A stretch of DNA of 64,000 nt from Onthophagus taurus (lineage: Eukaryota; Arthropoda; Insecta; Coleoptera; Scarabaeidae), in NCBI RefSeq assembly GCF_036711975.1, contig NC_091967.1:16740001-16804000 (forward strand). The letters run 5' to 3'. The first letter of the stretch is position 1; each line of letters opens with the position of its first letter. The position numbers and the translations under genes were made by a program. The notes below the pieces were generated by a model that searched no databases, was not told the origin of the DNA, and was given only the letters and a program-made list of their open reading frames with translations. Shown here in pieces: positions 1 to 64,000 of this stretch.

Positions 1-413
1 TCCGCAGAGATGGCACAAAAAGCATTCAATTTAGGGGAGTCTCATTGCAACGACAATGTCATTAGGATTTTCCAAGTCCCAGGTGCGCACATTATTCATC
101 ACTGAAAACAACATGATCCAGAAAATGATTGTGCAACAACGTTTCATGTGCAAAGTTGGCACGATGGCTTTAGAGCCTGTAATAACTGAAAACGAGACGG
201 AAATAGTTGTAAGCGTTTCTGTAACTTTCTAAACGGTCTCTCTCTCTCACACTCGCTCAACTCTTTCTTCACTAACCGTTGGTCGTCGCGTACTCTTTCC
301 TTTACAACGGCAACCGGTAAAACACCCTATATAATGAAATCAATGAAATGCATTCATTTTTGAAATCTAACAACTGGTGGTACCACAAACTCTAACAAAA
401 ATAAGTAGTACAA
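1..413. other. no gene recognised; probable CMTR1 intron
   Basis: No open frame with family resemblance and no clear repeat end was seen. A pyrimidine-rich run of TCTC units lies near 236-260. Because the CMTR1 exon at 1940 needs upstream exons, this stretch probably belongs to a long intron of that gene, but it could also be transposon debris. Confidence 0.4.
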
Positions 414-1015
414 ATGAAGGGAAGAACATCAAAAACTTTTGAAATGAGCAAGGGAATAAATCAAGAGGATAGCCTAAGCCCCTTGTTATTTATAATATTA
501 ATGGACAGAGTGATAAAAAATACAAGAACAAAAACAAATAAATATCAAACAGTAATAGGTTATAAAAGTTTGGAACCAGTAAAAATAGATAAATTACTAT
601 ATAATAATAAATTCTTTATTGTTCCTCACTCTTATAACATTACAGCAAAAACAAAAGACATATACATATATGTGTAAGACGAAAATATATAACATCGAGT
701 GAGAAAACAAAATGGTAGAAATTCAGCTCATTAGCTGGTCTTCCATACCCCCATAAAAAATAAACAAAATAATAAATAATAATAAAACAAAACATGACTA
801 CTAGATATGACTGGCAGGTATGGCTGGGACAAAACAAAGAGATGAGAAAAGAAAAGAAAGAAAAAAAAAAGAATCATAATAAATCCAGTAACTCGCTATA
901 TGCTGATGACATGGTGCAGATAGCAGAGAACCATAAAAAGGCAAGGAAGTTGGTTGAAATATGGTTAGAAGAAATTAAAAAAATGGACTTAGAATTGAAC
1001 GTAATAGTATATTAA
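414..1015 (+). mobile_element. decayed LINE reverse transcriptase fragments
   Basis: Two short frames match consecutive blocks of a non-LTR retrotransposon reverse transcriptase. The first (from 414) carries the block with the words EDSLSPLLFIILMD. The second (around 893-1005) carries the catalytic-type YADDM, followed by a helix-like stretch ending in LELN. About 250 bases of A-rich non-coding sequence between 600 and 850 and the low-complexity run before YADDM show the copy is broken, and no complete ORF survives. It lies in the presumed CMTR1 intron in the same orientation as that gene. The family looks RTE-like but is not certain. Confidence 0.6.
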
Positions 1016-1939
1016 AAAACTAGTTTCGTAAGACACGTTTGAAATGCACGAATTTAAGTTTAAGTTTTAATGAACGAGTGCTTTACATTTTATAAAACGT
1101 TTTATGCTATTTTTTGTAATTCGCGTTTTTATTCTTTTTTTTTAACAAAAGTAAAATTAATTTTGACAATGTAGGGAAATAGGTATGTATGTAGCAGTTG
1201 GTAACACTGTAACACTTGGAAATAGAAATTTGAATTGACAGTTAGAAATTGTCAAAACACAAAATGTATTCACATGAAAAAAATGTTTCATGTACACCTC
1301 CAGAAATAAGAAAAATTGCTCAGGGTTCAATGTCCTCATCATTGTGGACGTTATATTCGATGCTAAGAACGTGTTTAAACATCTGGTTCCATAAAATGTT
1401 TCTAAAAACTCATTATAGTATTGGATGCTATAAGGAGTCTCATTACAGCACCCGTTTGAGTAGCGAGTTAATGAGAGCTATTACAGGCTCTCATTAACAA
1501 TTCTGATGGGATTTCTCACTTATTCTTTTTTGTTGTTCCAGTCAGTGTTATTTCTGTTCTAATTTTCTATTGGTTTCACTAATCTTTTTACAACATCCAT
1601 CACTTTAGTAGATACCACAAATGGACCATCTGGTTGCTTACCGCAATAAATTTCTATGTTGAATGTATAAAAGGTTTTAAAATCGTAAAATTGAAATCAC
1701 GTCCGCTCGAGAAATATTGAACCTTTGAATATATTGAATATTTCTACAAATACGGCAATTGATGTGTAAAAATACATAATTGCATGAATATTTTAGCATT
1801 AAATCCTTTCAAATGCATAATATAAGGCAGTATATTATAAAACAAAAATTGTCATAAATTTTATGAAATTTTATGTGCGCCCGCTCGAAGGTTAATTAAT
1901 TTTTTGCTTTGTTGATGATTTAGTATTAGAATTTTTTAG
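1016..1939. other. probable CMTR1 intron, nothing recognised
   Basis: AT-rich sequence without a convincing exon. I looked for the CMTR1 segment that should precede the exon at 1940 (the part carrying the first catalytic Lys and the Asp of the KDKE tetrad) and did not find it here, so the intron probably runs past the left edge. Short frames here have no recognisable domain. Confidence 0.4.
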
Positions 1940-3317
1940 GGGTTTTCGGTTGAAGGAAACGAGAATTTACAAGAAGTTTTATCGAAACAATTGTATACGT
2001 GTCAATGTTTGATGGCCTTAGAAATAGTGCGCCCCGGGGGCCACTTTGTAACTAAATTATTTGATTTATTCACAAAGTTTAGTGTGGGACTTTTATACTT
2101 AATGCACCAATGTTTTGAATATGGTAAGGTAAACGAGAAATTTTAAATTAATTATTTTTACTTATTAATTTGCAGTTGCAATTTTGAAACCAAATTCTTC
2201 ACGTCCAGCAAACTCAGAACGATATTTAATAGGTAAATATTTAAAACATACAAAAACAACCAGCATAATTAAAAAGTACTTAAACAAAATAGTATATGAT
2301 CTATGTGAAATTAAAAAACAATCAATTCCGTTAATTGACATTGAAGAAATTGTATCCAATACTATGTTAAAAGAAAATGTGTCATTCTTCAATTATATTT
2401 GTAAATCAAATAATTTAAACGGTCTAAAGCAAAGTGTCGCGTTAAAAAAGTTAGCGTTATTTGGTAGAAATCCTTCATTGATTGATCCTCGACAAGAAAA
2501 AATACGAGATAAGTGTTTAGAATTTTGGAGGATTCCAAACAAACCACGGATACCCGATTCAAAATTAAATATTGAAGATTTTATACAAAATACACTCTCT
2601 AAACCAGAATTTATGTTAGTATCGTCCCGAAAAATTTTAAATTTCAATCAATTAATTGAAACAATTAACTTTGAAAACGAATGGTTTTTTATTCCGTTAG
2701 CTTCTTGTTATAAAAACGATTATTGCCACTTTTACGCTAGCGTAAGTAATTCAAAAGTTTTCAAGCTACAAAAAAATAAATGGGTTAAAACGAAAAATAT
2801 ACGTTTAAATAAAGGTTCGCTGGTTTACGGCGAATTAGTTAAAGAAGAATCGATATTGGAAAACGACGAAAAATCAGAACAAATAAGTCTACAAATAATC
2901 GATGCTTTAAGATTGGAAAATACGAGTTTGGCCGATTTACCTTTTCAAGAAAGATTAGTTTGCATCAAAACGTTTTGTCAGGCTCTAAATTTTGAAGGAT
3001 GTCCAAATAATATTAGGATACGAGCAAAATCTGTTATCCCATTAAAAAGTATCGATAAAAATCAATTGATCAATTTTAATCACAATACAAATCGTTACGA
3101 AACATCTTTAGATGTTTTAGGATTTAATTCTAAAGAGGAACACTTTTTTGTAAACTCAATATTATTAATGAACGGAAATCAAGGTTATTCTTTTGATACA
3201 ACGTATGTTTTAAGGGTACAAGTCTTTATTAATGAATCGGAAAATGATAAATCAATACCGTTTGAAAAAATTTTAGATTATAAACAAAAATGTAACAATG
3301 TTAGTGGTCACCAATAA
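1940..3317 (+). CDS. CMTR1: cap-specific mRNA 2'-O-methyltransferase 1, last two exons
   Basis: CMTR1 methylates the ribose 2'-O of the first transcribed nucleotide of capped mRNA, using S-adenosylmethionine, in the nucleus. Two exons are visible: 1940-2123 (acceptor after TTTTTTAG, donor GTAAGG) and 2176-3317, joined across a 52-bp intron with matching phase. The first holds [12 protein letters not shown] and [12 protein letters not shown], the second SRPANSERY. Compared with the family these contain the last Lys and the Glu of the K-D-K-E catalytic tetrad. The rest (about 360 residues) matches the inactive guanylyltransferase-like C-terminal half, including LFGRNP and [15 protein letters not shown]. 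The N-terminal G-patch and first half of the Rossmann-type domain must lie left of the window. A start at 2184 would be a TTG and is not real. The C-terminus seems shorter than the human protein, and I do not see the WW domain. Confidence 0.9.
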
Positions 3318-3423
3318 AATTTGATAATATTTGTATTCAATTTTAATTCTATTCAAATCGCTATTTAATACTTAATTAGTCGCCTAAAGCAGATCCAATA
3401 ACAAGGTCTTTACAAATATATTA
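3318..3423 (+). other. short CMTR1 3' flank before a transposon
   Basis: Only about 105 bases separate the stop codon from the inverted end of the next transposon. No AATAAA signal is present in this interval, so the transcript may use a non-canonical signal or one inside the transposon. Confidence 0.4.
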
Positions 3424-5655
3424 ATTGGACCGCGTTATACATCACTTGACTAAGCGACATTTTATCGTTTTTAGAGATTTACATGCTGTCTGGTAGGTAA
3501 AGGAGTAACTTATCTTAGAAAAAATGCAGAATTTTAAAGGATAAAGCTAAGCGACAATCACGTTATATGATTTCAAATTTGCATCATACACCTAAGAACC
3601 GACTTAGATACACCAAGAAATTCTACAATAGAAAAATAGATAAACCTACAATTTCGGACTAGTGTCGTTTTCTAGATGTTAGTATAAAATTAAAAGTTTA
3701 TGTCTTTTATTTTATATAAAATGTAAGTCTAACTACACTCAGCGGCATAAAAAACGCATCACCTAAAATGTTGACAGGTTTCAAAATGCAATAACTTTTG
3801 AACGTATTGCTCGATTTGAATAAGGTTTTATTTATTTAAAAAGTCTACCCTTTGCCAATATTTCTGTAGGTGTCTTCCCCATTTTGGCACTCTCCAATTT
3901 CAGCAATGCTGAATAATACTAATGCGTTTATTCTTCCTACACTTTGAAGCTTGCTGTGGGGTGCACCAACACAAGATATTAACTTTAAACATAAGAAGCT
4001 TGCAGTCTTGTTTGTTCTGATCACTTGTGTTTTTTGTTCAAGTTTTTATTGTTGTTAACACCAAAGTTACAAGCTCTAAAGTATAACGCAACTTCTTCGG
4101 CAGCGCCATCAAAAATTAAAGCAAATCATAGATGTCGATGAAATGTACTGTAGTGTATGAAACTGTGACAAGTAAATCAAACAAAATGTTTATAATGGGT
4201 ATTTCCTCCCCTCGCTTTAATGTACGATGTTGTATATTTTTATTGAACTAAAACTAAAACGAGAACTAGAAACATTCGGGTTTAGTCGTGAAAAAAACTT
4301 TCAGTTGTCAATGTCAACTTTAATTTTGTTATTATAATCGCAATCTTCATAAAATAAACTTTAAAGTGACTCCAAACTTGACGCATTTATCTCGAAAAAC
4401 AAAAAAGTTCGAACTTTCAACTTTTAATTTTGATTAAGTTGACATATTTGTCAACTTAATAAAAAATTCTTTAAAATGAGTCCAAACTCGACATATTTAA
4501 CTTTAATATTAATGGAAATACAATCACTTCCGGTTTGAAATGTCAACGTCAATTTTGACGTATTTGTCATCTTCATCAAAAAAACCTTTAAAATGAGTCC
4601 AAAGATGATGTACTTATCTCAAAGAACAAAAAAGTTAGAATAAAAAACATTTAACCCAAAGTTAGCAACAATCTTCATTGTTGCTAACGTTGGGTTGGGA
4701 CAACAATGAAGATAGCAATTCAATTTTTGAATATTAATACCAACCTTAATTTTTTATTATATTTTTGTTTTTGTGACAAATATTAAGATATTGTATAAAA
4801 ATTAAGAATATATCAAAATGACGTTGACATTTGGACTCATTTTAAAGGATTTTTCACGAAGATTACAAATATGTCAAAATTGAGGTTGACATCCTTAACC
4901 GGAAGTTCATTAATATTGAAGATAAATATGTCGTGTTTGTACTCATTTTAAAGGATTTTTAATGAAGATTACAAATATGTCAAAATTCAAGTTGACATTT
5001 TAAACCCGAAGTTAGTTATCATATAATAGACAAATGGACAACTTCATGGTGTTCTTTCATGATGTATTCTTTATTAAAAAAACCTTTAAAATGAGTCCAA
5101 ACAAGACGCCCTTATCTCAAAAAAGTTAGAATAAAAAACATTAAACTCTAAGTTAACAACAATAAAGATAGCAATTTAATTTTTAAATATTAATACCAAC
5201 CTTAATTTTTTATTTATTTTTTATTATATTTTTGTTTTTGTAAATTATTATGTAAATTAGTAACTAATAATCTGATTTCGACTTTGATATGTGATCTTTT
5301 TTAACAAAAGAAAAAGAAACATAAAGTAATTTGTTTGCAAAATGGATAAGATGGGAGTTGTTAATCTATTTGTAGAGTCTCTGAAGATGCTCAAGGGCCG
5401 AAACTAGCTAGAATTCTATATAAAATAAAAACTAGTTTAAAAGTACAAAATCAAACTCTAAACTCTGTATAATCTTTTGATAGCTGTCATCAGGGTTCTG
5501 TGATAAAAATAGACAGGCACCAAACAATTTTCAATAGTTTGAGTCTGTCTCTTCTGAGAAGTCTTACATTTTTTGAGAGTTGAAAACGAAAATCTCGTTT
5601 TTCTCAATATTTGTTCATATGTCGCTTAGTCAAGTGATGCATAACGTGGTCCAAT
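3424..5655. mobile_element. DNA transposon with 37-bp terminal inverted repeats
   Basis: The left end (3424-3460, starting ATTGGACCGCG) and the right end (5619-5655, ending GTGGTCCAAT) are near-perfect reverse complements with three or four mismatches; both contain CATCACTTGACTAAGCGACAT or its complement. The 2.2-kb interior has no transposase frame. It holds several direct and inverted copies of a shorter motif (TTAAAATGAGTCCAAAC and its complement) around 4360-5120, so it is a non-autonomous or degraded element that collected other repeats. Part of the interior (about 4297-4560) recurs near 42930-43085. I could not define a target-site duplication. Confidence 0.75.
4237..4290 (+). repeat. 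half copy of the CTAGTTCTAG hairpin repeat
   Basis: The stretch TTTTTATTGAACTAAAACTA followed by GAACTAGAAACATTCGGGTT and TAGTCG matches one arm of the dispersed hairpin repeat seen best at 21059-21422. Here only one arm is present, inside the larger transposon. Confidence 0.6.
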
Positions 5656-6848
5656 TCTTAGAGTGAACCATTTTAAATCTTATTTCGGTCTATTGCTTAC
5701 AAGTTATAATCGTTATATATAAAATATGTAAACGTGAATATGTTTTATGTCACTGGCATGTTTGTTATGGTGCACTCGGTCAATACTGTATACAGCGAAC
5801 CAGATCATTCACTACAACATCCCTCACTCTATAAATTAAATATATATTCCGTAATACCACAGCACTGGACTTGAAGCTTCAACTTGTGAAGCCTTCTACT
5901 TACGTTATATTCTTCTATAACCTTATATCTCATCCTCATATTTATCAAAAAGCTCTCAATGATGTAAATTACATATTCCGGGCAATGTATTCGCATTATA
6001 ATCTTACCCATCAATGCATATATTCATCGCACGTTTGCACTGCAACTCTATGTTTTTTGAATTTGTACTATCCATCATTCCTGCAATCACCCTGTCAAGC
6101 ACTTTACTACCGATGCCAAGCATATTAGCCTAACATTCCCCATTGGGTTTGGACAGCCACATACCCTAGCTAACCATACTTCTCGAATTACACTCTCTCT
6201 TAAACACTCACCTATCATTCTCATCCACTCCTTCCTATATCTCTCTTAAGTCTTTTTCACAAGAACTGATGGTAATTCATAGATAGGTTATTATAACAAT
6301 GGGATCATTAACACGGGTGCTGCACCAATGAAACAGGAAACTAAGATTCAGTTTATTACTTATAAGTTGTGATCAAGGCTGTCCCATCAGGGTTTAATAG
6401 CTGACAGGAAAATTATTGAAGAGTTGTTGATTTGAAGATTTGGAAAGCTGATCAATTTAAGTTATTTGAGCAATATTTCAAAACAACGGTGCCAAAATTC
6501 TTTGAACCAATCATCTTTTATAATTATGTAAATTACGCAGAAATGGGATATTTAGGAGTGTCCAATAACTAATATTTTTTTAAAGCACGCTACATTTAGA
6601 AGTAGTTTTACTGCGTTAAATGGCAGAAAAGAACATTGGTTTTACCTCAAAGGAATGAAAACAAAGAACAATTACATTTAATGGCAAAAATGAGCTAATC
6701 ATTGGGCGTATAGAAAAAATGAATATTAAGATTGCTTCTCAAACACTTAGTAGCAGACACTTTATACTACTTTTGCCATACATTCTTTGAGTATAGTTAT
6801 TTAGATATAAAGAACAAATGAAACAAAAAAATAATTTGGTAATTTTTT
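5656..6848. other. intergenic, no gene recognised
   Basis: AT-rich sequence between the transposon and the 3' end of the GMC gene. On the minus strand around 5830-6125 there are short frames with words reminiscent of LINE proteins (MLGIGSKVL-like near 6100), but the match is too weak to call an element. Confidence 0.35.
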
Positions 6849-8952
6849 TTAATAAGTTTTTTTAATAATATCAGCTAATTTTTCTCCAATCATATATGCT
6901 GGGACACTCGTATGTGCAGTTATCGGTTCTGGAATAATACTTGGATCAGCAACCCTTAAATTTTCCGTCCCAAAAACTTTTAAATTATCATCAACAACTG
7001 CCTCAGGATCCGTGCTATTTCCCATTTTACAGGTTGCAACTTGATGATGTAACGTAACCGATAAATGTCTCAATCCACACTCCCAATATTCGTCTGTATT
7101 AAAAACAAACATTTCACATCCTGGAATTTTGGTATCCACAAGGGTCGCATTGTACTTTTGGAAAGCAGGCGTTTTAACGATTTCTTAAAGAGAGAAAAAT
7201 TTTTAATAAAAATCGATTTTAATATTATCGTTAATTTTACCTTGAGCTAATCTTATACTTGCAATAAATGTTTTAATATCAAAATTATTTTTATCAGTAA
7301 AATAATTTCCGTAAAATTTCGGCCTTACAAAAGGATTTTTTGATTTTAATTCAATTTTTCCATAAGATTTAGGGTGATACAACATCGGCATTATAGTAAA
7401 CGCTTGTTTGCTTTCTAAAGGTCTCCAAATCGTATTATAAATTTCATCGTTAACACGAAAAGTTTTTCTAAAGATTTCCCCCTTATCCGAATGTAAACCA
7501 CCACCCAAAAAAATAAATTCTATATCCGGATAAGTCGGATTAGAGTCATCCGAAATATTTGTCTTAACTATTCCTAAAGCTTCAACTCCACCCAAACTCG
7601 TTAAGGGTCCTCCACCATTAAATACATACTCCAACATTGTATTTGGATCGTACAAATCATCGTAATTAAACGTTAAATCATTTCCGTCCATTGTAAATAA
7701 TAATCCTAGAAATGTTAAATGATCGTAGAGTTTTTTGCCAACGGGAAGATCTTTAAGTACTGGAATTTCTAAAGAATTTAAATGATCTTTTGGCCCAATT
7801 CCAGAAAGCATTAGAATTTGGGGCGAATTTAAAGTTCCTGCACTAATGATTATTTCGTTATTTGCTCTTGCGAAGAATTTTTTACCATTCTTAAAAAACT
7901 CAACTCCTTGTGCTCTCAACTAAAATAAGATACTTTCTCTTAATATTTCTTGTTAATTTCCAAATTTCAAGGTTTTTTTTTTCGAAGTATTTCAACTCGT
8001 ATACCTTGACATTAAAACATTTAATCTCATAATTACCTTATCATTTTCTCCTTTTTTTAAAGCTATCTTGTTAACTCTCGCCGATGTAATAATTTTTAAA
8101 TTTTTTCTATACCTAGCTACGTCTAAATACGCTTTTTTTGCGTGTTCTCGTTTTCCTCTTCTAGTGGTGGCTTGAACCCAAGAAACCCCCATTTGAGTTG
8201 CCCCGTTATAATCAACATATTTGTATCCATATTCTTGCATCGCATCAATAAATGCTTCGGCTGCTTTTGTTCTAAAAGCAACATCTTCAACTCCAAGCTC
8301 GCCACCTTTATTTCTGTACTCTTGGTCTTGCACTTTCAAAAATGAATCTTCGGATTTTTTAAATAATGGAAGTAATTCTTCGTAAGACCAACCTTTATTA
8401 CCATTTTCTGACCATCGATCGAAATCTAATTGATTTCCTCTTATATGAATCATGTAATTAATTATTGTGCTTCCACCGAGAGCTTTTCCTCTAGGCCAAT
8501 GCATTCGTTTCTTTTCTAATCCTTAAATTTTAATTAAAAAAGTAATAAAAAAATGTGAATTAAAAACGTAAAACTTACCTAAACACATATTTTCTTGTTC
8601 TTCCATTAAATAACCCCAATTATAATCGGTAAATTGAAAAGTAGCGCATAAAGCTGGGACATCAACTAACTTTGTTGGTTCTGTACCTGCTTCTAATAAT
8701 AAAACATTCCATTTTGGATTTTCAGATAATCGAGATGCTATTACAGATCCCGAAGAACCAGATCCAACGACTATAAAATCATAATAAGTTGCATTGTCTT
8801 CTAAACCAAACTTTGAATGAAATAATAATCCTTTTATTTCGATTATTTTTAATAGAGAAAAAATAGTTATCACTTTAATCAACTAAAATTTCAATTTCAA
8901 AACACTCCAATTTATCATTGTAAAGATAAAAACATACCCGAAGAAACAACAT
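6849..8952 (-). CDS. GMC-family FAD oxidoreductase, glucose dehydrogenase-like
   Basis: A flavoprotein of the glucose-methanol-choline family, probably secreted. Five exons on the minus strand: 8952-8938, 8882-8579, 8521-8037, 7919-7241 and 7183-6849. They total 1818 bases (605 aa), and every junction keeps frame. The tiny first exon supplies MLFLR, completing a hydrophobic signal-like N-terminus. The FAD-binding motif GSGSSG is at about residues 45-50. GMC signature 1 shows as GKALGGSTIINY and signature 2 as GTLNSPQILMLSGIGP. The C-terminal domain carries LHHQVATCKMG, whose His is the expected active-site base, and AHTSVPAYMIGEK with the second conserved His. Length and domains fit insect glucose dehydrogenase [FAD, quinone] paralogues. 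The substrate cannot be told from sequence, since this family is expanded in insects (glucose, ecdysone, salicyl alcohol and others). No break is seen. Confidence 0.93.
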
Positions 8953-9000
8953 GATTAACTAGTCGGTGGCACTTGGTCACTAAATTACGTAAAAACCAGA

Positions 9001-9008
9001 CTTTTATC
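9001..9008 (-). promoter_or_regulatory. candidate TATA-like box of the GMC gene
   Basis: On the minus strand the word GATAAAAG lies about 50 bases upstream of the GMC start codon (8952), leaving room for a transcription start about 30 bases downstream. It is the only TATA-like word close by on that strand. Confidence 0.35.
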
Positions 9009-9049
9009 TGAATTTATTTATTTATGTTTTTGGGAAACTGGCGTGGTGG

Positions 9050-9057
9050 TATAAAAG
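9050..9057 (+). promoter_or_regulatory. TATA box of a rightward transcript
   Basis: TATAAAAG in a good context (GGTGGTATAAAAGCAG), followed about 20-30 bases later by start-like sequences (TCAACCAGT). With the GMC promoter some 45 bases away on the other strand, this makes a compact divergent promoter. It would drive the exon at 9141. Confidence 0.5.
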
Positions 9058-9140
9058 CAGTTTCTCTCAACCAGTTTTGACCAACTTTAAAGTGATATTT
9101 TTAATTTAGCAATCTTTTCTGTCCCAAGGTGAGACGCAAC

Positions 9141-9198
9141 ATGATTAGTAGTCGTTCTGTATGCTTGTATTCACTTTTTATGGGATTACTATACGAAG
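9141..9198 (+). CDS. orphan first coding exon with signal peptide-like frame
   Basis: An ATG 90 bases after the TATA box opens a frame reading MISSRSVCLYSLFMGLLYE, which is hydrophobic like a secretion signal, and runs into a donor AAG|GTAATT at 9198/9199. I found no second exon to the right before the SCOT gene. The following 3 kb is filled by a piggyBac-type element and LINE debris. Either the gene was cut off by these insertions or the match to promoter plus exon is chance. No family can be named. Confidence 0.3.
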
Positions 9199-9923
9199 GT
9201 AATTTAAAAACGTGTTGACCCACTTATAGACGCATCGACATTTAATTAATATTAACAACAAATAATAAAATCATTAGACAATAAAGTGTATGGCAATAAA
9301 GTGTATAGATTTTTTTCCAATTCGATTATGTCATCTTTCGTCAGCTTCGAAGAAGGTTAATGTTTTTATCAGATTGAAGAATAATCTTGGATCTGACTAG
9401 ATTATTTAAATTTTTGCAATAATTTTCGATACCTTGGTTCTATAACTCTTCGACAACAACTCTGCATTTACTATGATTTTAAAATGATATTATTTCAAGC
9501 AATTTTTTCTCCTATACATCAATAACTAATCATTTTTTGATAATATGAGACAAGACTCTATTGTCCCTGAAACCAAATAAGGATAAAATAAACTCTAAGT
9601 AAGCTGTTGATGATAAAGTGATATTGCGCACGGAAGCAACTAAGTGTTCTTCTATACTTGAACAATTACTTGTTCAAAACGATCTATTGCATTAACACAC
9701 ACATACTTCCATATTTAGCACATACCAAGTAGGGGCGTCAACTAGAACATGTTTCTTTATGATCTCTTGGATTGGTTCAAGCCTCTCATTAATACTCAAA
9801 TAAAGCAATGGTGAATAAGCACACTAACAGTTTTCTGCAAATTTATCAAGTTGAGCTCTTCTGATATGGCCGAGTTTATGCAGACTAACTCTCTCAAAGT
9901 TTGATCTTGTTGAGTCTTCTCGC
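9199..9923. other. intergenic or intron, nothing recognised
   Basis: Mixed AT-rich sequence with no convincing frame, repeat end or RNA gene. If the exon at 9141 is real, this would be its first intron. Confidence 0.35.
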
Positions 9924-10199
9924 TTAACCCTTTGTGTCCCGACGGTACTTTAAAGTACCGGTAGTTTTAAACACTCATTTTAAACTGTAGTCATCTATTT
10001 GGCGAATTTAAAGCTGTCGGTACTTTCTACTATACAAGAAAGGATCGGTATAAAAAATGACACAATCCGCACTGTAGGGCTTTTAGGTATATTTAAACTT
10101 ATTCGTCCAGATGTGAGGTTAGATGTTTAGTGAAAAGTCGTCTTGTTGAATTTTGTTGTTCAAAAAGGTATCTCTTTGATAAATGATTATTAGGTGTGT

Positions 10200-11835
10200 T
10201 ATTACAGATCATTTTAAAAAGAAAGCAATGAGCTTTAATTTAAAAGAAGTCTCATTCCTTAGTTTCAGTAAGCACGGCTTCCAAGAATTTTTAAATTATC
10301 ATCTTTTTTGACACTTTTAGGTTATACGAAAATGTAAGTTTTGTTTCAACATTTTTTTTTCTCAATATTTTTCAATCCAACACAACAATTATTATACATC
10401 ATTGTAAAGAGAAAGTTTTGAGCTTTAATTTAGAACAAGTCTCATTCCTTAATTTCAGTAAGCACGGCTTCCAGGAATTTTTAAATTAGCATCTTTTTCG
10501 ACACTTTTAGGTTACACGAAAATGTAAGTTTTGTTTCAACATTTTTTTTCTCAATATTTTTCCAATCCAACCCAACAATTATTATACATTATTGTAAAGA
10601 GAAAACTTTGAGCTTTAATTTAGAACGAGTTTCATTCCTTAATTTCAATAAATACGGCTTCCAGGAATTTTTAAATTAGCATCTTTTTTGACACTTTTAG
10701 GTTATACGAAAATGTAAGTTTTGTTTCAACTTGTTTTTTCGCAATATTTTTCCAATCCAACCCAACAATTATTATACATCACTGTAAAGAGAAAGCTGTG
10801 AGCTTTAATTTAGAATAAGTCTCATTCTTTAATTTCAATATATATGGCTTCCAGGAATTTTTAATTTACCATCTTTTTTGACACTTAGGTTATACGAAAA
10901 TGTAAGTTTTGTTTCAACATTTTTTTTTTCAATATTTTTGCAATCCAACCCAACAATTATTATACATCATTTTAAAGAGAAAGCTTTGAGCTTTAATTTA
11001 GAATAAGTCTCATTCCTTAATTTCAATAAATACGGCTTCCAGGAATTTTTAAATTAGCATCTTTTTTGACACTTTTAGGTTATACGAAAATGTAAGTTTT
11101 GTTTCAACATTTTTTTTTTCAATATTTTTCAATCCAACCCAACAATTATTATACATCATTATAAAGAGAAAGTTTTGAGCTTTAATTTAGAACAAGTCTC
11201 ATTCCTTAATTTCAATAAATACGGCGTCCAGGAATTTTTAAATTAGCATCTTGTTTGACACTTTTCGTTATACGAAAATGTAAGTTTTGTTTCAACATTT
11301 TTTTTCTCAATATTTTTCCAATCCAACCCAACAATTATTATACATCATTTTAAAGAGAAAGCTTTGAGCTTTAATTTAGAATAAGTCTCATTCCTTCATT
11401 TCAATAAATACGGGTTCCAGGAATTTTTAAATTAGCATCATTTTTGACACTTTTAGGTTATACGAAAATGTAAGTTTTGTTTCAACATTTTTTTTCTCAA
11501 TATTTTTCCAATCCAACCCAACAATTATTATACATCATTTTAAAGAGAAAGCTTTGAGCTTTAATTTAGAATAAGTCTCATTCCTTCATTTCAATAAATA
11601 CGGGTTCCAGGAATTTTTAAATTAGCATCATTTTTGACACTTTTAGGTTATACGAAAATGTAAGTTTTGTTTCAACATTTTTTTTCTCAATATTTTTCCA
11701 ATCCAACCCAACAATTATTATACATCATTGTAAAGAGAAAGCTATGAGCTTTAATTTAGAACAAGTCTCATTCCTTAATTTCAATAAATACGGCTTCCAT
11801 CAATTTTTGAATTTGCATCTTTTTTTGACACAGTT
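10200..11835 (+). repeat. tandem array of about nine 190-bp units
   Basis: The anchor word AGCTTTAATTT recurs at 10231, 10421, 10611, 10801, 10989, 11178, 11367, 11557 and 11747, a strikingly even spacing of 188-190 bases. Each unit contains TAAAGAGAAAG, the anchor, CTCATTCCTTAATTTC, GGAATTTTTAAATTAGCATC and TTACACGAAAATGTAAG-like sequence. The units from 11367 and 11557 are almost identical, suggesting recent expansion at the right side. Outer units differ by scattered substitutions. The array is wholly inside the TTAA-flanked element. The units are not open frames. Confidence 0.95.
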
Positions 11836-12082
11836 TTTGCTCAATATGTTTTTTCTCAATATTCTATCAGATTTTCGTCGTTCTGTAAATACAGGTCTGA
11901 TAAATAAATATTCATATTTACTACGTCCACGAGAATGCCGTAGCGCAAGTTCAAAAGAAAGAGGAAGTTGTGAAAATTGTTCTGCCAAAGCTAGTCTCCA
12001 CTCAAAATGTACTGCGTGCAATGTTTATTTATGTTGTAATGGAAGAAAGAACTGTTTTTCTGAATGTCATAATGTGATTTAG
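11744..12082 (+). pseudogene. piggyBac transposase C-terminal fragment
   Basis: The last tandem unit runs into a 112-codon frame whose final 35 residues have a Cys/His-rich pattern: CENC, CTACNVYLCC, CFSECH. This is the arrangement of the cysteine-rich domain that ends piggyBac transposases, which binds the subterminal DNA. The catalytic region with its three Asp is absent, so this is a remnant. The first 45 codons are derived from the repeat unit and probably were never transposase sequence. Confidence 0.7.
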
Positions 12083-12290
12083 ATAAAGCAAGTGTTACTT
12101 ATTTTCTAACGTAATAATAAATGTATTATTTTTATATTAGCAATAATAGTTTTTGTATACTGAAGATATGGGGGGATTGCATATTTTGCTAAAATTTATT
12201 CCAAAGGCCTCTACTGTGTGTATTTTGATAGCGTTTTAATTCTGTCACAAAGTTTCGAAATTTTTGACTTCTTGGGACACAAAGGGTTAA

Positions 12291-12654
12291 TTGGAATTCT
12301 TAAGCAGCATTGCATTAAATAGTCATTTTAACAGGTAGAAACTGCTGACAAAACTCTGTCAAGCTATCAAAGAAACAGTCAAGGTCCTTATGATCAACCA
12401 TGAAGACTATGTTCCTTACTACTTTATTTTGAAACCATCGCCACAACTCCAAACTTGACTGTCATACGTTCAAAGAGGTTTGAGCGTTTCTTATATCTGG
12501 ACAATTGACGTTTATTTCTAATAGCCAGTACATCTTTCTACACTTAAAACCAAGCTCTTCGTGTTTCTTTTTCATATGGAGCCATCTTACTCTTGCGTCG
12601 AAAATCACTTTCAGGTATTATATATCACTGAGTTAGAAGGATTCTGAGTATTGT
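12291..12654. other. intergenic, nothing recognised
   Basis: No gene or repeat boundary was recognised in this stretch between the TTAA element and the LINE fragment. Confidence 0.35.
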
Positions 12655-12860
12655 TTATTAGGATCTGGATATTGTGAGATTTGTAAAGATTCAAAGACTT
12701 CAGTGTTCTGGACATGTGGAATGAAGGAATGGAAGAAGGATTCTTAAAAGAGTAATGATAGTTTAACTGGCTACAAACATACTAAGAGGAAGACCTTAAA
12801 CGCGATGGCAAGGTGACATAAAGAGAAATGCTTTGGAGCAACTACGAGGAATACTGTAAC
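12655..12860 (+). mobile_element. C-terminal relic of a LINE protein
   Basis: Plus-strand translation shows DIVRFVKIQRLQ, GHVE and ILRGRP, the pattern that follows the reverse transcriptase domain in many insect LINEs. It is broken by stops and is only about 200 bases long. Confidence 0.55.
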
Positions 12861-12930
12861 ACATATTTTTGCCATCTAAGAACATTTATTTAAATTTAAC
12901 ATTTTTTGGTTCAAATCTAATTCTTTCTGT

Positions 12931-14887
12931 TTAACCAGCAACTTGTCCCATAGATTTTAGATTGCTGGAAATTTTAAATTCACACCCCGTAGATGTCTTG
13001 ACATCATCAACGGTAATTCCTTCTGCAATCTCGATAAGTGTGAGACCAGATTTAGGATCCACATCAAAAACAGCCTGTAAAACACAAAATTACACATTTT
13101 TCATTATTTAATCAAAAATTCTCACTTTCTCCGTAATTATTGTATTAATGCATTTTTCTCCAGTCAATGGTAAGCTACAACTGTCCAAAATTTTATGTTT
13201 TCCGTTTTTAGCTGTATGTTCCATGCAAACAACGACTTTCGTTCCGGGTGCGGCAACCAAATCCATTGCACCACCCATTCCTTTTACCAATTTACCCTAA
13301 AAAAAACATTTTAAAACAATCTTATCACAAATAATAATAAGTTACCGGAATCATCCAACTAGCTAAATCACCGTATTTTGAAACTTCCATCGCTCCTAAA
13401 ACTGTTAAATTAACGTGTCCCCTACAAGTTATGTAATTTCAAAAATTCGTTATGATTTCGATTAAATCATACCCTCTTATCATAGCGAAACTATCATCAC
13501 TTCCAAAATAAGAAGCTCCAGGAATAACAGTAACCAAGTCTTTGCCAGCATTGATTAAATCTGCGTCAACATTATCCGGAGTTGGAAAAGGTCCTAATCC
13601 TAGAATTCCATTTTCAGATTGGAGGTATACTGTGATGTCATTTGGAATGTAATTCGAAGCTAATACTGGAATTCCTATACCCAAATTAGCTAATTTACGC
13701 GATTAAGAAAGAATCTAATTTATGATTCATTTTGAAGATTTGTAAGGATACCATACATTCCGTCTTTAAATTCTAAAGCAACTCGTCTGGCTATAATTTC
13801 TCTAGTAGAACCCGTGTTGGAAGCTTTTGAGGAATCCTCTTTTTGGACGGTGTATTTCTATAATTATAGTTTAATTTAATTTAAATTCTCGAATTACTTA
13901 TTTTTAATTATCATTTACTTCAATTCGTTTCTCAAATTTTTCGCCTTTAACAATTCTATCAACAAAAATTCCTGGAAGATGAACATCATCTGGGTTTATT
14001 TGTCCACATTCGACGATTTCTTCTACTTCTGCTATTGTAATTTTTCCTGCTCGTCCCATTGGCGCATTAAAATTACGACTTGATTTACTAACAAAAAATT
14101 GGCACGTTAACGCTTTATATTTTTAGAAAGAATTTCGCTTTTTTAAAAGTACCTAAAAATTAAATTGCCTACAGTATCAGCTTTCAAAGCTTTAATTAAA
14201 GCATAATCTCCAATAATAGCTTCCTCCATAACATAATTTCTTCCATTAAAACTTTTCTCTTCTTTTGGGTTACTAGCTATATCAATTTTACCACCACTTC
14301 CATATTTAATAGGAATTCCACCTTTTTGAACCAAAGTTCCATAACCAGTTGGAGTAAAAAATGCTGGAATTCCAGCCCCTCCAGCTCGTATTCTTTCGGC
14401 TAATGTTCCTTGGGGTGTTAATTCAACTTCTAACTCACCAGCTAAAAATTGACGTTCGAATTCGGCATTTTCACCGACGTATGAAGCAATAACCCGTTTT
14501 ACTTTTCGTTCTTTTAACAATATTCCTAACCCAAAATCATCAACACCCGCATTACTAGATATTATTGTATAATTTCCAGATGAGTGTGTTTTAATCGCGT
14601 TTATTAGATTTTCTGGGAGACCACATAAACCAAATCCACCTATCAATAATTTACTATTACCTGGAATATCTTGGATAGCTTCTGAAGCTGAATATATTTT
14701 TGATTTTTTTGATTTGGAATCAGTTGAGAATAACATCTAAAGATAAAATTATTTAGTGATTAACTTTAAAATTGATTAGAAATAACGTTCTTACTTTTAA
14801 ATTCCATGTGGTCGATCGTTTTAATTGACGACTACCTAAACCATTGGTTTTTATGCTGTGAACAAGATAACCCAATCTATTGATCAT
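12931..14887 (-). CDS. OXCT1: succinyl-CoA:3-ketoacid coenzyme A transferase, mitochondrial
   Basis: SCOT moves CoA from succinyl-CoA to acetoacetate in the mitochondrial matrix, the committing step of ketone-body use. Eight exons on the minus strand: 14887-14795, 14736-14153, 14087-13919, 13857-13752, 13689-13473, 13421-13346, 13296-13126 and 13074-12931. They total 1560 bases (519 aa, essentially the family length), with all phases agreeing. Exon 1 gives a basic, hydroxyl-rich presequence ([13 protein letters not shown]) typical of matrix import. The alpha part contains [13 protein letters not shown], and the beta part contains [11 protein letters not shown], in which Glu (about residue 343) is the catalytic residue that forms the CoA thioester. 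RGGHVNLT, spanning an exon junction, and KGMGGAMDL complete the match. A linker near residues 230-290 joins the halves. AATAAA lies just past the stop (minus strand, near 12890). Intact and very likely functional. Confidence 0.97.
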
Positions 14888-15839
14888 CTTTAATATATTA
14901 CGTTATCTATATCAAAGATTGTGTAATATTATAATATGATTTTATTTTAAGTAATCGAAAAGCTGTTTCTTTCCAAAATAGCAAAATGACAAAACATTCC
15001 TATGTTTATTTAGATTTTATCAAAGGTCGAATATTTTTAGCTTTTTTTTGAAAAATTATTTTATTTTGCCATCTATTGGAAGATTTTAGAATTATTTATG
15101 CTGATAACTAAGGTTATTTCTTTGTATATTGGGTTGCCTACTCATAAGTGTATATCATATCATAAGTTTAGCCACAAAATTTGTTACACCATTCAGTCTT
15201 TCTAAATTTAGTTCCAATATTCTTGGAAATATAAAATAATTCCTCGTCCAAACATTACATTGTTTGCAGTAATTTTCTAATCTACACAAAACCTGGTAGA
15301 TAAGAAAGGAGATCAATCATACCTTCCTCAACTAACTGCAATACGTTCTCTATCATGGATTTGATAATAAAAGGAATGGAACAGAGATTTAATTTTTATA
15401 TTACACACCGTAAAAATACTAGAAACTCATTTGTGATAACCACCATACCTGCATGGTGGTTATCTGGAACTTGACTGGAACTCCACGTTTCTACCACCAA
15501 CTCCTCCACTAAACTCCATTCTAGGAACTCGCTGCAAGATTCTTTGTCTTCACAAGTAATCTTTTAAATTTATATTGATTTGATACTAAGCCAAAATGCA
15601 TAACAATAATTTTCTAGTCATCAATGATTAGTAAATGGAGGAGGAAGTTGTGGATAAGTTGAGTGATACATCATCTAAATATATACTCTTCCTTAATTTT
15701 GAATAAAATAATGCAAATTAATAGGTAATCTTGTACCGCTTTTGTAAGGAGTTTTTTTAGATTGAAGTGTAAACATTGATTATTTATTAATCCAAATAAG
15801 AACTGACGTCATATAGCGTCATATGTAGAGCGGCTCTTA
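14888..15839. other. intergenic spacer upstream of SCOT
   Basis: Holds the SCOT promoter (not resolved) and about 900 bases without recognisable genes. A small perfect hairpin is listed separately. Confidence 0.35.
15435..15464. repeat. perfect 12-bp hairpin
   Basis: GATAACCACCAT, a six-base loop (ACCTGC), then ATGGTGGTTATC. The stem is perfect. It stands alone in otherwise featureless sequence; a small foldback element or chance palindrome are both possible. Confidence 0.5.
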
Positions 15840-16611
15840 CATTGCAAAGAAGACTCATTCTTGTATGAGACCACGTATTGCCTATATATTATTTGTGGAG
15901 GAGCAAATAATGCTAATAGATGGCACATATTGGTTAGATAAGACTGCTCATTGCTGGAGAACAACAAATATTGCCAGCAGAGGGCTTTATACTCTTAATA
16001 AAGGAATACATACTGCTTCTGGAAGACTAGATATTGCTTGCAGAAGATGACAGGTTGTTGGAGAGCACTATATATCACTCGTGAAAGACTTGCAATACTT
16101 ATAGAAGGCTATATACAGGTTTATAAGACTGCTTATTACAGGAGAAGAACAAATACTGCCTGTAGAGGACTCGGTTACTACATATTGTTGGCAGAGAGGA
16201 ATGTATACTGTCCCTGGAACACTAGATACTGCTTCCAGAAGACTACAGATTGTTGGAGAAAACAATATATCACTTATGGAAGACTAAATAATGCTAATAG
16301 AATACTGCATACTGGTTTATAAAACTGCTTATTACTAGAGAAGAACAAATACGGCCAGCAGAATACTACATACTGTTGGTAAAGAACTATATACTTCTTC
16401 TGTAAGACTAGATTTTGCTTGCAGAAAACTACAGATTATTGGAGAAGATTATATCTTACTTGTGGAAGACTAGACAATGCTAATAGAAGACTGGATACTG
16501 GTTTATAAGACTGCTTATTACCCGAGAAGAACAAATACTGCCAGCAGAGGACTATATACTGTTGGTAAAGAACTATACACTGCTTCTGGAAAACTAGATA
16601 CTGGAAAACTA

Positions 16612-16925
16612 AATTTTTAAATAGAAATATGTAGTCGCATTAAAAAGTTCTGATGCAAAGTATAATAGGGGTTGCTTTTTCAGCCCTTTGTAATAACATT
16701 TTAGGGTTCTAAAAATCGTCAAAAAGTGTCATTTTATTAGCAACAGTTATCTACCAAATTTCATTCTTCTAAATTCCTCCATAGTGGATGTATTAAATAA
16801 AAACATTTTTTTCCTTAACTTTAGAGGGCTGTAATTCGGTGGAGAAGGGATTTGAACAAAAAGTTATATGAAAGATTTTTGCTGAAAAATCCTTGAAATC
16901 TTTCGCATCAATTTAGAAACATCCT
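16612..16925. mobile_element. insertion splitting the satellite
   Basis: About 310 bases unrelated to the satellite, which resumes in register afterwards. It ends AACATCCTGTAT, a terminus common in insect foldback and MITE-like repeats. A matching complementary left end was not found, so the class is open. Confidence 0.5.
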
Positions 16926-17482
16926 GTATATCACTTGTGGACCAGGCAATGCTAATAGAAGACTGCATACTGGTTTATAAGACTGCTTATTACAGGAGAA
17001 GAACAAATACTGCTTGCAGAGGACTGCATACTATTGGCAGAGAAATGTATACTGTTCCTGGAAGACTAAATACTGCTTATAGAAGGTTACAGATTGTTGG
17101 AGAAGACTATATACCACTTGTGGAGGACTAGGCAATGCTAATAGAAGACTGCATACTGGTTTATAAGACTGTTTATTATTGGAGAACAAATACTGGCAGC
17201 AGAGGACTACATACTGTTGGTAAAGGAATACATACTGTCTCTGGAAGACTAGATACTGTTTGCAGAAGACCACAGATTGTTGAAGAAGCCAACATATCAC
17301 TGGTAGATGACTTGACAATGCTAAGAGAACGCTGGATACGGGCTACAAAAGATTGCTCACTGCTGGAGAAGAACAAATACGGCCAGCAGAGTACTACATA
17401 CTTTTGACAGAAGACTATATACTGCTTCTGAAAGACTAGATCTGCTTGCAGAAGACTGCAGATTGTCGGAGAAGACTATACA

Positions 17483-18262
17483 TATAAAAAAAATGATGAA
17501 ACTATACTATTAATCAACAACAAGTATAATAAATTTATAATAAATGTTCTCTGAAAATATGAAATCAACAAATTACAATCAAAGTAGTCGCCGAAATAAC
17601 GTCGTTGACAGCTTTAAATGTCAAAAAATTGACTGGGACGCACCATTTTTATTATGGTGCGTCCCAGACAGGACGTCGCGCCTTATTTCTTTATGTAGGT
17701 AAGATAAAGGCGCGACGTACTGTCTGGGGCACACCATCTGTTCCGATTGCACGGAACCCTCCTCTCCCCGCATAGCTTATTTCTGTTTCTCTTTAATTTG
17801 TAATTCCATTAAATCGCTTTTAAAAAATTAGGGAGCTCTAATTTTGAAAAACTGATAACGGAATTCGACTGATATCGCCAGGTCGTTTTCGAAATAACCG
17901 AATCCAACTAAACCGCGATTTTCCGCGAAACTACATGGAATATCGAAAAAAATAAAATATGCCCCACATTAAGAACACATCGGTTTACCACCAGTTCAAA
18001 TTCGAATTTTTTTCGTCAAATAGTTTTGGAGAAAAAAAATCGCAAAGTAGACAAAGTTGCTGGCACTCTCAAAAATCGAGTACTTTTTTCACTTAACTCC
18101 CGATAAAAGAAAAACCGCGGACCCGAAAATTTCCAAATTAACATGTGATACGCAGAAATGTTCACTGATTACAATAAACTTTACTGCAATATTTTCCATC
18201 GAGCGATTACGAAGATATCGATCTCTAAAGTGAGGGGTCTTGACTTTTTGCATGGGTAGTAG
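17483..18262. mobile_element. second insertion in the satellite, with nested palindromes
   Basis: About 780 bases without satellite motifs. It contains two adjacent inverted repeats: TGGGACGCACCAT (17634-17646) with its complement at 17654-17666, and CAGACAGGACGTCGCGCCTTAT (17664-17685) with a one- or two-mismatch complement at 17704-17726. The GC-rich arms stand out in this AT-rich window. No protein frame is seen. The satellite resumes near 18263. Confidence 0.6.
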
Positions 18263-18760
18263 ATAATACTAATGTAAGACTAAATCCTACATACTACAAT
18301 ACTGTTGGCGCAGGAATATATAAGCTTCCAAAAGATTAGATATTGCAAATTATTGGAGTAGACTTATATGTCTTGCGCGTGGCAGAATTGTGTCTTGCGA
18401 CCATCGCGTGTTACTGCCGCGCTGTTTGGATACACCATAATACATAGATGGCTTGTTGATTGCAATTAAATTCTTGATATCTAAAAGGAAATAACAGCTT
18501 GTTTCACTAATTCGAGGAAACGAAGTTTCTCAAATTGTTATCCTTGTTATCCATACTTACAAATAAAACCTTGAGAGATAATAATTCTTTGTGTAAACAA
18601 CAATGATTAATTTTAACTATATATATAAAAGTAACGCTTGTATAAAATAATGACAAATTAAAAAAATATTAACACCTTTATTTCAAATATCACCTAAAAA
18701 TAAAACTTTTTTTTAACAAAAATATACAGTTAATATGATTTCAATAATGTTGTTAATAAG

Positions 18761-18766
18761 TTTATT
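18761..18766 (-). terminator. poly(A) signal of MARCHF5
   Basis: AATAAA on the minus strand, about 45 bases past the MARCHF5 stop codon. Confidence 0.6.
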
Positions 18767-18808
18767 TCTTTGTAATCATACAAAATAAACCCAACCAGAT
18801 TTTTCCCC

Positions 18809-19870
18809 TTAATCTCTACGAGTGCTCCTTCTCAAGTATGTCGCAATATTCGCTTCTGTATAATCAAGAATCTTCCGTTGACACTGTCTGATGTACTGTT
18901 GCTGTTTGTGATAGATCTTGAGGCAACCTTTAATCGCAATAAAAGTCAACCCGCCTAGGACGGTTTTATGAAAGTTCGATTTCACTGAGTCAAAGAAAAA
19001 TTTTCCAAATATATTAGCTATTGTGGGCATTAATAATGCCCCACATAAAACCCTCGTCGCGGAAAAAGGATCTGTTAATGGTGGCAAATCACTGTCTGCT
19101 CTTGTAAAATTTGGACTGACATCAATTCGAAATGGCAAAACATATTTAACCAAGGGAACTCTCGAAAGATAATTTCTAATAAAAGCCAACACTGTATCTT
19201 CCCATCTAATTAGTTTACCAACTATTAACGCTATTGGAATTGCCGGTAAACCAATTAAAAGTACTAATGGGTCTGCTTGTTCCATTATGGCTAAACCTTC
19301 TTTTTGTCCAACAACCTAAAAACAAGAAATACTTGTAACATAATTTCTGTTAATTATTTTGGAAGCTATTAAAAGGTACCTGCATTACTGTAATTGCTCC
19401 ATATGTCACAGCACACCAATAAATCGCCCCAACAACTATACCAGCTGCAAGAAACGGACATCCCTTATAAATAAAACTATCTACGGTGTCTAACAAGAGC
19501 ACCAAAACTCCCATATTCGGGAAAACTATAATGTATTCCGTTTGACATTGAGGACATGTTACTTTACCCATATTACCACCTTTCTGTTTTTCATCAACCC
19601 ATCTTTGTAAACATGCCTGATGAACCTAAATCAAAAATCTAATATATGAAATCAATTAATAATTATTTTACACACCCATTTAGTAGTTCCTCTACAATTA
19701 CATGGTTGAACCCAAGCGGCATCTAAGTCATCTTCGTCGGAAGCAAAACAAACCCAACAATACCGTGCGGATTCTTTACTTCTAACGGCAACGATTTTTC
19801 CCGGTTGGTTATCGTCAGGTCTGAAGGAATCCTGGTGTCTGGGTCCACCAACGGCCTCCTCTTGCTCCAT
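18809..19870 (-). CDS. MARCHF5: E3 ubiquitin ligase MARCHF5 (RING-CH, mitochondrial outer membrane)
   Basis: MARCHF5 is a membrane-embedded ubiquitin ligase of the mitochondrial outer membrane acting on fission and quality-control proteins. Three exons on the minus strand: 19870-19676, 19625-19380 and 19315-18809. They total 948 bases (315 aa), all in phase 0; introns are 50 and 64 bp. The RING-CH finger (about residues 37-95) spans exons 1 and 2: CWVC, CNCRG, HQACLQRW and CPQCQTEY supply the C4HC3 ligands. Several hydrophobic stretches follow, starting with VLVLLLDTVDSFIY and AAGIVVGAIYWC, consistent with the four membrane spans of the family. The C-terminus is slightly longer than the human protein (278 aa). 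The start ATG is the first in frame. The gene is head to head with the zinc-finger gene. Confidence 0.95.
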
Positions 19871-20599
19871 TTAAAGTACTTCTAAGCGTTTTATTACCTT
19901 TTTTTCGATTCTTTATTTTAATCTATTCTTTGGATGAAAAAGGATGTGCCTTTGCGTTACTAAGATGCGTGCGAATCATTTAAATCCATATTATCGTTGT
20001 ATGGTTTAAAATAATAACCTCCAATCGTCCACGGCTTTTATATCACATGAAAACATCGAGCGCAAGTACGAAAATTTTTGTTCTTGAAGTGTCAAAGTTG
20101 GAGAAAACCATCTTTTTTTTACGTAGCGACATCTGTGAATTAATATTTTTAGTATTATCTATGGTCAAAAATGACATGTATAAATTTATTATTTATGTTT
20201 TTTTTTAATTATAAATTTAAAGCGGTTTATTATTAATTTTAATACTCAAATTATTAAATAAAACAATTATTTTAAATTAAAAAGAATAAATTAGTCGCTT
20301 TAAGGCTGAATTGATGTTTTTAGCGACATCTATGATAAAACTTTTTTTCGATTAAATTTGTAATTTATGCTTTTTTTTATTAAAATATTATCATAACGAA
20401 ATCTCTTTCGCGCAAATGATAAATTATTTTATTTGTTTTATATATCTAATTGTAAATAGAAATTAATTTTGTGGGAAATATAAATTTTAAAATAATGTAT
20501 TGGTGCCACTGATTAACTTCAAAACATAACCTATCTTTATATTTGTGTTTATATCATCTAAACTTAAATATTTTCATATTTCAATAAATTATTTTGAGA
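19871..20599. promoter_or_regulatory. shared spacer between divergent MARCHF5 and ZAD zinc-finger genes
   Basis: A 729-bp AT-rich gap between two start codons pointing away from each other. It must hold both promoters. No TATA box in a convincing position was seen for either gene, and long T and A runs dominate. Confidence 0.5.
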
Positions 20600-23590
20600 A
20601 TGAATTCAATAAATGACGAGGAGTTGAGGGGTTGTTTAGTTAATAATTTAATTATTGATAATGTAACAGAAAAATGTAGGATATGCTTGAATCCTTCGGA
20701 TTTAATCAGCTTGCAAGCTGTGGTTTACGAAGATTTAACATGCAATGGTATTTTAATGTCTACTTTATCACTACAGGTAAGGTTAAGCTTATAGTTTGTA
20801 TTTAAAATTTTGTGAGTATCAAAGGCTTAAGTAATAAAGTATACAGTTTTTGATTTTGGTATAATTCAAGAATCATCATGTTGCTTAAAAATCGACAATT
20901 TTTTTTTATTCGACCGGAAATCACTCAAGGAAGCCGTTACAAATAAAAAAAAGTGCGGAAAAGCGTTAAACTTATCGAAAAATCACTTTAAAGTTTGGAT
21001 GTGACGTCACATAGAAACTCGTTTTGTGACGTCACTTTTTGTTTTTGCTTCAGACGCACGACTAAACCCGAATGATTCTAGTTCTAGGTCTAGTATTAGT
21101 TCTAGTTTTACACTGGCACTAGAACTAACACAAGATCTAGAACTAGAATCAATCGGGTTTAGCCGTCTTGAGAGACGTGCGGCTAAATCCGAATGTTTCT
21201 AGTTCTAGGTCTAGTGTTCGTTCTAGTTTTACGCTAGCACTAGATCTAACACAAGCGCTAAAACTAGAATCATTCGGGTTTAGCCGTCTTGAGAGACATG
21301 CGGCTAAACCTGAATGTTTCTAGTTCTAGGTCCAGTGTTAGTTCTAGTTTTACACTGGCACTAGAACTAACACAAGACCTAGAACTAGAATCAATCGGAT
21401 TTAGCCGTCTTGAGAGACGTGCTGCTAGCCTTCCTGACGAATTTCCTTAGCTGAAGAGACCAATGGAAGTCGAAACAAGCAAAACAAAAATATATTCTGT
21501 TATGTTTGTCGAACGATGCTTTCTGAACGCTGTCTTTCTGAAACACAATGTCTTTTGCTTGCCAAATCTTTTCAAAGTGCGATTTTTGCACAAATTTCTG
21601 GGAAATGCTTTGCTTTTGTCAATAGTTTGCGTTGAAGACAAAATGGGATTCATTCAAAGTAGTGCTGTGAATGTGCAGTTCTACACAAGGTGTAGTGTTC
21701 CCAGTTTGCTTGCCGTTTTCGAACTATCCGGTTCTCATCAGCACGACGAAGAAGTCGTGGAACAAAGGTTTTGCAGAGTGATGTTGCTCAAAGCATTTCT
21801 CAAAAGACAAAGAATTGAATTTCAAAGTCAAAAGAAATCTGAGTTTTGTGGAGTTACGAATTTTGCTCAAAGTAAGGTTTCATATTTTAATCACCACGTT
21901 TATCCTAAGGTTGTCAGAATCTGTGTTGCCTTCCTGACACAGCAAGCAAAAGTCTTAGGTGTTAACTGGTTTAATATTCTACACTTCTCCGCGCTTTCTT
22001 TTTATTTTTATCGTGTTTTTTGGGTAATTTCACATTAATTTCGATTTTTAAGCCAACATGATGATTCTTGAATTTCTCCGTATTTTTATATCTTCTCTTT
22101 TTAATTGTTAGTTAACACCAGTAGAAGGCTACCCACAAAATGTTTGTTCTAATTGTGTCGATGAAATAATAAAAATCTATACGTTTAAATTAAAAATTGA
22201 AAATACAGATAAACATTTAAGTAATATTTTAAATAAAAAAGAAGGAAAACTTAACGAAACTTGTTTGGGAAAAGATCATGACTACTTCGTTTATGATAAA
22301 CCATTAATTAAATCTCCTACTGTTAAATCTCGTCCAAAAAGTATACAAAATCCTGATCTTTTCGTTAAACGTTCAAAGAAATCTAAAAAAGTAAGAATGA
22401 CAAAAGAAGATGATATGATTGAAGAAGCTGGAAAAATATTGTCCACAAAAGCGTTACCATCAGACTGCAAAAATTGTAAAGTTCAATTAACTAAAAAATT
22501 CAAGGCCAACGATAAATCAGAAGCTCAAGTTACATCCAAATTATTACCTTGCACACAATGTGAAAAAAAATTTACTAAAAGTAAATTATTGGAACACATA
22601 CGAGTTCATACAAGAGAACAACCGTTTGTTTGTAAAATTTGCAACATGAGTTTTAGTATTAAATCGAATTTAAAGAGGCATATGATGATTCATACTGGTG
22701 AAAGACCATTTTTTTGTGACGTTTGTGGAAAAGGTACTTTTAATACAAGTTTTTTCTTAATAAATAATTTTTTTGTTCAAATAGGTTTCATCCAAGGATT
22801 AAGTTTAAAAGTGCACCGACAAACACACTTTAAATCAAAAGATGCATGTCGTCGTGGTCCAAGACCAAGAGATCCAAATCTACCAACACTTGAATGTCAA
22901 ATCTGCGGTCAAACTTTTAAACGCGAATACATGTATCGAGCTCATTTACTACAAAAACATAGCGTTACTTCTGGCGCGATGAGTGATCCCTTAACAATAA
23001 TTCCATTAGATGCTACATCAAACTTGGAAATCCCACGACCATTTAAATGCCCTATTTGCCATCAGTGTTATACTAGTAAACAATATTTAAAACAACATCA
23101 ACGTATTCATGGCGAAAAAAAATATTTATGTAATGTGTGCGGTAAACGTTTTCATCAAAACGCCGCGCTTCAAACTCATTCAAGAATCCATACAGGTGAA
23201 AAACCCCACCAATGTAATATTTGCAAGAAATCTTTTGCGTATATTAGTAGTTTAGATACACATATGTTATTACATACCGGAGAAAAACCTCACGTTTGTA
23301 ACGTTTGTGGGAAAGCATTTACGCAAGTACCTCATTTAAAACATCACATGCGAATTCATACAGGAGAAAAACCTTATCAGTGTACATATTGCTCTAAATG
23401 TTTTGCACTTAAAGGAAATCTAACAGTACATATCCGAACTCATACTGGAGAAACTCCCTATTATTGTGATCTTTGTGGAAAAGGATTTCACGATTCTAGT
23501 AGTATGAAAAAACATCGAAAAGGACATGGGGACTTTAACATACAAGTGTTAGATGTTATGGAAAAAGTGCAACAAAATGAAGATTTTTAA
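20600..23590 (+). CDS. ZAD-type C2H2 zinc-finger protein with ten fingers
   Basis: A probable DNA-binding transcription factor of the arthropod ZAD class. Exons: 20600-20776, 22112-22733 and 22785-23590, giving 534 aa. The ZAD zinc ligands are split by the first intron: CRIC (C26, C29) in exon 1 and CSNC (C71, C74) in exon 2. A basic linker with RSKKSKK follows, then ten C2H2 fingers from about residue 206 to 515 with TGEKP-type linkers in fingers 5-10. Finger 3 reads correctly (CDVCGKGFIQGLSLKVH) only if a 51-bp intron (22734-22784, GT...AG) is removed. That intron is a multiple of three and has no stop, so unspliced RNA would also translate. The first AUG is 20600; the frame continues upstream only to a TTG. 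AATAAA follows at 23679. The 1.3-kb first intron holds a transposon. Confidence 0.93.
21059..21422. repeat. three 121-bp tandem hairpin units of the CTAGTTCTAG family
   Basis: Units start at 21059, 21180 and 21301. Each reads CGGCTAAACCCGAATG-like, then CTAGTTCTAGGTCTAGTGTT and AGTTCTAGTTTTA, a short centre, then the complementary arm CACTAGAACTAACAC plus CTAGAACTAGAATCA, then CGGGTTTAGCCG and TCTTGAGAGACG. Each unit can therefore fold into a long stem. The same words recur at 4237, 24720, 40770, 46240 and 51430. Confidence 0.9.
21463..22038 (+). CDS. 191-codon ORF inside the intronic transposon, unknown
   Basis: An ATG-started frame with no recognised domain. It is the longest frame in the element but has unusually many Phe, Val and Cys and no transposase signature. 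It ends within the right inverted repeat. It may be a chance frame, since the region is richer in GC than its surroundings. Confidence 0.2.
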   Translation: MEVETSKTKIYSVMFVERCFLNAVFLKHNVFCLPNLFKVRFLHKFLGNALLLSIVCVEDKMGFIQSSAVNVQFYTRCSVPSLLAVFELSGSHQHDEEVVEQRFCRVMLLKAFLKRQRIEFQSQKKSEFCGVTNFAQSKVSYFNHHVYPKVVRICVAFLTQQAKVLGVNWFNILHFSALSFYFYRVFWVISH

Positions 23591-23678
23591 AAATCATATA
23601 TAATGATTATTGGCATTAAAGAAGAAGCCTTTATTTGTTTCCAAGCTCAGTTTGTTTTAGATTACAACAAATTTATTT

Positions 23679-23684
23679 AATAAA
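23679..23684 (+). terminator. poly(A) signal of the ZAD zinc-finger gene
   Basis: AATAAA about 90 bases after the stop codon. Confidence 0.6.
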
Positions 23685-24063
23685 ATAGTATTATTATTTT
23701 AATGTAAACTATCTTTTTATGCCCCCAGAACATTTTGAACATGTTTTCAAAATATCTTGAAAATAGGTAGTTTAAATAAATACGGTGAAGGTCAAAAGTC
23801 TACATACAGAATTGAAATATGAGGTTTTTGTTAAACATAATAAGATAATAGAAAATTAGGATTACATTAGAGATACTTACTTTTACAATGAAAAAACTAA
23901 CACAACAAAAGTCTACATACTATGCACTTTAGTTAAAGAAATCATGTAGAAGTTGCATAAAGTAGCAGTGCCAGCATTTTCTTTTTTCTTAATTCAGTGG
24001 GGATTATGGATCTAATTATTAGTATTTAGTTTGTGTTTCGTCACTGTTCTAACTGGCTGCAAA

Positions 24064-25620
24064 ATGTCATCGCGAAAAGAAATTTCTGATGAAAATAGAA
24101 AATTGTTGATAAAACATGGAAAAGAAAAGAAATCTTATAGCGAAATTGCCAACATTGTAAATCTAAGCCGTGCAACAGAACAGCGTCAAAAATTATAATG
24201 AGACTGATTCATTAGCAAAGTTCGTGCAGGCTGATAAGAAACTTTCTAGAAGAGATATTAGCTCCATATTAAAAGAAGTGGACAAAAAGCCTAGAGTTAG
24301 CGCACCAAAATTAGCTAACCACATCGCTATTGTATCTAATAAGTCTGTACTTCCATGAACTGTACAAAGTCAGCTACACACAGTCACCGGTACACAGCCA
24401 CTACTTGTTCAGCTTTCTATCCTCAAGGTCTAAGATTGTCCGAAATGATCACAATGTGTCTAAAACTTTCAAAATTTACTAAATAAGCTAAAATAGTTTT
24501 AGACTACATATTAGACAGTGGTAGCCACATTTTGATCATTTTTGGCAATTTTGGATACACTTTTAAATAATTTTGGACAACTAAACTAAAACTGGAAGAA
24601 GCACAATCCTACAACAAGAAACGTTCGACTTTTAAAAAAGCGTTTGACGTTTCGGATGCCACGTTGCAACCTTGGTTAGAAATAAATTAGAAGTGTCGGA
24701 AAAGTCAAACGCCTTTTCAAAAATGCACGGCTAAACTCGAAAATTTCTAGCTTTAGTGTTTGTTCCATGTTGCACCTAGTTATTAATTTTATACAATTTG
24801 AATCATTTTAAACAATTTTAAAAAAGTTTAGATGATTTTGAACAAATTTTTTCGATTTTAAACAATTATAGTACAAGTTTACATCATTTTAGATACAGTT
24901 TAGATACAATTTTGGACAAATATAGACGATTTTAAAGGTTTAATCAAGTTTGGTTTTACACCATGAGCTGCTTTTCAAAGAGCACGGCACTACATGATTG
25001 ACGAATGAAAAGAACATGGTAGCAGCGAATAAATTAATATGATTCGAAATATGAGCCATTCGTTGCAGGTATCAGAGTCGACAATACAGTAACTTAAGAA
25101 AGAACATGATTCCCAGTAACTGTTGACCAATGAAGACAAAACCGAAATAACGAATCAGCGAATATGATTCACTATGTGAGCCATTCGCAGCAAGTCTCTG
25201 CTCGACGAGAACATAGATTTCTTGTCCAGGGTTTTGTTTACTGACGAATCGAAGTAAAACCTTTTTGGAAGAGATGGTCGGGCAAAAATTGGGAGAAAAC
25301 GAAACACGGCGATGGAGTTGTCATGCTTTGGAGAGCGATAGCAGCATCTAGCGTAGGAAAACTGGCATTCATTGATGGAATTTTGGATCGGTATAAATAT
25401 AAAAGTATTTTAGAACAAAATTTGAAGCCATTAGTTTAAAGCTTGACCCTCGAGGATCGCTGAATATTCCAGTAACACATTGACCCCAAGCATACCGTAA
25501 ACCTTATCAAACATTAATTGCTATATTATGCACCCAGGCAGCTGAATACACCTCCTCAGAGTTTGGATTTAAATCCAATCGAGCATGTTTGGAAGGTTTT
25601 GGAACGCTGAAATCTGCGTT
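24064..25620 (+). pseudogene. Tc1 transposase, broken
   Basis: The frame starts MSSRKEISDENRKLLIKHG at 24064, with the helix-turn-helix region YSEIANIVNLSRAT. It shifts frame near 24175, continues as LSRRDISSILKEV to about 24357, then is split by the insertion. It resumes near 25210 with VLFTDESK (first catalytic Asp) followed by a stop, and later NPIEHVWKVLE with the Glu of the DD34E triad. Frameshifts, stops and the insert make it non-functional. Confidence 0.85.
24380..25200. mobile_element. insertion nested in the Tc1 copy
   Basis: This stretch does not align with Tc1 coding sequence. It contains a worn half copy of the hairpin repeat near 24725 (CACGGCTAAACTCGAAAATT), an inverted pair around 24625 and 24690 (TTAAAAAAGCGTTTGAC against GTCAAACGCCTTTTCAAAAA), and a doubled motif with GAGCCATTCG at about 25058 and 25180. 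Boundaries are approximate. Confidence 0.5.
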
Positions 25621-26054
25621 AATCGAATCTTGGGCTGAAATAACAGCAAAAGAGACAACAACTTAGCTGCTTAATGTCACGACGCCTGTGTGCTGTTATA
25701 GAAGCCTATGGAGTTTTAAAAACTGTCGTTACATGGACATCTGTTGGTGTAAACTTGTCCTATTAATTTTTGTATTATTTGTTGAATTTTTAGTATGTAG
25801 CTGTTGAGCGTTTTGTTCTTTTTTGTGAATAAGTAAGCATCTCTAATCACACCAATACTAATTTTCTGTTATCTTATTGCGTTGTACAAAAACCTCATAA
25901 TTCAATGCTGTGTGCAGACTTTTGTCCGCCACTGTACATGTTGATAAATACTGAAAAATAAGGGTTTCAGCAGGGTTTTTTGTGTCATCTATGGGAATTT
26001 GTTTACACAAATATTCATTTCAACACACCATACGAGATTTATATTGGTAAAAAA

Positions 26055-26120
26055 AGAAATTTTAAAGTTCATATTTGAACCCCTATCGGAGAAACTGTAT
26101 ATTATTGTGGAAAATTATTT
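26055..26120 (+). pseudogene. decayed copy of the last zinc finger of the ZAD gene
   Basis: Translation gives NFKVHI-stop-TPIGETVYYCGK, clearly parallel to GNLTVHIRTHTGETPYYC in fingers 9-10 of the gene 2.6 kb upstream. The DNA also aligns closely. A stop, the loss of one His and the loss of one Cys show decay. It suggests a lost tandem paralogue or a partial duplication. Confidence 0.65.
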
Positions 26121-26429
26121 TTTGATTTATTTATAAAAAAATACTTTGAAAAAGCAACGGCGATTTTTTATTGTAAAATAGTTAAAAAATTTGTAAAATT
26201 AATTAAGGTATTTCAAAACAAAGTTTACTAACGGATAAAGAAGATATCTGCGTATTGATGTTGCCAACAGCTCTTTTGCATCTTTTATATTGTTACAAGC
26301 TAATTAAATGAAACAAAATGATTATATCAATATAACGTATTTGTTTATAGCTTGAAACAATGTTTACGACATTTAATATAAATAATTTCGTGTAATAATA
26401 AAATGTAGTTTTGGAACGGTACCGATGGG
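26121..26429. other. spacer between the zinc-finger relic and CDK12
   Basis: AT-rich; no gene or repeat recognised. Confidence 0.4.
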
Positions 26430-27126
26430 TGACGTCACGTTTTTTTGACAGATGACACATCGAAATATGGCGTCCGGTCGAAGGAACGGTTGCAATAAAA
26501 TTTTCATCTCAAAAAATTTCATGATTTTATGCTAGATCGACAATAATGATCGTCTAAAATAAATACTATATAACTAAAATCAGCTCGGCAAAGAGTTATT
26601 TTCATAAAAGCGAGCGACGATATAAAGTTTTAACCCGATGTAAAGGGTTTTCGAAACGCCCGTTCTATAAAAGACTATAGAAGGTGTTGTGATCAGTGAT
26701 AAACGTGCGCTAAGTGATTACCGGACTGCATTCACTTGGGGTAAGCGATCCTTATTTTGTTATTTAACTAGTTATTTGCGTTACGGGCATCTCCATGTGA
26801 TATTTTTATTGAGAATGTATGATTTTGCACGTATCGTGTCTCGCCATTTTGTTTTTCACGCAAATCAAGGTCACCAAAAACTTGTGATTTTTTTTAACTT
26901 TTAAAGATAATCAAATGCTTTTTTGTGTATTTATTAAGAAAATTTTAAGTGTTTTATCAACGCGAGAGCCAAGAAAAGAAATTATTCTGACATGTCTACC
27001 AACGTAAACATAACCAATAAAAATCTCTATTATAAGTTAAGGAGGAATGAAATCTTACAGAATCTTACTTGAAGGGGGCTCCAGCACTAGGTACTATGTG
27101 CTGGAACGCTCTACGGGGTAGATAAG
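26430..27126 (+). promoter_or_regulatory. CDK12 promoter and 5' leader with a leader intron
   Basis: A GGTGACGTCACG word (26430-26441, a CRE/ATF-type palindrome TGACGTCA) and a GC-richer block precede a likely untranslated first exon. That exon ends TTGGG|GTAAGC at 26740. An acceptor CTTACAG ends at 27060, and the second leader exon continues to the start codon at 27127. The 71-codon frame at 26689 starts at a GTG or TTG and crosses the donor, so it is not a gene. Confidence 0.5.
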
Positions 27127-30100
27127 ATGGAAAAGGGTCGTCATGGGAAACATAACAGGGACAAAAGAAGAAAAAAATCCAGATCTAAGGAAGAAAACGG
27201 CTCCAGTTTAGATCATCATCGTATTATTAAACCTTTGGTTGAATACTCAGACGTTAGTTCCGACGACCTCTCCGAACCAGAGGCGGGTGAGATACAAAGT
27301 GGTGGTAGTGTGAATAGTTATAGTGATGACGGAGTGACCGGAATGCATCGTAACAGTCACAATTCGGGTCGTTTCGTCATTGACGATAATGTTTATTACA
27401 CTAAACCCTATCACTCGCCTGGTCGGCGACATCGTCTTGACCCTTCTATGGTACCAAGATCACCGTCGCCGACAGCCCTTGTACGAAGAGAAAGAAAACA
27501 TAGCGTATCATCACGATCATCAAGGTAAACATTTCCATTTTATGTAATACACTAAATATACACTAAGTTATAACATTTTTTCCTGTAGATCAAGTGATGT
27601 AAGACATATTCGAAGAAAGTATGAGTCCCCAACTCAAGAAATTCCACGCCAAGTAATCACTTCACCCACTTATGAGTATGAAGATCGTAGTAGCAAGAAG
27701 AGAAAGAAAAAAGAGAAGAAATCAAAAAAAGATCGTCGCACTAAGAAGCGCAAGAAGAAATCTAAACATCGTTCGAGAAGTACTAGTTTAAGTAGCGTAG
27801 AAAGTGGTTCGCAAATTTCGTCTGGTCGCGTTTCCGGTGCTGCTGCGATCGAAAATAACGATGTCGTTTTGTCTGATTGGGAAGAAGCGGACGGTGAAGC
27901 AGCGTCCGCTGTTTATAAGCCATCAAATGTTGCTAAATTAGATCCATCAACGTGTTCTCCAGTCTCAAATGACAGTCGAATTGATTCTCCAGAAGCTGAA
28001 ACAACTAGAAGTGGTGCAAAAGGCAACAGCCCTCCCCTAACAGATCAAAATACACCCCCATTACATACAAGTAAAATGATGGAATCGCCCCATACTCCAC
28101 CGCCACTTAAATCTGTTCGGAATCATATTAATTCTTCTTCAACTGAAGTAATCGATTTAATAAGAGATATAGACAATAGCAAATCCCCTACAGAAGTTGA
28201 AATTGTTCAGGATAGAAGGAGTACTTTATCTCCTTTGATGAGGTCGCCCTATAGAAATCCCAGTCCAGAAGTTTCTGTGGGTTATGGACATTTACAAACA
28301 AGTATATCACCAACAAGGAAGAAGAGAATGTGTGAAAGAGAATCAATTGGAGGACATAGAAGGGATCGATATCGACGTGATAAAGACAAGAAGGATAGAA
28401 GGAAATCCTCAAGAAGTCCAAGGAGGAAATTATCTAGATCACCCAGTTGGAATAAGGGTGGACATTATAGGTGAGTGTTGTAGGTGAAATTACACTACCA
28501 TAATAGTTTTTAAGAAAATCTAAATGTTTCTAGTCAATTAAAACCTAAATCCTATGTTACTATAAAATTCATTTCTTGAAGGATCCTTGTGGCAATATCA
28601 CCAACTATTAATTATAGTATCCTCTTTTTAATGCAACAAGCCGTTTTGAAAAATCACATCTAGTTCTGGAGAGATACATTTTTGAAATAATCGAAATTTT
28701 TTTCGAATTTTGTAATGTTCGCTGATTAAGCTTTAAAAATTCGAATAAAATCCAGTATGAAAATTTCCCAAAGTGTTAATAAGAGTGTCCTCTTTCTAAC
28801 GAAAGAACCCGTTTTGAAAAATAACTTTTAGGTTTTGAGAAAACAATGAAGTTTTGATAAAATTTTCGATGTTGCAATTTTCATCGATAATTTTCAAAAT
28901 TCGCTATAAAATTAATTTCTTGAAGGATCCTTGTGGAAATATCACCAATTATTAATTAAAGTATCCCCTTTTTAATGCAAAAAGCCGTTTTGAAAAATCA
29001 CTTTTAGTTCTTGAGTAATATATTTTTGAAATGATCGAAAGTTTTTTTCGAATTTTACAGTTTTCGCCGATTAAGTTTTAAAAATTCATATCAAATCTAA
29101 TTCTTGGAATATGAGTTTGAAAATTTCCCAAAGTGTTAATAAGAGTGTCCTCTTTCCAATGAACCAACCCATTTTGAAAAATAACTTTTAATTTTTGAGA
29201 AAACAATATTTGAAGCTTTGATAAAATTTTCGATGTTGCAATTTTCATCGATAACTTTTAAAATTCGTTATAAAATTCATTTCTTGAAGGATCCTTGTGG
29301 AAATATTGCCAATTATTAATTAAAGTATCCTCTTTTTAGAGTTTCTTCGTGAGTTAAATCAGCATCAAAAAAGTTCATTTTGTATCTTGGATTCAAATAA
29401 GTTGGCATATCTTATCAGCTTTCTTAATAATTTCATTTTTATTCAAATATCGTAATAATGTGGCAATGTAGGGTATCACTTCAGAAATGCACCAGAAATT
29501 ATAACCATAATGGCCGGATAACCGGATATCCGGTCGAAGGGGATGCCTAATATCCGGTACTTTTCGCAAAATCACTATCCGTTCCGTCACTACTTAATAT
29601 CAAGATTTTTCTATATTCAGATGTTAGTTTGACTTAAATGTTTTTTTTTTTTAAACAAAACAGAATTCATGGAAATTATTAACCATTTGTTGTGGTGCCA
29701 TGTTTTAAAATATACAATGTGATAATTAGGGCAAAAAAAATATGCTCCAAAAATGTTAGTTTAAGCGCTTAAAAGATGTTCTATAAAAATCAAAACATGC
29801 TGTTTAACTACGAAAATATGCTCTATAAAAAATTAAATATTAAAATATGGATATCTTTTAAATCTGTAGATGAAGTTAATCAAAGTAAATGAAAAATGAT
29901 TTCTATTTATACAGGGTGTCTCACGTAACTGGTTCATTAGAACTTTTTCAGGTTCCGCTATTCATAGAGGTTTGAAATTTTGGTAGCATGGGTTGTTCAT
30001 TTGGAACTATCGAATCGTCCTGACCTTGCGTATCTACATCAACTTACGTAGATAGCGGAAGCCCAGATGTTTCTAATGTTTTTATTGATTCGTTAAGGAA

Positions 30101-33100
30101 GCCATAATTTGATGCAATAACAATTAAGTCTGATTTTATTGTATTGTCATTTAGTAGGTCCTTTTTTTGGAAATTTTCATTGACGCAGCGTTCTCTTCGT
30201 CTAATACATCAAACACATTCCCAATTTTTTAGTCTCATCTTCATTATATATTCTGTCTGATAATCGTCCTATAACTACTCTTGGGACACCTGCAGTAATA
30301 TAGGATTTACATTTGTTACTTATCTTCTTTAATTATTATCTTAACTATGATCAGAAAATTTGCCAACAAAATTTCAAACTCCAAAGATTATTGTGTTTTT
30401 GGACGTGCATGTCGTTTTGACCAGTCACCTTTGTATTTATAGATGAGAGGCTACACGATTTTGTGGGTGGATGGTTGAGAATGAAAAAAAGTCAATTATC
30501 GTGCCTAACCAATCATACATATTATATTACACGTAAGCCGACCTTTCCAGATTAAGTATTGGCTTAAAGAATTAAAAGATATACGTAACAGTTGATTGTG
30601 TAATATTTTATTATTCTTATTAGTAAATATGGAAACTATTTAGGTCAAATTACTACTAACTAATAAATGTACACGTGCACTTTAATTGGTATAGAAACAT
30701 AAAATATGTATTCTAATTGCGGACTCTTTTTTTAGTCAACATCGAAGTATACAAGACATGTCAGATCACGTCCAGAACAAATCCTCTACTAACTCAGAAT
30801 TCCGTATGTTTAGGTATGTGTATTTCAGAGGTGAGAATGGGTACTCAATAAAAGTACCTGGGTGTTGGATAAAATCTAATCTTCACCATTTTATCTAGAT
30901 CGCCAAGTAGATCAAGACACAAGAAATATCGTTCCAGAAGTCCAATAAAAACAAGAGAAAGGTCGCGAAGTCCTGTACGAAAAGAAAGGTAATTGTTTTA
31001 CTTTGAAAGTAAGTATAATCTTCAACTTGTTTACTCAGGTTACCAAGAAGTCCTTCGCCACATTCAGTAAGACCGTCATTATTAAAGAATAAAATCACCG
31101 ATACAAGCCTATTTGCCGAATTAGTTAAAGATCGTCATAAACGCGAATTAGAACTGCAAAAGTTGCTAGAAAAGAAAACCGAATCAGGTCCATCCGAAGA
31201 ATCGCCACAATCCTCAACGGCGACGAGCGTTGCCCCAACGGCGTCGCGAGCTGAAGATCAAGTTGATTGTTCACAATCAATAAACACCGAACCAATTCCG
31301 ATGGATATTGATAACATTCCTATTCCTTCCGACGAGAAAATGACCCCACCGAAAATTAAATTAGATGAAATAAATTTACCCGGTGTCACAAATGTTAAAG
31401 TACAAGACATCACATTACCTGAAAGTACCCCACCATTACCAACCTCTGGAGATCAATCAAATGTATCCGGTACCGTTTCTAAAGAGATGGCTGTTAAACG
31501 GAATATTATTAACATAGATCCAAAAACAAACACAAAAATTAAAAGTATCACTAAAATGCCTTTACCTCCTGGTATTAAACAAACCGATTTAGAAGCTATT
31601 GAATCGCCTCCGAGTAGATCACCAAGTCCTACTACAATGGCTGCAAATTCAAAAGCTAAAACACCGCCAAGAAAGACTATTATGAATTTACCAATGCCAC
31701 CTGGTAAATAAAAAATAATTTTGTTAAAGTAACAAAAAATAATTTAAAAAAATGTGAAAAAGTCGTTTCAGGTTCTGAAGATTTAAGCAACGACGAAGAT
31801 GGTCCAAACACACCACCAAGGATTGGTACATCAGCTGTAAAATTGTTAGATAAACGTGGACAACCCAAACCGAAATTAAAGCGACCGAAAATATTGAAAA
31901 GGCGAACATCTAGAAGTTTACAAATTCATCAAAAAGATTGGGGTGAACGTTGTGTTGATGTTTTTGAGGTTATTAATCAAATTGGAGAAGGTAAATTGTT
32001 TTTTATAATATTAGCTTTTTAAAATTCTTCTGTATTTTTATCTTAGGAACTTATGGCCAAGTTTATAAAGCGAGGGATGTCCATGCGGATCAATTGGTTG
32101 CTTTGAAAAAAGTTCGACTTGAAAATGAAAAGGAGGGCTTTCCAATAACCGCAGTGAGAGAAATCAAAATTTTGCGTCAACTCAATCATAAGAATATTGT
32201 AAATTTGAGAGAAATTGTTACAGACAAACAAGAAGCAATAGATTTTAGGAAGGTAAATATTTTTATATTTCTGATTAATTCTTTTTTAGGATCTTTTAAG
32301 ATTAAAAGCACTTTTTTATTACTTATTACTTTTTTAAACATACATTTTTTTATAATTTTTATTTGGAATGATTTTGGTTGGTTTTAGGATGTTGAATTCA
32401 AAAATTGGCAATTTTGTTTTAATTTATCAAATTATATTTTGAAAATTAATTCAAAAAATAACAAAAAAAATGGTGTAATCTGTAAAAATGTTCTTTTTTA
32501 TTTTAGGATAAGGGATCATTTTATTTAGTCTTCGAATACATGGACCACGACCTGATGGGACTTTTAGAGTCTGGAATGGTCGATTTTAACGAACTGAATA
32601 ACGCTTGTATAATGCGTCAGTTACTTGATGGCCTCAATTATTGTCACAAAAAAAATTTCTTACATCGTGACATAAAATGTAGCAATATTTTAATGAACAA
32701 TAAGTAAGTTTCTATAAAAACATCATAATTTTAATTTTTTATATTGAACTTTTTTCAGGGGAGAAGTAAAATTAGCAGATTTTGGGTTAGCGCGTCTTTA
32801 TAACGCAGAAGATCGTCAAAGACCATACACAAATAAAGTAATCACGCTTTGGTATCGACCGCCAGAATTGCTTTTAGGCGAAGAAAGATATGGACCCGCC
32901 ATAGATGTATGGAGTTGCGGATGTATTTTGGGGGAATTATTTTTAAAGAAACCTTTATTCCAAGTATGATTGTAAATATATTTTTGATTAAATCACTAAA
33001 GTAAACTTGTTTTAGGCAAACGCTGAAATGATGCAATTAGAGATGATCTCGCGATTATGCGGAACTCCTACTCCTGCAGTTTGGCCTTCCGTAATCAAAC

Positions 33101-36100
33101 TTCCACTTTTCCATACGCTAAAACCGAAAAAAATTCATCGGCGGCGAATTCGAGATGAATTCATCATGATGCCTTCTTCCGCCTTGGATTTATTGGATAA
33201 AATGTTAGAGTTAGATCCTGAAAAGAGAATTACTGCAGAGGATGCTCTTAAATCCAATTGGTTGAAAAACATTAATCCTGAACAGTAAGTTTTGTAATAA
33301 ATAAAATCTCTAAATGTAAAGTACAACAGTTAATTGATGTACTTCGGTTGATATAATTAAGTACTTCTAATCTAAAATTTAATTGAATGTAACAAGTCAC
33401 ACCAAAAATTCCAGGAATTGAATTATGTGACAGTCAATCACAATTAATTATTTTAATTAACAATTAATTATGTTTATAAATTTATTTCTTTAGGTCTTGT
33501 TGTGATTGAGCAATGTTGTGCAATGTTCAGTTTGAAGTGCTTACAGTTATTACAGAGAGTAGGCATTTCGAGCATAAGTCATATGAAGAAAGAAGGACAT
33601 ATCTTTGTTAACAGTGGATTGAGTTTAGAAGGGGTCATTGTCACAGGTTGTTGTGTAGAACAGTTAGTTGTGTAGAAAAAAACTTGTTGTTCTTCTGGGA
33701 CTGTGCATACTTTGACAGATCAATATCTATTCATGGAGCAAAAGTTCCTTTGCTCAATGTAAACGGTCTAACATCACGAAAAGATTGCTAGAAGGCGAGT
33801 TAACAACAACCAAAGTTATTTGTTGGATTTGCTGCTCTCTGATAAGAATTCTGTCAAAACTGCGCAGTTATGCGTGTGGTCGCAGCATTTAGGTTTATTT
33901 GCGTGATACACGTGTCAAAATCAATTTCCGCATCAAAGGTAAAACTTAATCTGAGAAGGAGATATTATAAGTTCACTCTTTGCGATTCTGTTAAACTACA
34001 TTTTTAACCATTTTCAAAACTAGCCAGTAAGGTTCGTAGAAATTTACTTGTATGGGGTATTCACGAAAGATTAACGTTCTTGTAATGATTATTACTTAAA
34101 ACAACACAAGGGTGTATGGATAATATGCAAAAAAAAATCTATCATTGTCGTTTTCAGCATCTGATATATTATTACCTTCATCATAACCATTATTATCATC
34201 GCCTCCACCAGCTTCTTGTATCTCTTGCTTTTCGTCATCAAAATGAGCTTTAACTTCTGGTGTTTTAGGCCTTCTCAATCGTTCTGATACAATCGAAACA
34301 TTTCCAGTGCTTCAAACGTTTTGACAGTTTTTCTGGGAAGTTTATTTACTCCAGAAACAATTCCTAGTAAAATCATCAATTATGGTCGGTTCATGAATAT
34401 TAGTAAATTTGCTGTTTTCAAAATTGTAAACTCCTTAAATTTACTGACATCATCGACCACCCCAACCCACTAGAATAGACTGGATGAATCATGTTCACAC
34501 GTTTTATTAAATGTAGGTCAATGTCAATTATTTTAAGATTTCTCAACAGAATGATAATACCGACGCAGAACTTCAGATAGATGTCTCCTAAAATGCTGCC
34601 AACATTAAAAGCATGGAGATATTATATCTCAAAAGAAAATTAAATAATTTATCAAGTTACTACTCCATACTAAAAAATCACTGAGTTATGATGGTATTTC
34701 GAACTTTGTATTAAAATATCTCCTGAGTAAAACACTAGTTATGCTCACCATGATATTTAACGTTTGTCTTAGGTTGGGTCAATTTCCCAATTTCTGGAAG
34801 CATGCTGATATTTTTATATTTCCAATCGAGACTATTGGATAAGGTAATTCAAGCACAAAGAAGGAAACAACAGAAGAGCAATTAATTTAGAAATTCCAAT
34901 TTGCATTTCAAGAAAAACCTCGCATATTGAGGTTGGCCAATATGCCCAACCATAACCTTAACTCCCTGGTCTTCTGCTAAAGTTGGAACCTATAAATCTA
35001 GCAGAATATTTAATGAAAATATATTCATTTCTTGACGACAATCTTACTGTGAAAATAAATTCCTGCCTATCCAAATTAAAAATGGCATATCAGAGTACAA
35101 TAGGGCAGTATCCTAGAGCTGATTCTATTTAATGTATAAGTCGCAGGCAAATGGTTATTTCAGGTAGATAGCTGTTTCCTAATCAGATACTGTCTGCCTA
35201 GTCAAACAGTAGTTCGTTACAGTTTTATCATTAAATGTCTAGGCAAATACTATTGGACAAGACAAATAGTATCTGTCTAAGCTTGTTTTAGGCAAATACC
35301 ATTTTTTTGATATAACAATGCAATATAGAGTAGGTACCTGTTCACAATAAAATAAAGTAGTTCCTATTGTTATCAACCTACTTTTCTTAAATTAAAGTCA
35401 TTAATGAGTGTCAAACGAGTCAAATTATTTGCGTATCATTTTGACAATTGTAGCTGGAGTGGCATCTACTCTTGCACATCATCTTATTTTTGAAACAAGT
35501 ACACCTTTTTGTACTGCACTGAAATTTCAAAGGCTGATAATTCGTTGTCACCGACTGTGAAGTGCAGGCCTCTCTTAAAGAAATAAAGTATTCCTGGGGT
35601 TGGGTTGGTTTAAAGAGCTATTTGCCTGAAAATATCTTAGCCATATGTTATTTGCCAAGGAAAGTAAAATTTAGACTGAAATAAATGGAATAAAACAATT
35701 TGTCTAGGCAGATAGTATATGACTAGGAAAAAGCTATTTACCTGAAACAACCATTTGTTTATAATATCCTACTATATCAAATTTAGATAATCAATTTAAA
35801 CAACGTTTCTCTTCAATTTGAACTTCAAAAATCAGCTGAAGCTATAATTCCGACAATCCCTTAGAAGAATTAAATCCAATCCCTTAGTGAAATTCCTAAG
35901 AATTTACTTGGACACCAAATTAACGTGGAATATTCATATAAAGAATAAGTTCAATGACGCACATTAAAATCTATCCAAATTGTATCCACTCAATAAACAG
36001 AATGTCGATGTTAAAACAAAAATATACAATTATGTTTTATTAATGCTTGCTCAGACTAATTTGCTCGTATGGATAATATGGCTGGATGGACATGAAAGAG

Positions 36101-38813
36101 ATAAAGAAAACTATGTAATCAGAGCACTTTTGGTAACTCTCATTGTAATCCTAATGACCTGCTTTCGCTTTATTGATAGACGTATAAAGTCGGGGATATT
36201 TTTGAACCTAATATATTGCAATTTGATTAATGATAAACCAGTTAGCCATTAATAGCAAAAAGTGATTTAGATTAGTGGTACAATATTGTTACACCTAGCC
36301 TTGGATTCTGGATTTGCGGGAAGGCAGCCCTCAGCACTTTGACCTCAGCAGATCCCTTGTACTTATTTCCGTCTTTTGGTCAGCCATAGGGTCCTTCCAG
36401 CCGTATTACTTTGGAGGCAAAGACTAGAATTTGTCCTGGTTGTGCTGGTCTGGATATCTCCAAAAATGGATAACCTTAATGTTTGGAGGGCCGCGCAGTC
36501 GCATAGAATGTGTTCTGCTGATTCCTCCTGCTTCCTTCCTTATATGTTCAGTATGTGCTTTTGTAGATGCCAGTGTCCAATGATTAGACCTATTGCCTAC
36601 TTCACGACTTCGCGCCATTTATCTCGGTCTGCAGTTCTGCCTTTCCAATTTCGTACCTCCATACTTCGAAGATCCAGTTAATTCTTGTAGCGATTTCGAG
36701 GTCGACCTCTGGTATCGTCTCCCTGTCATGTTAGACGCGAACGTTCTTCTTGGTAGTCGGTGATTTTCCACTCTCATGACATGTACAATCCACCTGAGAC
36801 TTTAGCCCTTTATGAAGCGTACATACAATGTTTTCTCTCTCTAGGATACCTTCAATCTCTGCGTTCGTTCATATTCGCCATTCCTCTCGCTCACATATTG
36901 GTCCGAATATTCGTCTGATTATTTTTCTTTCAAAAACAAGAAGTTTCTTGGTATCCCTAGCTGTCAGGCTCCATGTTTCTGATCCATATGTGGTAACCGG
37001 TCTAATCAGAGTTTTGTATATCCTGATTTTAGTTGTTTTGGAGATGATTCTAGACGTGATCAACTTTTTGTTAGCGTGATGTTATAATAATTTGTTTAGA
37101 GATCCAGATAAAGCAGTCAATACATAGCAAAATATTTGTACAGTTCTTCAAAGCTTTCTGCGTTATTATTATAATATTTTTTAAAGATATTTTTTTATAA
37201 TTGTGACAAAAAAAAAACATGTTACTTTTAAAGTTAAAATTAATTTCTTTTTCAATTTGTTTAGAATTTCTGCACCAGAATTACCAACGTGGCAAGATTG
37301 TCATGAATTATGGAGTAAAAAACGAAAGCGTCAAATGCGCGAACAGGAAGCAATGCAAACTATACCACCTGGAAAACCACCGGTAACGACGACGACATCT
37401 TCGCGAGATTCAAAATTATTTATGAAAAATGAGGATGCGGCCGAGTTTGGAGGGTGAGTTGATTGCGAACTATTAAATTAAAGGTGATCCACTTCCGATA
37501 ATTTTTTTAAACACACGTTTATGTGATGAGATATGTGAAAGCGCGAAAACGAGACACACACACACGGGTACGTATTCAGTGCATGATAATAAAAGGATGT
37601 TAAAAACTTGTACGAACGAACACATCATTGAAAAACAGTTTTTGTTGCAACCCTCCATTTTGAAGATCAATTTACTTGTGATACAAATGCAAAAAAAAAC
37701 TTCAAAAAGCAGTTGTAAATATGTAAGGTTAAAAAAGTTGGTTAAGAAAAAAATTGAAGATGAATTTTTGATTGGTAATGTAATAATTTTTTTCTTGTTT
37801 GTTGAGTTTTGAATAAATATAATGAGACTGATTTCATTAATCACATTTTTAAAATGACGTATTGGATTCCTGAAAATGATAAAAATTAATTAAAAATAAA
37901 TAACAATCTTTTTACAAATTACTCTTATTATTAAATTAACTTAAAATAAGATTATACAATTTATTAAAAAAGCAAGGATTGAAAAAAAAAATGTTATTTT
38001 TATTTAGGCAATTGTTATTTATAGTTAATTCCTTTCTTTACTGAGTCGATTCGCGGAGCTTAACCTTAAATTTAGGGAATCATGTTAACTGAAATGAGAA
38101 TATGTGCCTGTATTATATTAAAAAGAATAGAAGAGAGATTTTTTTCGTATGTACATATTAATTATCCATTTGTTGTTGTAGGCATTAAAGTCACTATTGT
38201 TTATTTATAAGCTGTATATATGTTTTATTTTTATTTAATTTGTAAATAAAATGGGATTTGAATTCAACAATTTGTTTTATTTTTACCTTTTATTTCATTT
38301 TCTTATTTTTTTTATAAGCATGAAGAATTTTGCGTTCAATTAGTTTTTGCATGACAAATATGTTTATGCACTGTGATGATTTCATTAATCAAAAAAGGTA
38401 AGCCCTTATTTATTTAATAATATTTTCACGAACTTTTTAGAACAAGAGTTACAAGTTCTACACTAAATCGGTTTTTTTTAATTTTTATGATTCGTTGTAA
38501 ACATATTATTTTAAGGAAGGGATACTTTTATAAAAACGTAATAATCTTTTAATCAAAATAATTAATTATTGATGTTTATTATTATTATAGATCTTCAAAA
38601 GGTTTAAAAATGGATGCATATGATTCTGCTGTACTTTCGTACGCTTTAGCGACGGCTCAACACAAAAGAAACATATTAGAAATGCTTCCAAGTACTTCTT
38701 CATCTTTACAACAAACGGAAGAAATATCATTAACACCACCAACAAGAAAAGAGTACAAAGAAAATTTGGATGAAATATTAATAGAGCGTCAGCGGAATAC
38801 TGAACATTCTTAA
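27127..38813 (+). CDS. CDK12: cyclin-dependent kinase 12
   Basis: CDK12 with cyclin K phosphorylates Ser2 of the RNA polymerase II C-terminal repeat, driving elongation and processing in the nucleus. Twelve coding exons: 27127-27524, 27589-28470, 30736-30813, 30899-30988, 31039-31703, 31772-31990, 32047-32252, 32507-32703, 32759-32963, 33016-33284, 37265-37453 and 38591-38813. They total 3621 bases (1206 aa) with consistent phases. The first 500 residues are an RS-like, Lys/Arg/Ser-rich region ([12 protein letters not shown]), then Pro-rich linkers. The kinase domain starts near residue 769: GEGTYGQV loop (776-783), Lys798, the cyclin-binding helix [14 protein letters not shown] (899-903), DFG (919-921) and the T-loop Thr936 in YTNKV. 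The CDK12/13-specific tail [17 protein letters not shown] follows. Intron 10 is 4 kb and full of transposons. Exon 3 (78 bp) is small and least certain. AATAAA is at 38870. Confidence 0.96.
28559..29340 (+). repeat. tandem repeat of about 355 bp in CDK12 intron 2
   Basis: CATTTCTTGAAGGATCCTTG (or one mismatch) begins near 28571, 28921 and 29278. A second marker, AATTTCCCAAAGTGTTAATA, lies at about 28767 and 29126. The spacing is 350-358 bases, giving two full copies and the start of a third. Units also share CCGTTTTGAAAAAT. Non-coding. Confidence 0.8.
29341..30735. other. remainder of CDK12 intron 2
   Basis: Contains CCGGATATCCGG near 29523-29538 (palindromic) and a transposon-like terminus ACAGGGTGTCTCACGTAACT at 29923, but no complete element could be delimited. 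Confidence 0.4.
34500..36170 (+). mobile_element. broken Jockey-type LINE in CDK12 intron 10
   Basis: Plus-strand pieces in order: [20 protein letters not shown] near 34690-34750 and [15 protein letters not shown], typical of a Jockey reverse transcriptase. After a 0.6-kb insertion come [15 protein letters not shown] near 35895 and the thumb-like segment near 35985-36090. Many stops. Same direction as CDK12. Confidence 0.65.
35145..35760. mobile_element. MITE with about 70-bp inverted ends inside the LINE
   Basis: Left CAAATGGTTATTTCAGGTAG (35148) and right CTGAAACAACCATTTG (35742-35757) belong to inverted ends of about 70 bp with 80-90% match, both containing GTCTGCCTAG-like words. TATAA occurs on both sides (near 35136 and 35760). 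No coding capacity in 616 bp. It splits the Jockey reverse transcriptase. Confidence 0.7.
36300..37080 (-). mobile_element. LINE 3' fragment, antisense in CDK12 intron 10
   Basis: On the minus strand, 37063-36869 encodes [20 protein letters not shown] and [12 protein letters not shown], the end of a reverse transcriptase domain. It is followed by the tail ending near 36430 with [20 protein letters not shown]. Frames shift at least twice. The family is different from the Jockey copy beside it. Confidence 0.7.
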
Positions 38814-38869
38814 GTAGAACTTTTCAAATCTTGTACAATACCATGTATTATTATAAATCTTTTCTTGAA

Positions 38870-38875
38870 AATAAA
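38870..38875 (+). terminator. poly(A) signal of CDK12
   Basis: AATAAA 57 bases past the stop. Another AATAAA at about 37812, in intron 11, could end a shorter transcript. Confidence 0.6.
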
Positions 38876-38899
38876 CATTATTTATTGTAAAATTAATTT

Positions 38900-39700
38900 T
38901 TATTTTGTTAACTTTCTAGTACACGCAATTTGCACTTTATACTGTTTGAATTAATAATTTTAATGTACACAAATTCGAACAACTATCAGGCTTTATGTTT
39001 ATACCAAGAAAAGTATGAATAACTATGAAAAAGAGAACTGCTACAACTTGAGAGGAACACGATGGCCCGTTCGTGACGTCACGCATAGGTAAGCAACAAC
39101 TATTTCACAATTGGAATTAGCAAATGGCTAAGACAGCCATGTGAATGATAATGATAAAATGAAATCTTTATTACGTTGATTATTTTCTTTTTCGTCTATC
39201 ATCATAGATATAATTCAAGAATTGATTCGAGCTCCCAAAAACGTCCTATCGATGAATCCAAGGATTCTTCCATCGTAAAAATGCATGTTGATAAGGAGAT
39301 CGTTGATATTTCAGCTTTACCCATCAATATTTTAGCCAAAAATGGAATGTAGAGCCACAGGATCCCACTCAATAACAAGTTAACTTCCTTCGATGGAAAT
39401 CAAGATATTTAAGATGATCATAGGACTGAATAATTGAGGATAATGATGGTTGAGCAGAACAAATTGAGGATGTAACTGGCTTTAACATCAAAGGTAAAGT
39501 TTGGGGTTGGCAAGATTGGATAGTACAGTTGACTGAGTTATTGCAGATAGAAGTTATTGAATTTAATCCACGAATCTCCACTGACGAATTACTTTAACGA
39601 GACAAATGAAGACGTTGTTGGACTATAAATTTTATTAAGCTTTCATAAATGAAGGAATCTTAACAAACTTGACATCAAGATTAATAAAAGAAGAAGAATT
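38900..39700. other. spacer, possibly the 5' part of a copia copy
   Basis: Around 39375-39600 plus-strand words such as KLTSFDGN suggest a copia gag N-terminus, heavily mutated. No LTR pair was identified. Confidence 0.35.
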
Positions 39701-40720
39701 ATTAAAAGGCAAACCAAAAAATGCATCAACTTCGTTTACATCGGTAGAAAAAACTTGCTTCAATTGTAAAAAACCAGGACATATCGGAAAATTTTAATAT
39801 TAAAGAATATAAAAAGAAAGAAAGAAAGAAATAGTGTGCTTCAAGTACCACAAAAAAGGGCATATTGCAAGAAATTGTAGGGAAAATAATGGAAAAGAAC
39901 AACAGAAGGACAAATATGGAATTTGCAAGAAGAACAATCATGCTGAAAAGGATTGTTATTTTAGAAAGAAGGGAACGGAAACAAAACCAGCTTTTCTTAC
40001 AAAAGAAATAAAAATGGAAAGTAGAGTGAGCAAGTTGAATTAAGATTAGATCAAGAGGTTAATCAAATGAGTGACGAAATTGATGAACAAATGGAAGAAG
40101 AAAACAAAACAACTCGGGAGGAGCAAGATGAAGAACATAGAGAGAAGGAAGATGAAGAAAATCATTATAGAAGAGGTCAAAGAATAAAAAAATACATGTA
40201 AAGTTCAAGGACTATGTTTACTTGACATTTTATGAAGCAATAAAAGGTGAAGACAAGAAAAAAATGGTTAGAAGCAATAGAATTTGGACAAAAGATAATG
40301 AGTAATAAATGAGTATTCAACATTAAGGACGACGAACTTATAAAGCCAGATTAGTGGTAAGAGGTTTTGAACAAGAACACATAGAAGAGTTATTCAGTCC
40401 TATAGCAAGTATGAGCTGTATTAGAGCAATATTAACAACAGCAGCTGCAGAAACAAGTAAAATAGTAAAATTTGATATAAAAACAGCTTTTTTGTATGGC
40501 ATAATCTAGAAGGACAAGTCTGTAAATTGGAAAAGGCGCTGTATGTATTATGACAAGCACCCCAAAAGATGAAACAAGATATTTACAGATGCTTTAGAAA
40601 GTATCAGATTGAAACAGCTGAAAACGGAACAGTGTGTATTTAAAAATGAAGATACAATAATTATATTAGCCATATATGTAGATGATGGAGTTCTATTATG
40701 TGTCAGTTCTACTCTTAGTT
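39701..40720 (+). mobile_element. ruined Ty1/copia retrotransposon
   Basis: Pieces in order on the plus strand: a zinc knuckle CFNCKKPGHIGK (about 39758); two more knuckles that have lost one Cys each (HKKGHIARNC, KKNNHAEKDC, 39834-39950); an acidic linker; then reverse transcriptase segments KARLVVRGFEQEH (40341), IKTAFLYG (near 40480) and IYVDDGVLLC (near 40670). Integrase is missing and stops are many. No LTRs were recognised. Confidence 0.75.
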
Positions 40721-40769
40721 GTTCAGTTCAGAGTTAGATTATAGTATAGTACATTTTTCATTGAACTAA

Positions 40770-40965
40770 AGCTAGACCTAGAACTAGAATCATTGGGGTT
40801 TAGTCGTCTTAAGAGACGTACGGCTAAACCCGAATGTTTCTAGTTCTAGATCTAGTGTTAATTCTAGTTTATTTGTTATTCAGTGTTAGATGGTTGTATA
40901 GTTTTCGTTGAACTAAAATTAGAACTAACATTAGACCTAGAAACTTTCGGGTTTAGCTGTGCGCT
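40770..40965. repeat. hairpin repeat, CTAGTTCTAG family
   Basis: Two facing arms: CTAGACCTAGAACTAGAATC with GGGTTTAGTCGTCTTAAGAG, then CGGCTAAACCCGAATG with CTAGTTCTAGATCTAGTGTT, and a further arm ending TTTCGGGTTTAGCTG. Arm order is rearranged compared with 21059-21422. Confidence 0.8.
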
Positions 40966-41260
40966 TTTCAAGGCGGCTTAAATTAAAGAAGCCTAAAATC
41001 TTTATGTTTGGAAAAGGGACATTTAATAAGAAATTACAAAAAGAAATCAAATCAAAGTAAAATTCCACTTTTATAGCTCCATCTATGAAGGAGTTACCTC
41101 AACTATTATTTGACGTTTACTTATATTGACAAATAACCTAACCTTATCTGTCATAATTGTCAATAATTTTATTCCTGAATATTATCAAATTATAAATAAA
41201 TTCGTAATTTTAGCGCTAAATAGACCAAAAACAAATAATTAAATTAATCAACTAAGAAAA

Positions 41261-42229
41261 ATGGCACCAGACTACAATTATTTAATAACAAAAACTGTGT
41301 TACATCCCGGATCAAAACAAGCAACATTTAAAGACGGAACGAAATGTTTCTTTCATTTCAAAACATGCAAAAATGATCCTGAAAAGACAGTCCTCGATGA
41401 CTCTAGGAAAATGGGTAAAAGAAATCCATTAGAATTAATCATTGGAAAGAAATTTAAATTGGAAGTTTGGGAAGTAATCTTACAAAAAATGGCAATAAGA
41501 GAAGTGGCGGAATTTTTAGTCGACAAATCTCTAGTATTACAATATCCATTTATATCAAAAACATTAAGAGATATAGATCGTCCCCCAGAACAACGTAAAT
41601 CTCACTTTTGTTCAATGACTATCCAAACAGAAGGTGTCGGCTATGACGATTTAAACGAATTAATAAAAAAACCGCAAGATTTAATTTTTACAATCGATTT
41701 AGTTGATGTCCAACAACCAGACTCTTATAATAAAGAAATTTGGCAAATGTCAGAAGATGAAAGAATCAAACTTGTCCCTGAATTAAAAGAAAAGGGTAAT
41801 GATGCTTATAAGAAAAAGAATTTTGGAATTGCAGCCGAAATGTATTCGCAAGCTATAGGAATTTTAGAACAATTTATGTTAAAAGAAAAACCTTACGATA
41901 CAGAATGGAATGAGTTAAATTTACAAAAAAATATTATTTTACTAAATTTCGCGCAATGTAAATTAATACAAGAAGATTTTTATGCTGTCATTGAACATTG
42001 TACAACCGTATTAAAAACTGATCCAAACAATGTTAAAGCTTTATTTCGACGAGGAAAGGCACATATTGGCGCTTGGAACCCAAAAGATGCTCAGGATGAT
42101 TTAAATAAAGTTTTAGAATTGGACCAATCCTTATCAAATGCTGTGAAAAAAGAATTGCAATGTTTAGAGGATATGATTAAAGTTAAAAATATACAGGATA
42201 TGAATAAATTAAAGAATTTGTTTATATAA
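41261..42229 (+). CDS. AIP: AIP-like FKBP-domain/TPR cochaperone
   Basis: Aryl-hydrocarbon-receptor-interacting-protein family: a cytosolic Hsp90/Hsp70 cochaperone. A single exon, 322 aa, close to the 330 of the human protein. An FKBP-like domain fills about residues 1-165 (GTKCFFHFKT, DDSRKMGKRNPLELIIGKKF, LEVWEVILQKM); in this family it lacks isomerase activity. Three TPR repeats follow from about residue 175: KEKGNDAYKKKNFGIAAEMY, then NIILLNFAQCKLIQEDFYAV, then NNVKALFRRGKAHIGAWNPK, the usual carboxylate-clamp layout for EEVD tails. The ATG at 41261 has an insect-like context (AAAAATGG). AATAAA is at 42297. Lack of introns in a gene-rich family member could mean an old retrocopy, but the frame is fully intact, so it is probably active. 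Confidence 0.92.
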   Translation: MAPDYNYLITKTVLHPGSKQATFKDGTKCFFHFKTCKNDPEKTVLDDSRKMGKRNPLELIIGKKFKLEVWEVILQKMAIREVAEFLVDKSLVLQYPFISKTLRDIDRPPEQRKSHFCSMTIQTEGVGYDDLNELIKKPQDLIFTIDLVDVQQPDSYNKEIWQMSEDERIKLVPELKEKGNDAYKKKNFGIAAEMYSQAIGILEQFMLKEKPYDTEWNELNLQKNIILLNFAQCKLIQEDFYAVIEHCTTVLKTDPNNVKALFRRGKAHIGAWNPKDAQDDLNKVLELDQSLSNAVKKELQCLEDMIKVKNIQDMNKLKNLFI

Positions 42230-42296
42230 TTTTATCTTTATGTATTGTTACAATTTGTTATTTATATTTTTTTTATTGTATTGTACATTTTAGTCA

Positions 42297-42302
42297 AATA
42301 AA
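42297..42302 (+). terminator. poly(A) signal of the AIP-like gene
   Basis: AATAAA 68 bases after the stop codon. Confidence 0.6.
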
Positions 42303-42357
42303 ATATAATGAAATTAAGAGTTGTAAATTAAAACATAATAAACTAGAAAAAAACTTT

Positions 42358-42934
42358 GAATGGGGTCATACACACTTATTAAATTTAGAGAAAATTTTTA
42401 TGTCACACGACATATGCAAGTATATGCATGAACACAAAGTAAAAGAAATATTTTGATCAATTTTATATTTTGCGTAATTTGAAGTGAAAAATAGCAAATA
42501 TTCAAACGAAATAATTTCGCGGCTTTTCTGTGACGTAGAAACCGCACTGACTAAAACAAGTTAAATTGTCCGTTAGATAGCGCTTGCGGTGTGACAGTGT
42601 CAAAATAAAACCATGGATGTAATACAGTGTCTCTATTACATCCATGAACAAAACATAATAAACATAACCTACAAACACTCTATCTCTTTTCAATACAACC
42701 TAAATGACGTTCATCTCTTTCTCGCATTTGAGCGGGAGCAGGGGACGCAAAAGTGAGAAGCGTACGTCATCAACGCGGGAATTTTAAAAGCGCAAATGGG
42801 TATATAAATTTTCAATAATTTTTTTAACAATGACTTTGTTCGAAAATATTAAAAAAAAAAATAACGGTAACTATATTTTTATATAAACTTTCAGAAAATA
42901 TAATAAAAAAAAAATCGTGTATGACCCCATTGTC
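42358..42934. mobile_element. candidate foldback element with 15-bp ends
   Basis: AATGGGGTCATACAC at 42358 is mirrored by GTGTATGACCCCATT at about 42918-42932. The 570-bp interior has no gene, a GC-richer middle and a perfect inner hairpin (42612-42646). A target duplication was not resolved. Confidence 0.55.
42612..42646. repeat. perfect 13-bp hairpin
   Basis: CATGGATGTAATA, nine-base loop, TATTACATCCATG. It lies at the centre of the candidate foldback element. Confidence 0.6.
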
Positions 42935-43337
42935 AATGTCAACTTTAATTTTATTATTATATTCGTAATCTTCATAAAAAATCTTTTAAAATGAGTCCAA
43001 ACTCGACATATTTAACTTTAATATTAATGGAAATACAATCATTTCCCGTTTGAAACGTCAACGTCAATTTTGACATATTTGTCATTAAGGTCCGTTGAGT
43101 AAACATACTGTATAAGGTTATCTAACTCCCAACTCCATATGAACGCTGTTATTATGAACGTATCCCCCCGCAAAGGCCTTGCTGTGACGTCATTGGAAGA
43201 ATTGACATTTCTATGTTTTTATTTACACAGTGCATTTCACTTAAGAAACAATACACAAAAACATAAAAATATAAAATAAAATAAAAAAATAAATAAAATA
43301 TAAAGCGAAATTAACGGTTATAATTTTATTATTGTTG
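42935..43337. other. spacer with a second copy of the 4.3-kb repeat
   Basis: TTGTCAATGTCAACTTTAAT through GACATATTTGTCAT (to about 43085) repeats the sequence at 4297-4560, in the same orientation but with the middle deleted. The rest is A/T-rich with no gene. Confidence 0.6.
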
Positions 43338-43440
43338 GGTTATCCAACTTGAGTCGGTTACCATGGTGATTAAGATCCAAATATTGCAGATGCTTGTCAA
43401 AATTGAATTTAAATTGTTTTAAGGAATAAGTCTTATTTAA
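43338..43440. repeat. left part of a host repeat split by piggyBac
   Basis: GGTTATCCAACTTGAGTCGG, then TTACCATGGTGATTAAGATC, matches 45994 onward. It stops at TTAA where the piggyBac begins and resumes at 45745. Confidence 0.85.
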
Positions 43441-45744
43441 CCCTCGGATGACGGATGCCTTGATAGCGACGCGCGAGTCGAATACCGGGTCAATTAGACC
43501 CACATCAAAATAATATTTTGTTAAGAAGGGAAAATAAAAAATGTACTAATACAAAATATTATAAACTAGTTTATTTATGTTGAAGAACAATCTATACATA
43601 GAATTTTAGTAGGTACTGTATGATTATGACATATAAAATTATTACATTGTTCACATTTTTTACTATATTTATTGTCGTTTCCCACACAAACATGACAACG
43701 TGATCGTTTTGAAGATGTTTGTGGAGTCTGATTCTTTCTTCTTATTGGTCTACCGTACGCTTCAAATGCTTGTGCTATGTGTTTATGTAACCCTGTTGCG
43801 TTGTTTTCGAATCGTTGTGCCCGTCGCTCAATATATTCTGTAACTAACTCTTTTGCTAAAATCTCAAGAAATATTTTTCGTTTATTTTTCATAGAACTTT
43901 TTGACTCCCATTCAGGGTTTTTGGTTATCCAAATAACCAATGCATTATAAGCTGCAATATCTATAAAATTTTGAAAGAGAGACATGGGCCAGCGTCTTGT
44001 GGATCGACGACATGTGTATTCTCTTAGTAATTTATCTAGTGTGTCTACACCACTTTTTGTCGAATTGTAGTACTTTATAATTTCAGGTTTGAAATTATTT
44101 TCGGAATTAGATATACTGAATTCATGATGTATACTTGAAAGTAAAACAACACATTTTCGTATCTTAGGTACATATGAGACTAAAGTCAACTTATTTGTGA
44201 ACAGAAATTGCGATGAATATTGTTCTCTATGATAAGTGCCAACAATAGATTTTGGAAGATCTTTTCTATTTTTGCGAATTGTGCCCACAAGAAAGCAACC
44301 ATTATCTAATAAATATTCCGCTAATATTATGCTCGTAAAAAAATTATCTGTGGTTATAACACGATTAGAATTCTTCCAAAAATCAGTTAGTTGTTTGACA
44401 ACGCGTTGGCCTTGATCCTTTTCAGGAATTTGTCCGATCTTACCCAGATAAATGTCGAAATTGCAACAGTAATATGTTTTGGCATCGCAAAGTGTCCATA
44501 TTTTTATACCATATTTCCCTGGTTTTGACGGCATATAAACTTTGAAGGGACACCGTCCCCGGTATGTAACTAGTTGTTCATCTACTGTACCTGTATTTGA
44601 TGCCTCGTAAGATTCCCGACAATTTGCCGCAAACATATCTGATACTTCCCGTATAGGTGCTAATTTATCCACTTTTTTTCTATCTTCCCGGGTTTCCGTA
44701 TTGTCAAATCTTATGAACCTCAGAATATCTTTGAATCTGTCACGTGCCATAACCACGGTATACATCTGCCTTGATAATACATTGTCTTTTCGCCATAAGT
44801 CGTTCCTGCTTTCACGAGATTCTCTAAATCTTCCGATGAGTAGTAGAAGACCTAGAACTGCATATATTTCTATGGAATCTACTTCTTTCCAAGAGTGAAA
44901 GTCAGTAGCGTAATGTGCATTGGCTCTTTGATTGGTGTGTGTAACAATGTTTGCAATGATACTATCGTCCATGAATAATTTGAAACATTCTTCTATAGAT
45001 TTTACATTTCGACTTTTATTTGTCAAAGAGCCACTTTGATGAACACTCTGTGGGCATTCAACAGATTTCGGAGCAATATATTTCCATGTACGATTACAAA
45101 TCGTTTCACTTCGGTTATCATTATCTTCTTCATCTGATTCCGACGCAGTAAATATATCCGCTTCACTATCTTGCATTTCCGGTTCCACATCGCTCATTGT
45201 GCTACATGATTCTTCCTCTGAAAACTCATCGTCTTCTTCATCTCTGGCAAAATCACTAAAATTCGTAGTGTTTTCCATGTTTTTACGCAGTTGAAGTAAA
45301 ATGCACTACACCTCTATCGGTTCACTCGCTTTCTGACTCAAATATACAAATAAAACTCGAATTAGGTAATGAGTCATGATACCCAGTTCCGCGCCATGCA
45401 TATGTGCAAAACCCCCGGCGCCAGATAAAAAAAGACGCCGCGACGCCGCCGCAGCGTTGGTGAACACGTTCGTCGTTTGAATAGTTACTACGTGTACTCA
45501 CAAAAAAGGCACTAAAAGTCATCAGTTTACAATGTAGACGAAGATTTTATTTAATCATTACAGAAACAATGAAATTGAAAAAAATGCAAAAATAAATGAT
45601 CACATTTCATAAGGAATTAAATTGGCATGAACTGACGTGCTCATTATTTTTTACCTGATACCGTTCAACCGACACACGTAAAATTTCTGGTAAGATTGCG
45701 CTGAAATCCCGGGTCACAATGACCCTGCCTTCGCCGGGCGAGGG
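43441..45744 (-). mobile_element. intact piggyBac transposon, 2.3 kb
   Basis: Flanked by TTAA at 43437-43440 and 45745-45748. Ends begin CCCTCG and end CGAGGG, with further similarity inside: each end has a GGGTCA...GACCC-type inverted motif (43487-43501 and 45711-45725). One full-length transposase frame fills the interior on the minus strand. The absence of any stop or frameshift, and the empty paralogous site next door, point to a fairly recent arrival. Confidence 0.95.
43575..45278 (-). CDS. piggyBac transposase, full length
   Basis: A 567-aa cut-and-paste transposase that excises and inserts DNA at TTAA. The N-terminus is acidic (residues 13-55). The catalytic Asp triad is complete: D233 in TVDEQLVTYRG, D311 in ITTDNFFTS, D412 in KSGVDTLD. 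The dimer and insertion domains between read through. The C-terminus (527-564) is the cysteine-rich domain CHVC-CEQC-CHNH-CIDC, which binds subterminal DNA. It starts at ATG 45278; a TTG- or GTG-led frame just upstream is unrelated. The ORF occupies 74% of the element, leaving about 465 bp at the transcription-start side. Nothing is missing, so it may still be active. Confidence 0.97.
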   Translation of the reverse strand: MENTTNFSDFARDEEDDEFSEEESCSTMSDVEPEMQDSEADIFTASESDEEDNDNRSETICNRTWKYIAPKSVECPQSVHQSGSLTNKSRNVKSIEECFKLFMDDSIIANIVTHTNQRANAHYATDFHSWKEVDSIEIYAVLGLLLLIGRFRESRESRNDLWRKDNVLSRQMYTVVMARDRFKDILRFIRFDNTETREDRKKVDKLAPIREVSDMFAANCRESYEASNTGTVDEQLVTYRGRCPFKVYMPSKPGKYGIKIWTLCDAKTYYCCNFDIYLGKIGQIPEKDQGQRVVKQLTDFWKNSNRVITTDNFFTSIILAEYLLDNGCFLVGTIRKNRKDLPKSIVGTYHREQYSSQFLFTNKLTLVSYVPKIRKCVVLLSSIHHEFSISNSENNFKPEIIKYYNSTKSGVDTLDKLLREYTCRRSTRRWPMSLFQNFIDIAAYNALVIWITKNPEWESKSSMKNKRKIFLEILAKELVTEYIERRAQRFENNATGLHKHIAQAFEAYGRPIRRKNQTPQTSSKRSRCHVCVGNDNKYSKKCEQCNNFICHNHTVPTKILCIDCSST

Positions 45745-45840
45745 TTAATTGGGTTAAAAGGCTGTATTTAACTCAAAATTGGTTTATCTAGGGAATTGTA
45801 AACAAGGTAAGTGGATTAAATCAAAAAAAATATTTTTAAT
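45745..45840. repeat. right part of the host repeat split by piggyBac
   Basis: From TTAATTGGGTTAAAAGGCTG to AAGGTAAGTGGATTAAAT, matching the uninterrupted copy at about 46107-46195. Confidence 0.85.
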
Positions 45841-45993
45841 TTATTTCTCTTAATTAGAATCGATTTCAATTAATTACAATTAACGAATTTGTTATGAATG
45901 CGAGATAATCGTAAAGAATTCGAATTGTTTTAAAATTAATAAAAATTAGGTTAGAATTGATAAAAAAATCGGAATCAAATTTTATTATTTTAA

Positions 45994-46195
45994 GGTTATC
46001 CAACTTGACTCGGTTACCATGGTGATTAAGATCCAAATGGCAAATATTGCAGTTGCTTGTCAAAATTGATGTTGAATTTAAGTTTTTTTTTTATGAAAAA
46101 CACAATTAATTGGATTTAAAGGTTGTATTTAATTCAAAATGGGTAAATGGATGAAATTATAAGCAAGGTAAGTGGATTAAATTAAAAAAAAAATT
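45994..46195. repeat. uninterrupted copy of the host repeat (empty piggyBac site)
   Basis: Carries both halves joined through a single TTAA (ACACAATTAATTGGATTT) where the first copy has the piggyBac. The two copies are direct repeats about 150 bp apart, roughly 85% alike. Confidence 0.85.
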
Positions 46196-46239
46196 TTTAG
46201 ATCAATTAAAATGTACAAGACTTTAGACTTTTTTTTTAC

Positions 46240-46305
46240 AATTAAAACTAGAACTAACGCTAGAGCTAGAACTAAAAAGTTTTAGGTTTAGCCCGGCGTC
46301 TTACA
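46240..46305. repeat. half copy of the CTAGTTCTAG hairpin repeat
   Basis: AAAACTAGAACTAACGCTAG, then AGCTAGAACTAAAAAG and TTTAGGTTTAGCC, one arm only. Confidence 0.6.
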
Positions 46306-46997
46306 CAAAATGGTTCATAGTTTCGGCCCAAGAACCTATCCCTACGCAACTCCGCACGTCGTTGTTTTGCGCCAAGAGCCCTCAGATGTGCAGTAGTACT
46401 AGTCATAAAACAGTTGGTCACCATCCGTCGTAAGTTCGGGACAGAAAAATCTTTTATTGAGCAGAGAATATCGTTCCAGCTTTCTCAGTTGAAAGTGTTC
46501 CTCACATCTAAAGTCATTAAGATGAGAATCGGTTAAAATGATTATTTATTAGTTGTGCCTCAGTTAAATATCTGGCAACCTGGATACTTTTTCCTAATCT
46601 GTTTTATCAGTAGCTTCACAGTCGTCTTGAACATATATAATGGCTTAATTACTCCATGATGAAGGAAAAGTGTAGGGTTTTATTTATTTATTATTTGTTG
46701 GTAATGAAGAATAACTTTTCTCTAATTTGACCTGCATTGTAACAAAGTGCATAATTCGATACTGAGAGCAGCCTTACTCTGTTTTATGGCTTGGTCCCTA
46801 AAACCATATGTTGTATAGTCAAGGATAAGAATCAAATCTGAGAGCAGCTACACTCTCAAATTTAGGCTTTGTCCAAAGTGTCCTCTTGTTTTAATTAAGA
46901 CTTTAATTTAAGTTGATATAAAATATATGAATATAATGAAATTAAGAATGTAGTTGTTAATTAAAAGATAATTGAAGCTTTATTATTTATTTTTGTT
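46306..46997. other. spacer downstream of ERGIC2
   Basis: A doubled phrase, GAGAGCAGC(C/T)(T/A)ACTCT, occurs near 46764 and 46840, but no gene or element is recognised. The ERGIC2 poly(A) word (AATAAA, minus strand, about 46985-46990) lies just beyond the stop. Confidence 0.4.
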
Positions 46998-49900
46998 TTA
47001 TGTAACTAAAGGTACAACATCAGGGATATTATTTTTCACTTTTTCATCAACAATAATTTTATATTTTTCCAATGTTGCCACATTCTCATTCTTCTTCATC
47101 CATTTGCATAGGAAGAAATTTCCCATTAATTGAATTACACTATTTATAATACCTGTTGGCAATCACAGTTTAGAAAGATTTAAATAAAAATCAAACTTGA
47201 AATTTCAAATCGTTACCTGAACACACATAAATTCCACCAATCATGGAACATAATTTCGCTAAAAACATTCCAACATGTTCTCTTTCCTGAATAACGTGTA
47301 CTTTTAAGGCGGAAACGTCGTATTTAAAGAAAATCCCAGGCATTCCGTGACTTCCTTTATCATGGTTTATTGGACGCGATAATTCTTTAACACTGTATTG
47401 ACACGTTTCAGTTGATGTTAAAAATGTTTTGACACTAGTTGGTACAACTTCGATAAAGTATTGATACAAGGTCATACCTTAATAACAAATTAAACAATAT
47501 AAAAATAATGTAAAATTTTACATAAATATAATCATATATAATCAAGAGGCAAGAAGAAAAAGTTGAGGTTGAGGGAGGCAGCAAAAATTAAGGAGATAAG
47601 ATGGGAAGAGGATGTGTGGAGGTATTCGAAGAAGTTGAAGAAACGATATATGGATGGCGGAATGGATTAGTCAATTTATGAATTTGTTGGGAAGGGTAGA
47701 AGATAGGCAGGCGGTCGAGGAGGGGAAAGACACCGGGGGAGGATGGGGTACAGAACGAGGCATAGTTGGAGGCGACAGGAGAGGTGAAAGGGAAGCTGTT
47801 AGAGACGTTGGATTTTCGAAGAAGGGAAGTAAGAGAGCAGTGGAGAGCTATAGGGGAATCAGCCTACTCAACTCCTCATACCAGATTTATGCGAAGATAG
47901 TGCTGGGAAGATTGGAAGAAGAGATTGAGATGGGAGGAATGTTATCGGATGGACAGGCAGGTTTTAGGAAGGATACAGGGGCGATCGATAAGGTTTACTT
48001 AAAACATCTGCTGGATAGAGAGTTGGATAAAAAGGGAGGGAAGTTGTATGCCCTATTCATAGATTTGAAGGCGGCATTGGATAAGGTGGATAGGGGGAAG
48101 TTAGTGGATAGTCATTAAATTCTCTGTAAAAAAGTGTCCATATAATGTCTGGGTTATAATACTCCATCTATAATAATAACCAAGATAATTGCACTTGCTG
48201 GTTTTACGATATTTTCAATTTTGGCCTCTAGCGGAAAAACAAAAGACGATAGCGCTTTGAGGTTTTTGGCATTAGCAGTTTCTCGAAAAACGAGGTCATG
48301 ACATATAAGCTACTTTTTTTCTAACTCTTATAGATTCCGAGATAGCCTATTTGGACATCGAATTTGAACCATCCTGTACATGAGTGCATTGCTGGAAAAT
48401 ATTTTCGCATATACGGAGTGGTCCAAAAAAGTGTGACACAAAATATATTTTTTTTAAATGGAACACCCGTAACTCAATAAACATTTGTTTTCCATGGCAC
48501 ACTAGGTTAATATCGATATATGTGAGCATTTTGCAAAAAAAACCCTAATTATTTGCCAAACTATTAATGTTAGGTATAGGACATATAGGGTATAAAAGAT
48601 GTAAAATGAGACTTCGAAGACGACTAAGAAATAAAATATGGGCGGTGCCATTTAAAAAAATTAAGTTATGGTATTTCTAAATTTCGAAAAGTTAACGTGT
48701 TATAGTAAAGTGACCAAACAATGTAGACAGCCGTTCTCAGCACCAAAACATACTCCATCATGTTGCTTAAGCATGTTCTGAATCCTAAATTGATATCCCA
48801 AAAATCAAGTGTTTTCTGATTTTTTGAATAAATGTCTGCTGGAGCAGATTTTTTTAGAAAAATTCGAATAATTCGAGAACGATCGAATCAAATTGCAAAA
48901 AGTAAAGTTTTTCATAAACCTTGAAAACAGACAAATCCAAATATGTCAAAAAATACAATTTGTGTCGTCACACTTTTTTGACCAGCCCCTATATGCGAAA
49001 TTATTTTCTAGAAATACACTCATATATATAGTACAAGTGTGCGTTTGAAAGAAATTCCTAACTTAGTTGGTATAGGAGCAATGACACACTGTTGCAGGAC
49101 CATGTATAATGGAAAACATTGTAAACTTTTAGTTGACAACAAAAACTCTTACATAACAAAATAAAAATCAGTAATATTTGTTAAAATTGAATTTTTAACT
49201 TACTATCTTTAGCAATCGTTTCATCACCTTCTAAGGGATGAACAATACCAGGACTAGAATCGCCAAAACTAAAACGATTTATTCTATGTGTAAAATTGTA
49301 ATCTCTCTCTGAGATAAAGGCACTGATGTGAATGTGTCCTCGAGGTAAATTTAAACTTTTTCCAGCTGTTATATGGAAATTTCCTGATACTTTATTAAGA
49401 ATTAAAGAGCCATAAATACGGCATGCATCATGTGGTCGATTAGGTTTGTCCTCTCTTGGAGGAAGGCTTCCAGAATTTGACATATAACGACTTTTCCATA
49501 ATACATCCTATAACAAATTTATTAAGTTAAATATAATGAGAACACAACATAAAAAAACAACACACCTTAACTGCATGATATTCTTCTCTTAAATAAGAAT
49601 TAAAATGTTGTTCATTATCAAATTGCCTTCTTTGATTAGGTGATAATTCAAACCATGTGTCTTCTTCTTCTAATGAACCAAATTTAAAGGCGTTTTGGTT
49701 TGTTGAGTCAAGAATATCGGCTCCAATACCTAATTAAAACTAGCATAACTTATAAAATTTCTATTTTTACAATACAATTACTATAATTTAAAAGAATTTT
49801 ATTCAACTTACTCGAACAAGGCATAGCTACCGTCATATCTATGTTAATTTTTAATTTAGCATTTATATCTGTGTCCGGAGAGAATTTAAACATAAATTTA

Positions 49901-50128
49901 CTGTTCATATAATAAGAAGTTTCCGTGTATATTAACCAAAGGATAAGAATAAAAGTAATTACTGAAACTAATAAAAAATGTGATAAAAATGTAATTTAAC
50001 TTCATTTTTGTAGACTTACATGTGCCCCCAACAGATGATTTTTGCTTAAAACTTTCTTGAACTTTTGGAAAGAAGTCCAATTGTTTAATTTTTTCCACCT
50101 TTGATCCCCTATGTCTGAGCATGTTCAT
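46998..50128 (-). CDS. ERGIC2: ER-Golgi intermediate compartment protein 2
   Basis: ERGIC2 forms complexes with ERGIC1/ERGIC3 cycling between ER and early Golgi as cargo receptors. Six exons on the minus strand: 50128-50020, 49967-49812, 49729-49566, 49507-49204, 47477-47217 and 47152-46998. They total 1149 bases (382 aa) with all phases consistent. A cytosolic N-terminus (KQLDFFPKVQESF) leads to a membrane span around residues 37-53 (ITFILILWLIY). A long lumenal domain follows with INIDMTVAMPC, ACRIYGSLILNKVSGNFHIT and NFTHRINRFSFGD. YFIEVVPT, INHDKGSHGMPGIFFKYDVS and a second hydrophobic segment (LCSMIGGIYVCSG) end the conserved part. Intron 4 (1.7 kb) carries a LINE piece and a MITE; the others are short. 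No damage seen. Confidence 0.94.
47560..48118 (+). mobile_element. LINE reverse transcriptase fragment in ERGIC2 intron 4
   Basis: An open frame of about 150 codons, antisense to ERGIC2, with SYRGISLLNSSYQIYAKIVL, DGQAGFRK and LYALFIDLKAALDKVDRGKL. These are reverse transcriptase motifs up to the first catalytic block (FIDLKAA). The second catalytic block (YADD) is absent. The base composition is much richer in G than its surroundings, which suggests a young insert. Confidence 0.8.
48375..49030. mobile_element. MITE with about 75-bp inverted ends in ERGIC2 intron 4
   Basis: Left end ATGAGTGCATTGCTGGAAAA then TTTCGCATATACGGAGTGGT and CCAAAAAAGTGTGACAC. The right end mirrors this with GTCACACTTTTTTGACCAGC and CCCTATATGCGAAATTATTT. 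The core GGTCAAAAAAGTGTGAC resembles Tc1/mariner ends. There is no transposase in about 650 bp. Confidence 0.75.
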
Positions 50129-51423
50129 TGTTTATTCTTAATCGTTTTAAAAAATGAGGGTCATTCAACCTAGAAACTAATTATTAATACAAAGAGAACA
50201 ATAAAATACAACTTTGAAATCTATTTCCTGGGATATTTAACAATTAAGAATTAATTACTTACGTTTATTAAAAAAAGACTTATTTAAAAGGAATTTTTTA
50301 ATTAAAACTTTCCGCAGAAAAACGTACTTTACTATTTTCTCCACGTAAAAAATACCCACGTCTATTGTTGCTATTATTGACTGAATTTTAAAGGTTATGT
50401 TACCCTAATGACAGTGATATGTCAAAGTGACAGTTAAATTATAGGTCAACTTCACTTCATTATGTTGTTAAAGTTTTTCTGTGAATTTATTTATTTTTAT
50501 TGATTAAAATGAAATAAAAGTTTAAGGTATAAATAATTAATTAAATTGAAACAAAACTATAAATTAAATTAACATTACAAAGTATTTTTTTTTAGTCGCT
50601 AGATGGCACGAATTCTTTTATATTTAAATTTAAATAACATATCATTTTAATATCAATAATATATTAATGTAAATTAATTTTCCAGATATAATAAATCAAT
50701 CCAAAACAATATATTATCATAGTGTCACCTTTAACGATTATTGATATATCACCCAGAGAAATAATGACTCTATTATCATGAATTATTAGGTCAGCCACGA
50801 AAATAAATCTTCGTCAATTATTGTAAAATAATGCCTTGTATCACTTAACCCTACAACATATTTTTTTTATTTCTATCATCTCTAAAATAGCAAAATAAGC
50901 CCTTTAAAGTGGTAAAAAGAGATCCCGATGTGGGGTTGTTTATGTGAAGATATATGAGAGTTTAAAAGCATGTAACTTAGCCATTCGTTAAATGGAGATA
51001 TATCGAGGTTGTGTGTTGTAAAAATGTATTGAATGAAGAAAAAGCTTTTGATTAATGATTTCTAGTTGAGTTAAAGAGGAAAATAGAAAATTAACTGGTA
51101 ATAACAGTATTAAGTTAATAAAATTGATGAGAAAGTACGAAATGATTTATATTAAAAATTATATTATTAAAATATCAATAATTATTAAAAATTTATTAAA
51201 AAAATATAAAAAAAAATTTAATATTGACGTTTTTGAGGTATTGGTGTATGTTGGGTTGCCTAAAATTAAAAATATTTATTACAAAGAAATTGATGAAATC
51301 AATGCTGAAAGAATCTAATCGGACTGTTACATCCTTTGTTCTTTTGTAATTCAGGAAATGACGTCAGTATTGGACCAATTCGTCCAATACGTGTTACGCT
51401 TACTCTGTTTTAATTGTAATTCA
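50129..51423. other. ERGIC2 upstream region and AT-rich spacer
   Basis: Very AT-rich. A 64-codon frame at 51124 is almost all Ile, Lys and Asn and is composition-driven. ATTGGACCAATTCGTCCAAT at 51374-51393 is a near-palindrome. Confidence 0.4.
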
Positions 51424-51605
51424 GTGCTAGATTGCTTTATATTTTTATTGAACTAGAGCTAACACTAAACCTAGAAAGCAAGAAACCTTTCTAAAGGCGA
51501 CTAAATCCGAATGATTGTAGTTGTAGGTCTAGAGTTAGTTCTAGTTTTAATTATTATTCAGTGCTAGATATTTATTCTATATTTTTATTAAACTAAAACT
51601 AGGTA
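51424..51605. repeat. hairpin repeat, CTAGTTCTAG family
   Basis: Arms: ATTCAGTGCTAGAT and TTGAACTAGAGCTAACACTA, then GGCGACTAAATCCGAATGAT, TAGGTCTAGAGTTAGTTCTA and a second ATTCAGTGCTAGAT with TTTTTATTAAACTAAAACTA. The same layout as 40770-40965. Confidence 0.8.
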
Positions 51606-54600
51606 TTTAACTAGTGGTAAAGGTATCGTTTATTAGAATTTTTGTTCATATTTCTTAAAAGTTGATTTGTAATTGTAGAAATCACTTCTACTTTGAAAAC
51701 GGGCCTGGATTACTATCTGCTGCTCGTCCATATATCCTACGCAATGAGCTAATTTACATAATCTTTCAAACTGGATATGTTCAGCCACTCTTCTGAACAT
51801 ATTGGTATCTGAAAGAGAATCAAAATTAAAATTTAGACTTGTGGCTTTTCTGATATGCATTATACAATTTCCTTTAAACCTAGATTTCTTTTATTTCAGG
51901 ATGAAAATACTGAATTTGAAAGAGGAAGTGTATTGGAGACTAGAAGTGTTTTGGAAAATTAAGGCGTTGCAGAGAATGTACAAGAAGATATTGAAGAAAC
52001 AGCTACCAAAGCGCAGGAAGTAACTGCCCCTACGCCTCGGACAATCAGTTTTAGGCATTTTAAGAACTGCGGTTGCAAATAGTGCCGTTAAGACAGATGG
52101 ATGGTACGTATATGAACAACATGTGGCTCATAAATTAAGAGTGCAGAATATAGTAGAACACTATATAAACAATTTATTTTTCAATGATGTCAACATTACA
52201 ATCACGTAGAATCGCCATACTCATCTTCAACCCAATTCTCTTCTTCTTCACCCTCTTCTTGTAATAGTTCCTACCAAATGTCTATTGCCCCTTTTACCAT
52301 CCTTGGATGAAACTTTATATTTTGGAATCAAATTAAAGGTAAGAAACTTTATTTAAAGACTGACCATAGTTAACTAATGTTTTACTGAAAATTTTAAATA
52401 AATTGAACCAAAAGAAAATATTGTAATCTTTAAAATGGTACAAATGAGGGAATTGTGTGTAATTTTAATTTTGAAAAAAAAAGATATTTAAAGAAACTAT
52501 TAATATTTAAATTTGTATCGATCGATAAAAGTGTTTCTAATTCAGGCCACACATTACGTTACACCTACGAAATGAGCTACATTCTATTGTAGTTGGTGTA
52601 ACGCGAGGATCTCTTAGCTTTTAACAATCTTATTGATTGAAATAACCTCTATGAGTTATTTAAACGTCAAACAGTCTATCGATCGTTCACCAAACCGAAT
52701 GAAACCATAAATTTTTTTAGCAAACAGTATTTTTCTATATGAATATCGACGCCAAATAATTTTGAAAAAATTTTTTTTTTTCATAGCCGAGAGTTGGTTT
52801 TCATTCAGAATTTGATTACTAAATGGGCTTTAGTAATTGACGCACCATCCATTCGCAGTTTGCTTGCATAATTAACACTACAAGTAGTTCATTTCCATGT
52901 AGTAGGTGCTTCAATTGAGCTTCGCTCGCTTTCTAAATTAATGTTGTAAATGAATTTTATTTAAAAAAATTCTTGGAAAATTTATATATTGTTTTATAAA
53001 AATTATGTATTAAGTAAGGTAAATAAGTACTCTTCATTTAAATTTGAATTAAAACAATAAAAATACAACAAAAACAAAGAAAAGCAAGCGCAAATTATTC
53101 AGCAGAGTAATTTAAGACCTCGAAAGCTTTTTTAGACTAACCCCTCGGAAAGTTTAAATATGTAAATTTCGAATCATTTTTTGTACTAGTTATAATCCCT
53201 ACTTTTAAACCCCTTCGGAGTAACTCGAGTTCTATACAGAAAAAAACCGCGGATCTGGATGAGAATTTTTTCCTGGAGTGGTGTTTCTAAAGAAAAATCA
53301 AACTTGTTCTATATTTTCTTGAAATGAGTAATTTTTAAGCATCCCTCTTGGGAAATCATACTTAAAACTTTCCTTTGAATGTCTTTTAAGAACTTTAGTT
53401 GAATCAATTTAAAGTAATAGATTGATAGTTGAACTAAGTTACAAGTTGAGAAAACGATCAATAAGATTTAACGATTTTATAATGTACGAGTTATAAATTT
53501 ATAAAGAAGCTATAATCTAACAATAAGTGTAAGAAAGGTGGTGTAGTATCATATAAAGTGTTGTTAAATTCATACTTTTGACGTTTAATTGATGTATAAA
53601 TAAGATTTGGACGTTATTATGTTTAATTAGTTCACTATAGAAGATTATTAGAGGTTATTTTAAAAAGTTATACTCCGCTAATCTAAAGTTTCATACATTG
53701 CACAAAAAATACACCATTTAACGTGAACTTTACTCTGAATTTATAGCTTTTTTTGTGTTGATTGATGTGAACCTAATGAAAATTCTCGATGTGATTCGTC
53801 CGAACGGGATTGTGAAATTGATGAGATAAATTTAAAAGGCGAGTAACAACGACTTACACAAAATTAATCAAGTTTTGATACGAATTCGTTTTAATTTTAT
53901 TACTTTAAAGCATACCATAACATGAAATTGGTACATGATTAAATTAATAATACGTCTTTGATATCAACAACAAAGGGCGGTGATCTTTACAACACATTTT
54001 AAAGGGTAGATTAGTTGACACGTTCAAAGGAACAGCTTAATCCCGGATATGGTGGTGGCATCCTTCTGTAAATAATTTATGATAGAACTTTGAGAGTTGC
54101 TCGTATCAGCGTGCGAGAAGGGAGTATACGAGAGACCATTCTAATCAATCTTATGACAAATTATTTATATAACGTCGATCATATTTCTTTTAAAGATGAT
54201 ACATTCCATCTATGTATTATTTCCCTCTTCTGGAAGAATATTATTAATTTTAACAGATTTTTGACACAAACTTTTCTACCATCTTATAGAAATAAGAACT
54301 TCAAATTGCACAATTCTTTTATTTAAAAGGACTATTTAAGAAGTTAAAAATGTATTAACTTATTGATTTTCTCTGTTTTCGACGAAATTGAAAGGACTGT
54401 TAATTTAAAGATTTCATTTATCCCCGTATTTGGTTCTCCATTCATTATGACCCTCGTTATCGTCTATTAATTTATGGTGCAGATTTCGGATGTGTCTATA
54501 AGTGCTGCCTAACAATTCCCACGGATAATTAACTTTCAAGCATTCCAGCTTTTCAAGAGGATAATCGATGGAAACTCAGCCACTCGATTGCTCCTTTCCC

Positions 54601-56514
54601 AACCCAGGTTCGTACCGATTGATTAATGAATTTGCCAAACGTGATGTGGGTCTGGCTTCCCTCTTTATCCAGACATTTCCTACCTCCATTGGGAGACACC
54701 GATCTCGTCCAAACCGTGTCTCAATAGTTGAGAGAGAATATAATTAGTGTTTTCTATACGAAATTAGTCGTATTTTGTAACTAAATCGGAATACTAAATA
54801 CTAAGACAACAAAGTTAGTTTCTCGTCAACGAAATTATCTGACCACCGCATACTATCGCTGCAATCTGAAGGGTTTCATCTGTAAAGGAAATTCAGATTG
54901 AAATCTATCAGTGATAGATTTCGTAGTAGTTCACCAAAGCGGAAGCTCCAAACACAGTTGTCCAAATAACCGTATTGAAATGCTAAATTAGAGATAATCG
55001 ACTTAATGAACTGTGGTTACGGAACACCATCTGGCGAATGCCAATAATTCAATAATTCATTATTAATAATTTAATTAAATTGAATTCCTATAATAAATTT
55101 GTCTGTGTAGTAGCGTTATGAACCACATCGACAGATAATCGACTTATAAATTTTTTATTTCATTTTTTTAGGATTCTCACGGTCAGAATTCGCGGTTCTC
55201 GAGTCATAAATTGAACATAATAAAGTTGTCAACGATGTCAGCTTCTAAAGTTTATTGTATACTATAGACCGTGATTTGTGTGTTCACGTTTTCTTATTTT
55301 CTTTTTGTTTGTACGAAGGTATTTATTCCTTATGGTTAGAATGTTTTTGACAAGCTAATTAACTATGTTTTATACCTAAATTAAACACATAATCATTCTA
55401 CGCCACCATTATTTAATTGTCTTTCAACACCCTTTCGCAATAAACCATTTTATTAAGATTGTGTTTACAGATTATGTATAATGAGCAAAATAAGATCACT
55501 TTAAAGCTCGTAATGCGAAGAATAGCTTTAAATGAAGCTTACTGAACTTGCGCAATGCTTCATATTTATTCAATGGAACAACTGACATTCCGATTTGCTT
55601 CAAAGCGTTGACATACATCTCACATCTGGTATGCATGGAGAAAGAAACACCCAAAGTTTAATACGGCTTATGATACATACTGTCAAAAATTGAAAAAAAC
55701 TTATTTCATTCTGAGTCGATCCTGCACGAACCAGATGTCAATTCATTATGACATTGTCAATTTCATTTTTTTCAAAATAAGGAATTAAAATATGAAAGCA
55801 AAACGAGGTTGACCCCAATTAATCTGACTTTCTAATTTTCACAGCACACTGTCATCTTTTGGCAGTGTAGAGCTTGTACAGCAACTTCTTAGTATTAAAA
55901 CACTGTAGGTCTACTTAACGATTTTACCAAACACCCTGCCGACAAGGAGAAAGGTTTGGCCACACACTGAGAGTTCTGAGTGAATTTTTTGCAAAAAATA
56001 TTTATCAAGGCACGGAAGAAGCTCATTGCAGAAAAGTTTGATATTTTCCTGGACTTCTTCATTCAGATTTATATCAAATAAGTGTGAAGAAATCTCTAGA
56101 TATCCTCTGCCAGCTTAGTTTTCTGTCCAGCAATGAAAGTATTTTAGTTCATTTTGATCTCAGGATCAATACGACATAGAGTGGATAGAGTGGAGACACA
56201 AAGTGCATTTCCATTGCAAAAACCATACACGAAAATTATATCAGCATATTCTTCAGTGCTATAAGCGTACATTTTGAGTATCTTCTTGTATGTAAGCTGA
56301 GTATGCAAACTGACATATTACAATGACAACTTTGTTTTCGTTGAATGTTTGATTTTACTGACTATTAATAAATTTGCTGCAGAAAACTTTAAAGTGTTAT
56401 AATTTCGTAAATAATTGAAATATGACATATGTTTATTAACATTTTTTTGGTAATTGGATTAGCTATCATATGTCAAAGTTTGATGGTGAGCTAATAAATC
56501 ACCCTGTATAATAT
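51606..56514. other. gene desert, nothing recognised
   Basis: Nearly 5 kb without a convincing exon, RNA gene or element. Short frames at 51633 (-), 51802 (+) and 54090 (+) show no family features. CTCTTCTTCTTCACC-type pyrimidine runs occur near 52228-52260. It could be a long intron of a gene lying mostly outside the window. Confidence 0.4.
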
Positions 56515-56880
56515 GGCGAAATAAACACATGACCATAGAAAGGAAAATCTGCATATACAAGACCTGTTATGACTTACGCTGTGTAAACAAGGGCTGAAAA
56601 CTCTATAATAAAGAGAATCATTCGAACAGCAGAGATGAGGAACCTACGATCCATAGCAGGCTATACCCTGAGAGACCTTAAGAGAAGCGAAGACATCAGA
56701 GAATTCTGCAGTGTCCAAGATATAGAGGGACCACGGATGGATGACAACATTTTGCGGAAAATTGCAAGAGATGGTATCTCAAGATTAAATAGACTTGCTG
56801 GAAGCACGCCCACAAGGTGGTATGAAAGCTGGAATTCTAAACAAACTAAATGTAAACATACATTATTTTTATAGAAAAGC
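56515..56880 (+). mobile_element. LINE tail fragment
   Basis: Plus-strand pieces PVMTYAV, AENSI and then RTAEMRNLRSIAGYTLRDLK with SEDIREFCSVQDI are the standard end of an RTE/BovB-like reverse transcriptase ORF. Stops and a frameshift precede 56635. It may be the same family as the fragment at 414-1015. Confidence 0.7.
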
Positions 56881-57419
56881 GTATCTTAAAAATTGTGTCA
56901 ATCGTATTGGATTTATTAGGTTTTATTAGATTTTCTTTTGCTATTTTATGTCATCTCGAGTGTTTTACCCGATATCAATATCGGATTTTATACGGGTTTT
57001 ATTCAAGTTCGGTGAAAGATGTGGGCTAGTGACATATGCATTGCTGCATCCATTATTCAGTATCGGTTGCTTTACTTCCAGAAAATAGATGTTTTAAGAA
57101 AACAACTTCGGCGTTTACTAAGGTTTCAGAAAAGCATCGGAGGCTATTGATTTCACTGCGTTATTTAGATTTCTTAAAAGATAAAAATCGGCTCCAACAA
57201 AAGATTTTATTGAATCTGAAAATATTTTGTAGAGACTTGGAAAGGAACTAATTTAGAAATTAATTGAAATTATAATTTTATTTGATTTAAAATAAAATTA
57301 TTTAATATCATTTGAAATTGTAACCAAATTGTAAAAATTCATCAAAACTTTTCCCCATAAAACGTAGATACAACAATCATGAAGATATACAACGTGACGT
57401 GCCAAGAATTCCAATTTCC
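56881..57419. other. spacer, nothing recognised
   Basis: AT-rich with no repeat ends or family-like frames. Confidence 0.35.
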
Positions 57420-57429
57420 AACAAAAGAA

Positions 57430-57790
57430 TGAAACGGCCGCTACACGTTCGCTTTGTGTTCGTGTTGAAAATTTGTTCTTCCTCGCCGTGGGTATCTGTT
57501 TACGCCGTGGACTAGATGAAGGGTCTTTCTCTCGTTGTAGTTTAGCGACCTGCGCCCTTCCTGAAACGTCTGGAACGCGACGTCGACGTCGTCAGTTTGC
57601 GTCCTGACGCCTCGCTTACACCACCTTTGTATCACAAACTCGCGAGTTATCCACGTGTTTCTTTCCACCGGGTTTTTAACAACCACAAAAATTTTTTTGG
57701 AAGAACAAAAAACTTGTGAAAAACGAATTCATTCGATTCGAATTTTATAAAGTGAGTGGAAGGAGAGTTGGAGTCTTTTTTCAAAAGTAA
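57430..57790 (+). promoter_or_regulatory. CpG-rich block, possible promoter and untranslated first exon
   Basis: A sharp rise in GC and CpG (GGAACGCGACGTCGACGTCG at about 57570) in an otherwise AT-rich region. A TCAGTTTG initiator-like word at 57591 is followed by about 190 bases ending AAA|GTAAGT near 57786, a good donor. No long ATG frame follows on the plus strand, so it would be a non-coding leader exon of a gene extending right. Frames on the minus strand here (80 codons) show no family signature. Confidence 0.35.
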
Positions 57791-58424
57791 GTTTGGTGTT
57801 GTAGTCTGGGGTTTTCGTTTGATGTGGGCGCGGAAATAAACTTGGTGCGGGTTTCGTTTACGTTTAGTTCTAAATTTGGCTCGAAACAATTATTATTTAT
57901 GGGTTGGTACTCTTTGCAATTACCGAGAAGAACACAAGGAGGTTCGAAAGGTTCCATTATTCCATTAATTTAAAATTAAGTAAATATTAAACAAAAAACG
58001 TTTATTTTGTAAAATTTTTAACAAAAAAAAAGATAACCGTACGTCTCTATTTTTTTGAGACATTAAATACGAGTCTTAAATGACGTAATATTTTGCGTCG
58101 CACCATGATGCGTAGAAAATTTTTTATGTGATTGGTCAAACCGTCTCGGTAACGGTTGTATCATTTCTAACCTTTTTACAAATAATCCTGATCAATTTCG
58201 TATGTTTTGGGTAAGATTGATCACTAAAGTTTTAATGCATATACGGCAAGCAAGTGATTGATATCACATTATGATCAATCTCACCCACTCTTTTCTTTTT
58301 CAAACAGTTAAGAAATTACAGAATTTTATATATCATGGAATGAAATTGTTAATAACCACCTTTTCGACCTTTTTGTAAAGTATGATTTGGCTAAATTTCA
58401 TTTATATCAAAGAGGACTGCTAAA
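57791..58424. other. spacer, nothing recognised
   Basis: No gene or element; TTGATCA-type words recur near 58190-58280 (CTGATCAATTTCG, TGATCACTAAAG, TATGATCAATCTC). Confidence 0.35.
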
Positions 58425-58757
58425 AATTCGTCGTCTTCTTCAACTTTGAATACTTTTCTGATTGAAACTGTAGATTTTAGCTCTTTTCCTTCTTCATTTA
58501 CACTTTGGACATTATCTACGTCCGGGTAACAATTTTTTTTATTGATTCCTCATACATCTTTACCAGCAGGAATTTTCCCGGTGCGAATTCCATATTTTTT
58601 TGGTTCGAAGTAATCTGTCATCATAATTCTCGATTTGTAGAACATCTTCAGTGTAGCTATCATAAGTCACTGCCTCATTTACCTCTGAATTATTAGAATC
58701 TTCATCATTCTGTATTACAACGCTCTTTCCGGTTTCCACGGGTAGTTTAATATACAC
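58425..58757 (-). pseudogene. relic of a transposon-associated protein C-terminus
   Basis: The minus strand reads acidic, Asp/Glu/Asn-rich sequence, then in shifted frames NSHRENSCW, NVQSVNEEGKELKSTVSIRK and VFKVEEDDEFLAVLFDINEI before a stop. I have an impression of similar tails in insect transposon proteins, but I cannot name the family. At least one frameshift separates the parts, near 58530-58570. Confidence 0.4.
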
Positions 58758-58894
58758 CGTTTAATATTCCTCTTTATTAGTTCTGCATTGCACCTTTATT
58801 GTTTGAAATTATCAACTAGAACGTTGGCAATAGAACGTACAATACCGGTTGTACAAAACGAACTTATTAAACTTATCTTATTTGAATTTTCAAA

Positions 58895-59296
58895 TTAATA
58901 AGCGTAAAAGTTAATGACCGAGAAAAATCTATTTTGTCTAAAGGCGTCTATGGCGGAAGGATTTTCAACCAGTTGGTTAGAATCGATCTTCATGTTATCT
59001 TGAACGGAAAAATAATCCCAAAATACAAAGGGTGGTTGAGGTTGGTGGATTTTTTGGAAGATAAATAAAGGCTTTGTCGTTCTTTTTACATCTTTCATGG
59101 TTTTCATAGTGTCTGTGAAATATGATGAGATCTTGCTGTGAATGTTGCATTTAATATACATCCAGTTATGATTTGCCTTGTATGTAATGTATAGATACAA
59201 TAATACTCCTGAAGTCGAACCAGAAATCATTATAGCTAGCAATATAATGACGTTTTCAACCCGTTCAAGATACTTAGTTGCATGACGAAATAACAT
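58895..59296 (-). CDS. orphan 133-aa protein with one membrane span
   Basis: An ATG-started frame, 133 codons, no introns needed. Residues 16-38 (IILLAIMISGSTSGVLLYLY) form a clear transmembrane helix after a short charged N-terminus; the rest is soluble with aromatic residues near the end. I recognise no family. There is no nearby AATAAA on the minus strand. It may be a taxon-specific gene, the end of a longer receptor-like gene, or chance. Confidence 0.3.
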   Translation of the reverse strand: MLFRHATKYLERVENVIILLAIMISGSTSGVLLYLYITYKANHNWMYIKCNIHSKISSYFTDTMKTMKDVKRTTKPLFIFQKIHQPQPPFVFWDYFSVQDNMKIDSNQLVENPSAIDAFRQNRFFSVINFYAY

Positions 59297-60137
59297 TTTT
59301 TTTACCTACAAGTTTACTGTAAGCTGAAACATCACGTAATTACCCTTAATCAGTTAAATAGTGGTCGGCATCTTTTTTTTCTTCTTGATGAAAGCTTTTG
59401 GCTTGTGTAACATCCCTCTACCGCTTAGGGGAGCGTTTTGATAGTCGCCTTGACAGTGGCTTTCCATTCTTAGCGATTTTGACCAATCATTTTTTATCAT
59501 AATAAATTTAGCCACATTACAACATTATCTGTCTAAATAACTTTTGACCAAATATCTTAAGTCGTTGATTGTGTCCCAATATCCAAAAGATCTTATGAAT
59601 TCCTGCCTTTTCTTCTTTAAATGTTTCATTGTATTTATTACAAAACTTCAAGAGCAGTTTCAACGATTTCTGAAATAATTGCAATATCATTTTCAACATT
59701 TGCGTCAGATGAGCACCTTGAGAAGAAGAAGATTAACATATATCCTGTACAACTCGATTCGAGCACAACGAGGGATCATAGCGGAAAGCATGGATACATG
59801 ACCTCCTTACATCCATTGGTTATATTCATACAATCATGGGTGGGCGAAGTACTATGTTACCCCAGAAACATGAGAAATCGTCGAAAATATGTTCGGATAT
59901 GATTGCCGTAATTACTGGATGTTAGTGCAGGAGGATGTAGAGTTAGTATAATCGGAAAAGATTAGTTGCTATGTTTAGGTACAGCATATCGTGCCAGGTT
60001 GGTTTAGTCAAATGTAAAAACGAACATAGATGTGACCTCCCAAAACAGATGTGCAACACGAGGAAAGAAAATTAGTTAGATTTCTCTAAGATCAATAGAA
60101 GATGTTTTGAAACTGTGGTGATTTGCTAAATCAGCCT

Positions 60138-60175
60138 ATATAAGCGCCGGAAGTGTTGACAAAGATGGCAGTTAG
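60138..60175 (+). promoter_or_regulatory. TATA-containing core promoter-like site without an ORF
   Basis: CCTATATAAGCGCCGGAAGT with a following ATGGCAGTTAGTTAA that ends after four codons. If used, it would start a non-coding or spliced transcript. Confidence 0.2.
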
Positions 60176-60670
60176 TTAATTACTATCATTAATGTTTAAA
60201 TAATAATAGGAATGTACTTTGAAACCAATTTAGGCGATTCCAAATATCCCAATATCACAGTTTTAGATAATATTCAAGTTTTACACTTTGAAATATCTTG
60301 ATTTAAAAGTTCTAATTGTTAAATATTATTAATATATAATTATTTTACTTATGTTAATTAAAAAACTGGTTTTATTTATACACTCTTCTCATTCCTTTGT
60401 GTAAAATAAGAGTGTTCTAAAGAACAAATCTTTTCTTTCTTAGAGAGGATAAAAATAAAGCAATTATTGAACCGAAATGTTACGTCTTTCTGAAACTTGA
60501 TCTAACTTGAACCTAGTGATTTTACCGATTCGGTTAGTTTGAGTTAGTTGAACTTTAAGTTTATATACTTTTTGTGTCACGAGGTAAAACGTTCACTTAC
60601 TTTTCATTTGAACCTTGTGTTATTTTCAATTCAAAATAAAAATTCTATTTAATCAAAACTAATTAATATT

Positions 60671-60676
60671 TTTATT
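60671..60676 (-). terminator. poly(A) signal of the small secreted-protein gene
   Basis: AATAAA on the minus strand, about 48 bases after the stop at 60724. Confidence 0.5.
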
Positions 60677-60723
60677 TAAATTCTTACATTATTACTAATA
60701 ATAAAAAACTTACAAAATAAATA

Positions 60724-61192
60724 TTAAATAGTAAATATGTAATATTGTATCCAATCACGTCGTTGATGGTTTTCATATCCAAATGCATAGACTTTCATAT
60801 TTACGTATTGGTCTGAGTAAATGTAACCTTCAACATAATTTTCTATTACATTCCAAATTTGTTCAGGATAGAGTTTGTTTAAAAAGTCTGAAATGTATTT
60901 AACACGATTCGGTGCTAAATTTTTGCCTTCGAATTGAGTACTAGCATAAACAACGGTTTTAATGTTGTTTAATTGGGGATGAGAAATGTTTGTGCGGACA
61001 ACTTCAAACTATAAATTTTTTTTTTATTAATTATTCAATTAAATTCAAGTATTATTAATTAAAACTTACCAGATTGTCGTTAACGGGTGCTAATGAATCA
61101 AGATTTTGAGCTTTACATACAACTACATTATCAGCAATTACCACCATCGCTAATAATAATGTTGCAACTACTACATAGCTTATTCGTTTCAT
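60724..61192 (-). CDS. small secreted protein, two exons, family unknown
   Basis: A short gene on the minus strand. Exon 1 is 61192-61070 and exon 2 is 61008-60724, with a 61-bp intron (donor GTAAGT, acceptor TTTATAG), phase 0, giving 135 aa. The N-terminus MKRISYVVVATLLLAMVVIA is an excellent secretion signal with cleavage likely near residue 20-22. The mature part has one Cys and is rich in Asn, Tyr and Val (KTVVYASTQFEGKNL, YPEQIWNVIENYVEGYIY, VNMKVYAFGYE). There is no disulfide framework, so it is not a typical antimicrobial peptide. A weak TATA-like word sits near 61278. I recognise no family. Intact splice sites, signal peptide and poly(A) signal together support a real gene. Confidence 0.65.
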
Positions 61193-62430
61193 GTTTGTAT
61201 AAAAATTAAATTAACTTCTTATTCGTTGAATGCTACACAAAGAATATTGTTAAAATAAATTGTCATCACTATTTATTATAGTTTTAACTTTGACTTTGGA
61301 CTGATGATATGGTATGTGTTTACTTATATTGATATCCTATGTTTATTTTATTTATTTGGCAAATACGATATTGCATTGTTTTAAGAATACGAAGAGATTG
61401 TTTGAAAATTTTATTAAACATTTTTTTCTTAATAATTATTTGATAACTCCTTTTTATGTCTCAAGCCATATTTTGCATAGATAAGGCCGAGAAAAAAGTT
61501 TATACTGTGTGTTTTACGATCCTAAGGGACTTATATAAGATAAGGGGGAGGGCGAACAATTCCTTGTTTGCCCTTATAACATTTATATTCCAAAAACGTT
61601 TTAATTCAATGCTTCCTATGGGACATCCTCTCACGTCGTATAATTCAAAGACATTTAGGATAATCAAGATCTCACGTTGAATAAATCATTTTTAAAGTTG
61701 AAATTGAGAAAAAATTGTGTAATTTGTCTTTTATAAGTGCTTCTATGGAGGGTTACAATGGTAAATGACACGATTAGTTATTTCGAAACTTTGAAAGTAC
61801 ACCAATTTTATCAAATTATCTTTATTTAAAAAAAATTATGACGGAAAACCCAAGTAATTAAGTAATTAAAATAAATGGGTAGTTATCGGATTTTGAGTTT
61901 TCAATAAATAAAATCGGAATTTAATTTGTGAATTAAATTAATTAACGATGATAAAAAAGTTATTTTGAATTGCGATTTAGTTTAAAAACTTTAACTCAGA
62001 ATTTAAATGAAATTTTCTTAATTGGATTTTGGTAATGACCAGAAAGGATGATTTTATTTAACCAAAAAATGCTGCTAATCTTAATTAATAATCCACACAA
62101 GTGCGAATAACTTAAAAATGTATGTCTCAAAAACTCAAAGTGATTTCTTTAAGTTTACCATTAAAAAGGCAATTCTCTTCATAATTTTTGTAATAATGTT
62201 ATGAGATGTGAGAGGCAGTCAGTGTGGCGATATTGAAAGGTACTTGTTAAGGCAGTGAACAACATTTTGAGATACCAGTGCCGATAATGAAGGTGTCGTG
62301 GATAATAGATGCGGATGTCAAGAATGATATTAATAGATGATTGAAATGATGTTGAGAGAGACAGAATAAATAAGAGAGTTTCTAGAGATTATGTTAGGAG
62401 ATTTTGTGACATCTATATTTATAGATGATA
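61193..62430. other. spacer, nothing recognised
   Basis: AT-rich until about 62200, where composition shifts to the G/A-rich pattern of the duplicated segment. The frame at 61456 has no features. Confidence 0.35.
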
Positions 62431-63035
62431 GGAAATAAGTTGAGAGAGACATTGTGGGATACTAATAAATGATGCACAGGATGTTGGAGGAGAGCAGGAC
62501 ACTGTCGTGAGATGTAGGTCATAGACAATGTTAAAGAAGGACAGGGACGATATTGAAATACTTCACAGTACGATGTTGTGAGATATCAGAAATGACGCTT
62601 ACAAATAACAAGGACGAAATTGTTAGATGTTGAAGAAGATATTAAGCTGCTAAGACAATGTTAAGATATGTCAGGAACGTTGAGGAAAGCGAATGTTATG
62701 TTGAGGAAAGCTACAGATGATATTTGATGGTAATTAAGAATATCAAGAACGATATTAATAGATGATAGGAAATAAGTTGAGAGAGATATTGTGGGATACT
62801 AATAAATGATGCAGAGGATGTTGGAGGAGAGCAGGACACTGTCGTGAGATGTAGGTCATAGACAATGTTAAAGAAGGACAGGGACGATATTGAAATACTT
62901 CAGAGTACGATGTTGTGAGATGTCAGAAATGACGCTTACAAATAACAAGGACGAAATTATTAGATGTTGAAGAAGATATTAAGGTGCCAAGACAATGTTA
63001 AGATATGTCAGGAACGTTGAGGAAACCTACAGATG
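62431..63035 (+). repeat. 337-bp direct duplication in a purine-rich minisatellite
   Basis: GGAAATAAGTTGAGAGAGA at 62431 recurs at 62768, and the following 265 bases match almost completely (GATGTTGGAGGAGAGCAGGA, CACTGTCGTGAGATGTAGGT, AAAGAAGGACAGGGACGATA). Within units a looser theme of GATATTGA / GATGTTGnGA words repeats every 25-35 bases back to about 62210, so the block looks like an old minisatellite with a later large duplication. The second copy lacks about 20 bases near its end. Confidence 0.9.
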
Positions 63036-63129
63036 ATATTTGGGACTAAAAGATGGGACTTAAAGATGGGACTGGAATCTGTTGGTTTTGAGCTTCTTTC
63101 ACAGGCATTAGGACACGGATCTCTCCTCC

Positions 63130-63400
63130 ACAATTCTTTTAGATAAGTGCTTGTCCTGCTTTATGAGTTCTTGTCCAAGTTCTAATAAAAATGTTCTTCT
63201 GTAGTCATTCCTTTTTAGTTCTGGATTTTTAGTTGTCCAAATTATATAAGCATTTACAGCTGCAACATCCAAAATACTTTGAAATAATACAAAGGGGCCA
63301 TCTTTTCGTTTCTCTTTTCACTGAATATTCATTTACCATCTTATTCATAGTATCTACTGCGCCTTTACACCGTTGTAAGTACCTTGAAATCCATCAATCG
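63130..63400 (-). pseudogene. piggyBac transposase fragment, third family in the window
   Basis: Minus-strand pieces GAVDTMNKMVNEYSVKRETK, then after a frameshift VAAVNAYIIWTTKNPELK and LLELGQELIKQ. This is the region around the third catalytic Asp of piggyBac transposases. It differs clearly from the intact copy at 43575. The rest of the gene and both ends were not found. Confidence 0.75.
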
Positions 63401-64000
63401 CCAATTAGTTTTAGGGAAACTCAAAATGTGTGGTGTCAAGGAAAAGGTGTAGCTGCTAATTGCATCATATCTCCAACTTAAGCGAAAGCAACTACACTGG
63501 ATGATGAAAAAGAGATATGATAACGGAATGATTTACCGGAAATTTAATGGGATTATATATAGAAAAGAAGTGTTCTTTTGTGAACACCAACAAAAACTTG
63601 GAAGATGTAAAGCAGGAAAAAACGCTTGGTTAAGATTCTTTCCCAAGATCTCGGATATCAAGTGTGTTATAACTAAAAATAAGACAAAAATGAAGGGTAC
63701 TAAAATTGCAATATAAATGTTACATTGCTACTATTGTTATATAGAAATTATCTTGGTTTTAAAAATAAATAATGATGAAATACCGGCATTGAAGTTTGGA
63801 GCGGTATTCAAAGCTCTAACAAAACCTATGTTAGCGTGTCTGTTTGAACACGTTTGAATAGAACGTGTTTGAGACTGTGTAAATCGATTTTTTTACATGT
63901 TATGTTTCAGTTCAATAGATTTTAGCAAGCGGAAATTTGAAATCGATTTTGATGTTCGCCTAATTAATTCTCTACTTATGGTTATTATTCTGATATAATT
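63401..64000. other. right edge, nothing recognised
   Basis: A 71-codon frame at 63501 has no family features. The sequence may belong to the same dead piggyBac, but I could not show it. Confidence 0.3.

Follow-up and report, generated by a model that had tools for sequence, protein, structure and literature searches.

How does a transposon come to consist for the most part of a satellite-like tandem array, and does it carry that array through the genome? The question is raised by one element in the window, the 64,000-nucleotide stretch of Onthophagus taurus DNA analysed here, which lies within contig C2 of a 290.8-Mb host assembly in 33 contigs. A first-pass annotation, made from the letters alone, had read the locus as a piggyBac-type transposon that carries a satellite, amplified either before insertion or by unequal exchange after it, and had suggested that mobile satellites of this kind could seed new satellite loci.

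Structure and class of the window element

The sequence at 9928–12286 is a single 2,359-bp element with TTAA on either side (9924–9927 and 12287–12290), the two copies of the target-site duplication. Its inverted ends, CCCTTTGTGTCCC on the left (9928–9940, plus strand) and GGGACACAAAGGG on the right (12274–12286, minus strand), match perfectly over 13 bp, which bears out the outline first drawn for the element. A 265-bp 5′ end (9928–10192, plus strand), containing a subterminal inverted repeat at 9952–10026 with arms 9952–9971 and 10007–10026, leads into the array. Tandem Repeats Finder places the array at 10199–11831 with a period of 190, 8.6 copies, 93% matches and a score of 2786, and it makes up 1,633 of the 2,359 bp (69%), in agreement with the two-thirds claimed before. 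A profile built from the window's own units extends from 10199 to 11866 and resolves eight full units and a ninth that ends at model position 174. All are on the plus strand: unit 1, the edge unit, at 10199–10387, units 2 to 6 at 10389–10577, 10579–10767, 10769–10955, 10957–11144 and 11146–11333, units 7 and 8 at 11335–11523 and 11525–11713, and the partial unit 9 (model positions 2–174) at 11715–11866. The spacing of the units is 190, 190, 188, 189, 189, 190 and 190 bp. Units 7 and 8, previously described as near-identical neighbours, are identical. As an RNA gene the unit was rejected, with no Rfam match at the gathering score and no tRNA in 9600–12600.

The last partial unit passes into a 73-codon frame, whose start overlaps it and whose stop lies at 12080–12082 (11861–12082, plus strand). 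This region of the window element matches the C-terminus of the intact piggyBac transposase of locus L044 (30% over 128 residues, E 1.7e-6), and its DNA matches that of broken transposase relics that have the same ends; the 73-residue remnant by itself gives no Pfam match. The join of the last unit to a transposase C-terminal fragment had thus been recognised correctly. The 3′ end of the element (12083–12286, plus strand) is common to relics L069–L074 and, by eye, to L031.

The piggyBac label also holds. The 13-bp ends begin with CCC (CCCTTTG), as piggyBac-type terminal inverted repeats do, and passages of PMC12732532 report CCCT and CCCTTT starts in beetle piggyBacs. Relics sharing these ends encode broken transposase of PF13843 type, the L031 piece matching this family at 8.5e-25. 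TTAA stands on both sides in 12 of 12 elements checked. A pattern that itself contains TTAA had found eight of these, which leaves the window element, L007, L069 and L070 as independent cases; the relics L071 and L072 are one base off TTAA at one end. Judged by its sequence, the window element is a non-autonomous transposon of the piggyBac superfamily. A strict MITE is very short, a few hundred bp, and non-coding. For that class the 2,359-bp window element is too long, as are the 28 elements delimited by neighbouring exact-end pairs among the first 100 listed end matches, which measure 1,084–2,812 bp (median 1,844).

The sequence of another array-bearing member records an insertion at TTAA. 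The 12-unit element C1:2339962–2342532 (locus L022) interrupts a dispersed repeat at TTAA, and its joined flanks recover at least 27 uninterrupted copies of the site at 93–98% identity among 40 scored of 1,403 candidates. Three of the uninterrupted sites were read, and each has an unbroken TTAA run and no element. The flanks of L022 belong to a dispersed repeat family with at least 27 other copies at 93–98% identity. For the window element the flanks found no match but themselves, and its own empty site was not seen among the 40 of 1,403 candidates scored. The carrier idea had been made to depend on TTAA and the ends being present in homologous alleles, and it is through this one member and its 27 uninterrupted target sites that it passes.

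The window and its host genome hold other repeats and transposons besides. A second, different piggyBac at 43437–45748 has TTAA at both ends and an intact 567-aa transposase (43575–45278, minus strand); a copy on C1 (L106) agrees with it at 100% over 2,312 bp, and eight copies have an equal PF13843 score, which points to recent activity. The genome is rich in piggyBac transposases, with 3,102 first-look PF13843 candidates and many frames above 500 aa among the 116 scored. A 121-bp tandem array in three copies at 21062–21427 has relatives in L022, L015, L072, L003 and L078, several of them on both strands, and belongs to a dispersed, partly palindromic repeat family. Neighbouring arrays at 15882–16600 and 16939–17480, whose units of 186 and 183 bp are composed of a shorter GAAGACTACATACTG-like motif, had no match among the loci fetched from the genome.

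The element family and its transposase-bearing relatives

TTAA followed by CCCTTTGTGTCCC, at no more than one mismatch, has 706 matches in the genome (360 forward and 346 reverse), against none for the reversed pattern, which excludes chance. Thirty end-centred loci from the top of the list, every one a perfect match on C1, were viewed over 1.5 kb inward from each end, and 28 of them show the 190-bp unit, which is non-coding. Eight elements were seen from both ends, so these loci reduce to 22 distinct elements, 20 of which contain the unit. A 22-base unit motif, at no more than two mismatches, has 6,249 matches in the genome against none in the control, and its occurrence in 182 of 193 sampled units leads to an estimate of about 6,600 units, or some 1.26 Mb and 0.43% of the assembly. 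The family counts several hundred copies, has lost its own enzyme and carries 190-bp arrays, and the view of the window transposon as carrier of a satellite-like array is upheld by the units in its relatives. The finding that was to speak against that view, a unit confined to this locus, is the opposite of what is seen, with thousands of occurrences genome-wide.

The presence of units in 20 of 22 distinct elements could also mean that selection has kept the repeats for a function in transposition, such as extra binding sites for the transposase; the end repeats of Galileo are described in passages of PMC4079207 as containing such extra sites. Against a role of this sort, six end and subterminal motifs were tested and 0 of 193 units contain any of them, and the unit-less relics L069 and L070 have the same ends with TTAA on both sides. 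We consider it very improbable.

Transposase relics with the same ends contain no units in six of six fetched loci (L069–L074). Their 5′ end is 88–91% identical to that of the window element in five of the six (blastn against L069–L073) and their 3′ end 72–90% in pieces, and the terminal repeats of L069–L073 are recognisable at up to three mismatches on at least one side. Matches to the 184-residue L031 relic piece mostly contain stops or cover it in part, and none of the intact transposases found has exactly these ends. L044, the closest intact relative, has 577 aa, is 52–62% identical to the L031 piece and belongs to a TTAA-flanked 2.8-kb element with ends CCCTTTGTATACC.

The junctions of the arrays relate these relics to the window element: the array occupies the place of a part of the transposase gene that the relics have, and most of that gene is missing from the window element. 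In L010, transposase codons lie on both sides of the array. In both L010 and L008 the array comes after transposase codons with an identical left junction (unit position 90/91), and on the right side of L010 it meets C-terminal codons; relics L071–L074 have tens of coding bases between those points. The left junction of L035 is a different one, inside transposase sequence, and in the window type the 5′ end is joined straight to unit position 2, so there are at least three left junctions. Right junctions fall into several classes, at unit positions of about 174, 146, 124 and 100 among others. The simplest reading is that the array first took its place in the part of the transposase gene that encodes the C-terminus, and that transposase sequence was later stripped away repeatedly; recombination between copies could be another route to such mixtures of junctions.

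Derivation of the unit from the parent transposon was rejected, as 12 of 12 comparisons (six sequences, both strands) fall within the range of dinucleotide shuffles. This lack of detectable similarity favours an alternative in which the repair of a transposase-bearing element took up a pre-existing free satellite as filler DNA, the array being older than the family; passages of PMC7492417 and PMC12628747 offer this explanation for the Helentron and Tc1/mariner MITE cases. It is opposed by the attachment of the arrays that were sampled: no flank-free array was met in 20 of 20 loci from the first 13.9 Mb of C1, or in 40 scored of 856 candidates from a query that favours attached arrays. Capture seems to us a minority prospect.

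Array change before dispersal and after insertion

An alignment of 193 full units from 28 elements gives a mean identity of 0.919 between elements and of 0.936–0.956, by distance, within them. The best match lies in the same element for 104 of the 193 units, against a mean of 10 and a maximum of 23 in 200 shuffles of the labels, and the units thus display the concerted evolution within arrays that is a feature of satellites. Of the 27 elements that have two or more full units, five, all short, have a lower mean identity within the element than to other elements, and in one the two values are equal. Only 14 units have an adjacent unit as best match, and neighbours are not the most similar.

First units are alike by position. 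When they are compared with other elements only, 12 of 15 find their closest counterpart in another first unit (null mean 1.26, maximum 11, 2,000 shuffles), and the overall best match lies in the own element for 1 of 15 first units versus 96 of 157 interior units. Because first units match by position across loci, the left edge was inherited by descent, and an array predates the dispersal of the family. The same test on the last complete unit is weak, with 8 of 21 against a null mean of 3.2, a maximum of 15 and a long tail.

Inside the arrays, duplications private to single loci are found. In L004 units 2–5 are identical to units 8–11 (lag 6), in L008 units 5–7 are identical to units 9–11 (lag 4), L002 has several identical pairs of units at lags 4, 5 and 9, and the identical units 7 and 8 of the window element are a further case. 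A permutation test of unit order gives p<0.05, uncorrected, in 3 of 10 elements (L002 0.0005, L004 0.0085, L006 0.024), of which L002 alone would survive a ten-test correction; p is 0.88 for the window element. Such a pattern is what unequal exchange of units or blocks would leave behind once an element had inserted, and gene conversion or other duplication mechanisms may also produce it. Both of the routes that the first-pass annotation had offered as alternatives have left traces, amplification before insertion in the first units alike by position across loci, and exchange after insertion in the private block duplications and in interior units that mostly match within their locus.

Copy number per locus had been proposed for comparison, and array lengths do vary between loci, as counted throughout in one assembly. 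Reliance of the unit counts on a single assembly is what could be said for regarding the expansions and block duplications as assembly artefacts. Against this, block sizes vary by locus, blocks are not solely exact copies, and all 28 elements delimited by the exact-end pairs described above are shorter than 3 kb, which leaves artefact a scarcely credible account of array change.

Outgrown arrays, known systems and a proposed history

Arrays outside TTAA-flanked elements, for which a search had been recommended, were absent from the loci sampled. In an exact-unit-motif sample of the first 13.9 Mb of C1, which passes over arrays without the exact motif (L010 is one) and is less biased than a query with the whole element, all 20 array loci keep element flank sequence, 17 with a perfect TTAA-end and the other three with degenerate ends or inner flanks. 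With the whole-element query, which favours attached arrays, some flank is kept at 40 of 40 scored loci and both ends at 24 (40 of 856 candidates). Five of the 16 loci without both ends were read at their borders, and element sequence, 5′ or 3′, persists in each of them. Among the loci examined, a small part of the genome, no array has lost both ends, and on this sample the class of classical free satellite was rejected.

Some arrays have nevertheless come close. Three end abruptly within a unit at one border: C5:6203069–6213852, C5:8204974–8209072 and C1:43329796–43332378. The first, the largest array seen, is about 10.8 kb long (about 57 units by length/190), has lost its left end inside a unit and retains only the 3′ end of the element; it adjoins an exon of a gene that resembles T-type calcium channels (PF00520 at 6e-10; the top PDB match, at 3.8e-21, is a T-type channel). 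Another array separates two pieces of a carboxylesterase-like gene, of which the second matches PF00135 at 7.3e-9 and the first at 0.0014, short of the family cut-off. The three truncated loci favour the idea that elements seed satellite loci which become independent of the transposon. Opposed to it are the loci examined, in none of which an array has lost both ends, and the complete 8.4-kb element C5:11432456–11440894, whose two ends make clear that array growth does not need end loss. The earlier suggestion that new free satellite loci are seeded is so far unsupported, the array of about 57 units minus one end being the nearest case, and we think it doubtful.

Transposons that carry satellite arrays are already known, among them Xstir/Xmix, Tetris and Cg_HINE, and the window family works like these. 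Xmix and Xstir of Xenopus (T2-MITE, Kolobok) are described in passages of PMC6004289 and PMC12628747 as TTAA-flanked and non-autonomous, with an internal segment amplified to a large repeat family. Unlike the window element, they belong to Kolobok and have a terminal AGGRR (PMC6004289); the window ends are CCCTTTG without AGGRR, for which a Kolobok T2-MITE was rejected, and the relatives have a piggyBac PF13843 transposase. Tetris, with the TIR-220 repeats of Drosophila virilis, resembles the window family in its transposon-borne repeats of about 220 bp, present in dozens of copies in places, for which passages of PMC4079207 propose unequal crossing-over. Tetris is a foldback element with the repeats within its terminal inverted repeats and with satellite-like arrays of kb size, whereas the window family has a single central array, short ends and no free arrays in the sampled loci. 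The Helentrons Cg_HINE, Pearl and DINE-1 are likewise non-autonomous and dispersed genome-wide with central satellite-like repeats, but the class makes no target-site duplication by the account in passages of PMC7492417, and with TTAA on both sides of the window element a Helentron or HINE was rejected.

Three further systems share single features. The Tc1/mariner MITE miDNA4 of Xenopus, in passages of PMC12628747, has an internal satellite of variable copy number and belongs to a different superfamily from the window element. The TCAST transposon-like elements of Tribolium castaneum, in passages of PMC3411249, hold a satellite within elements that have inverted ends and target duplications and lie near genes; their monomer is in long inverted repeats, with an ACT duplication and no long central array. 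CMITE of corals, in the abstract of PMC2872659, is non-autonomous, piggyBac-related and linked with tandem arrays, but there the MITEs themselves are arrayed, while the window family arrays an internal 190-bp unit inside one element. A limited search of the open-licence literature found no piggyBac element with an internal satellite array; a frog paper (PMC10794172) considered as a piggyBac minisatellite precedent was set aside, its available passages treating other elements. The general idea of satellite-carrying transposons is, then, already published for other superfamilies.

For the window family, we hold it very probable that this is an array-bearing non-autonomous piggyBac whose array was formed inside the transposase gene, which then underwent deletions, spread by mobilisation in trans and changed in length locally. 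A piggyBac element with CCCTTTGTGTCCC ends would first have received a sequence in the C-terminal portion of its transposase gene, where this sequence became tandemly repeated, and several separate internal deletions would subsequently have taken out the transposase gene up to the array; this order of the two events is the one we infer. The shells, including the array, would then have been cut and pasted to hundreds of TTAA sites by transposase acting in trans, a source that we can only infer because no intact transposase with exactly these ends was found. After landing, the arrays would change in length independently of each other, presumably through unequal exchange that involves one unit or a block of several, and not through a different duplication mechanism, with first units left alike by position and interior units alike within a locus. 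Some arrays would in this way reach about 40–57 units, by estimate from length, occasionally with the loss of an element end. The absence of homology between the 190-bp unit and the parent element counts against this history.

The way in which satellites reach other chromosomes and enter euchromatin is a long-standing question. This one genome combines unit-less transposase relatives, arrays still joined to pieces of transposase, stripped carriers whose units number from a few to a dozen, and arrays of 40–57 units. Many loci begin from the same edges, so that the rates and block sizes of array change are measurable against fixed reference points. Tentatively, the piggyBac family might be a dispersed nursery of an emerging satellite, in which hundreds of short arrays are sown into TTAA sites, including sites within genes, each to evolve its own higher-order repeat and some to outgrow the element and lose an end. 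If this were true, the passage from mobile element to fixed satellite would be readable stage by stage in one genome.
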